Of a DNA stretch of 64,000 bases, positions 1 to 64,000 are shown piece after piece (the first letter of the stretch is position 1; every line of letters begins with the position of its first letter). A program made the position numbers and the translations under genes. This stretch comes from Saccoglossus kowalevskii (taxonomy: Eukaryota; Hemichordata; Enteropneusta; Harrimaniidae), in assembly GCF_000003605.2 (NCBI RefSeq), contig NW_003140811.1, positions 1,106,471 through 1,170,470 on the forward strand. The letters run 5' to 3'. Under the pieces are notes generated by a model. That model did not search any database. It worked only from the letters and a program-made list of their open reading frames with translations, and was not told where the DNA came from.

Positions 1-2675
1 GACCCTCTTTTCAATCGCTTACTGCTATTTATATAAACAGTAAATAACATGGGACTACAAGCTGAAACAATAACACCATCCACGTAATAAATCAAAGTAA
101 ACGTAACCCAGTTCACAAGCTTTCACATTAACCCCCAAAATATTGTATCAGAAATGAAAGATGTAAAATATTCAGTCCACTGTAGGTTGTTTAACCTAAA
201 TTTGGTTTTTCCTTTATGACGCATTTAGAAAATTAACGACTTTCGCTGTATTTTTTTATCACACAATATAATGGTGGTAATAAATCAGCACAGCTGGCGA
301 TATATTTATCAGAATGTGCCTGCTTTGCAATAATATTCACATATTAATAACATTTAACATAAAAATAATTTATGTCCCATAGTACAATAATAAATGTTTG
401 TGAACAGTTGGGACACATATAAAGATTAAAAAAGAAGTTGTTTAAATATGTTGAGTCAGTGCTAAGAAAAACAGAGATGAAAATATATTTTTAAACAAGA
501 ATTTCTTAAATAATGTTAAGTACTATGCGCAGTGTACATGCAAGTTACGGTAATCGTAAGATATTCGATATATTTAATGTGGAGTCATTGTATCACTTTC
601 TTTTGAAATCATAGAAGAACTGCTATACCATACCACCCGAGTTGTACTTAGTTCACATCCGATGCAATATTTGACAATAATAATTGTCCTACAGAAAAAT
701 ATGTCGCGAAAACCTAAGCTTTCAGTTTGTTCCGACAGTACGACTTTAAGGTAGAAATGCAGTTTACCTGACAGGTATTTTAATTAGTTAATTATGAAAC
801 CAAAATGACCTTCCTTGTCCACAAAACTATATATTTTCGGAAAGCTTATTGTATGAATTTTAAAATTTTTTTAGTATTTTTTTAATGGACACTGTAGTTA
901 GAAGTATGCACAAAAATGTGTTTTTTTGGTCAAAAGTGATTAAAAAGAATAGCTTCTAAACTATGCTTCTGTTTCCTGTCAAAATTGGTTTATGAGTTCA
1001 TCTGTTTACTATGAAGAAAGTGCCGTCTTGAAAACTGTCTACCAGTTGTCAATTGTGCAGGGCAGCAGCTCAAATTTCACTACTTCAAGTTTATGCATAA
1101 ATTAACACCCAGGCTAGTTGTCTGTGCGATTGGTGTGACACTGTTCAACCAAAAACAATGCTCCGACGGCGTTTTGAAGATAAACACATTGTCAATCATT
1201 TGTGAAAATTTCAAAATAAAAGGTCAAAGCGTCTAGGAGCTATTTTTTTTAATGTTCTGGAATGTGCACTAGAAAGAAGCTGAGATAATTGCTAATTTGC
1301 ATAACAATTCACTCAGTTTGCTAATGCTCATAATTAAAATGGCTGTAACAGATTCAAATTTAAATGTATTATTGTTTTGTTAAAAGTTAAATATAGTGCA
1401 TGATATGGAGATACCGTCATTTCTTTTTTTTCACCATGTTTCTTGTTTATTATTTATGTACAGCCTTGCTAAGCATTCAAAAGAGATAATGTTTGCACCT
1501 GTTATTTACATTTTAAAATCGTTTTTTGAGTATGTTCCACTATTTACAATTCTACAAAATTTTAACAGTCTATAGCCAAGACTTTTTTGATAATAAAAAG
1601 CAAAACAAAAAATTCACTCCCAAGTGCCCACGAACCTGCATCTCTATCTTAATTGGAAAGGAACACTGCAATATTTGGTATTCAACGGCAAAGTTGGAGA
1701 GGTGGTCTCCGAACAGAATAAAGTACTTTGGCTTTACGATAGTAAATAAAGTCCCACAAAAAACTTGGATGTCGTGATTGTCAAGTCAAAACACTGAGAT
1801 CGATAGAGTTTCATGATAAATAATTTACATACTTAGGTAATCAATGTCTTATTACTGTACTGTACTGCTGTGCATTAAACGAATTCGACAACTACTAATA
1901 ACCCACCAATCAACCAATATTGTTGACCACGACTAGATGTATTGAATATGTGTACCTTCCTGCATAATATGTTTTACGCGCGTGATTTAAAAATAGTTCA
2001 TTAAGAAATAGTGTAAGCTCAAATGTGTGTCCATTGCATCACCTATAAGTGCGTCTGCAACTCCTGTGCAGTCGAGACAGTCAATGCCATTTATAGAATT
2101 ACCATCGACAGTTTACATAGATGAGTATATTTATGCAATAGAAGACATTTTGAATTGGTTTTGTGAGTCAAATAATCCGGCTTTTTCACTGTTAAATGAT
2201 ATGTAATTCCCCCATTATGGCACACGGCAACAGTCACGCAACATACATCTTCCAAGACAATGTGTAAGTGCCCAATACAATATAGGCTGAAAGCAGCAAT
2301 AACACAGTTAATGTTGCAATTGAGTGAAAACAGCGATCATTCAGATCTTTTCGCTTTTAAGGCAAACACACGATTCGACTTATAGGAAACTGTGTATGAA
2401 TTCAAGGTCCATGTGTTCTATTTATGACAAACGTTGAATGCATTCCTAGCCGTTTTTGACCACGTGTTCAATCTGTACACACTTCCTGTTGACAGTACTG
2501 TCCATGAAATTTAATCTTGACCAAGTTTCTGATACTGATATCATAGCTTATACATACTTCATACTAAACACGATGTAGCATTGACTGGAGCCCTACCAGG
2601 AACATGTTGTTTCTCCGCGTTTCTTTATTTATAACTCCAGGTTGAATATAAATCACTATTCTTGTTTTGTTTTAG
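1..2675. other. Upstream intron of the TRPC gene
   Basis: The first visible TRPC exon starts mid-codon, so this stretch should be intronic. It is AT-rich. I searched it by eye for the missing N-terminal ankyrin exon and found nothing convincing. Short open frames here have no recognisable domain. Confidence 0.5.
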
Positions 2676-2803
2676 ATTTAGTAGAGCTTCTATTAGAGAA
2701 AGGAGTTCGTATTGGCGATGCCCTTTTACGAGCCACGGACGTGCAATTTGTTGCCGCCATAGAACCGATATGTGACCATTTAAATAGACAAGGAAAGCTA
2801 AAG
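2676..2803 (+). CDS. TRPC: TRPC exon A: end of ankyrin region
   Basis: The acceptor follows a T-rich tract ending TTTTAG, and the donor is AAG|GTGCGT. The exon starts with two bases that complete a codon begun upstream, so at least one earlier exon exists outside the window. It encodes 42 residues beginning LVELLLEKGVRIGDALLRAT, a typical TRPC ankyrin helix pair. It ends in phase 0. Confidence 0.9.
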
Positions 2804-5800
2804 GTGCGTAATATTTTATTTTACACTGCCATTCTGAAGGTACGGTGACAATACGTTTTTGGGGGTATATTATAAAGGTTTCTGACTAAGTAATGTCAAG
2901 TTACAATCATGTAGTCTTACAAAGGGCACCGAACAAAGGCACAGTTTTATTAGTATTAATAATATATCGCTTCCCATTTGCTGTTCGACAGGATGGGTTG
3001 AACTGTCGCGACTCTAAAGGTGATCTCCATCCAGATATCACACCCGTGGTGTTAGCCGCGCATCATAATAATTACGATATACTGAAAACGTTGTTGGAAT
3101 ATGGCGCCTATCTTCAGGATCCAGATATGAGTAATACTCACGATTTTCAAACTACGGAGTTTACTCTGGAGTACTCGATCGGTAGGATTAATATATACAG
3201 GGCACTGGCAAGTGAAGCTTATATAGCGCTGACCAGTGAAGATCCAATTAATACGGCATTTGAGCTCAGTTGGAAACTCCAACAACTAAGTGAACGTGAT
3301 TATGAGTTTCATTTTCAGTATATTGAACTGGCCGACCAGTGCGAGCAACTGGCTGCCGACTTGTTGGGTCAGGTACGTGACTCTAGAGAACAAAGTATTG
3401 TTCTTTCGCACGATCCCAAGGAATGGGTGACGAGTCGAGACTTCCACGAACCCAATAAAGTGAAGCGAGCCTTACGATTGAACCAGAAAAAGGTAACTGC
3501 AGTCTTTGTCTTCTCATCATTCAAGCTATGTTCTATGTCAAGTACAAGCAATGTACAATATGTTATAAAGTATGGAGACTATACATTGTCACAAGTTAGC
3601 CACTATCCACTTTGATTTAATAAACGGTATTATTTCTAACCGCTATTTTCAACACGTATATGTGACCATAAATATATTTTCTGGAACCTTAGATAGCATA
3701 AAATGATTAATTCTGCTCGACGGATTTGCTACGAATAAAAACACTTGTTACGCCTCCGCGTAACGCAATATGGCAGCACGTCACGGCCTCACCTTGACGT
3801 TTGTGGCGTTTCACGAGTGCGGCGGTGTGCCATGCAGCGGTATATATTCACGATACCAGCGAATGAATCTTCAGCATGGATGCACACCATTACGAGGACG
3901 AGGAAATGGTGTTCTGTTGTTATTACATACGTTCCCATATTTTACGAAAATCGCCAGGAAATTCTCAACCAATTCATCCAAAATTGTCTTATGAGTGCGC
4001 GCAAAAGCAGTGATCTATTTTAAACTTTAACTATTATTGATTAATCAGGCATTTTATTCTATTCATATGCAAATGTTTACAGACGCGCACGTTGCAGGTT
4101 GTCGTAGTGTTGACGACAATTTTCTTCATGCATAATTAATTAATAACATTACCAATTGCTTGGTGACGTCATTTGATATACAGCTAATTACAGGATTCTG
4201 TTTATTTCATAATTCTTTGTGTTTCTGTGTAAATAACAAGAGCTGTTTGCAGTGAAGAAGCGTGATGTGTCATGCCTACTGTAAAATGTGTTTTTTTAGC
4301 TGGTATATTATTGTAGCAAATACATTTAACCTGTAATTTCGCTAATTCAAGATGTCGCTAATTCAAAATTAAGTTTATTGACACAATTAGCTTGTTGGCA
4401 CTTAAGATTTTGTTTAATGAATGCATTAATCAAATTCGTTGAAATTATATGAGCCATTCCAACGTCTTTAACAATATGCGGTGGATCCATTAATAAAGTT
4501 GTATTAATTTCATACCTTAAATTCATAATTGCAATACTTGACTGAATTTAAGCTTGAGGGACCAAGGCACGACTAATTCCATTGTTTGACGTGCATTGAA
4601 ATGAACACGGTTCAGTAAATTTCTTTAATTACTTTCACTAACGGGATGACCACGATATATGCTCGCATACGATCAGTATAGACAATGCAGTTTGCCGATC
4701 AATATGATTACCCTTTGGGATGTATACGCTAAATGAGGTATCTTTGTAACAAGTTCATTCAAAGGTATGGAAACGGTACATCAAGCCAAAAGTGCATATT
4801 CCGTGAGTTGTAATGACATTGGAATTTTATTGCCTAGTATACCTTACGAAAAACGGACTTTCAAAACAAATATCGACTTGAAAGAAATTGCAATTACGCA
4901 TAGGACAAAGCCCTCATATGAGGAATCTCTTCTGTTCTGAGATATAAAGTCACACCAAAAATATAATGTCGAGGCCGCAGTTCGAGGCGTTTTTTCGTGG
5001 GGAGTCTAATAGTTGAACTGACTATTAAAACTTGCAGGAATGTATAAACAATTAATACTGTTTCCGTTTATGACTCGTTTTCTCAAATATCTTTGTTCTC
5101 ATAATTTTGTTTAAGACTTTCAGTTCTAGGACTTGTATACGTCTTTGTCCTCATAAAATGTATAACGTGACATATGGATAGCAGCACACTAGATGCTAGA
5201 TGCTAAAGACATTCTTTTTATTACAGTTTGTGGCTCATCCTCACTGCCAGCAACAGCTAATCGAATTGTGGTACCGAGGTCTTCCATCGTGGCGTAAGCA
5301 GCACGTGATGCAAGCCTACATGATTTCATTCGGCTTGGGTCTAGCCTTCCCCTTCCTCTGCCTCTGCCATATCTTTGCGCCTGGCAGCAAACCCGCATTG
5401 TTGCTTAAAACCCCGTATGTACGTTTCATCTGCAACGTTGCGTCGTCTCTAGCGTTCCTGATTCTATTATCAATACAAGCCGTCGACTTTCATACAGTGA
5501 TGCAACCACACGCCAATCTAAACAAGTCCGAAACTGAAGAGATGGATCAGCTAAGAGGACAACACGTTCTATTCACAGAGGCTCTTGTTATGTTCTTTGT
5601 TTTCTGTAAGTATTTTTTATAGTAACAGACTGATAACCAGGGATGCAGAAATTCTGTTTGTGCATCTCGTGCCACCTCTTCCAGTGTATCACTGTTTCTG
5701 TTAATTGCTAAACCCACGAAAAAACAAAGATAATATCCAGATTACAAAATTAGTAAAATTATCGAAACTTTCCGTAACTAGTGTTTGTAACACCCTTTTA

Positions 5801-8800
5801 TTATTGGTAATAGTTCATTGATAAGTTTATAGATTCGTAAAAACAGAATTGGTTTCAATAAGATCATGATATGTCAGCAATGTACGGATATTACTGTATT
5901 GTATCATTTTAGTATCCTTCTTTAAATATTTAACAAGGATGACGTAATAAGCAAGAGTGTGCTCACTTCTATCAAAGTAGGTTTGTTTTGCTATTTAGTT
6001 AGTAGTCACAGCTGTAGTGATATACGATGCACACGGATAAAGTGACATTTTGCGTGCTGCATTTGCGACATGGTGATTTGCAAATGTCAACATTTCATTG
6101 AATGCGGTTTTTTTGTGTTCTTAGGTCACACGTCATCTGAAATCCAAGACATTATGAAAACAGGAACTAGAGGTATAAAGTATAATTTTACTTGGAAACT
6201 TCTGGATTACATGATGTTATCATTATACTGGGCATGGATTGCATTGAGAATCATTGCGACATTGGAGGTAAGGTATTTCAATAACGTTTCACATGATTAC
6301 AGGTGGTGTTGTCAGCAAGTCTATGATTACAGTTAACACACGAATTAATCAACGTGGCAGTCGTAAATAATTTAACATACTGAACATGCATATTTATCAA
6401 TTACAATCCATGCATATATTATGCTAATATTTGGGGATGACGTCACTTTGAACCGTGAACTATACATAACAAAACTGTATGATGATAGAATAGAACGCTT
6501 ATAGAAAATTATTCACCAATAATTCTATGTTTCATTAGACTGAATGCCGTTGACGAGATATAAAAACTAGAAAACCAGAAAAGAAATCAAAGCAACTGTT
6601 TAATTATAATAATCATAATGCCACACGCTGCCATAATTGAAGCCTACGTTCTCATTGGTCGATCGGGACTAAGTGAAGACGATAATTATGTAGTGATTGA
6701 GAACAATGAAAGAACATACGGACAAGATTGTGTGTGTCACACAGAATTATCCGTTGTTTTCCACACATTTGTACGCAGATTCTTTCATTCCGTAATGTTC
6801 CGGTAAAAACAAATGTTGATTTATTGTTTGTGTTTAAAATCAGAAACTGAAATTATTTAGGTTATAATAATATCAAATATTCATCAGATTTATTATTACC
6901 ACATTCATAAAATCTTCTCCCGCTGGAATATGTGGATTTACCAGCATGCGTTGACAAAATTAAAAAGTTAGCGTAAATTATTGACTTAACCACTACCGGG
7001 ATCATAATTCAAAACTACAAGGCCGACGATTGAACGTACGTTTCCAGCCAGGTGAGAGTCATTGGAATGTACATTTAACAAAATATATGACGTAATTTGG
7101 TAATGGCGGTGAAATCGTGCTGATGCACTTGAATAACTTAACTAAGTGCTGCAAAATAGAAGCGATCATTTGCTAAACATACCAACAAATATGTAAATTT
7201 AGCTACTTAAAAAATACAGCTAATATAGTCGAAATAAAACAATAATATTGTACCCAAATAAAGTATCAAGGTATATGAACAGTTGTGGATGAAATTAAAC
7301 TGCCACACTACACAAACTGCTGATTTTGATTGGATGGAACGCATCCAACGTATGATTTGGGTGACTATTTGGTTATAGCTTACTTACATATTGAAAATTT
7401 ATAGCAAGTACTAGTGTTTCTTGATATGATAAATGCTGTATTTACAGACGATTCTTATTTTCTTTTTACTTCTCAATACTAATTGTTGTTGATTTTTTTC
7501 CTTTTTTTCTCTCTCATGTTTGTATTGAGAAATTCCACCCGCAGCTGATTGGAATGCAGGATACGGTGAATGGTAATATCACCAAGACGGAATTGGTCTA
7601 TGATGACAGCCAGAGTGACTATGTGGACGATTTCTATTACAGTGATTACTACGGTAATAACGCTAACAATGTGCCGTCGGAACAAGACAGTAGAATGGTG
7701 GAACTGCTAAAGCGGCAGAGTGCAATGGAATTAACGCTGGAAAGAATATACGCTAAACTGAATGAAGCAGAATTAAACCCGGATATAAACAAACGAGATC
7801 GACGGGCTGTGCGCCGGCCAAAGCGACCATCCAGTGGAGGGGGGTCAGCTGGGGCAACAGACGCACCAGCGGAAGACTCCGCGATTGCCAGGCTCGACTC
7901 GTTGCATCCTATCTTAGTGGCCGACGGTATATTCGCAGTAGCCAAAGTGCTCAGCTTTTTACGCGTCATACGAATGACTGTTGTGCATCTGAATGTGGGT
8001 CCCATGCAGATTTCCCTGGGCAGGATGACTTATGATATTGTGCGTTTTCTTGCAATATTTACCCTGGTTTGGTTCGCGTTCTCTGTTGGATTGAATCAGC
8101 TTTACTTCCACTACACAAGGGAGCACGCTGTGACTTGTGGTATGGAAGCAGCTGGTCGTAAGTGCAACCCACCTTATGGCAGGTAAGGCACATTTTCATG
8201 AAGCCTTTTGATTCGTATATTTATGCTACTTGTAGATTTATATACAGCATATGTATATATATACCGACAAAACAAGACCAAACTTAATATAGTTGTTTTG
8301 TTTTGGTTAGAAAGTTACCTGTATTAAGTACTTCATTTTAAATCACTATGCCGTTGTAGCATACTATTACATCAGAAACACAGTTAGACGACACTTGATT
8401 TGTTCGGGTATACCTTTTTACAAAGCATTCAAAATGTTAGAACCTCCAAAGTATTTAAATCGGTAATTACCATTCAACGAACTATTTCTATTTAAACAAA
8501 AATGACGGGTGAATAAATGAATTAATTGAAGGAATTTGGGGAGGGGGTATACAGAATGGTCAAAAGGATTATCCGATTACCAGTTTTGTTTCGAGAAGAT
8601 GATAATTCAAATCGTACTTATAAAACTGTATGGCGCCATGGTTTAGCGACTTAATATTAATGACGTAAAGATCAATAACCTGTACTCAAGTCCCACATGT
8701 GGTTGAGGTATTTTCAACACGAAGAGAATATGATACATAGATCATCCCTTATATAAGAAATCTCATGCTTTGCCATGGTCAGTAGTGAAAAAGTAGAAAA

Positions 8801-11800
8801 CATTCTACGGCAATGTCATTTGTTTCCTTTTCTGAATAATAAAATACAACTACACGTATCATCTTTTTTATTGTCTAGTTAGTTGAACATTCCAATGCGT
8901 GTGCTGCTGCAATAATGTAGCATCTTCTCCTATGCGCTTTACAAAATCAAAAATCAACAGTTTCAGTTCGTTTTCAGATTATTTCAGAAATCGTATCATA
9001 TCACTGCATATTAGGTTCTCCGGATTCTATTTAAAATTGCCACGTGTCGCCCAATAATGACCTCTTCCATTTACGACACAATTGTTTGATCCCGGTGTAA
9101 GTGTAATGAATGATTTAATGAATGAATTAATTAATTAAAAGACACAATCCACGCATTTTGATTAACTTGGCACCTTTACCAAACGCATGTATTCGCTTTA
9201 TTTGCTTTGCTAGTGTTTCTAATGCTTTAGCAACACTATTTTGGACGCTGTTTGGGTTGTCTGATCTATCGAGCCTAAAGATTCTTCACATGGATCATTG
9301 GTTCACGGAAATGGTTGGACAGATGCTATATGCTGCATACCACGTGCTCGCTATTGTTGTGCTGCTCAATATACTTATTGCAATGATGAGCAACACCTAC
9401 ACCAAGATCGAGGTGAGTCGCACCACATCATAATCTTGCGGAGACTTTGGCAAGTGCACAATGGGGTGTTGGTCACGGTCGACGTTGGATTTACTTCCGA
9501 TCAGCAATAATATGGGGTTCTTAGACTGATATTTTAGTATTCCACCTTGAGCGTTGTCGTGCCGAAAATATTAATGCTTAATTGTCAACATACACGTTAC
9601 CTTTGAGCAATGAACAAAATATAATGTGTAACAACTTAGTTTTCGGCGTACTGTTGTAAATATATCACCCGGAAAATTCATAAACATGTGTAAAATGAAG
9701 CGTAAAGGCTCTCGATCGACTGGTTTTGAAATTACCTCTTTTAGTTTTTGTATCGCAGGTGCGCGGTTTGTAATGTAACAACTACACACTATAATAATAT
9801 TATTATCTATCGTTATTTAGATATATCAATATCAGTTACGTAGCATACATTGTTGTCGGTGACGTATACGTTGCTATAGTTACATGTCTGGGCTGTCTGG
9901 AAGACAAAAAAATATCGCCACCCTAATGGTGGTAAATATTCGTAGTTTAGGTATTGAAATGTACAAGATAGATAATTTGTATTACAACTGTTGTGTACAT
10001 TGACGTTGATGGGTCCAATGATTGTGTTGGGGGAGTGGTGTCATGTGCAATAGTTATGCAATTTAGCGCGACGAAACCATTAACCTTATATGTGCCGATA
10101 TTCACCGGTGCATCAGAACCGTTAGCTTCTGTCAGTCAGTGAAATGACTCTGTATTGTTCACGTGTTTGCACTGAGCATGCGTACGTCAGTGCATAGTTT
10201 TTTGTCTGATCCGATATAGTAGTTCTCTAGTGTCTACTGGGGGAATTCCCCCAGATAAAACTGAACAATTAATTAAGAAATGTGCATGTTAATTTTATAG
10301 GAAGACGCTGACATGCAGTGGAAGTACGCCAGGTCGCGATTATGGTTGAGTTACTACGAGAAACGAACAGCACTAGCGCCACCATTCAATGTGTTTCCAA
10401 CCTGGGACAGCTTCCGAAAGATCATAAGAACATTTAAAAGAAAGATTTACGGCAATTCTATGGAAAGAAAAAAGGTATGTTATTTTTGTCAATCTGTTCT
10501 TTTTTCGGAATTGTTTTTGGATATATTGATTTACAATAAATACATTGATTAACATATTGTTCAACTTTAGTCTTCAATGTTACAGAAAGTGGTGATATAA
10601 TGTTTTAATAAAACCTTTATTTACCATGTGTTCAGAAAGCTTAGATAGAGAGAAACACAAAATAAATATACTAAATAGTTTGTTTAGTTAAGTTTCACGT
10701 GACATTGTCAAAATGATTAAATCCGCGCGTTCGATAAAACACTGTAATATTTCTTGCTGAAATTTATGGCTTATATACTGAGAGTTACTAAGTGCATGTA
10801 AATGTGTTCTGGCAGTTTTAAGAACATATTTTAAAAGAGTTGTTCAAGCTCAGTACTTCACTACTACTTAACACATTTGATGGGCTGTTACCCTATGAAA
10901 TATTGACATTATCCTTGCCATGTGAATAATCGTTATTCTCACATATCCACTTCGTGCCTCCTGGCACATTAAAGCCATAACGCTTGTCTTTCAGTTCTGT
11001 CTGTCTTGTGCACTTCATCTGACCTCATTCCAAATGTTCCATCCACCCAACTTTCTTTCCTTTTCCGCTGTTCACCTCCATGTTGCCCAATATATTCAAC
11101 TTGTACTCTCTCATGACTTTTGCTACATGTGCTCTTTTTCATATTGCGTACATTGTTCTTACATTCAAGTTCAATCCCAATATTAAGAACTTGTTTTGGC
11201 TTTGCAAGTGACTCCATCAGTCGATGGACTTCCTTGCGGCTTTCACCCAAAAACGTAATCCTGCTCTGGTTATCAGAGAATCTGATGTTATCATCCTCTG
11301 TTTTAAAGCCTGATTTAGTTCAACTAATCGGAATTAGTATGAAACGTATGGCACAAGCGTAGTAGAGGTGACTCTGACTTGTGAGATTCAGTATTCAGTA
11401 GCGGCTACCTAGCTCGAATGATTTGCTGTGTTATTACAACAAAATACCAGTGCTACTTGGAGAACAAAGTAATAATATTTTAAAAAGAATAATGTCACAC
11501 AAAACCGCGGAAATTGTGTGTTAGTGTTCATGTAATCAGGGAGTAAACCATCGTCAGACATTGCTGTGACAATATATTAACAGACTGTTAACAGATAGGC
11601 AATAGTTCCGGCGCATCTGATAAATACACTGTAAAAATAGAAACATGTCCAGCAGGATGCATCAGCGACCCTGTAAAGTTTCATTCATTCGTCGCTCAGT
11701 TTTTATTACAGGACCGGTATTCACTTGGGAGTATGCTATAAAGAGAAGCAGCGTGGAGTCAGCGAAACGCGGTGATATTTGCCTTGATATAGACCAGCAC

Positions 11801-12490
11801 AAATATGAAACGTTGCCTCGTCAGTTTGTTAACGTATCTTGTATGACGTTGTTATAATCTGTTTGCATTGCAGAAAAAGAGAAGTATTATTGAAAGAAAG
11901 CACAAAGAATACAGGGTCTGTGATGTGTTTGTTTGTTTTCTGTATTTATCTGCAAATTGAGCTCTGTAAATATCGACCATCTTTCAATCGTATCAAAAAC
12001 TGTGTGATACATACTCATTTATTCTTAACTACGTTTGTTTGCGTCACTTTTACAGGAGGTCGTACAGCAACTGACGCAGCGTTACCTTTTTCAACGGAAG
12101 CGAGTGGGTGAAGATGACGATAATAAAGTTGGTCCGGAGCCATGGATAGCAGATCTCAAACGTGACGTTTCAGGATTCAAATACGATTTACTGCAAAGTC
12201 TCACCGATATGGACAGTAGGATGAAAGATATCCAAGAACAGATAGACGAGGAGAAAAAAGAACCCACACCCAGTCCTGGCACGGAGATTGAACACGCGCT
12301 GAGAAACTGTATGAATGACCCACCGCCTAAACCCAAACCCCCAAAACCTAAGCGAAATAATATGCCGTCGACGAGTCCCCTCACGCAAGGTACCTTCACG
12401 AAGAGGGGGATGATTCAAAGATCGTTACGATTCGCCGACGGATTTTACGAGGGGGAGGTCGACTACACGTCAGATGAAGAGACTGTGTAG
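2676..12490 (+). CDS. TRPC: TRPC-family cation channel gene, 5'-partial, nine exons
   Basis: Joining 2676-2803, 2992-3492, 5227-5605, 6125-6267, 7545-8182, 9214-9412, 10301-10474, 11874-11915 and 12056-12490 gives one open frame of 878 residues plus a TAG stop, with matching phases at all eight introns. TRPC hallmarks appear in order: ankyrin-end VELLLEKGV and DITPVVLAAH, the INIYRALAS...SSEDP-type block, FVAHPHCQQQL before S1, GPMQISLGRM after S4, GLNQLYFHY in S5, the LFWTLFGL pore, the S6 motif LLNILIAMM, TRP box WKYARSRLW, and an EYR/EVVQQLTQRY segment matching the calmodulin/IP3-receptor binding region. Family members are plasma-membrane, Ca2+-permeable non-selective tetramers gated downstream of phospholipase C. 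The pore-loop cysteine pair and GLNQLY favour a TRPC1/4/5 or TRP-gamma type over TRPC3/6/7. The N-terminus (probably 70-100 residues) lies upstream of the window. The odd feature is a large S3-S4 loop insertion. The family call is very secure; the subtype is not. Confidence 0.96.
2992..3492 (+). CDS. TRPC: TRPC exon B: last ankyrin repeat and pre-S1 (TRP_2) domain
   Basis: Encodes 167 residues (43-209 of the visible protein) from DGLNCRD to RLNQKK, in phase 0 at both ends. It holds DITPVVLAAHHNNYDILKTL, the conserved INIYRALASEAYIALTSEDP block, and the ELADQCEQLAADLLGQVRDS linker-helix segment typical of TRPC. Vertebrate TRPCs keep a Cys/His zinc-binding cluster between the ankyrin repeats and this block. 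Here the matching stretch (YLQDPDMSNTHDFQTTEF) has no cysteines, as seen directly. Confidence 0.95.
5227..5605 (+). CDS. TRPC: TRPC exon C: pre-S1 elbow, S1, start of S2
   Basis: The acceptor is TTACAG and the donor TCT|GTAAGT; the exon ends in phase 1. It covers visible residues 210-335. It starts with FVAHPHCQQQL (the invariant TRPC motif before the membrane domain), followed by a hydrophobic elbow at about 238-260, S1 at about 274-293, and an S1-S2 extracellular loop with an N-K-S glycosylation sequon at residue 308. The start of S2 (TEALVMFFVF) runs into the next exon. Confidence 0.95.
6125..6267 (+). CDS. TRPC: TRPC exon D: end of S2 and S3
   Basis: A strong poly-T tract precedes the TTAG acceptor, and the donor is GAG|GTAAGG. 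The first two bases complete Cys336. It encodes HTSSEIQDIMKTG (cytosolic S2-S3 linker, matching the WxEIKxMWxxG-type region of relatives) and FTWKLLDYMMLSLYWAWIAL (S3). It ends in phase 0 right at the outer end of S3, just before the unusual S3-S4 insertion. Confidence 0.93.
7545..8182 (+). CDS. TRPC: TRPC exon E: expanded S3-S4 loop, S4, S5, turret
   Basis: Encodes visible residues 384-595, with a CCGCAG acceptor, an AG|GTAAGG donor and a phase-2 end. Residues about 388-501 form an insertion with no counterpart in TRPCs I know. It holds an N-I-T sequon (394), a Tyr/Asp-rich stretch (402-419), a predicted helix (431-460), a basic cluster with RDRR (467-470) and RPKR (474-477), and a GGGSAG linker. 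The family sequence then resumes: LHPILVADGIFAVAKVLSFLR (S4), GPMQISLGRM (S4-S5 linker), S5 ending GLNQLYFHY, and a C581/C590 pair like the TRPC4/5 turret disulfide. The exon is intact and in frame on both sides. Confidence 0.95.
9214..9412 (+). CDS. TRPC: TRPC exon F: pore helix, filter and S6
   Basis: The acceptor is TGCTAG and the donor GAG|GTGAGT. The exon encodes LATLFWTLFGLSDL (pore helix and filter, the LFW-FGL signature) and S6 at about residues 630-655 with VVLLNILIAMMSNTY. The first base completes Ser596. It ends in phase 0 at the end of S6. Confidence 0.96.
10237..10254. promoter_or_regulatory. 18-bp perfect palindrome containing a kappaB-type site
   Basis: CTGGGGGAATTCCCCCAG is its own reverse complement. 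It contains GGGAATTCCC, which fits the Rel/NF-kappaB consensus GGGRNWYYCC. It sits 46 bp before the acceptor of TRPC exon G. Any function is inference. Confidence 0.3.
10301..10474 (+). CDS. TRPC: TRPC exon G: TRP helix
   Basis: Encodes 58 residues in phase 0/0, starting EDADMQWKYARSRLWLSYYE. This is the post-S6 acidic patch plus the TRP box. APPFNVFPTWDSF, the conserved reentrant segment, follows. A basic run (RTFKRKIYGNSMERKK) leads to the microexon. Confidence 0.96.
10960..11190 (-). mobile_element. Non-LTR retrotransposon endonuclease fragment, antisense in TRPC intron 7
   Basis: Read on the minus strand, a degraded frame gives LNVRTMYAI, a stop, then KRAHVAKVMREYKLNILG. This matches the start of the APE-type endonuclease of RTE-like LINEs (family pattern WNVRTM..GK...V..EM.RY.L.ILG). 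Downstream the match fades through further stops. No 3' end, tail or target-site duplication was seen. It is an old fragment, not functional, within the intron at 10475-11873. Confidence 0.55.
11874..11915 (+). CDS. TRPC: TRPC exon H: 42-nt microexon
   Basis: Encodes KKRSIIERKHKEYR in phase 0/0. The acceptor GCATTGCAG is strong; the donor AGG|GTCTGT is weak. It is supported because KEYR joined to EVVQQLTQRY in the next exon rebuilds the conserved YQ-x-V/I-M-x-x-L-x-KRY segment of TRPCs. A second in-frame donor lies 9 nt downstream (GAT|GTGTTT) and would add three residues (VCD). Confidence 0.8.
12056..12490 (+). CDS. TRPC: TRPC exon I: CIRB-like segment, coiled coil, proline-rich tail, stop
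   Basis: Encodes residues 735-878 and ends in TAG. EVVQQLTQRYLFQRKR continues the calmodulin/IP3-receptor binding region. WIADLKRDVSGFKYDLLQSL and the following heptad-like stretch to about 802 match the C-terminal coiled coil that packs the tetramer. The tail is lineage-specific: a Pro/Lys run PPPKPKPPKPKR (823-834), a Ser/Thr-rich basic stretch, then an acidic end DYTSDEETV. The last three residues fit a class III-type PDZ ligand (acidic at -2, Val at 0), not the TTRL ending of vertebrate TRPC4/5. Confidence 0.94.
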   Translation, partial: EVVQQLTQRYLFQRKRVGEDDDNKVGPEPWIADLKRDVSGFKYDLLQSLTDMDSRMKDIQEQIDEEKKEPTPSPGTEIEHALRNCMNDPPPKPKPPKPKRNNMPSTSPLTQGTFTKRGMIQRSLRFADGFYEGEVDYTSDEETV

Positions 12491-12700
12491 ATATGCTTTG
12501 TACGCTAGCGGGCGCCATTTTTAGTATGTGTGCATATTGATCATGCGTAGAAAGCAAGTTGTTACGAATATTGTTTGAGTTTAGTTAGTGAGGTCAACGT
12601 TATGTGACACAGTCCGGAATAGGGAAATATATCATCTTTGTGTGATCCTTTTCAAAAGAGCTTTGATAATATTAAGTTGACCATGTTTCATGATTTGTAC

Positions 12701-12706
12701 ATTAAA
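12701..12706 (+). promoter_or_regulatory. Possible variant polyadenylation signal ATTAAA
   Basis: First ATTAAA after the TRPC stop, about 210 nt downstream. It would give a short 3' UTR. Motif only. Confidence 0.25.
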
Positions 12707-13577
12707 AATACATACTCATTTTTTAAAAATACAACCTGCAAACGTAGACTAGAAATGTTTTATGTTAGGAGCTCACGCAAAGCGAAAGAGTTTATTTATT
12801 ATAGAATATTTATCTCTCGAAGCAGAATTTCAGCAGTAACGAATTTTCTCAATTACTGAATGTGTATGCAGTTTCTGTGGTTGCGGATATGTGGATTGGC
12901 CTCGTAATGACGTCATCAATGACTCGTGACACGCTGTAGATAATTACACTTCTAAAATTTCGCGACACTTTTGTATTAGTTTGAAATTACCATCTTGTAC
13001 GTCATGTTTTTCATTGCGTCATAACCTATTGTTACTGTCCATATCTGTTCTTATTGTTTGATGTAATTAATAGTAACATTTTAAAACTACTAGTATACGC
13101 ACGCGATAGCGTGCTACTTAAATGTAAAACGCTCTGAAAAAAGCTCTGTATTTACACACAAAAAAATGAACTTAGGCTCTTTCTTTGTTGTCAACATATT
13201 TTAATTTTTGTAAATTACGTATAACCGTTGATTATTAAGTTTAAATCAATGAATGTTTGTTGATTTTCGCTATCTAATTATTGCATTAGTTTTTTTAAGA
13301 CAAGAAATGTCTGACAACGAACTTATCAATATTTGATACTAATGAATGTTTTTTGGATGGGCACGCAACAATTGAAATAATCAGAACTAAATCGACATAT
13401 TGCATTCTCCTTAATTCAAGGTCATTACTGTAGGTTAATGTACTTGACCACCGGCGAGATTTTAATAACATTGTACGCTGTATCGAGTTTCTGCACCACA
13501 TTTACATCTCCTACAGTTTAAATATCTTCAATCATATGTTTTTTTTTGTAAATGATTTAGATATTTTTAATTGGTCA

Positions 13578-13583
13578 AATAAA
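13578..13583 (+). promoter_or_regulatory. Possible polyadenylation signal AATAAA
   Basis: First canonical AATAAA downstream of the TRPC stop, about 1.1 kb away, followed by T-rich sequence. Further AATAAA hexamers occur at 14238 and 14252. Motif only. Confidence 0.35.
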
Positions 13584-13646
13584 AGTCAATGTACTTTTAT
13601 TTACTTTGCCATAGCTTTAAACAAGTCTGTATATAGTGAAAGCGTT

Positions 13647-13684
13647 TCGCTAGAGGGCGCGCACGCGATATACTAGTATAAAAG
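13647..13684 (+). promoter_or_regulatory. CTCF-like motif followed by a TATA-like box
   Basis: TCGCTAGAGGGCGC (13647-13660) matches 13 of 14 positions of the CTCF core CCRSYAGRKGGCRS. TATAAAAG follows at 13677-13684. The pair lies just past the candidate TRPC polyadenylation signal, a plausible gene-border position. No downstream gene was recognised. Confidence 0.25.
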
Positions 13685-13878
13685 TGTTAACAAATATATC
13701 GATAACAGTAATAATTAGTAATTACACACAAGGTCTAGCACGATTGGCTCCCGATAAACAGCGCCTATTCGTCCACCCAATCAAGGGCCTACGTTTCCTT
13801 ATTTGGTGAATTTGAAGATATATTTTTCCTGGCCTCAGAATAATTATAACGCTATACAAGATGCTGTTCTTCTTGTTC

Positions 13879-13959
<81 letters not shown>
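13879..13959. repeat. (TTA)n microsatellite
   Basis: About 27 uninterrupted copies of a TTA triplet. It creates an artificial poly-Tyr frame that should not be read as protein. Confidence 0.97.
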
Positions 13960-15201
13960 GACATATATACCAGTTGTGTTACTTTCCAGTTTGCTATAAT
14001 TATATTACTCCGTTTACAAATGTACACATATTTTATTGTTAGTGTATGTTTGCGACAGTTATATAATTATGTATAATTATACGCTGCAATTGACTGGGGA
14101 ATTGGCCAATCATAACACATAATGTGAATGTATTAAAAAGGTACGAAAATTACGTTTCAATTGGGATTATAAATATACACTCAAATAAAGTATATGTTCG
14201 TATGATAACGTCACATGAACATCAATACGGATGGGCAAATAAAGACAAAGAAATAAAAAAAAGTGTCATTCGACGCAAGTGATACCTAGAACCATATTCT
14301 AGAACACGTTTTATGATTTGTGTTTTTTTCTTTCACGATAAGCGCATGTATCCTAAGTTTCCTATCTTTCTTCTAAGAGATCTGTATTGATATAAGGTAA
14401 TGCGTTTTTTTAGCAACAGCGCCGCCTAGAGTAGAAAATGAAACAAGTAGTAGTTTATCCGAATTAACGTTATGCCATATTTTGTTTTCGTGTCTTGCCC
14501 GCTGTGCAACAATTTTTTACTAAACATAATTTCATTTACACTACAATATTACATTACACTATCACGGTAAAGTAAAATAATATTAGAGTGCTCAAAATTG
14601 TTGAAGTGACAATCAACAATCTGGTACATGTACGTACATCGCACCGCTAAATTTAAGATTCATCTCGGAATTATTCCCCGGCGCTGTTGCAGAATGAGTC
14701 ATTTAGATTTTGAAATAAATGAATTCATTTAATAAAATAATATTTCATTGAAAATATTTTTTTGTTATCACATACACGCATATACACCCTACCATTCTTA
14801 CATGTGGTAACCCACTACATGATCAACTTCGGCATTGTAAGCAATTCAAATTACCTTATAAAACAATCTTAAAAACCTTATAAACTTCGCCATTTACGAA
14901 GCCAGTCTGCCCTATACTGGAATAATCTTCAAACTATTCAATATGTACAAACTGCAAACACATAACCTTCCCTTCTGAACCAATACAACTTTCATTTGGA
15001 ATAAAGAACGTACGACTCTCATACATCGGACGACCGACTTTTTCTCACCGGTATACATATATATATATCAATACGAACTCATAGACCCTCTCTCGTCCAT
15101 GGACTGACCACCGTGGTATATACGAATGCACACAGAACCACCGTTCTATCTTACTAACCAAACGTACCAAACTATTATTCCAAGCAGCACGCATATTTAA
15201 A

Positions 15202-15660
15202 CTACCACGTTATTCCCACAAGCCTCTGGCCATCTGCGTGTGTACCGAACCACCGTCTCTGGGCTGCATTTAGACTATACCACTCGTTCAACGACACGTA
15301 CCTAACGCCTTGATAATTGCCACATTTTGTACAACCGGTAAACACGATTACGTTTTTTTGTACGTGTATGCTACGACTTCTGCTATACTGAACACGATGA
15401 AACCATCTAATACATTCAGTTACGACATACCACTTGGGAATTGAATAAAGTAACATCACTACATTTTTTGGTCGGCGTCGTGTTCGATATGGGATCCATA
15501 GCAACGCATGTGTTTTAAATCGAATATAACAAATCGGTGTGCAAAGTACGCGATTACATAAATACTCATACATTGAATTGGATTGATAGCAGTATGAACA
15601 CAAATACCACAAGCTTGACAATATTTTAATTGCCTCTTTTTTACAATCTATCACATACAT
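15202..15660 (-). CDS. Unassigned ATG-initiated ORF, 152 codons
   Basis: This is the longest ATG-started frame outside the TRPC gene and repeats. It begins MYVIDCKKEAIKILS and has many Cys, Trp and Tyr residues, including a CTKC pair near residue 110. There is no signal peptide or domain I recognise. A frame this long is only mildly unlikely by chance in a 64-kb window. The flanking plus strand (about 14800-15250) is A+C-rich, which could reflect a decayed insertion. It may be an exon, a relic or noise. Confidence 0.15.
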   Translation of the reverse strand: MYVIDCKKEAIKILSSLWYLCSYCYQSNSMYEYLCNRVLCTPICYIRFKTHALLWIPYRTRRRPKNVVMLLYSIPKWYVVTECIRWFHRVQYSRSRSIHVQKNVIVFTGCTKCGNYQGVRYVSLNEWYSLNAAQRRWFGTHADGQRLVGITW

Positions 15661-18600
15661 AGACTGACATATAGCGTACGATTTTTGGCTTAGAGATTGT
15701 AGAGCGACGATATGACCATTATTTCACCATTATAACAGGAGAATAACGGGGTGTACACTATTATTTAATACCATGAAGTAAAATGCCTGAATTCTATTAA
15801 GTGAAATAATCATGGTGAGTTTGCTTGTTTGTTGTTTAGTCTAAATGTGGAGTAAACACATCGTATATTTTTAATTCATTTGATCACGTAATTTTCGACA
15901 TTGTAAAATTCTTTCGTTCGTACGCAGAAAAATACCGTATTATTATTAAGTAAAATAGTATTTATTAAGGTTGTTGTTCATGCATGAGTTGTTGGATACA
16001 CTACATAGTTTGTAATTTCATTTAGCTTCTTTCAGTCATAATTCAAGACAAAAAAAAATGCAAAAGTACAGAGAATATAGCAAATTATCTGAAATCGGTA
16101 ATTATGAAAATTGTCATTGTGTGCATATAGAATACATTTAGAATACATATGAATTATTCTTAATATATATATTTAAAAAAACGAAGGAATTTCACAATGT
16201 CGAAGACGGAATGTCGTTATGATCGTAGTGTTGAGAATCTTTGTCTTTTTTTAAACAAACAATCAATCAAGTAGAAAATACCAATGAGTCAGTCAATACA
16301 TCGATCAATCAATCAATCGATCGATCCATACTTACTTTGACGTCAGTGGGAAAATTACTAAAAATACACGACCTGTCTATACGTAGTGTGAATACATAAC
16401 ATTTACGACCAACTGAACGCATGGTTTTATTGCCATGCAATGTAATACGTGTAGACTTAACCCAGTAAAACTGTTATTACGAGCACAAAATTAATATATA
16501 TATTGCATAAACTTTAACGTGTTATGTGACTCTCATTCACGCTTATGCACCTTCATCAGGTTTCTGATTGTTGTCTCTGTTTGCAGCATCCCTTTTGACG
16601 ACACTATCAGGGCTGAGAGATAGGGACTGTATTCATTTGGTTTTATCGCTTCCGAATCTTTCAATTACTTTTGGATTTACTGGAATGAGTGGTTGTTGTC
16701 ATTCAAACTACATGGTCGATGCACACTTTACGAACGTGTACACACTGTCAAGATCTAATGTATCAACTGTACGAAGTCAGTATATTGTACCGTGGCGGTC
16801 GTAGCTTCATTCGAATCACAACTGAACATAAATCCAACATAAACAGACAAATCAGTGAAGCGGTAAAGCTCTTCTAATGCAATCCGAATTCTGGAAAGAA
16901 GCCGCCATGTATGCAAAAGAAACTGGGCATGCACGTGGAGGGGAAGTTCATTAATCTCCTTACTGATGCAGAGAAACGCGCTTCCTTATGCGTTTATTGC
17001 TAACTGCGAGGTCACATTGAACTTCTGATTAGATCGATTTGATTGAAAACCTTTCCATCCGATCTGGCTCCTAATAGCCGCGACGGTAGCAATGACCTTA
17101 TAACACGGTGCATATTACATGTGTTTTTTTTTTCTGTCAGAGTCATGGAATCGCATCAAATCCAAGGTGGCTATATGTAAATGTGTCGTGGTGTCACTAA
17201 GGTCACGTGATTGCTGAGACGTGTTAGCCGTTATAGTTGAGGTTGTTGAAACGATGCAGCAATCTACTAGTATTTGTATGTGTGTACAAAGTGGGGGTGG
17301 GATGTTTGGGGTGGTGCTATAAACCAGGATTACATTTCCAAGATGAAAAAATATGTTATTTTGGCGTCAACAAGTGTGCAGCTCGGGTATTAAAGTATAT
17401 ACTCCTCTTCCGGGAATTAAATAGTATGAGTGATGTTTTTTATCAACTTTGTTATTCACGTTGTTACATGAATGTTTCCATGCAAAAAAGCAACTTAATA
17501 GCATGAATTGTATCGTATCTTCATATAAAAACCACAGTCATCATATGGTAGAAATTCGCGTGAAGCGTTTATATTTTTCATGGCAACAAGTTTTCGTATC
17601 TTTATAGCTGCAGCATCGAGTGCGATTTTCCAGAATCGGCATTTATGTCCTGACGTTCCCCAAGCTGCTAACCAACCAAAGATTTTTAGTTTACTATTTA
17701 AAAATAAGAATAATGTTAGCATACTATTTAAAAATATATCCGTATTACAAAGATTGTAAATGTAAATGTATGCATTACAACGATTAACAAACGAGATCAA
17801 GGTCAAAACGAGTATGGATGTGATTTGCGAAGTATTTAACGCTTCAGTGATTCTATTACGATAATTGATCTGACTGAGGGCGATGTGTCATCTTAGCATG
17901 GGGCGTTTTATGCGTTTGTCTCATACTATATTAATGCTTATCTTATCACCAAGGGTTGAATTGGGAATTGCGTAGCATGGACGTACAGAGCCACGTGATT
18001 TTGCCAAGTCCAAAGGTGCTATTCCTCAACTATATTATTTGTCGTTTAATTTGAATCAAAATTAAGACAAAAGTTAAAACCAACATCCCACTAATACCGC
18101 ATATGTGTAGGATCTTTCGATCTATCTGTTATTTTAGAAGAGTTCCACAAGTTTACTTGCTTCCGTAAATTATCGTCTTATTTAACGACCGCTCTTATAT
18201 CGTCCAAATTCAGATCTAAAGATGTGAACAAAACGCACTAATCTGCTGACTTATATATCACCGCCTAATTGGTTGTATAACTTAGGTCTGACAGAGTTTC
18301 TTTGCGTAATGGGAAGAACCGTGACGCCCATTGTAATAAACCCGGGATGAATAACCGTTGTTCCGTTACGTAACTTTCTTTCACCTCGACTGTTTAGAAG
18401 GCCGCGTGCATTTCACACCGTGACGTAACGATCACTACGGATATTAGTTGCTTCACTATTCCATTGAATGAGAGAAAGAGTCTCCTGCAAATTCGCATTA
18501 GCAACGAGAAAGACATAATATCCTAGACCGGCAATCCATTTACTCCTTAAACGTGAGCTGAAAATGAAACACGTGAACTAACAACATGATAATGCTAAGA

Positions 18601-20144
18601 GGCTCAGGAAAACACACGCAGGTGAAATGCAGTTGCTGGTGTGTCGCCATGAAACTTGGGTAATAATTAATTCATTCATATAAAAGAACCGCACATTTCA
18701 GTTTTCTTATAGAAAAAATGTCGTATAGGTTCACTTAACGTCAGTGTCGATGTACTTTCACAGCGAAATGTCGACTTCCGGAAAACCTTGATTCAGTAAC
18801 CTTGGCGAAATGGTAGTTACACGGTAGAAGAGGATGTAAACACTCCAAAGGGCATTTTACTCACGCGTCATTTTGTTCTTTGTCTATTTCCCCGAGTCGG
18901 AGTAATCAGAAACTAATATTTGTGTAAAAGTAACGTGTTTCTATGACGACTTGTAATAATTCTAGAATTGTCAGCTTTGCTCAAAATCAGGTTTGTCTCT
19001 GAGTAGGGATGCCACACAAATGTTATTTTGTATATTGTAGAAAGCAATCAGCATAACGTGTTATTTAAAGCGCGGTGGTCGTCGCGCAGCGCGTGTTTGA
19101 ATTTCATGTAAATAAACAATGTATTGTGTACGTCGCCATGAGTTCCATATCGGTCAGGACGCGGCGTGACGACCATCGGTCTTTAATCATAAATGTTGCT
19201 CTCCTGTCCGTCATTCGAATGAGCGATCATGTGTGTTCTGTTCGGAATAACATATACACATGATCACTTCAGATATTCTCATCATAAAAATTGAATTTTT
19301 TTTGTTTGATCATTTTCTGTGAATTAATATTGTAGAAAAGACCAGAAACAAAATTGATGGGGGGAAGACTCATACTCGATCGGCTAGCTTCACTCATGCT
19401 TGAGACCTACTGGGCAAAGCACCCAAACGATGCACACTTGAAGTAATCACAAATAGACCACTTTAACAGCAAGGCTTCCAACTTCCCAACAACTCCAATT
19501 GCTTGCACCTCTGATAAATATTGAGAGCAATAGACAACTCGACAAGTCAACTATTATTTTATTTGCGCATGTCTTTGTTGAGCGAAAAAAAAAATGCAAA
19601 AACATATATTCTCAACAAAAAAATATGCTTACAGATGAACAGCAAAAAGCGTCATAGCATTTTGGAGCTGACAACAAATAAATTACAAGTCCCATAAGTT
19701 ATTTGTATGTCATACATTATTTTATATACTGTCAAGAAGTTTAATAATAAATAGTAAGTGTGTTGTTATATCATGAATGTATAGTTACATAAATATATAA
19801 TTAGGTTCAATAAAGCAAATTATGTCATATTAATGAATTATTAATATGTATACTATTTAATTATTTTGTATAAATCATAATATTTTAGCAATGGATTATA
19901 CAGCTAACCATTACTGAAACATTCGCCATATTCGCGTGAATTAACTGCCTTTCAATCTGTGCGAGGTGGTCATAGTATGTGTATTGGATTGAAACGCAAA
20001 AGTTCATCTATTGTCCAAATCCTTCGTTATTCAAAATCAAATGAATATAATATGGCATAACTATGTCACTGATACAAAATTCATAGAATTATAGTCTTAC
20101 AATCGATAACAGTCAACATAAAAAAAAACTCAGTTATTATGTAG

Positions 20145-21193
20145 ACATATACATGATCTTCTCTGTGAGACAACTCCAGGAAAAGTGCAGGGATAAGCGA
20201 TAACCTCTATACTTGGCCTTCGTTGACCTTACCAAGGCCTTCGACCTGGTAAGCCGCAGTGGCTTATTCAGTCTTCTCCAGCGCCTACCAAAGCTCCTAA
20301 GCCTAATCAAGTCTTTCCATACAGACATGAAAGGCACTGTCAGCTTCGACGAGGATTCATCTGAACCATTTGACATTCGTAGCGATGTTAAGCAAGGATG
20401 CGTGCTCGACCCCACACTCTTCGGCATCTTCTTCGCTCTCCTTCTGTACTACACTTTCGATTCTTCATCTGACGGCGTTTACATCCACACCAGGCACGAC
20501 GACACGACGGCAAACTCTTCAACTTGGCTCGGCTCCGGGCCAAGTCCAAGATCACACGTGTTCTTCTCAGAGAAATGGTGTTTGCTGATGGTGCTGTTCT
20601 TGCGAGTCTCACCCATGATGGTCTTCAACGACTTATGGACCGCTTCTCTAAAGCCTGCAAAGGGTTCGCTCTCACAATCAGCATTAAGAAGACGGAGGTA
20701 ATGGCACAGGACCCTCCAATACCACCCTCTATCACAATCGATGACTTGCAGTTGGCTGTGGTCGACAACTTCAGATACTTGGGCTCAAACATCTCTCAGA
20801 CCCTGTCTCTTGATGTGGAGATAAATGTTCGCATTGGAAAAGCCGCAGGAGTGATGTCCAAGCTAACAAAGAGAGTCTGGGAGAACAAAAACCTGACTCT
20901 TAGCACGAAGTTGAAAATCTACCATGCACTCTTCTATACAGTAGTGAAACATGGGCAACTTACACAAGACAGGAGGCTGAACTGAACGCCTACCACATGA
21001 GGTGCCTACGTCGACTATTAAGGATCACTTGGGAGGATAACATCAATCTTTGCCATGCAGAGTCAAAGACGACTGCGCAGATTTCTTCTTCGGGGACTGT
21101 GACAAGGACTATCACTCAAGGATTGTACTCTACAGCCACCGCAGACGCTGCCCAAGTTCAACCACACCATGGCGCAACCCATCGTCTTCCTAA
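20145..21193 (+). pseudogene. Non-LTR retrotransposon reverse transcriptase relic
   Basis: A broken LINE ORF2. The first frame reads MIFSVRQLQEKCRDKR, a stop at 20201, then AFVDLTKAFD (catalytic motif A), SFHTDMKGTV and VKQGCV. A frameshift near 20500-20524 moves to RLRAKSK...MVFADG, where the active-site FADD has become FADG (20581-20592). Then come FRYLGSNISQ, IGKAAGVMSKLTKRVW and, after another shift near 20950-20985, MRCLRRLLRITWEDNI. About 20 nt later a C-terminal Cys/His segment (C-x7-C...H...H-x3-C, 21074-21151) appears and ends at TAA 21191, so the intervening thumb/C-terminal part is deleted. It resembles RTE-like families common in invertebrates; the clade is not settled. It cannot be active. 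Confidence 0.88.
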
Positions 21194-21972
21194 ACGGACG
21201 GAGGCCGACGACGACGAATTTTCAAGATTTCACTCAGTGTTATTGCATAATTGTTTAGAGCATCAGAAGAATGGACTTAATTCTGTAATCACCTTCGCTG
21301 TTTCTTACATACTGACACAGGAGTATTAGTTTATTGGAATATTGTAACTTGTGTACAATTGAGCTATATCTGCACAGAGTGACTCTCTACTTACAATAGA
21401 TGACAGAGATTGTTAAACGATGGTTAAACATACAACTGCCCTGTCTATTGAGCACTTTAAACAATCCATTCCGATGTTTGTAGAATTAGTCTTTAGTGAG
21501 GATCACTTAGTTTTTTTTCGTAACTTCTCCAAGTCTTGTTAATATGGGCACCGAAGCAAGGTGAACTATGGATAGTTGTATTTGTTAGATATGGGCAATA
21601 TACTACGTTGAAATTGTTTTATAAAACGTCTTCTATTAAAAAGAATCAAGGAAAACTGTCGTCATAGAGCTAAAAACCATACAACTCGGTTGTCTTGCTG
21701 GATTATTCAAATTCAAGTCTTGTTCCCCTTACGTAATTATTAATGTATACAATCCATTAAAATAAACAAAGTATTATGCTGATAAACAGGCATTATAAAC
21801 TTTTGCATAGACATGCTCGGTGAGAAACACAAAATATATTCCAACAACGTTCGTCGCACTACCCACCAACCAATATATCCGAAGCATCAACTGAACCATA
21901 TCAGCAACCATGAACAACACAATTACAATATAACATTATTTTTTCAGTTAATCTTTTACTGAGCAGCGCATT
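21194..21972. other. Noncoding stretch between LINE relic and minisatellite
   Basis: Possibly includes the 3' UTR of the LINE relic. I see no gene, tail or duplication. Confidence 0.4.
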
Positions 21973-22414
21973 CATGTATCCTAGGTCGTANNNNNNNNNN
22001 NNNNNNNNNNNNNNNNNNNNNNNNNNNNNNNNNNNNNNNNNNNNNNNNNNNNNNNNNNNNNNNNNNNNNNNNNNNNNNNNNNNNNNNNNNNNNNNNNNNN
22101 NNNNNNNNNNNNNNNNNNNNNNNNNNNNNNNNNNNNNNNNNNNNNNNNNNNNNNNNNNNNNNNNNNNNNNNNNNNNNNNNNNNNNNNNNNNNNNNNNNNN
22201 NNNNNNNNNNNNNNNNNNNNNNNNNNNNNNNNNNNNNNNNNNNNNNNNNNNNNNNNNNNNNNNNNNNTTGTGTATACATGTATCCTAGGTCGTATTGTGT
22301 ATACATGTATCCTAGGTCGTATTGTGTATACATGTATCCTAGGTCGTATTGTGTATACATGTATCCTAGGTCGTATTGTGTATACATGTATCCTAGGTCG
22401 TATTGTGTATACAT
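21973..22414. repeat. 27-bp minisatellite array, interrupted by an assembly gap
   Basis: The unit begins TTGTGTATACATGTATCC and ends TAGGTCGTA. Five complete units lie at 22268-22402, followed by a 12-base partial; an 18-base partial unit lies before the gap. Sequenced copies are identical. The unit contains nested palindromes (TGTATACA, ATACATGTAT, CCTAGG). Because 27 is divisible by 3, the array stays open in several frames and produces false repeat proteins. Confidence 0.97.
21991..22267. other. Assembly gap (277 N) inside the minisatellite
   Basis: Runs of N. The gap starts exactly at a unit end and resumes exactly at a unit start, so its true length should be a multiple of 27 if no indels exist; 277 is not. 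Confidence 0.99.
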
Positions 22415-25400
22415 TCATAATATAACACATAAATTTAGCTACGTGTATGTGCTAGTACTAATAAATAGTCTCACTTTCTCACAACTCGGATAACGCAATT
22501 TTGTTTATTTTTTATGAAATGCGCGCGGAACAAAATTTGAAGAAATCTGTAAGATTCTGAAGTAACCGTTGAGAATGGCATGCGCATCACGTAATTTTAT
22601 GCATATGTTATTATTTTACTACAGTATTCGGCGTTATTAATTCTGCATCGTTACTTTTTGAGAGTCGTTTCCCCAATGTCTGATTACTTTGCGTGACGTG
22701 GGTCGGCTTGAAGGGTTACATTATTTTGTCTCTGCATAATAAATAAGCAATTCCGTGTGACGCCCGATGGCCTAGGGGGAGTCTCCTGGCCGCGGCGTGT
22801 AGCCAGGTTGTTTGTTGCCGTACGCGAGCAATTGGTTTGAGCAAGGAGAGTTTACTTTGATTTAAAGCGGGAGGGTCGTCACCTGCGCACGCGCGGGAAT
22901 CGAGTCCCAAGCGACGATAACAACACACGCTAAAAACGCAAAGGCTCATGGGTAGATGCTTGTTTGTAAACAATGACACGCTATGGCCACCTGACACATG
23001 CGCAGGTGACGCTTTCGTATAGTATTTACAATGCCGTGTATTCGCTGTCATTACTTATTATTCCGAACGTGGACGTGTGCCGTGGCACGGAGATGAGCGT
23101 ATCACCAAATAATCTATGAACTGTTGTTTTCGTACAGATAGCTAATAATAAATTTGATTAAACTGAGAGCTCTTGTAATCACTGTTTATCGAAAAGAAGT
23201 AAAAAAACACATCCACGACAGAATGTATAATTTGAATTGATGCTTATAATCACGGTGAACGGTGAATGACGTCATATCATTTCCATTTTGTTTTCGTAAG
23301 ACCAGAAAGCCGTTAGCTTATAGATTATCTATTCGACAGAGACAAATAACCTACGTTTTGCGGGAGTGATTGTTTATATAAAATGTCAGCATCGTCTCGA
23401 CGTTAATGAAAATATCAGTGATTCCAGCGTTACCAGTGGACATGGAAGAGTTACACATTTTCATTATTACAGAAACAACTTTGAATGTAATACCCCTTAG
23501 GGGAATTCAGCAATGGGGACGATCGACCTGCAACACTAAGGTACGGGGGAGGGGGTAATAGCTAAGTGCACTGCAACAGATTCATCTTGATGGAATCGCT
23601 AGTTCTCACATCAAAACACCGGGGTGTCCTAGATAGTTCGTGGCAGAACAAGTGCGTACTAGTACACAATAATCACTTCCCTGGTGTCAGCAAACTGATG
23701 CATTGGCCTGATATTCATTCGTGTGGCACGCGCCTGTGATTAAACGCCCAGTTTGCTCTACTTTGCATTTTATTGTCGTCTGTTATATCGCATGAACTGT
23801 GCTAAGTGGGTCGCATTCCTATATCTTGGATACTAAAGTACTTAAGCGAGCGCTGATTTGGGAGTATCTTACAAACTGTTGTGTCAAAGTAATAATTAAT
23901 TTATATTCAGAATTCGCACGCTGGTAACCCGAACACATTTAATCTGACGATTGAAGTGAATGTTTATTTTTTACTCAGACTGATGGGTAATGTATTTGGA
24001 TAATGATTGCTTGTTCATATTTAAGTGTCAATCAACCGTCGTCAGGGAAATACTCACACATCGCTCACTCGTTTAGCGAGGAAAAGTAGTCTTCTTTCTT
24101 TGCGATATGTTTATTCAAATGTCAATGTGTGTTAAACCTTTTAGTTGCAATGTTATAAAGATCGCTCAAAACTATATGTGTTAAAGTGTCATAAGAAATG
24201 AACAAAAGTGAACAACTCTGAAAAAATGAAAGACTAATTTGCTTTTCGCGTGAACCCTTTTACAAGTAGTAAACGCTTAAATGACTCGGAGACTCCGTTT
24301 TTCGTATTGTGTAAAACTCGGAAACCTCGCGTACCGATACGTTAAACAGCATGATTGCTTGGTTCTTCTAATAATTGCTAAAGAAGTTGGCGAAGTTCCT
24401 ACAGACGAAGCCAGAATGTAATTTGACATGTGCTGTCATAGGCGACATGGTTTGACATGCTTCTGACATACGGATTAGTATTGTGTCTTGTTCACCTGGA
24501 TCCGTTCTCAGTGCAATAACCCCGTACGTACACGGGCAGTGCGCCAATCATAACGACATCTCCTCGATCCGTAACATCGCAAGAGAAACAGGAAAAAGGG
24601 AGAGTAAAAGGTGATGTGCGTTTGCAAAGCTGTGATATTGGGACAGATTGGTCAGCGAAACACGTATTCAGTGGGATGAAATGGACACTGAAAAAACGAT
24701 GTTAAACAGTATAGACTTGTTTCAACTTTATAATATCCATAAAATTCATACAATTAGGTACTACCAACATCAAATACAGTAGTAAGTAAATAAATACCCC
24801 ACCGCTACAGTGTATGCAGTGATAGATACCGTTTCTCCCACCCCTATCGATGAAGTAGATTATTCCTGGCACTTGCTATTCCATTGGCAACGCGCACTAA
24901 TACATCCACTGTATAAATTATGAAGACAAAATATCGTATAAATATTTAAATACCTCTTCGTGTGTTTTTATGTTTATAGTTTATATGTTGTGCACGAATG
25001 CATTAGTGAGTTTGACAGTCCGTGACTGTCGTTTATAGATATATATAGAGGATATTTAATGAGTGACCGTGTAATATCGTACTAAATGACTTCAGTAATT
25101 TTAATATGTTTCTCACTAAAGGCTCGGAACATATGTCAATTACTACATGAGTTTAATAATACGATAGTACACCGTCACGAATGTTGATATCATAACATCA
25201 TTCCCAGCTGTTTCGCCGGGGTTTCTAATATTGGAATCAGTATTTGTGTACGGGCATCCTGCGTTCTATTTATTTGCATATAACAACGCCATTTCGTGAA
25301 CGTGCGTTGCTGCTAGTTTATCGGATGTAACAAATAAGTTAGGGTCCAAGTCAGTTTGAACCCCTTTGTTTTGTTCAGGTTTTTTCTTTCTTCTTATTCT

Positions 25401-28400
25401 TACGTTGTTACTTCGTCAAGCTGCAAACGAAATAGTCCGACTGGAAATGTTCTATAATGATAGACACTTATGTGACTTGATTCACCTGACTTTCAGAATT
25501 TTGATTGGTCAATTAGCTCGGTAGCCATCTTGAATTGTGGTTAAACCGTGGCCATATTTTGAACCTTTTCTGAGGGTCTTTCCTTGTTGTAGGTTTATTG
25601 GTACATTGGCTACATATTTCTCGCTCGATGAATAGTGACTATGCTCAATGAATAGTGCCCTCATAATTGGAAATCACTTTAAAAATGGCGAAGGTATGTA
25701 GTGACGAATTATATGGACAGTCACAGGTCCCAGTGCCCACCTCGATTTTGGATTTTGAACTGCTCCGCTGGTAATTGAAAACTGGATCCAATAAGCCTGG
25801 TCGTTGAAGACGATTTTTGTAAAAATGGCGTTTTCGCCCAAAATGGCCTAAATTTTGCTACAATGGCCGGAAATCTTAAAATTGGGATCCAAAAGATCGG
25901 CACGACAGTGAAAGTGGGGACAGAACAGCGGCGCATATTCGCATAGGGAAGAAATAAGTTAACTCCATATTGGATTTTGCAAAGGATTTTGGGATAGAAA
26001 ATTAAACTGTAGAGGGCGTTTTTTTGGGGGGGGGAAGAACACACATTTCTTTTCATAGAGCTCTGTGTTAAAATCAGTTTTTTATTACTCCTGTTTTCAA
26101 GCAAGTTATGTTGTTGGACTTTCTATTAATTTTACTGGGAAGATTGTTTTTTAGATTTTTTACTATTTTCAGCCACAAGCTGTCTAACTGTAGGAACCGT
26201 AGAGACGGATAAATTTATCAGATTTCTTATTCTTATTTATGTTTTATTATGTTCCATATCACAGTTGAAAAAACACATATATCTTGTCTACTTAAAAGAT
26301 TTGGTTGGTTTTAAATCAGTTTAGTTTAGAAGACATTTCAAGGCAACAACAACAACAGCCTGGTACAACAGTCCCGTGTGTGTACTGTATATAGACAATT
26401 GTCATAATTCGATGTGTTTATTGACAAAATTTGCTTGGATGAAATAAACTCATTGTTTACATATACTCATTGTTCACATATTCAAATTGTGCATTTCATT
26501 TGTGATGTGTTACCAGTGATTGGAGTGGACGCGATGTTGTCAGCTGCTCGCACGGTCGTACCGAGTTGCCAAACCTGTTCGTAATTAGACTTCAATATAA
26601 GAATTTCTCAAAAATTGACACCCAGCACGGTGTGTTTGCGTGGTTTGTCTCACGTGCTGACGCCATTGGAATGAAACGTCGTCGCGATTTGCTTAAACTG
26701 AGGGGTATATTGTGAATTATCCCTTTCCACGTGACCGGATCTCTTCCAATCAGCTCGTCGTACTAGAAACATGTTACACGGCTTTATGTCATTGCTATTG
26801 CGTAATGTATATGATAAACATACATGGAGTGTGATTCGGTAATCGATGCTTGTTGACATTCGAAAATGGGATTAATGATAGATTTAATTTGTACTGTGAA
26901 CAAATAGTTGGGACATTACACAACATAACTGTACCAGCACAAATATTGCACAGATTTAGCGCGAATTCATCATTGTTTTGTTTGGGCGAGAATCTCGTAA
27001 TGTTCTAAGAATGGATTAGCTCGCATTGCGTATCGTATCGTTTAAAATGCGATGAACGCAATGCAATCTAAATTTCCTATTTGGATTTAGTACTTGAAAT
27101 TAACGCCAAGATTGCATTACTTCTCAACAACTGAGATTTGGGTCAGTCAGTCCTTCATCGACTGCCCCGATTGTGCTTTTCAATTATATTATCTAAAAAA
27201 TAAGCGAATCGATTTTTTTTGTATTGGTATCACAATCACATTGTGATGCAGACGATGCGTGTCGCTATGACACTTTGCAGTCGCTCCGATTGAGAGAAGC
27301 CTTAATTTTACGAATATTTCTTGTGACAGTGCAATCAACGTTATCTAGATTGTTTTGCTCTTGCGATCCTCCGTGGATGATGAATCGCCCCAGACATTCA
27401 TCATAATAATACCTCGCTCATGCTATATTCTCACCCACGCAATCTCGTCGGCGACTTCACAGCACCCGTCTGTTCCACTCGCTGACAGTGGATTAAGACG
27501 TCAAAATCACCAAACGCTCTGGCAAAAAAAGGAATGAAGCCAACGAATATATAATACTAAAAACCGAGAGGGAAATTTTTCTGTTGTATGCTTCGATGTT
27601 CCAATGACAATATCAGCTATCATCGCGATCGCAAAGTGACGATATCAAATAACTGCAGTGCGCTTACGTCATTACGACATTAGCATAATGCTCTCGCGAG
27701 ATGCCTGAAGGTAGCCATAACCGAGAAAGCGTTTGAATCCTGATCTCTGGTGGGTACATACCTGCAGGCAATTAATACGAGATAACACCGATGCGATAAA
27801 CCCGACAAAGTATAGCAGGTATATCGGGTTAAGTGGATTGCGTATGATTGTTCAACGTCTAGCAAGAGTAGATGTATAAGGAGACAGTTATATCATCTTC
27901 GTATCGTGTACTAGTCTAACTGCGTGTACATATAAAGGTGAGGGGGAAACCCACGACTGCTGGAATTCCAACTGATTTTGTTTTTAATAATTATATACAG
28001 CTAACGAATCCAAGGCAAGAAGGTGAGTATTTACCACATTGCTTACTTGACACAAGGTTGCATTAATAACTGCTGGTTTTACGTGCGACAATGATGTATG
28101 TACGTGTATAACAACACTTTTTGCTTATTTTCTATTTACGATGTTGCCACATCAGGGACGCGACGCAACATTCAATTCTTGACTGAAGCTCCGTATGGCG
28201 TTAAACATGTACTGATTATTTCATGGTTTTTTTTTTACATAACCCCAACAACTCTGTCGACACTATTTACGCTCACTGCACAGTACCATGATTACGTTCA
28301 ATTATGTGTGCTCATCATGCGAAACATTTATTTTACTCAAACGGGGATTTTTATTTGTAATGTTATGGTGTATCGTAGACAGCTTCCGTAATTATTTGAC

Positions 28401-31000
28401 GAGTGAAACGATCACGTCTGTGTTACTCCGTTCTGGCCACACGACCGCGCACCGCGCGCGTCATTGTCGACAAGCATGTTTCATTGCAAGCAAAAAAAAT
28501 GAAAAACAAAATTAATTCGAAATGATACAATCACATCCATCAGAAATGAACAGAAAGTTTCATTTGCATGTGGAATTTTCCAAGTCATTAAGCTTCTGAT
28601 TTATCGCGATCTCGGATATATCCACAGTTTAACACGCGACACTGTTGTACAGTATATAAGGTGTTCTTTTCCACTGGAGAATTTGTGATTTTATACAACC
28701 AGCTTTACAACGACGAGGATCATCCAATAGGAGCAGAAATGTGACGATTATATAACCGAATATATAATCTACAGCAAAACACTAATAAACCCCTCCAACA
28801 GCGAGACAGGCCGAGGTTAGCCGTACTTCAACAGACTTACAATACGCATTGATAGATCCAGGTCATTATTTAAATGAAGCAATCATAATATCTGCAACGG
28901 TGGCATATCAGTGTTGTACATGATGCAGGCGACACAGTACTTAGTATATACTACTATAAATTGTATAACAACACACCGTTGTGTGAATCTGAAACTTAAT
29001 TATCAGGGATATGAACAGATCAGGAAGACAACATGTCGACAGTGGATACACGCAATTCATTTAATTTAAAAATCAGACGATACACGACGTGTTACATAAT
29101 TCGGAGCAGTGTGTTATCGAACGCTGAGGTAATTCTGCAATTCGTATTTTACTTGCCACTGGCATGTACACATGACTGCCATGTCCTGTATCTGTCATTT
29201 ACACGCGATGCAGTGATTGATCGACTAATCGATTGAGTGATTGATTGACAGATCACACAAAGTCAGTCATTGAATCCTTTCAATTATGACGTAACACGTA
29301 TACAATATTGTGGATGCACACTAAGTCGATGGCGCCGTGTTCATATATGCATGTCTGCAAAATATTGCGTGACAGTTACACTTCAACACGTTGTTTACAC
29401 TATCGCTGTGAACTTTGATTTTTAAGATAACAGTTAATTCACCACCACGAGTTTTATTAATTTTCGAAACGATTTGTTGCACCGACAACCGATGAAAAAC
29501 AAGCCCACTGGCCCAGTTTGAGAGTATCGCCCTATTGTGGAGTGCCCGTGATATGAACGTGACAAGGTTTTGACAGGTAGTATTCGAACTGAATTGGATT
29601 AATTATGCCGTGCTTGTTTAACCTTTCATCTGCACTTATTCATCAATTATCGACCGCTAAATCAGCAATCGATAATTAACAACACTAATATCGCAACTAG
29701 AAACGCTCGTGGGACGAATGACAATCGTGATAGCCATAGTGTAATCCAGTACTTGGCCTTCAAAAATCACAGTCGGGTTTTGTAATCAGTAAAACTTACA
29801 TACCATTCTGTCTTTTTCTTTAAACTTCAAAATATTTGAATGACGTAAAAAACAAAATTCCCATACATCACTGAGACACGGTTGACTACAGCATGCCCGT
29901 AAAACTTGACATATTTTAAATCACCTCCCATAAATAAGGTTGTAGAGGTCGCCTCATATTACCTAAAGTGATATAACGTGGCTATTTCTATATTGAATTA
30001 GATACTTTAATATTGTACCTCCAATCAAGAAATTGACATGCATCAGCAGAGTGTCCTGTACCCTCAGAAAAAAAGTATAATGACCCACGTGCGATGCACC
30101 GTGGTTAAATTAGACTGATGTCCATTTCATTACCGTTGTCTCGGAGGTTGAAATTTGATTTGTGAGCTAGACGATACACATACATATCACGATGGTTGCG
30201 TCACTCGACTCCTATCCCAAATATTGAACCTAATTGTTTTAAATAGATTATTGTGTTAAAGCGTATATTGCTCTTACTGCATGCCCAATAATGTACACAT
30301 CATGGAACTCGTATTACACCGATTTAGCATTATAGAATTAAACATGAGTGTTGTTGGCGCTTATAAGTAATTATTATATTACTTTTCATTCACGTATGAC
30401 TGGCTATGCCATTTCCAAATTTACGAGGTAGTTTACCTGATTAAAATGTTAACATTGTCGCTCGAATGGTTTCGTTTTATCATTGAGGTTCATGCGTAAA
30501 TCTTGATAATGCGTCTTTGCCTCAATACACGAGCGAGGTAAATTACGACAAAACGTCGCTGTCCGTAACAAAGCCATATATTTCTGCTCCGACGGCAAAT
30601 GATGCAGACTGCAGTATTGAATTCTGAGCACTGCACGTCAATATGGTAAAATAGGTCGGCCTTCTAATAACGCATAATCTCGTACTGTTATTTTATTGCA
30701 TACTATGACGAAAGTGAAACAATATATTACCAGACACGAACTTAATATGCACATTGTTGCGCTGATTAATTCAAATTTTTATTGCATGTGATGTGATCAT
30801 TATATTTGATTTGGATTCTCATACAGGGTTTTCGTTGATATTTTTTATTCTAAATAAATATTCTTTTTCTTGTAAGCAGAAACAGTTAAACATGTAATTC
30901 GTTTTCAAACAATTGAAGTAAACTACATAGACTATCAGTCTTGTAACGAGAAAACGGGTTAGAATGAAACAAAACAGCGAGAACAAGTATGCAAATTATC
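22415..31000. other. Intergenic DNA without recognised genes
   Basis: Apart from the CpG-dense block I see no gene. Around 25700-26050 there is an odd stretch with repeated wording (AAATGGCG..., AAAATGGCC, TACAATGGCC) that looks like an unclassified repeat. A TATA-like TATATAAG at 28653 has no gene after it. Confidence 0.4.
22740..23060. other. CpG-dense block with inverted 13-bp arms
   Basis: GC and CpG content are clearly higher than the surrounding AT-rich DNA (for example GCGCACGCGCGGG at 22885-22897). The 13-bp arms CGTCACCTGCGCA (22877-22889) and TGCGCAGGTGACG (22999-23011) are exact inverted copies. A 111-codon ATG-started minus-strand frame spans 22716-23051 but shows no known domain. 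It could be a promoter/CpG island or a small transposable element. Confidence 0.35.
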
Positions 31001-34000
31001 TAATTAGTATACATAAAATATTACAAGCTTCTATGATGTCATACTTTACCCATAATCCTTTGCTTGAGAATCAATATGGATGACTACATAATAATAATGA
31101 AAAGTTGAATATCTAGAGAATGAAAACAGATATAAAAAAAAATTGCATTTTTCTACATTTGTGTAGCTTTTCTTTAGGGGTCATTATGTTGTTTGGCTTG
31201 ATGTTTCCTTTAATCCAAACAAACAGAAATGATGTACCAAGTTTCAATGCATTTGCGTAATCATACACACAAACGTGTGACATGATATGCACTCACGACA
31301 ACCAACAATTAATATACATTCGAATAATTCGAGAGACCGTTTCCATGGAGACCATTGCGAGTAATGGCCATATATAATTATACCCGCTTGAGATATTAAT
31401 AATAAATTATGTTAAGTAATTCAACTAAAGTGTAATACGTTTCAGGAAACTTGTGATGAAACATTATATAGTCGTCGTTATGCACACCTCTTCATCTTTG
31501 AACTGTCGTAGCTCTTTACTCAGTAATGTTTTAATTACACGTGATTAATTATGATCCGATGCCATTGATAATGATAAATTCTCTGTAATTAAATAATGTG
31601 TAACTAATCCCCGGTAACAGGTATATTACATTGTTAATAGTAATCGGTGTTGTATTTTTAACAGTTGACCAACATAAAAGAGGCATGAGTGGAGCTTTTC
31701 ACATCTTAAAATTAACTATGTGATATCAAATGATATGCTCAACCTGTTTATTATGTGTAGCATGACCAACCTAACATTTTACCCTATGTACATTTGTCAT
31801 CACAATTGGTTCAATATTACATGAATTATTAATTATTGAAAAAGCGCAGCGTGTGCATTTTTAATATATTTATTGGGTCGAAAAAAAGATAATTATTGCA
31901 GAAAATGAATTAATTATACGCGTTAATAAATAAGTTCGGAGCAGATGTAAAGATCTCTTCACGTTGAAGTGATTCATATAGTGCCCCACGATTGGTTACT
32001 AAATATTTGCATCACAACCAATCGGTACTCACCGAATTGTCAAATTGAATCTGATTTCGACACAAGTGTAGCATAGCACTACATATGTATTGTCAAGTGA
32101 CCAATGAGAGTCTGCAAAACAGTTAACACTGCAGATAAATGTGCAAACCACTGGTGTAGTATTGCCTCAACAACGAGTGTCCACACCTGAATTTAATCAA
32201 TTGAAATCCGATCGCATATCACAATAACCTACTCTCGGAATTGATTGTGCGTATCGCAATATCAACACAAATTCATCCCTCGTGTGCCAATCCATTTCCA
32301 CATCACGAACGTAACAATGTAACAGCTAACTGACACTTCAATTAAAAGGAAGACAATCGAAATGACGATGTGACATGGTTATCCTGTCAGATTATTGAAG
32401 CGCCTCATCTTCACTGAAAGGCAGATGCCTTCAGCGCGTTGCACTGTTTGTTCTTTACCTCAAAATCCAAGAACAGGGGTTCATGTACTCCAACAACATC
32501 GCACCCATTCAAAGCATCGCGGCGATGCCCAGGAGAGCTATGCTTTTATTCTCAGACACATATTCCATTTTCAATCCCTCTGCGAGATTCCATTCATGCA
32601 CCCGATTCAGCGCACCTCGATTATTTTCTCTTTAGAGACACAAGCGTCGCAATGCCGGAGAATCGCATGAACTTTATCAAAATCTTACCCAGGTTATCTC
32701 TGCAGCTGTTCCGGGTGGTGGCTTGATTTGTTTTAAAAGTAATTCAATGCTCTAAGTGAAAGTACAAATGTTTCGCTTAAGATATACATGTATATATATA
32801 TTATTTACCAGATGTTTTTTTTTCACTGCGACCACTGAAATCGTCGCATACATTATCAGTGTCTGTGTGTCGTCAATTTGTACCTTTATCAATACATAAA
32901 AATATGTTTACTTATGCAAATATTGTTATCTAATCGATATCAAAAGTGCAGGCGTGATGTTCATATATTGATTCTTTTTAGAAAGAACGCTACAAACCCC
33001 TCAACTTTCAGACACATATAAACTGCGGATTTCTGTGTAATTTTATGATCGCATTAGCTTGTATAAGGAATATTAAAAGCACGGGTAATTTTGTTGTAAT
33101 TGTCTTTTTTTCACATTATTATCGAAAAGTTATGCCATGCACCTATCATTACTGTGATTACAAACGTTAGATTCTGCAGACTACTACGATATCGTTGTGT
33201 GTAGTTTTATTGTGGCAAACAATATTACTTGTAACCCATAATGTTATATTTAATGAATAGTTTACGGAAGTTACAGCATGTCGAAACACAGTCCACTGTA
33301 ATCACGCAATGACTATATAAGAATATTGCAAATGATCTCATTTAACTAAACTATCTGATCCATAAAAAAAAACTTATTTGTGACCTTGTAGCAGCACTAT
33401 TCGTCTTTATGTATCGCCATTATACCAGATAGTGTGTGTTATTTAGTATGAAATAAACAACATGGAGAATGTTTATTGGGTCATATGACTAAATACACGA
33501 GGCAGGCGCAATGAAATACTAAACTAACTTCTAAGTTAATTAATAGGCGCTGCCTGCACGCGTTAAAAAAACACAACACACACGAATAGAACATCGCTCG
33601 TTGATTGGGTACCACACTGTTAAGAGAGCACGACAATCATTCGATATGTAGGGGTTCTAAGAAGAATTTATGTAACGTGTAGCTATGTTTAGTGTATGTA
33701 ATGTATATTTTTTCCTTCCCATGGCTATATTGTTATGCTTTACAAACAGAACTGTGTATCGCATGACAAATACATTATGCATATGCATAATTAGTTACAC
33801 AATGTAATTCGTTACGTTACATGTAATAATCCTTAGGGCCAATGGCCAAAGTTTATAATTTATAAATTCATGTTGTCTCTATTTGCATAATACTTTTATC
33901 TTTCAGTATAAAACAGATAATTTACGTGTAAACGATAATGTTGCCTTAGGCCTGTAGGCCGACAGCAAAGCCATAATAAACCAAACTTGGCAGGAGTTGT

Positions 34001-34652
34001 TTTTTCAAATATAGTATATATGCATTTATTCGACGCGAATAAGAATCATTATGCCTCGGTCTCTATAGATAGTGGGTTTAGAAACAGATAAGCGTAGACG
34101 AAACGGCACCATAGCTAAGGTCTGCTTAGCCCCACGTAAATGTTGCAACTCACAAGAAGTCTCCTAGAAGATATGTACATAATACACGAGATTACAGACA
34201 TTTCATTGCTCATTAATCTGAATCCAACGGTTGCGCTAACACGTTGAGAATGCTTTTCAATTTGTACATATGTGTTAATTATATCATGATAGTTTACCTA
34301 AATCATAATTAAATAGTAATTGTTGCTTATACCCCACATTCGACAAGCATAATGAGTTGTAATTCAGTATTAGTACTAAGAAACCTTAAACAATTTATTC
34401 ATATATCGTTGAAGCTGAAAGCAATTTGGTTTGAGTTGTGCATAAATAGTGTAAAAATTGTACTATTAATTTCTATACAAAAATATTTAAATGTTTATTC
34501 AAGAAACACATTCTGTTACATACTCTTATTGTTTTTGTTATATTATTGTATATTATAAGGTACACGGGGCTATGACCTTAAAGGACAATAACACCTACGT
34601 ATTTTAAGGGATTCTCATTTAAATGGATGGAAGATGGTTTATGTTTACTATA
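31001..34652. other. Intergenic DNA with a POU-type palindrome
   Basis: AT-rich sequence without a recognised exon. The only motif of note is the palindrome at 33774-33791, listed separately. Confidence 0.4.
33774..33791. promoter_or_regulatory. 18-bp palindrome containing the POU-dimer MORE element
   Basis: ATTATGCATATGCATAAT is a perfect palindrome. Its core ATGCATATGCAT (33777-33788) equals the MORE element bound by POU-domain dimers. It is isolated from any recognised gene; function is inference. Confidence 0.3.
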
Positions 34653-35002
34653 CTATGCTTTTTGATCAATTAAATATTTGTTCACACCAGTAATGTCGAG
34701 CAGTATCTGATCCACGACCGTGTATACTAAACATCTATTTGAAGAGATTGGGATGTGTCGGGGTGGTGTGCAAATCAAACCATTAAGCATCGGATCTTGG
34801 AAATTAGAAATTAAGTCAATGTCATATGTATTCAACGAAATCGTAAACTCATCTGTCTCACTATCGGATTTGACTGGCGTCACAAACTATTTCTCGCAAG
34901 TTTGAAATGAATTGATGCGTTTGTCGAGAATCCATCACAGATTATTCCGGAATCTGTTATCAGTTAAGCATAGAATGATAGTCGTTGCACAGCGAGTGTG
35001 AA

Positions 35003-35242
35003 TTATAAGTCAGTGTGAACAGATAATGTATTTCTTATGGGTTGCATAGGTCTCATTGGTCCCATGTTGAACACGACGTTGTGCGCGGACTGTGGCGTCC
35101 TATATTCCAGACACATAGTCGTGCAGCTAGTATTTTTCCCTATTTCCACACACGCCTGTCGATGAAGTAGGGGGACTTCACTAGCACAAATGCTACTGAA
35201 CACCAGTAGGGTGAGTGAACCTATTAGATAAAAAGTAGACAA
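35003..35242 (-). CDS. Possible exon for a small secreted peptide
   Basis: The frame reads STFYLIGSLTLLVFSSICAS, a signal-peptide-like hydrophobic start with a plausible cleavage site. About 58 residues with three Cys and an N-T-S sequon follow, and then the MGPMRPMQPIR stretch and a TAA. There is no in-frame ATG: the first codon is TTG, and the frame runs up to a TGA about 30 nt upstream. It could therefore only be coding as a spliced exon. A TATTTATA-like element lies about 105 bp upstream. A hydrophobic run in AT-rich DNA can also arise by chance. Confidence 0.2.
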   Translation of the reverse strand: MSTFYLIGSLTLLVFSSICASEVPLLHRQACVEIGKNTSCTTMCLEYRTPQSAHNVVFNMGPMRPMQPIRNTLSVHTDL

Positions 35243-35665
35243 AACTCTGAGACTTAATATCGTAACATATCACGACAAAGAAAATGCAAGTGATCGCAAA
35301 TTACTTCAAAACTGAAATTGAGCACGTTTTCCCCGAGGCATGTAAGATATAAATACACACAGTGGAGTAGACATTTTAGCTATAATTATTCATATTACGT
35401 TTCATTGTAACAAATGACCACTTCACTGCAATCAAAGCTCTGAAACAGAAGGTCAACCAGTCACTGAGTACTACATTATTTCACTATACAAATACGAACT
35501 ATAACCAACGTGCCATGGAAATCATTTTCTGTGATTTTTTCTCTTCATAATTCACTTTGATGTGTGTTTTAGTTTTAAATATACAACCAGTAAACAATTG
35601 TTATATTTTACGCTGACGGGGTCATCATTATTCGAAGTTATCCCGAACTATGTGGGCAACGTAAA

Positions 35666-35745
35666 CACGTCAGATCACGTCACGTCAGATCACGTCACGC
35701 CACGTAATGCTATGTCACGTTCATACGCGTTCCATCACGTCACGC
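35666..35745. promoter_or_regulatory. Cluster of CACGTCA (TGACGTG) motifs
   Basis: CACGT occurs at 35666, 35676, 35681, 35691, 35701, 35716 and 35736. Five of these (35666, 35676, 35681, 35691 and 35736) extend to CACGTCA. The first part is a perfect 15-bp tandem duplication (35666-35695). TGACGTG is the half-site read by ATF/XBP1-type bZIP factors. Whether it is regulatory or a small tandem repeat is open. Confidence 0.35.
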
Positions 35746-38462
35746 GATAATAGCCAATAATAGTTTGTAGAAAGTTCACACCTCTGAATCCAATCTAACG
35801 TTATCTTGTGCGATAACGTAAAACTATGACGTCATGAAAAAATTAACTTTTCATGGTGGTGATTAATTTGTAACACACTTTAATAGGCAGTGCGGATCCT
35901 TTATAATACAACACCACGAGGTGGCGAGGCATTAGAAATACTCGAGAAGAAAGGAGTCGATGGTGTGATACACTGGTCGTAACAACTTGTATTTCAATAA
36001 CACAACCGTTGTTACGCGTTGAATGTTCATTGACAAAAGACACTGGTATGTGATTTTCTAGATAAAAATAACCAGGATGTCTTAAACGTAAAAGGAATTA
36101 ATGTTTAAACGGTCGGTACAAATATGGAGAAAATACCGAGTATGACTGAGTTACGTTCGTTCGTGCATTAACCTCAAGCAATATCTGCCCGTGGTACTAA
36201 CCGACCAATGATAACGCGGCGTTTCGATAATGGTCAGCGCTCGTATAATAATTTGCTATATCACTTAACTATATCACGATTGATGTTGTTACGCTCAGTT
36301 ATATGGTTTTCACATAACACTAGCTCATATATAATCTCATCGCGAAATTACTCTTGCCAACACGATGACCTACCGAATGTGCAAAGACTTAAAAGTGCAA
36401 TTTTCTTGTGCACAAAATGAGGCAGCAAACATGTACAAGTTAGTGCAAATTAATCATCCTCTATTTCCATGGTGACGTTTTGAAATCAGCATCAGTCACC
36501 AATAAGACAGTGATGGCTCGATGTTCACGGCACAGATTCGTTATTTAGGACGTTTTTTTACATCGTTAAATATTGAGTTTTTTTAAAAGAAACGTGTTTT
36601 TTACTGTTCTGCTGACAGACGAACGTATTTTTTGCGTCTCATTGGCAAGCATAAATATATATTCTTTTAAAACCATTTCAACTACCTTATAAATGAAATA
36701 AACATGTTTCCCTTTTCTATAAAAAAAGTAAATATCTGGATCGCAAGTAATTTGACTGATCGTGCTGGCTTATACATAGTCTATTGACTCATTTTCGGAT
36801 GTTTTAAGTGATAGTCTGAACGGAGGAAAGACTGATGAACTGGAAGTATATTGAGTAATGCTAATAATACCTAAAATATAAATAATATTATATGTAAGTG
36901 TCGATGTTGAAAGAAACACTATTTTTGAGACCAGCGACAATAATACCTAATACAAAGTCATTCAATATAAACCTTCCATAACAATATACCGATAATAATA
37001 ACTTTGACATGGTCAATTGGTTCATAACTATCAACAACAATTATATGAATGGTACTTTATGTCTAGGTTTTATAGAGTGAAAGTGTATATCCCTATGACT
37101 ATAACTCATTGCTTTCAGGAACAGATACGACGATTTCACTGCAATAAAGTTAAAAACATTAATTGTTCTTTCAGATCATGGAATAAAATCTACACGAGAG
37201 TTATGTTGTGCAGGTGTAATTATTTACATTATACAAATACAGCTTTACAGTATAAGTATGAAATTCAATGAGAGCGTATATCTATATTGTTCCAAAACAT
37301 ATACCTACGTTCCCAAACAAATAAAGAACTTTGTTACGTTACCAGTTTAACTATCATTGACGAAGGTTGTTATGCTACTACGTAAATGCTTACAAGTGTT
37401 TGTTTAGCTTGCCATAAATTTATTCAAATAAGGGCGTTTGAATGACTCGAATAACTAATAATCTCATTAAAATGTGACCTAATCAACGCGCCACGTCCGA
37501 TTTCGGAGCGAATCATAAAGCAAATGTGAGTACATTATGCTCGGTAGCGAAGCAGAGAAACAGTTACCCACAGTGGTACATGTTTGTCAATCTACAATGT
37601 TTGCCGTCCGGTCTTATTGAGTTGTCGAGTTTACAAACTATGACCCCGGCATTCCTGTTGTCCATTTGGACTTTCCCTACTAGCTGTTTTCTGTTCGTTC
37701 ACATCATTCTTGAACAACTGCACATCTCTTCCAAAAACCATTATGTGCATTTTACGGGGCTTAACACCAAGCTAAAAAGAAGGGTCATTGACCTCTACAT
37801 ATTTGTGTCCCCCTTCCATCTTTCAATCGACGTAATGCCACCATCGTACAATTACAAATTGCAAGTCCACCAATAGTTCACTCAGACTTCAGAGCTCAGT
37901 TTGACTCGACTTGAATGCATAATTGTTGGAATCTCTCATTTCGTTTCGTTGCGATCAGAAGTCATAGTTGCACATATTGTTTATTCAATATAAATCGTTT
38001 ACTGAATATTTAATTGAATTACGGGTAGAAATCACATGTAGACTATTATTAAATAAACCAAAGGGTTCGAAGAAAGATATTAAAATTATATTCAATCAGT
38101 ATTAAAATATGACTGAATGAAACTAGTAATATAAGATAGAGGTTCTCATTTATGATTGTATTAATGCAATATTAATATGAATATATTTAAATATATATAT
38201 ATATGAATAATGGCTCGCATAGAACAGATTAATCTTATTGTATTCATAGAGCTTCTCTGTTTATTTTCATTGTGTGACATAATGTACCCATTTGAATTAC
38301 TTACTAATGTACACAATCTTTTATTTTCCGGGTAAGGCGGAAAGGTCAGTGTACAGTCTTCGGTGAAATGAACAATAACAACAATAAATCATTAACGTAT
38401 TCTTGGGATACTATGGTACCTAGCAAGTAACATAATTTACCGTTTCCATAGTAATATTTTAA

Positions 38463-38496
38463 CAATACTTACCAATACTTACCAATACTTACCAAT
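38463..38496. repeat. 10-bp tandem repeat, 3.4 copies
   Basis: Unit CAATACTTAC repeated exactly. On the minus strand each unit reads GTAAGTATTG, a strong 5' splice-site match, but no exon is recognised beside it. Confidence 0.9.
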
Positions 38497-38862
38497 CAGT
38501 AAATTTTGGATTCTAAAATACTTAAATATGATGCAACCATTTCAGAACAAAAATTAACCTTCTTTCTGAAATGTAGAATTTCATTTTTTTAGAGTAAAAT
38601 AGGTTAATTTTAAATACTTCCTATATAATGTCGCTCGTACGCCTCCAATCTGTGTCCTCAATATTCCAAGCATACGGACGTTCCTTGTGAGTTTTCTTCG
38701 ATTAATTATGTTTCTACAAAGACATATTAGACTGGCATTGTGGGTAAATTATTGTATACTAAAATTTCCATAGCGAGAATGCAAATGTGTTTGTATTGGC
38801 ATATGCTAGTTCCGTTTACAACTCAACTCAATTGCCATGACCTTTGAACTTTTACGTCAAAC

Positions 38863-38865
<3 letters not shown>

Positions 38866-38899
<34 letters not shown>
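38866..38899. repeat. (TA)n microsatellite
   Basis: Seventeen AT dinucleotides. Confidence 0.97.
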
Positions 38900-38904
<5 letters not shown>

Positions 38905-40959
38905 AATAAAACATGTACCACAAATTCACCACTAGACTTTCTCAGCCAAATTTTGCTGCAATTTTTTTTTACATTCTTCAATATTTCTGGAAATGACGAC
39001 AACAGGCAAAATTTGAATACAATTTCATTTGGCTATTTTATTTTAAATCTTATGAAAGTAAAGAGGGAACTGTTGGTGAAAAGGTTAATAGTTGTGTTTA
39101 CACTATTTCCCATACCACTATTTCTATAATCCCAGTATTACACTTTATGAATTTCCAAGGAGAGTACAGGATATATCACGTATGTCTGATGTACGCATGC
39201 GTGCTGTGTTTATCTTTTCTTAGGCCTCACTTATAGAAAATAAGAGCACATCTTTTCTCCTGTGGGAGTTGCGGATTATTGCTCCAAGTATTTCAAGCAC
39301 ATTCGAAAGTGGTTATCGTCCAACAACATACCTTTAAATTCCTATTAGTTATCATTCTCAGTTTTCTGTCATGATTTTTTTCTATGTGTCTAAAGATGGT
39401 TCACTGATGCGACTTGATAGTTGGGTTCTTTTGAATAGCTGGTTTATATCATTCAACACTTTCCCATAACTTGCCATCATTTGAGTTTATACGAAGTCCT
39501 GGACGGAACTTGAATCAGTGAATGGAACTAAATCTGACAGTTTGGTATGTGTAGTTCCTTAATATAGAGAGCAATTAATCAATATAGCTATGACGTGTTA
39601 AGTACTTCGTGTGATTGGCTACATGCGGTTTGAATGTTTGGAGGCTACGCCTTAATCATTTAAACTTTCATGTGATTGGTTAAAAGTTTGAAAAGTGATT
39701 AAAGCTGGTCTTGGTCTGTCTTGGCGAGCTCACCACGAGGCACGCAGTCAGTCTTGAGAGAGTCTTGGGGGAGTTCTGTACGAGGCGGCGAAATTGACAA
39801 GAAATTGACACATATTCTAGATATGTGTGTGTCTTGTTCGGGCGAACTCCCCGATCCCTGGTACCTGGGGTGAAGGTTTAATAACACGATAATTAAGCCA
39901 TCATATTCCCCACAAAATGGTAACGTAGCAGCATGTAAATTCACACTAGAACACAACAGTAATTTAACATATGTACCTGATTACATATCAAGTATTTCAT
40001 CTTAAAGCACGATTTATACATCATTTTATAAAGACTTAATATCATTGCATATATGTAGATTGACAGCTGATAAGTTGTGTGTGTGTTGCTATGGTGATTT
40101 ACCTCGTACATTAGTGCAGGAGTAGTGCTAGAAGAAAAGTTGTCAACTTCAATATTTAGAATATATGAATACATATTAAACAACCATACAGTGATATGCA
40201 ATAGCAAGCCTGGGTGTTTGATTTTTGTGCATTCACCAAATATTAAAGTGGAAGACATTTCTATCATTTAACACGTCTCGGAGGCGCGGCGCATCTATAC
40301 TTGTTATTACCCTAATGGATAGATAAATTTGTGCACTTCATAGCGCGAAGCTAGAACGCCTGGTTGCCGGGGATGAGAGAGTTGTTGTCAGGCTGAAACT
40401 TCATTTGAGTGAACACTAATCGATTTCCTAACAAGCTAATATTCTGACAATGGATTACATGTCATGATGTTATATTACGCTCACTAAAAAAGCTCAGCTT
40501 GTTGAATCCATGGCAACCACTAGTTTTGCGTAGATATTCTCGATTGCATGTATTCTTGTCATTCGGCTAATAATCAACCCAATTCAAAATGGTAGTACGC
40601 ATCTTGTGTGTGTTACATTGAATGAAACCATCGATTGTTTGGTGTACTTATTAATATGTCTGGTGTATTTATTCATAACCACCTCACACCGCATCGCCAA
40701 CGTAGCCAGTACCTCTAAATACGTATGCTATTTTTAGTACAAAGCATGTCTTTAGAAACACGCTATAAACAATGAAGCAGACACGACCAAAGAGAGATTA
40801 TTGGGCATATGACAGACGGCACCTAGACGTTGTTTTGTTAAATGAAAGCATTAGTCATTACTTAAGAACATGAACGATGAGTGGCCATTAATCGTGTGTT
40901 GCTGGTGCTGTTTATATAGGGAGTTTCAACGGTAATTGCACGAAGTATGTGGATGCATT

Positions 40960-41149
<190 letters not shown>

Positions 41150-41324
41150 GTGATGGTTGAGAGTCCTTAGTGATCAATCAATATAACCAGACATTCCGGA
41201 CAACCGGAAGAGTAATACAGCATTACATGAACTGTTTATTTAATAGTAGAAATCTGAATCCCTCGTCTATGCACCTAAATTGATCTTCGCTACCGCCAAC
41301 AACACAATGACATTAGGAACATGC

Positions 41325-41369
41325 ATCTAGAACTGGAACTGTGTATTATACACAGTTGCAGTTCTAGAT
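41325..41369. repeat. Near-perfect 45-nt inverted repeat
   Basis: Two 21-bp arms (starting ATCTAGAACTGG and ending CAGTTCTAGAT) are inverted copies with one mismatch, around a 3-nt loop (TTA). It can form a cruciform or a tight RNA hairpin. The loop is too small for a typical pre-miRNA. Confidence 0.9.
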
Positions 41370-41729
41370 TTAATGCCAGATCCCATCAAAAGCAGTATGG
41401 GTGTATTTAGCTAAATAGTGCTACATGCAATCAGTCGTTGCTGGCAATGTACTGAGCATATTTGGTTTAATGTAATGTATAAACACAATCTACTGTGTAG
41501 AATAATTCTACTTGAGTTGTTATTTGAAGGAATTCATGCAAGCAGTCTCTGAGAAACAGTTGTTAAAATGACCAGCACATGTAACTCAGTGTGTATGGTC
41601 CCAATAAAAAGCCCTATTCATGTGATTCAATGATGAGGGATTTTTGACAGAATGGCCTTCAATTCAAAAACAAATAATCGAATCTCAAAATAGCACAGCT
41701 TGGGATATTACAGCATAACATAATTACAA

Positions 41730-41960
41730 TTAATACGTCCACCAATCGGCCGAATCTCCAAAAGATATGACTTGCACCTGTAACCAAATATCCCTAATCA
41801 TGATCCCAAGTTTGAATGAAACCGACCCTGTACGGACGGACGGAAACCAAATTAATGATCCCGATTTCGAATTTTGTCCTAAACGGCGTTTAACAAGTAC
41901 AAACTAATAATGCATTGTTTCTTTACGGTAGTAATAAAGAATTATCTTATCTTATCAAAT
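41730..41960 (+). mobile_element. Possible LINE/SINE 3' tail
   Basis: Contains ACGGACGGACGG at about 41833, then AATAAAGAATTATCTTATCTTATC near 41934-41957 in part. A tail of short TCTTA repeats after AATAAAG is typical of several invertebrate non-LTR elements. No coding part is recognised upstream. Confidence 0.3.
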
Positions 41961-43589
41961 ATAGGGTAGTTATCCATAATAAATAGAAACGTGTTACAAC
42001 TGGGATGAGCTATAGTTTTCTAAAGTATTTCTATGTGAACCAAATCATCCTTCAACTAGTATCACGTATCACGCATTGATAGGGAAATAGTAACTCCACA
42101 TTTGCATGAGATATGATACGTCGAAAGAATAATGTAAGAATAATTGTGTCTCTCGCCCAGACATTCGATTGTTGGTTTAATGATTTAATTTAAATATTTT
42201 AGTATTTAAGTTTCTATGTGATATGTATCAGATAGATATGTATTTCGAACGAATTACTTTATTTCATCGCAAACACACACCATCGAGTTTATTTACAGGT
42301 GTTGATGCAATATCCACATTCAAAAATATTATTTAATACAAAGCATAATACTTGGACATGTTTACTTCTATACAACTGTTACACATTTTGTTGATAATTG
42401 GTTATACATTTTCTGTATATATTGGTTATACTATTCCGCCGTTTCAGTCACCAACAGCATAATTATAATTGAATATACATGTACCAACTAATGTTCAATT
42501 GGCCTGTAACGGCAGTTTTCTTTGACACAATTGTTGTGATCAAAGCGTTGTGTTGAGGAAACTCGTGCAGATAACCCTTACAGTTTAGAGATACCAGGTT
42601 CAACCCAGGTAATACACATTAGTTCATTTCAGATAACCCTGCTTTATTCATTCAAACTGTCAGCTGAGGAAGGATTCGCAGATCCATTGTCTCCTCCTTC
42701 TCCTATAATCTCTTACAAACTCTACAATAAAACTCTAAGGCGTTGCAGAGTAACCGTGTGATCACCAGGAATGTGTCTCACGGTTAAAACATTGAGAATA
42801 GTATTATTAAACAATTAGTAAACAATCTAATTATACAATTTCTATAATATATGTTTATAATGTCTACTTTAAATATAAAAAGTTGTTGATCCTAAATAAT
42901 GCTGCATGGTAGTGTGAACCAAATGTTAGTACAGTCATGATGTCATTATGGTGACACAAATCTGCATCATGTTTGTTCGAAAGAAAATGTTGATATCAAA
43001 TATCATACTCTCCATGTTATTAGGATAAATGATTGGAAGGGCCAAATTTCATTCTATTATTCCCTTTGCAATATTTTGATTTCCCGCAATTCTTTTCGAG
43101 CAGTGGTAACAAAAAGTCTGCTTCAGTCTGTAGGCATATCGATTATATTCTTATTTCTTTATTCCAAGACGTAACTTCACGACATTCCAGGGTCTTTTCT
43201 GTTTTGGTTATCTGACTTCTAATCGAGGTGGTTGATGTATAGCATGTAGTGAATAACAATACCATAATATACAGTACGATAACGTGTGGTATGCGTATTT
43301 TTCAGCTCCCTGATTGTTGAAGTTTTCTGCCTTTTTGGATCAATCATCGTTTGCTTTTTATTAATCTTTTAAAAGTTTACCAGAGAATCATTTAGACTAC
43401 AAATGTTGGTAGCTTTGACCAAGGATCGACCAGATTTTCATTTGATTCCTTCCCCTCGCATAATCCATGCGGGCTTGCCATTCTTCCAATATAGCGACCT
43501 GCACCCGTCCACACCACAGTGGGAATCGCCTTTTCATAGTCTAACAAGGAATCACAAATGCAAAGGATGTGAGAACAGAAGAATATGAG
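41961..43589. other. Noncoding stretch before the L1/Tx1-like LINE
   Basis: Part may be the 5' UTR or ORF1 start of the LINE; the frame at 43403-43588 might belong to it but has no clear match. No other feature seen. Confidence 0.35.
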
Positions 43590-46500
43590 AAGCTATCACT
43601 GAAATTACAGGACCTGCAACATCATCTCCGCATCCAAGTTGATTAAGCTAGTTATTGTTTTCTTTAACTCTGTCACGTGGGTGGATATGTTATGTTCCAC
43701 GGGTAGTTATAATACTCACATCGCTCCCTTAGTCGACTCAGCTACCAACGTTATAGCCCGGAATAACGAAGATGTTCTAGAATTTGTGGACTGATTTGGA
43801 AAACATTAGAATGTAAAAGCGATGAACTCGTAAAATCATTCCAAATGCCAAATGTATATGTAACTCAATTGTGACCTGAAACTTTATGGATCTGCTGTAA
43901 TTGTTGATCATGAAGGGAAGGATTTGTCGACTTGAGTATCCCGGAGTTTCAATTGTCTCCAACAAGGTCATGTACGACAAAATTGTCCAAATACCGCACA
44001 TGGTGATGACATAATAAACGATGATGCCAATGATGACAACAAAATTGAATCTAACGTAAACTGCCATAACCTAGTAACAATAAACCACGCGCACAACATC
44101 TATAACACTAGTCCTGAGCCTGTCACTAGCTATGACATGACATCAAATGAAAACCTTGATTAAGATGAAGAGAGAGTACAAACACCTTCTTTACAACCCT
44201 TCCCACCTACGCCTGATTTGTGCTTTACGATTCCAACACCATCTCTCCTTTAGCCGAATCACTTGCACTGGAACACCCAGGTATCTCTGGATTATCAGCG
44301 GAAGCCGGCAATAACAATACAGATCTGATACCAATGATTCGTGAATATGGACGACTCCCCCTTTGTTACAATGGGCATGTCAGACTCGAGTCAATATACC
44401 GAGTAAAATGTACGTACAATAAAATCAATTGCTGAGTTCTTCCAACATGATGCACTTTTGCCGATGTATCAAACGATGTACCAATTCTTTCCCAAATTTA
44501 ATATTCTGGCTATCATATTAACGTGATACTGTTCTACACAACCTCTAAACAGATCGAAGAAAGCAAGAATGTATCAACGCATTTACCAGATCCTAGCGCA
44601 TATCAGAGCAACTGGTAAAACACCAGGTAAATAATAAGTACATAAAAAGCATTTATGTTGAAACGCTTATTACCATTACAGTGACTGCCACGTGCCTCTC
44701 TTGCGTAACTCTTAACACAATTGAATGCCACGATGCACTTTAAGGCTATCAGCCATCTCAATGTTTGAAACAAAAATACCCTGTCTTTTCTACTACAAGA
44801 AAAGCACACCTGTCGGTAAGACTAGCAAACCTGGCCAATTGTGTGGCTTGCTAAGTGCATACTTTTTCAACAAAACAGCAATGCTGGCCTTGCAATCCTA
44901 TTCGGTGGTGACTGAACTCTTAATCTGACCTGATAATCTGGCAAATGAATCTGAGCACAGATCTGCCAAGCTATTAACACAGGTACTTTGTTGGCACAAA
45001 TTACCTGATATTTGGCGCCACGGAAATTAACGTAATTACACGTGATAATTAAAGCATGTATACATGATGCACCATTCGCTTTTGGAAGCAATTTCAAAAC
45101 TATGTCACCAACACCACGCGAAGCCCAGTATTGTGCTTTAATACAAAATTATTACCATATAATGACTATTATAATCACTTATTTCTGAACAAATTAGAAG
45201 AAAGACAATCACCAAAGCATTCAAACATGTTGGGATATAGGCAAAACAAAAAATGACACTACTTTAGACAACAGTTTTACGTGTCTAACCACAGTGAATT
45301 CAAAAGTGCAAACTTGAACTTGATCTACAAGATCCAGAAAGACAACTAAAGCACAGCCTGACCCTGACTGCATGGTATAACAGTTCACAACTTTGGACAA
45401 TCTGCCACAGCTAAGTGATGATGCCAAGAAAGGCCTTGTCAGCAATATTTCATACAATGAGCTCACGAACATTATTAAACATCTTTCAACTGGAAATTAC
45501 ACAAAGTCGTATCAGTTTATAATACTGAAAAAGTACTACCACTTTCATGATGAAGAGCGGTTGTATGTTTACCCTCCAAATGATGTTGATAATTCTCTGA
45601 TTAAGAACTAGCGACCTATTGACTTACTATGTAGTCATTACAACATTTTTGCAAAAATAGTTTCCTTTAGATTATAACCAATCCTTGAGAGTCAATGAAA
45701 AACAAGCAGATCTCTAACAATGTCAAGATACAATATCGACTATGCAAACCAACTGAATGCACCACTTGGGTTCATTACTTTGGAGCTAGAAAAAAGCATT
45801 CGACAGAATTCATCACGAATATTTTATCATCGTTTTGAAAGCCTTTTGCTTTTGTGAACAATTCACCAATTATATTTTACACCTGTATACTGATATTCAG
45901 TCACTGATTAATATTAACGACTCACTCACTTAACCTTAACCTATATCAAACAGCTACAGAATACACTAGGAATGCTCCCTCCCTTGTCAACTATACGTTC
46001 TTGAGCTTGTTCTTCAGAAAAATTCCCGAACAATGTTATCAGCCTATATTATGCTTCGGACAATAATAACTGTGCCACAGCTTATGCCGATGATGTCAAA
46101 ATTGCTGCCACGGACAACACAGATTGGGCCAAGCTCAAAGGTGACTGAACACATACCGATCGGTGTCAAATGCAACAATCAACTATGACCATGTATTATG
46201 GATCGTGACGTGACAACCCTTCCAGTATTAAGTGAAATAGTAATGGCCATACACTTTTAGGAACATACTCAGGATTACTGCGCCATTACTAGATAAGAAC
46301 TAGACATACAATAGAATACAAGTTAAATCGTTGTTCCTCATATGCGATCTATATCACACAGACGGCGCGTCGTGAAACATTTCTTTGCATCAATGCTTCT
46401 ACATAGACTAACATATCTGCATCTACTAAAACTAGCGTTGTGAAGAAAGGTTTCCAAAACCACCAATGCAAACTATTACCCATTTGTTTTTCTTACATTT

Positions 46501-47560
46501 TGTATGCCAGCTGAAACTCCTGCTAGCATGAACGTCATTGTTTAATCAACCCTCCCACATGTGTACATGCCCTACGCGATTTCTACAACTTCTATATGAT
46601 GAAATTATACACTCGTACCTGGAACTGACGGACTACTTTTGCAGTAAAGTAGGTATATTAAATTATACTAATCGTCACAAGTGATATCAATATCATGCCA
46701 ACTAACTCACCAACGTTTTCTTATAAGACCCTTGAATATTGACAGTTTTCTCAAAAATACAAAAACGCACTCCCTCTTGATTAGCTCGATATTACAAGAA
46801 CCACTATTTCAAAACCAGTTACTACTCTATACAATCAGACGACAGCTGTTTACCTTAATCCACTTTGTTGAAGTGGGCAATACAACTGTAGGCGACCTTC
46901 TTGAGATTGAGTGCAAATCATGGCGTTCACCAGTCGCCCTCTATAATAAAGTTCCAATCTACTAGAAACATTTAGAATTTATAAATTGCATTAAAACTTA
47001 TCCATGATACACGACAGACAGCAAACCATTTTTTTCAGTAATACAAAAACAGTTTCTACGGTGACAAGTTGACTATTCCCTCGAGCTCAACATACCAATA
47101 AATTAAAAAAGGCAAATACATTATTGTTTCCCTGAATGTCTGGACATATTACAGTTTACTGCTGATATTCAACCTCTCTTGCTTGCTACAACCCACTAAT
47201 ACAAAAACATGAGGGCGACCTACAACGGCGCCTACGCCACGGGAACATTTCTATATAACGTTAGTTTCGTTCCCAACCCTAACACTCTGTTTTGAAAAAA
47301 AAACGCTCATCCAAAATTTCCTGATGTACAGATACGTCCAACCGCTACTACTATTAGACAAGCTGATTCGCTTAACATCTTGTCTATCTGCAACATCTGA
47401 AATACCTGTTTGGTGTTATTTTATTAAACCACCCACGGAACACTTGCTGACCACATGACACTGCCTATATTTGTGTTTCTTATATTCCCTGCAGAAATCT
47501 GCATCAACATCAAAAGAACCTTACAGATGTGAAGCAATTTATTAAATGAAGTTATCAATC
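43590..47560 (+). mobile_element. Decayed, near full-length L1/Tx1-like LINE
   Basis: Pieces occur in the correct order across about 4 kb, broken by many shifts and stops. An ORF1-like CCHC knuckle reads SFNCLQQGHVRQNC (43945-43986; the first Cys is now Ser) and is followed by an acidic stretch. The endonuclease shows TLN at 44708, LLQEKHT (44790-44810, family LQETH) and SNAGLAILF (44877-44903, family SNSAGVAILF). The pre-RT linker is LPQLSDDAKKGLVSNISYNEL (45396 onward). RT motif A is KKAFDRIHHEY (AFD 45796-45804), and the RT active site YADD (46083-46094) is intact. C-terminal EVGNTTVGDLLEIE lies near 46870-46911, and a KNLTDVKQFIK-like end is at about 47515-47545. Order and motifs fit the L1/Tx1 group. 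Boundaries are approximate; no target-site duplication was identified. Confidence 0.8.
45393..45611 (+). pseudogene. LINE ORF2 fragment (linker before reverse transcriptase)
   Basis: A 72-codon remnant frame, NLPQLSDDAKKGLVSNISYN onward, resembles the L1-type segment between endonuclease and RT (L..LP.LS......L..PIS..E). The RPI-LL-like start of RT follows in another frame at about 45610. Part of the larger decayed element. Confidence 0.65.
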
Positions 47561-50500
47561 CCGATGGATGTACTGTTAATTGTATTGTCAAAGAATTGTG
47601 CTTTAGAAATAACAGATAATCGTCGAGAGGGCGTCTCCGGAAATAAATTGTTCTCTGATGGTGTTGTACATTTATTATGTAGATTGATACTATTTGTTTT
47701 AGTTCTTTTCTGGTACTACTTCTTATGTATTACATTTATGAGAAAATGAAGTGGTGTGGTGTGCAAATAGGGATTGTGTTATATACAAGTGCATGCCCAC
47801 TGTGTGCTTTACATACCCCTAGACTATCTTCATAAACAGTAGCACCGTACAAGACAAGTTACATTGTCATAGGTCACTTTGATAGTTCGTTGAACCCATG
47901 GAACACTGTTACTCAATCGATATGCAGATAAAATGTCTATTTGATTTCGGGCTTGATGGAGCCGTCCCCAAAACAATTCAAAGATGCGTTTTTCTGGTAA
48001 AAAAGTGAGAGTTGTCAAAGAACACTCGTGCAGCAAGATCTTCAGATAACATATGCGTTTGAGTGTATAGAGAAAATGTGGAAGAAAGGTTTGAAGATGG
48101 TGTATTACACGTCAGCTATTACTATCATACTTCCATGGATACATCTAAATCGTGTCTGCCACTATAGTTATATTAGTGTCTAACACAAGTAGTCATCACA
48201 ATTACAAGTCAGCTTCATAATTTGATACTTTGTAATGTGTGCTATACGTATTATGCAACCGATCACACGTTGTTTTCAGGAACCATTATCTGTTTAATTT
48301 ATTGAAGTACTAAAGATGCCTCACTAATTCGTTACCCATTAAATGTTATGAGTTTCTGTAATTATTGCATTCTGACCGTATTCAGTAGTTACACTAATGA
48401 CAATTGGTCGTCAGTAAACTCCCATGTCGTGATTGTACTCCCGTAAATCACATTAAATAAACATCCATTCCTGCTATTAGCTAAATTGTTTCAGAGAGGC
48501 TGCTTTATATTATCCACGCATTTTGTCAGCTCTTCGGATGATTTATAGAAACAGATCTGTCAGGTCTTGAAACAGTGCACACATTTCTTGTTCAATTCAG
48601 CAGGATTTGTTTAAGACGCAAAACCCGTAAGCCTCTAATGACAATGTTTGTAATTATATTACCAATATTTCCCCGGAACCGTAATATAGTGATGACTCCA
48701 AAAATAACTATATCTCTTAATCGCGATAATGTAAAGTAATTGAAGTCGATGATTATGATTCGATTTATTATTGAAATATCTTGAATGTGCGCTCTTAGGT
48801 TACAATCACTGGGTTATATTTTCGCCTTAAAAGTTGTGAAATCGATACTAGGATTAACAGGTTATCGGATTTGTGACCTCACAATTTCAGAGTTATTAAA
48901 AGTATTGCAGTAGATTTGAAAATGACTAAACTCGTTTAATAAATTGTTAAGATCACCCATTCGAGACCATTTATATAGTATATCTTATCTTAGACGAAAT
49001 ATAACTAAATTATTGTATTAGTTTATTTATCTTAATATAAAAAAGGCGTTCTAATTCAAGACAAACATACTTAAACTATGATATCGTAGTGTAACTTATG
49101 ATTATGATGAAAAACGGTTGCAAAAACAGGACGATGGGCACTATGCCAATTTGATTTATAATAAAGTTGAAAACTATAAGTATGTAGTAACTTCAGAATC
49201 AATCAATGTTTTCCTGTTATTGGCAAGTCTTAGTATACCATTACGTCGAAATGCAACATTTTAAAGCAATATACATTTTAATTAACAAATATTGTGTCTT
49301 CAAGAAATGTATCAACCACGTCGATTGGGTGTTTTTAAAACCGTGTGTTGCTTGGCAGACAACTGATTGCACAATATTCATTAAAATACATTCGTATTCA
49401 ATGTTTTTCCTTGTGACACGCTGATTGGCTAGCTTGTAAATCAAGTAGAATAACAGTACTGCATACATTGACAAAATTTAAATGCCAAATTTTAGCTTTG
49501 ACACCCAGTTAGTGCTGTGCCGATCTCAGTATAAATATTCAAACTTGTTGACATTGTGACATTTTTTAAACATATTGTTTTTAAACATATTTAACCTTTT
49601 TAGGTATTTTAAGAATTTCAGAATATTTCTAAAAACACGATAAGATAGCCATGAATTGAGATCTCATGTTTTGACAATAAGAAATATTTCTGGTAATTGA
49701 ACATTTATTAAATTATTGGACAGGACAATATTATAGTAATCTATAAGAATATTCCCCTCTCACTATGATAACCAATCATGACTGTGTTTACTAAGTTATA
49801 CCGGTGGTGGCGTTATGCACAGCATTTGCTGATAATTTGAAAACAACAAGATTCCATACAACAGTGCGCCTGGGGCGGCTCTGCATAAAACAGATACCAC
49901 TCCGCGCCCATGAATACATTTTAACGCCGTGTAGTAAAAAGGTGATTACCTAAAACGTTTCAAGTAATCTTCATGTAATTACATTTCCCGGGGTAATGTA
50001 ATAATACGCACTCTGAAGTCGCAATAACGACGTCTGTATGCAGTTCTCTGGAAGCTATATTACGCATATTTTACTTCACACATTTCTCTGAGTTCATCAC
50101 AGACGGACCCTCCCCAGCGAACGGAATAACAACCGTAATAGACCTTTTGTAGTTTATTTATTTGTATGGTAAGATTGATTATGTAATTAGAAAGTTAATC
50201 GTGCCATAGTACGTTAACCTCATACTAGGCTCTAACGATTCGATTGCTTTCGAATAATGCTGTGTTCGTGTCTAAGTACAAGGGAAATGGAACTACGACG
50301 GAATATTTCAGACCAATAGAATGCTTCACTGTATAATGTCATCATACCTTATTCAGTAGTCCGTGTTAACCTGGGAAAACACACATGTACTTAAAATGTG
50401 TCATCAAAACCATATTTGACTAGAAGGCACTACGCCCTATAATATACGTTTATCATACTCACTTAAGCTCTAATTTCGTTTGAGAGGGATGATCAAATTC

Positions 50501-51440
50501 AAGTCTTGAATAGATTTATTCACCATAGGAAGCGGCCCTATCAGACAATCTTATCAATATTTATTAATGAATTTGACATTGCACCAGGGGCAACCTCTTC
50601 TGAAAAAAAATTATGAAAATGTGTTCATACTAGTTCAAATTATAATTGAAAATTATTCTTAAACAAGTTGTATCCATGGCAGCCCTATTTAAATCGCCGT
50701 ATCAAAGGTGTGAATTCATTCTTACTTTTGTCTGTTATAAGTAAATAATCATTCCCAAAATTGATGTGACCATGGCAACGTCTGTGCCGAAATCTAATCG
50801 ATTGCTTCAAGTCATCATGGTACGCCGAATAATAATTTCATGAGAATTCAATAACCGTTTGAGTTATGGATAGGAAAAGCATTTCAGTTGTTTCCATGGT
50901 ACCCACACCCATAACTGTAACAAAATGTTAAATGCTTGTATTAGCGGCAACCCTCCTAGAAATATTATGAGAACCAACCAACACACAAATACTAACGAAA
51001 ATATAACTTCATTTGTGAAATTACAAATGCATTTTGTAATTTTGAATCCTACGCACTCAGGGATCCTATCAACAACTCTGCGTGAATGTGGTTGAGAGAA
51101 AAAATCTATATGCTTTTTTCTTCAAAATATATATTATTATATTACATTTTTTTTATAAATTCCATAAGGTTGTACTATGCGTAAATACCGTACACATGTG
51201 TACGAGTCACTGACTTTCTGGTTTTGGTTTATTTATGTATATTCAAACTATACACATTATATAGTGAGTGTAACGACATGATATAAGTAAATCAAATAGT
51301 AATAATCTGTATGTGTATTGGAAACAAACCAAGTTTAAATATTAAACCAAAATATTAAACCTAATATATTTTTTCTCCTTTTTATCATATGATGTATAAA
51401 ATATGTAAGATAAATATGTAATTCTATATGTATATACTCA

Positions 51441-51487
51441 GGATTTGAACTCAGTTCCCCTGTAAATACTTGCCCATGTACGCTACA
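51441..51487 (-). mobile_element. Possible tRNA-derived SINE promoter remnant
   Basis: On the minus strand TGTAGCGTACATGG (51474-51487) resembles an A box. AGTTCAAATCC (51441-51451) matches 10-11 positions of the B box GGTTCRANNCC, with suitable spacing. The clover-leaf stems do not pair, so it is not a tRNA gene. No SINE body or tail was established. Confidence 0.25.
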
Positions 51488-54400
51488 ACACACGCCACAG
51501 TAATCGTCTCCCTCCAAAAAACGACTCAAAATATCACGTGGAATGAATGCGGACCCAAAATGACTACGTATACATGGACATACGTTAAACGAATGTCTGA
51601 CGTCGAATAAAATAATATACATATAAAGATATTGGTTTTCGTGGTCAGTACGACTCTTACAATTGCAACTGGGAAACCGCAGCAACATAAACACCAAAAA
51701 CCGCAAAGTGCATCGCCTCTGTAAATAGAGCTGCACCTTATATATAATATCCTTTATTTATTTATATCATATGCTGTGAAACCCATGACACTCGACTCGA
51801 TCCCCGGTGCTGCCATACTAAATACACGAATCAGACTGGGCCGGGCGTTTGGTGATAATAAATAACATTCTTAATGGTCGCGAGGCTCTCGGCAGATGTT
51901 GTTTCAAATTACAATATGGTTCAGTACCGATAATGAAATAATGCGAGCTTTCGGTTTGAATTATACGTACAGTTTTGACAAGGTGGAATACACTAATCCG
52001 GGTAATTTCATTTTTGTCAATATCAGGAGAAAGAACGTCATTGCTATCTGACACATAGTATAGATAATGGTCTTGATTAATTATAATAACATATAAATAT
52101 AATTAAAAATGCAGTCCCTTGTTTCTGCTACTTTATATATTCTAGAATGACGACCGGCTTATACGGATGAGAAAAAAAAATCGCTTACTCCCTAAGCAAA
52201 CGTCATCGATATAATCGTTAGCTAAACTGTCCACTGTTATGTGTTTTCGCAAATACCGATGCATGGCACGTTTATTTTACGAGTAATTCCAACACTATGG
52301 CGTTAATGTACGTAAAGAATTATGCTAAATTGTAACTACATTGCATGGAATTTCAGGCACTAACGCTAATGCACTGGCGTTAGTTAATAGAGTGCTCTAT
52401 GGTGATGTATGGCATCTGTATATACGTTAATTGCGTCGCTCTCGTCTGTGATATCGTTAATGTATTGACTGTGCATACTGTGCATACAAGTTAGGACTAT
52501 CTCCTCAATTGTGAGTTTGTCCTTTCGAGCTTAATATGGTATAGTGCTAGGATCTAATTAGTTGTCTATGCGAACTCATAAGTTCAACTTGTATGCAACT
52601 TATTAAAATATAGGGTTTTGATTATATATAGAATTTTAATATTTATGACAACCCTTTCTTCGAATATTTAGATCATCCAGTAATGTAATATAGAGAATTT
52701 TATTTTTGATAAAGGTTATTGGTTTGTAAGCCGAAATATTGTAATTATGCCACCAATTGTTCTGGCCGTTGGTTTATTTTTTGTAAATTCACACATTTGT
52801 CTGCATGCTAATTGTAAACTGGCCAACCTGTATTTATATGCAGAGTGTAATTTCTACATTCTTATGTTAAGTGTAATTGCTAAAAATATTATAGTGGCAT
52901 ATTTTAATCGGCGTTGTCTTAGCTACATAACTGTAGCATATTGTGTAAACCAGCATTGTAAATCAAACATTGCACCCTTGCTAAGAATGAGCAGCTGAAG
53001 TCAAACGTCTAGAGTTGACGAGGAGATATACTTCGTTCTCAATTATTGAGAAAGATGGCCATCTAAGGGGTTCGCACCCGAAACATCAACCACATCAGGT
53101 AGAGCCTCTGAGTTATTGGATTACATATAAAGGTTTCTGAAAAAATGGGTATTATAAAGGTCATACTTATGTCAAATGTCATGTTTTAAATTACTTATGA
53201 GCAAATGACCAAGCATAAAATACAGTTTTTGTGTTAATGTAAATTAGCATACGTTCAGCGCTGTACACTGACAAGCTAGTGATTGCCAAGTCTTTCAATT
53301 TTATAATTTTTGTCGTGGTATAAGTCGTTATTTGCATCTTGTTGTCATGCGTTTACAACTGTAAATTTCATAGTTTGTGACGTCCTCGTGTCGTTTATTC
53401 AATATGCTGATACGATTATCTATACCTGTCATTAAGTTAAAGTTGTTTAATAAATTACTCATGAAAATATTTCTTATAACTAAACACTATGTTGTCAGAG
53501 GCAGGAACAACAAAATATATATTATAGGGCAAAATGGGGATCTTTGTTACCGACGTTAGTCGTTTGTTGACGCGTGCCTCTGACAATGTATTCTGTTCTA
53601 CCTCCTCATTTCAGCACATTGCCTAGCCTGCCATAGTCTCCATCTGTGTCCTTATTTCTATATTTTGAATTGTAACTCAAGTTAATTTATTGAGCTTCTC
53701 CAAACATGATATAATCTTTCGAAGCGTGTCATGTCAAAGTATTCCCAGATCACAAGTAATAACATGACCAACAAGGACATATTTGAATAACAAAGCAGAG
53801 TAATCAAGGGTAGTTGGATTATGATGGAAAAATACTATGATGTAGTAATAATAACCTTACTATTATACATCTTTCCCTCCCAAGGATACATCATGGGAAT
53901 GCCGAAATACAAAAAGTTTAGAACAGATTTAGCGGACTTCAAATTATGAGGAATCCGGAAAACCCTCGGGGCAGCCATGATTGTTTTTATTATTAAAGGA
54001 CGCTTACGCGCGTAATAGTTCCATATTTGGAATTTGCGTTTCCTAATATGGTAGAATGAAAATACCCAGTGCAATACCGCAAAATTACGTCACGCAGTAA
54101 CTTATGGCTTTACGGTGACAGAAGTATAATACTATTTTTATTTGTAAAACGGAATGGAGCTAACTAGTTATTAAAATAAGAAGTCTTTCAGATATATCTT
54201 CTTATTATGAAGTTTATTGATATTATCAGCCACTTTGTTTGCAATAAGCAGTTGCTTAAATTGACGATGCTCATTTGTAAAAGGCTCTGGGTGAAATGAT
54301 AGTAACAATACTAATAATTTTGTATTTCGCTGTTTTGAAATTAATTTCTGATAATCCAAATACACAATCTCTAAAGTGTGACACTTTGGAAGAGCACATA

Positions 54401-54635
54401 GTTCGCCTGAGATGAAGATTCTTTCATAAAATAATAACACACGGTTAAAATAAAACACGATCTTGAATCAGTTTGAATATGTAGATTTGGCACCAGCTGA
54501 GGCAGATGGTATGTTCGTGACATCGTTTACTCCGAACAGAGTAGTTATCTCTCCCATCATGATAACCTCACTACATCCACGACTAGACAGATTTCCGATG
54601 TCAGGTATGGTGTCATTACACCTGTAAGGCCTAGT

Positions 54636-54700
54636 CAGTGGCGGCGGCACCGGGGGGGGGGGGGGCAGAGAGGGCGGAGGGCGTTGCCCCTCAAACCAAG
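54636..54700 (+). mobile_element. Possible hAT-type transposon end with a G14 tract
   Basis: CAGTGGCGGCGGCACC followed by 14 G (54652-54665), then a G-rich stretch and TTGCCCCTC. CAGTGGCGG is a common start of hAT inverted terminal repeats. No matching CCGCCACTG end was found nearby, so this is at best a single end. Confidence 0.25.
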
Positions 54701-57700
54701 TTGAAACACATCGTGTCAGCAATATCTGCCCTTGAACATGTAGGAAATGGCGTTTCAGACAGTCTAGATTTCAGATCTCACCCTCTCATGCAAAATTCCA
54801 TGCTGCCGCCTCGGATTGTATTCTAAGCAATTATGTATCCCATGTCGATGAACATTCATTCCAGAACTGAGCGTATAACCAGTTTCACCAAATATAGTTC
54901 TCACACAAAATAATTGCTACTTACATCGTTTGGTGTAAATAGGACAACTGCAACTCAGAAATTGGACCAATTCCAAATTGTTGTCTTGACAATGCATCAA
55001 AATGGCAGCTCGTTGGTGGCAGTCTACTTTTGACATAATTTAACATCAATGGTTGTAATCACTGGTATCAGTAATATGCAACAGCTACGTCACATGGATG
55101 CAAATGAACCAATACGTACAAATAAAATCAAATAACTTTTTGGAATGGGTCCCTTATTCACATACACCGTTTGTCATTCTGAGTTATAAATGAAATTTCC
55201 ACATACTATTACAACATCGAATATGTCGAATACATATCAATAATATATCAAATTTTTAAAATGTTCAGATGAAAAATGATTGATCTAGCAAAAGTAATTA
55301 ATAACATGACAGTATCATCGTGAATGATCAGCTTTGGTTAATATACCATTGAACCCACGTCGCTATAAAGATGTCAGCTGTTGCTAGGGGACACGCTCAC
55401 CAACAAACTGAACACAAGATGAATGTCTTTTCATAGTATGAACTGTCTTGTACAAAAACGTTGGAAAATATCTGATAATGAACTGCTGCTTAAAATGTAT
55501 TCAGTATAGAGAAATATTGTTCACCCAAAATGCTGCTGCTCTTAGTGTTCCCACCTCTTTCCTGTTATTAATATTGATTATCTGGTAGAATACATTTATG
55601 CACGAAGAGATATACATTTTGCTCATATATGCTATGTGTACATTAAAGATAGTGGTCGTTGCACCGCGCATGTGCGGTAATGGGAATATCAAGTATGAGT
55701 TTTGACCTGGGCATGACGTGCACCAATTACCGCCGGTGATTCCTTCGATACCTTTCAATGACCTAAAAAAATACCTAACCAAAGCTTGGTAACGTATCAA
55801 TTTGTACTCGTTGATCTGTGCAACAGTCAAAGTCGCCATCATTGTTCATATGAGACCCACATCTCGCGCATGCGTGACGTCACGAAGACAAATAACAAAT
55901 AACAGATAAAAAATATGATGTCTTATAATGTTCTTAATAGACAATACATTTTTATATGATGCATGTAATTCAGCGACAACACTGTATTTTCTTTGTTCCA
56001 TGGAATAACCAATGTAAAATCCTTATGCATACAAATGTATGTAGACAAGCGACTTGATAGCAAAAGATCTCCGCCGACCTATAAAAACATATCAAGTATC
56101 AACTAAATCGGCTACTAGTTTTCACGATGAAGTCTAAGATACATAAATGACAAAAATATGCGCTAAAAATAGAGAATTACCTCATTAAATATGACAGCGG
56201 TCCACCTATTAAGTGTCAAAGCAATCGAGCTGGCATTTTTTAAGAAAAAAAATGAAAATATATTTTTGTATTAGCTGTTTTACAAGAACAAGTAAAAATG
56301 TTTACCGCAAGGGGGATTTCTGATAGTATTTACTTTTATGAAAATATTAATGGTAATACGATACCCTGAATAAAACCTTAAATTTGCATGTTTTGGGAGA
56401 AAAACAATCTAATCCACAACATAAACACAGTTTCACAGGCTAATACAAATACGTTGAATATTACCAATTTTCCATATTTGTTCGCTTAAGTACAAACCTT
56501 TGAAAAATAAGAACACACTCACCCATTAATTACAGTTTATATGGTTAATAGAACTTTGAGGTTTTCTAATAGATGAAATATCGTGTGCCATAGCAGATAT
56601 ATTGTTTCTTGTTTTGTGGAGAGTCAGACTTGATCATTGTCACTGTACGGCGGCAAGATATACGTCGACATGCGTACTTTTTTATATGATATCTTCAAGT
56701 CGAGAATTCACACAGCTGACTAATGACGTTGGTTTGCGTATGCCAATATTATTATTATCTTACAAAAAATGATTTTATGTCATAACATGGTAGGTACAAA
56801 TGAGTGCCGTATTCTCAACCAAACGTCATGCACGTTATTATTTCACAAAGAATTATCACCCTAATAAATCGGTGATCAAAGTGTCGACGCGCCAACTGTC
56901 GGCAATGTCATGAAGTTAATCAATGATATAAAGCCCCATAGATTATAAAAACACCAAGCATAACAAAACAACAAGTTTATTGCATGATAACCAATTAATC
57001 AAAGAAAATGTTATTCATGATACACATTCATCAACCTACGCAAGCGCTCGTCCGACGACACTGCATGATCTATCAACAGGTGTTTCCGTGATATCCACTT
57101 CATTCTGAACACACTATCCCCAACGGTACACCGACACGTGTACCATAGAATACCAAGATGCAAATCCATCATTTTAATATCCCACTGGCTTATTGACACG
57201 TGCATACACAATAAATTGTCTCACTGAGCTGGTTCAGCACAACAAAATGCGATGTCTGTGTCTTTTTCGTTTTATTCGTTTTATTTCCAAATATGGTCTT
57301 ACGCCTTCTCGCATTTCTGTAACAACAAAAACAGATCTTATTATCAAGTTACCTCAATAGATCTACACTAACAAAATCAGTCATATTTGTTATAAACAGC
57401 GTGTTTATATACTATTTACGGCAGTTCATCCCTCGATTCGAAGTTTTCTAAATACAAAAGTAGAAATAACATACCCACCATAGATTTATGAGCAAAGCCA
57501 TGTTACTTTAAATCACTTCAAGAAATATAAAGCGGTATATATGTAAAAGAAATATCAATGTTTCAGATTATATTCTACGATAAGATTCGATGTGTACCAT
57601 TTGAATATATTCGGCGATAGAATTAATATTTGGGTGATTTTTGAATTACATTTTTGACTTTTGACTGTTATTGACAATAAAATCAATTGCACTCAGCGAA

Positions 57701-57870
57701 ACGATGTTATGTAACGATGTGAAACGATAGAACAGGGAACGCATTGACTTGGGGGAGAATAAGATATATACACAGCACATATAACATCGAGGCGAGTACT
57801 ATAGTGTATGTCGCACACCATTACAACGATCAAATTGCTCCTAACATGCTGATGCATTGACCATGACGTC

Positions 57871-57872
<2 letters not shown>

Positions 57873-57952
<80 letters not shown>
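57873..57952. repeat. (TA)n microsatellite, 40 units
   Basis: Eighty uninterrupted bases of alternating T and A. Confidence 0.97.
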
Positions 57953-57954
<2 letters not shown>

Positions 57955-58118
57955 TCAAGCACCTATTACACGATTTTTTGAAATTATAGAGGTTTAAATT
58001 CATTACGATTCATCAAATTATACAAAATTATTTGCATATATACGAATATTATGGTATGTTAATATATAGATTTGCATACATTGGATTTTTATTTATTTTA
58101 TGATATGTCTATAAACAA

Positions 58119-58153
58119 ATATATATATATATATATCATCATTATCATCATCA
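58119..58153. repeat. Short (AT)n followed by (TCA)n
   Basis: Nine AT units (58119-58136) then TCATCATTATCATCATCAT. Read on the minus strand this could be the simple-sequence tail of a small element ending here. Confidence 0.8.
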
Positions 58154-61100
58154 TGAGCCACTCGTTCTCCCAGAAAACACCTGCTCATTATCTCTTGAAA
58201 AAAGTGACTAGCAGCAACACGACTCGACTCCGGGGTGCCGGTATAGCATACTTCAGGGTTAGAAATATTTCTTAATAACATATTTATTAAAATAATAAAA
58301 AGTTTTAACAGTTTTGCAGTTTTAACTTCGACACAAAAAACAAGTCATAGGTTATACATACTGGTATATTCATGAACTATATGTGTGATTTCGGTGTGTA
58401 TTCTTGCACATCACTTGGTATAGATTGGACAATTAAACACGTAAAGATTTAAGCTTATAAGGTGCAAATTAAAGGCACACTGTGAGATCGGTTGAAATGC
58501 CATATTTTTGCCTGGGGCGTGAGCATTGTCGATTTGAATATTGTATCCGATGTCTAGCCTAGACGAATTGGTCCTGCTATTCATGATTAGTAACCAACTA
58601 TATACTCCAATAATTGGGTAATTTGGATGAAATCACCTGCACCCGACTGTGGATCCTGCACAGAATATCACAGCTCGTTGCACGAGTAGTTTCCTCCCCA
58701 GCGTATTACGAGCCATGTAATTTAACGCAAAGCAGATCTTTTCATCTCACCTCGTCGCTTGATAAATTGCCGTTGTCATTATATGGTAGAATTGATCTCC
58801 GTGCGCGTCATTTAACCATCGATCATCGTCAAATACGAATTAGATAAATAAATGTCGTCCGAGAACAGCGTAACCACTCTCTAGTTTTCCAAGTCTTTGT
58901 GCTGTTTTCGCTTTATTCGGGACACTTATCGAAATCTTTCACCGGAATTTATTGGCGAACAGAGAGCTGTGTTACGAAATAAATAAAAACAGATCGTCGG
59001 AGTTTCAATCTATCATACATTTTATTGGTTTGTGTTCATGTCGAGCGATTTACCTTGCAAGAGTTTTAGTCCTGTACATAATAGCTAACCCATTATTATC
59101 ACTTAGTGATGTTACTAATGATTGCGGCCCAACGTGACCCGGTGAGAACAGTTAATCGATCAATCAACGAAGAACAACAAATGTTACAATGCAGCTCGCG
59201 GATTGTGATATGTTGCAAAGTTTGTAGTCAAGTCAGCAGAATGTCAGAGATTTATGTATTCGCATCACGCTCGACTCGGGAAAAAAAACCTGTGTTTGAT
59301 CTGTACCCCGGCCTCGCTGCGTGTTTTAAAAATGCAAAGACTACGTGTCATGAATGTAGCAGCAAGTTGGTCCCTTGCTTCTGTGAAAATTCACATGTTT
59401 ACTGATGTGATTGATACTGTTTGAATTTCCCTTTTCCAGTAGGGCGCGTACTTCTAACAGTCTAGGCATGAGTCTGCACAATGAAGTGACAGCTGTAAGC
59501 GATCTTCTAGTTTGAAGTGGAGTGAATGTCCATGTTGAGGCGACGCCGACGTTCCTGGGAAGCTGTAATAGTTGTCAATTAAACAGTATTGCTCTTTTTT
59601 TCTCGCCGCACAAAGGTGTGGTTATACATTAGACGACTGTCACAATGATGCTACTCGCAGGTGTCTGTTTTTTTCATTCGATTGTAGTCTATTCCGATCA
59701 CTCTACTCAGCCACCTGCACAGGCAGATAGATCAATCGACCCTCGGTGGAAACCGGCATCCGCCGCAATTGCTCATTTCTCGGGATGTTGAGTTCAAAAA
59801 GCTTGAGTTGTTAATGGAAATGTTACAAAAATGTTGATGGAATCCACTCAGTTCTCGGTAATACAATCATTGAAAAAAAAACAGTTACCATTCTACACCA
59901 CGCCGAATAAAATATATCCGCCTATTTCATGTTATGCGGATTACAGAAATTACTGAAAAAATAAAAGTTAGGCGCATAGCAGGGAGAGTTAAATCAATGC
60001 GATTTTCAGAAATCGTCTATAGCCGTTATCAAGCTGTATGAGCGTATGTAAATACGTTCACGTTACATTGTATAATATTCATTGAAAACAGTGTTGTATT
60101 CTTTTTCAAAGCGTGTAGTTGAAGGCTATATCCAAAATACTTTTAATATGAGGTGCGGGCCATTCAAGTTAGTGTTTGTGAAAGACAGTGCAGATTGGAA
60201 TTTTATGTATATGCAGCCTTAACATTGTGAGTTGATTTCAGCTTCATGATATGATATAAGCTGAATCACACTAATTTGTCGGACGAGGTAACAAATGTAG
60301 GATTCCCGAATATTGATCCGTCGTCTACAATTGTAAATTATCCTGGTTATTCGCTTAGTGATACGGGTTCTCCATTGGATATACGCTGTGAACATATAAC
60401 AGTGTATGACAAGATCGGTGGCAAAGAACGAAATAGTATTGTCGAGTTTTTTGCCATGATTAACTTTACACGTGTTGTTCGATCGACGCAGTAGAACAGC
60501 GGCACAGCGTCGATCGATCGATGGATTTACTGTCCTGTCGATCTTAATAAACTCCATCGGGGTACGTTGGGTCGCCGTGATTAACAGCTTCAATAATATG
60601 TTACTGTGACATGCTGCTTTGACAAATATCTGAAAAGTATTTTAGGACAAGAATATAACCTGAAATAACCCTGCAATGCTGTAATTCTACTAGTTGATGT
60701 ACGTGCAGTGTGTAACCTTGGATCCGATCTCGAAAGTACAGAAACTGATGAAATATGTTTAAATGTATAGTAATTAATGATTAACTCGTACTCAATGATG
60801 CTGGGTGGATCCAGCAGTGATGTTTCTTCATTGCAGCTTGACCCTCGCTCCCGTCTTTACCAAACAACGTTCAATCACTGTGATTAGCATAGACGGCAAC
60901 GTTAACTATAAACGATTGCATGTCCTCGTCTAACCGTAGATTTTAAATTAAACGATGCAAATGCGATGAGTCCGTGGAGACTGTGATTCTGTATTGACGT
61001 CAACCAGTGTCCCAGTGATTTGGGCTGCAGGGCTGTGGGTTCATTGCCGAGATCTCGTTTAAAAAAAAAATCGATGTCCGACTTTTTAGACAAGTATCAC

Positions 61101-63635
61101 CACTTGCATTATACGACTTGTTCAGTCTTATTGGAATTTTACTGAAATTAGTGAAGCCTCAAAAAATCCATGAACGTATATTTTTTATTTGACATTTTGG
61201 TGGCTATTGCGAGGTTTCGGTTTATTAAAAACAAGAGCAGTGTGCCGAGGCTTACTTCTGTTAACACTATTTCGCTGCATTACTATTGTAACATGCTTTT
61301 AAGCATTGGAGGTACTCATAATCCGAACTAACATACGTGCTTGAAGCCCCGTTATTTAGCCAAATTATCATGTCGCGACAGTTCTCAACACGTTTCATAT
61401 TTATTTTTTTTGAAAAAAAATATTCCTTATTCATCTTTACAATGGATTTCGGAGTTAATTTCCCCTCAACGGATCCATTGAAGCGCCAACTTCCTTTCTG
61501 TTCCTCTCTCTTTCTTTCACCGCCATTGACTGTTCGTCGTGTATTCATCCTCATTATTTTGAATGTCTCTTTGCTATCATTGTCACAGATCAAGGCGCAT
61601 TAGTAAATAATATTAAATCGAACACGGTCGAAAACAGATTTTTGATATTTTGGTCATGTGGCATACATTACAACCGGATACAAAAGAAACTATTGCAAAT
61701 GTTAGTCACGAGCAAAACATTATCCACTTTTTCTTTTTCTAATTACACCAATCTTTCACTGAATTCAAGTAGGATGCGTATCCAACGTATTTAAAGTTCT
61801 AATTTCATTTAATAGCACTTCCTCACCACATGAATTACTCCCAGAATGCTTTGCACACGATGCTGTTAAGGCTTGTTTTAGACTAAAGGTAAATTTGTTA
61901 ACTGTTTCCTAGCTGAGCTACTGTATTTGGCGGAAAAGAACATACACCTAGGTAAGTTTTTTGTTTACATCACATTTGTTGTAATACCTGGCTATGTCTG
62001 AGCGCACCCAGATAAGGGATATGATGAAATATCCGTCGTTGTCGGGTTCGATTGAAAAAAATACACCCGTCGTATAACATTTCTTAGGCGTATTGCGTCG
62101 GATGACATACACATATCTCAGAGGAGGCGTGTGTAAAGCTCGCTACGATTTCTGTATTCAAGACACGTAAGGATAAGCTGTAAGCACAAACTATACAATG
62201 AATAAGTGACACTGTTTAGTGACACCATATCCCACATACAATCACTTTCTTATACATTTGTAAATGCTGGGGATTATAGTTAGAACGTTCGCTGTAATTA
62301 ACGTTTTAATGTATGGCGTGTAGCGTCACATGCGCCGTATAAGCGAGGATTATTCGCAACTAAATGTTTATGGCAAAGAGGTAAAAGTGAATTTCGTGGA
62401 GATTTGGATTGGATTTCAATATTCGCTCCCGTGCATGCTAATTATGTCACTATGTGTGTGTGTGTGGGAGGGGGATGAGTGTGTTTTTGTGTTAGTTGGC
62501 GCTTTCTTGGCTCGTGCTTCTTTCAATCATGGACGGTAGCCCGTACTAACTTCTATGATTCAAAACACAATATAGTATTTTTATGCGAGCCTATTGGCGA
62601 TAATGGGTCTGCGTGTGTAGTTCTCCTTATCCTTTGCGTTGGTTTGTAATAATTCAAGAAGGTGGGCAAGGGGTATTTTCGTAAGCTGTAATCAATTGTT
62701 TTTATTTTTGTAATAATGTAATTTAAATAGATAAGAAAGGTAATTTTGTACACCTGGGCAAGGTGTAAAATGTAACCAGCTATTTTATTCGTCCGTAATT
62801 TGTACAAAGATCGTATTTTTTGTAAGCGTATAAAGCATTTTCCACATAAAATGTCGCAATCCGTACACAATTTCCTATTTTGATTCTTTAAATACATATT
62901 ATCAAATATATTATAAAAATGTAAAATGTAATTTGGAATTTGCTTTATCTTGTAAAGTGTAAAAACCTATATTTTACTGTAAATGGAACTTTTATTTTAT
63001 TTCCTGTAAAAACGTAAATGCCTTTTTATTTCCTGTAACCCGTACCAGCTACCCGCCTTGCCCCCCCCCCCCAGTCCAAGTAAATTCTCAGAGGCTTTGC
63101 AATGTGTTAATATTAACCACGACTGCCGTATGATACAAGGGCATACATTAAGCACAATACGGACAAAAACGGAACCGAAGTTTTTTTGTAGCTTACCTCA
63201 GTCAAAAAGAAAGTTTTTGATCATTATAATGCATTATAATCTTCGTCAATTAAAATACATATGTATAACATTGTCTTGCAATATAGTTATTGTCAATTTT
63301 ACAAACATTTTCTCTTTTCACATTTAATTGCCGAATACCCTGTCTTAAGCAAAATAATAAGAAATAATATATACAAATATATAAACATCGTATGTTTTTT
63401 TATTAGAATATGTATTACTGATCAGTTTAGTCCGGCTAATATTGCCAGAAATATACAATGTATACATTTGCTCAATTGAGACAAGCTCAATTGGTCATTG
63501 TTACATAATACATTTACAATTATCTGACCGATGTGAACGGTAGCATTGCCACACTCCTCTAGCTATGTTGATGACACTGTTTTCTAAAGTCACGTATTAG
63601 CAGGTTAGCTCCAGGTTGTGTCATCAAAGGCGTAC
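58154..63635. other. Intergenic DNA without recognised genes
   Basis: Contains an 11-bp hairpin at 60479-60517, a C12 run at 63061-63072, and open frames without known domains (for example 60257-60494 plus, no ATG). Confidence 0.4.
60479..60517. repeat. Perfect 11-bp inverted repeat
   Basis: TCGATCGACGC (60479-60489) and GCGTCGATCGA (60507-60517) are exact inverted copies around a 17-nt loop, beside further GATC repeats. Confidence 0.8.
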
Positions 63636-63790
<155 letters not shown>

Positions 63791-64000
63791 CCCATTTAGA
63801 CCTACAACCTTGACAATTTATGCGTGTTCTAAATGACAATACGATGGAGCACGGATGGGAAAAATACAACAGGTGTTGGCACCTATGTACGGTCTCTTCT
63901 CGAGAACACACTACTCAAAATATATGTCTCTTTCTGTCTCATCTCACACAGTAATATAGACAGATTATGCGTAAACGCGTACAGGCTGGAATCGGTACTT

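Follow-up and report, generated by a model that had tools for sequence, protein, structure and literature searches.

The hemichordate Saccoglossus kowalevskii appears to carry an expanded group of TRPC channel genes in which a fast-evolving module, predicted to be extracellular, has been placed between S3 and S4, and may in one subclade be cut by a proprotein convertase. A probability of about 0.5 is given to this reading. The gene from which it is developed here lies in a 64,000-nucleotide stretch of the genome, termed 'the window' below. With 15 or more TRPC genes in the genome, of which 14 form a single group whose 11 readable members all have long outer loops, it seems that a signalling channel has diversified in a receptor-like manner. 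Proteolysis would become a step in the maturation or gating of TRPC channels if the conserved site between S3 and S4 is one that a convertase uses.

The window gene lies on the + strand and was read as nine exons with GT-AG borders in a single frame, running from at least position 2676 to a stop codon at 12490 (Table 1). The spliced protein carries both the TRPC-specific TRP_2 domain (transient receptor ion channel II, before S1; Pfam PF08344, 63.9 bits against a cut-off of 27) and the Ion_trans pore domain (PF00520, 53 bits against a cut-off of 25), and a TRP box of the EWKFAR / LPPPFN type is present after S6 (WKYARSRLWLSYY...LAPPFN in exon G, which aligns to TRPC4). When the protein was compared by phmmer with channels of solved structure, the highest scores were obtained for TRPC4 (353 bits), followed by TRPC5 (347), TRP-gamma (320), TRPC3 (302), TRPC6 (296) and TRPC1 (262); among the 156 PDB sequences matched, the top 33 distinct ones (353-259 bits) all belong to TRPC or TRP-gamma channels, with NOMPC next at 80 bits. 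For N-terminal ankyrin repeats, a single Ank match was obtained that falls below threshold (17.5 bits against a Pfam cut-off of 21.1), and upstream TRPC exons were not found in window positions 1-2700 and the 9.5 kb upstream, using exons A-H as queries and no N-terminal query. On the strength of its TRP_2 domain, pore domain and TRP box, the window gene is a member of the TRPC channel family. Elsewhere in the window, overlapping frames at 20204-20985 match reverse transcriptase at 22.3 and 19.6 bits, below the cut-off of 29.6, and are probably retroelement remains, a short tandem repeat at 21901-22493 (YDLGYMYTQ-like, minus strand) adjoins an N run, and a TAT-type microsatellite at 13816-14076 is read as a poly-Tyr frame and is not a gene.

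Table 1. Features of the TRPC gene and of its S3-S4 loop, in positions of the window
Feature	Position	Strand	Evidence or remark
TRPC exon A (LVELLLEKGVRIGDALLRATD...)	2676..2803	+	GT-AG borders; frame runs on into exon B
TRPC exon B, TRP_2 match begins	2992..3492	+	Pfam PF08344, 63.9 bits
TRPC exon C: pre-S1 region, S1, S2 start	5227..5605	+	phmmer alignment to TRPC4; frame
TRPC exon D: S2-S3; phase-0 donor directly after S3	6125..6267	+	donor 6267/6268
TRPC exon E: S3-S4 loop (long), S4, S4-S5, S5	7545..8182	+	
S3-S4 loop (insertion), 120 codons	7545..7904	+	gap versus TRPC4; paralog loops
N-glycosylation sequon NIT, sole sequon in the window loop	7575..7583	+	
Acidic Tyr tract YDDSQSDYVDDFYYSDYY, with sulfation-like context around 3 Tyr	7599..7652	+	unconserved
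Amphipathic helix with heptad pattern	7680..7775; best-scoring part 7686-7769	+	AlphaFold2 helix; heptad shuffle test
Furin-type site RDRR/AV (putative cut at slash)	7794..7805	+	position kept in C814, C211, C3897
Second R-X-K-R match, RPKR/PS	7815..7826	+	
Gly/Ser/Ala-rich linker into S4	7830..7904	+	GGGS common to window loop and C814
TRPC exon F: pore and S6	9214..9412	+	start fixed by exon E phase
TRPC exon G: TRP box region (WKYARSRLWLSYYEKRTALAPPFN)	10301..10474	+	
TRPC small exon	11874..11915	+	GT-AG, phase 0
TRPC last exon: C-terminal part, with the stop codon	12056..12490	+	

An earlier note on this DNA had described a long in-frame insertion between S3 and S4 in exon E, and that insertion is real: the N-I-T sequon, the tract YDDSQSDYVDDFYYSDYY, a helical stretch, the basic cluster KRDRRAVRRPKR, the Gly/Ser linker and the LHPILVADG of S4 are all present. 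In the phmmer alignment 114 residues of the window protein face seven in zebrafish TRPC4 (query residues 2-282 and 397-599 correspond to TRPC4 residues 196-462 and 470-670), and in human TRPC3 the distance from the end of S3 to DPQIISEG is about 40 residues. No Pfam match was obtained in the insert at E-values up to 0.1. Its location outside the cell, as had been proposed, is supported by TRPC topology as described in PMC5967863, and by analogy with that topology the loop would be extracellular.

In its composition and frame, the insertion looks coding rather than intronic. The frame is open throughout positions 7425-8186, and an open frame of this length arose by chance in 7 of 5000 sequences with the dinucleotide make-up of the insert (and in 2 of 5000 with that of the intron). 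GC content is 49.2% in the insert and 47.7% in the remainder of exon E after it, as against 32.5% in the preceding intron. The acceptor chosen for exon E (cgcag/CTG at 7545) matches the phase of the donor at 6267/6268, which is phase 0, and alternative in-phase acceptors at 7530 (pyrimidine tract 15 of 19, ending in GAG) and 7560 would shift the start of the loop by five codons. It is highly improbable that the stretch is a retained intron, part of an alternative exon or an artefact of the gene model, and that the mature TRPC is short-looped. GT and AG dinucleotides do occur inside the stretch, and the pyrimidine tract at the chosen acceptor is modest (10 of 19); however, no AG within the loop has a better tract than that at 7545 (the one at 7643 is equal), the AG closest to S4, at 7892, has a tract of 9 of 19, and splicing at either 7892 or 7643 would break the frame, so that no better in-frame acceptor is available close to S4. 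An intron was rejected on account of the open frame and the coding-like GC, of the loops that stand open at the corresponding position of 10 further genes, and of dN/dS values below 1, with the frame kept, in two close pairs of genes (described below).

Paralogs were sought in a 572-Mb assembly of 4830 contigs with exon E as one query (21 matches, some of them to distant channels) and exon B as another (20 matches, in 14 genes); 20 and then five genomic stretches were examined, with each exon aligned by tblastn. Of the TRPC genes counted, at least 15 in number, exon B accounts for 14 and exon E adds C1053; the count draws in addition on tblastn of the loci. Separately, eight weak ion-channel matches on a single contig (G000:C3976:134405-355537) may be a sign of a further channel family that is clustered. 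The tree was built from 17 rows of tblastn pieces, including one row for TRPC3 (which fills 35% of the tree columns) and one for TRPC4, and was left unrooted apart from a midpoint used for drawing. A 100/99 branch in that unrooted tree places 14 genes on one side and TRPC3, TRPC4 and the TRPC4-like gene C2917 on the other. The window gene forms a subclade with C814, C211 and C3897, with moderate support (92/96), and C2917 pairs with TRPC4 (85/68).

A long loop is found at the same place in each of the 11 genes with a readable exon E, and its length varies from 66 to 182 residues: 120 in the window gene, 161 in C814, 182 in C1005a, 140 in C1005b, 140 in C211, 119 in C3897, 115 in C1752b, 75 in C3977, 134 in C934a, 126 in C934b and 66 in C1053. 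Each of the 11 loops stands at the start of exon E, behind a phase-0 acceptor, and in 10 of the genes a phase-0 donor lies directly after S3; these exon E acceptors were picked by eye, and C3977, the one gene in which a search for exon D gave nothing, has three closely spaced acceptors. The loop counts left out the TRPC4-like gene C2917, the genes C3368 and C1298 (in which the region expected to contain exon E is an N run or lies beyond one) and C1752a, whose loop has RLKR and which has an in-frame TAA directly before S4. That stop codon (locus L036, G000:C1752:137300-147299, exon E region), set beside the open frame of the near twin C1752b, indicates a recent pseudogene or an assembly error. 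Within the span of C1298, on the minus strand (L047, G000:C1298:245000-252999), there is a long tandem repeat with very long open frames of 752, 669 and 390 residues. Because all 11 readable members carry a long loop at the same place, the loop is, as judged from the aligned exons, a trait of the expanded TRPC group. What had been taken for an unusual lineage-specific insertion is a real long loop, but the scope of a single gene was too narrow for it, since every readable gene of the 14-gene group has one.

N-glycosylation sequons number one in the window loop and two to seven in each of the 10 others. Acidic tyrosines, which the earlier note had put forward as candidates for sulfation, did not hold up: by a crude criterion (at least three D/E and no K/R within five residues), three sulfation-like tyrosines were counted in the window loop, one in each of five other loops and none in the remaining five. 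Because tyrosines in an acidic context are not conserved across the loops, sulfation was rejected as a family feature and dropped as a main idea.

For the stretch that follows the acidic tract, an AlphaFold2 model of exon E built from the single sequence places a helix, at low confidence, at exon-E residues 46-77; this model is poor (mean pLDDT 55.6), having been built without relatives, and was used for the helix alone. A heptad pattern was scored in every loop, with per-loop values from eleven tests given here uncorrected. The observed score was reached by 1 of 400 shuffles for the window loop, by none of 400 for C1005b and for C211, and by 2 of 400 for C3897, and it was not significant in the seven other loops (of 400 shuffles, C1005a 23, C3977 34, C934a 59, C814 108, C1053 200, C1752b 281 and C934b 305). 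Since the heptad pattern of the window helix beats all but 1 of 400 shuffles, the self-assembly role that had been suggested for the loop is plausible.

The basic cluster KRDRRAVRRPKR of the window loop matches the furin consensus, a point that had been missed before. R-X-[KR]-R is found in five of the 11 loops; when shuffled loops were drawn 2 million times, 0 draws gave as many. Within the subclade it occurs in four of four genes, at 31-35 residues before S4, with the predicted cut 33, 35, 34 and 31 residues before S4 and with A, A, S and S as the residues that follow. The per-loop chance of a site at such spacing is 163, 78, 39 and 49 of 50,000 shuffles for these four genes; the shuffle tests count related genes as independent, and the spacing of 31-35 was read off the same data, so that the statistics speak for conservation within a fast-changing loop and not for four independent origins. 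As six loops (C1005a, C1005b, C3977, C934a, C934b and C1053) are without R-X-[KR]-R, and as the match in C1752b stands near the start of the loop (residue 24 of 115), the furin-type site is treated as a feature of the subclade.

The conservation of this motif in the window gene and its three closest relatives suggests that the channel may be cut during maturation. With the R-X-[KR]-R consensus kept in position across the subclade, these channels are candidate proprotein-convertase substrates, and in the window loop the cut would be expected after RDRR. A rather unlikely alternative is that the cluster is left uncut and forms a patch on the surface to which heparan sulfate, lipid headgroups or an acidic part of the same loop (for example, the Asp/Tyr tract) would bind, in which case the loop would be a ligand- or matrix-binding domain, as the earlier note had proposed. 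Such a patch would agree with the number of basic residues in KRDRRAVRRPKR, which exceeds what a furin site requires, with the basic residues found after the site in C814 (AVTRIS) and C211 (SPRVKISR), and with the occurrence of both a basic cluster and an acidic tract in the window loop. However, what the four subclade loops have in common goes beyond mere charge, and extends to the R-X-[KR]-R order, the distance from S4 and the small residues that follow; the acidic Tyr tract, in turn, is unconserved.

Comparison of the loops indicates rapid change. Identity between the window gene and its three subclade paralogs is 22-29% in the loop (29% with C814, 24% with C211 and 22% with C3897), as against 41-69% in S4-S5 (69%, 53% and 41%, respectively). 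The window loop aligns beyond chance with that of C814 (1 of 2000 shuffles), including RDRRAV/RVRRAV and GGGS, and marginally with that of C211 (80 of 2000). Matches to C934b (1 of 2000) and C1005b (12 of 2000) may reflect composition, because the matched parts are located in acidic stretches. The window loop is not alignable beyond chance with those of C934a (203 of 2000 shuffles), C1005a (270), C1752b (897), C3897 (973), C1053 (1374) and C3977 (1970).

By the measure of dN/dS, two close pairs of genes show constraint on the loop. The ratio is 0.38 in the first pair and 0.59 in the second (S4-S5, 0.13 and 0.15), the second pair including C1752a, which has the in-frame stop and may be a pseudogene; the frame is preserved across gaps of 8 and 9 codons in the two pairs. 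For the first pair dS itself is uneven, at 0.337 in the loop as against 0.105 in S4-S5. These observations also bear on the view that the loop is a fast-evolving, mostly unstructured and glycosylated spacer without specific function, tolerated outside the channel core. That view is unlikely: the low identity of the loop relative to S4-S5, its range of lengths (66-182) and of sequons (1-7) and the failure of the heptad pattern to reach significance in seven of 11 loops are what it would predict, but dN/dS lies below 1 in both pairs and the furin-type motif has been kept in four of four subclade genes despite strong change around it.

The reading favoured here, that of a fast-evolving outer module in an expanded TRPC group, with convertase cutting in one subclade, has the module run, in order, from a rapidly changing segment bearing one or more N-glycosylation sequons, through an amphipathic, coiled-coil-like helix and (in the subclade) the furin-type site, to a flexible linker of about 30 residues before S4. 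Within the channel tetramer, a furin-like enzyme of the Golgi would cut every loop after RDRR, generating two chains (S1-S3 with the helix, and S4-S6 with the pore) that would be held together in the membrane. The cut would release S4 from the helix on S3, and that helix could then bundle with its counterparts on adjacent or sister subunits, or attach to a partner outside the cell, and might in this way tune assembly and gating. A more specific proposal is offered tentatively, and with some doubt: subunits would be split by furin, their S3-borne heptad helices would form an outer bundle, and the fast-evolving sequences would determine which of the roughly 14 sisters assemble, or which outside partner is bound. 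If true, this would amount to a TRPC channel that is matured by a protease and whose extracellular code for partners is diversifying.

According to passages of the published surveys, TRPC genes number four in the scallop, three in fly and worm and six to eight in vertebrates (PMC8539334), and cephalopods have two TRPC clades, each species having 11 to 14 TRP channel sequences when every family is counted (PMC13402157); those scallop and cephalopod passages make no mention of long S3-S4 loops. No report of a furin-cut TRPC, or of a comparable TRPC S3-S4 loop, was found in searches of open-access papers, which is weak evidence of absence, as subscription journals fall mostly outside them.

The vertebrate TRPC3/6/7 channels resemble the present group as TRPC channels with an outward-facing domain formed by S3 and the S3-S4 linker; in TRPC3, according to PMC5967863, a long S3 and the S3-S4 linker belong to an extracellular domain that may sense external stimuli. 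They differ in that the TRPC3 stretch is about 40 residues long, with no R-X-[KR]-R in the stretch shown, whereas the loops described here span 66-182 residues and have a furin-type site in one subclade. In the unrooted tree, TRPC3 and TRPC4 both lie across the 100/99 branch from the 14 genes, and a sister relation to TRPC3 is possible. With vertebrate TRPC4/5 and with C2917, the window gene shares the family core of TRP_2, pore domain and TRP box (its best structure match, at 353 bits, is to TRPC4), but zebrafish TRPC4 has about seven residues in place of the loop.

For proteolysis as such, precedents exist among other channels. The cutting of extracellular parts of ENaC can activate that channel (PMC9163703, PMC6197857). 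ENaC is, however, of unrelated fold and family, and in the present case one cluster is the putative cut site, so placed that S3 and S4 would be parted within the S1-S4 domain. TRPML1, like the window channel, is a TRP channel, and it is reported to be cut in its S1-S2 lumenal (extracytosolic) loop. In TRPML1 the loop is a different one, and the channel belongs to another TRP family.
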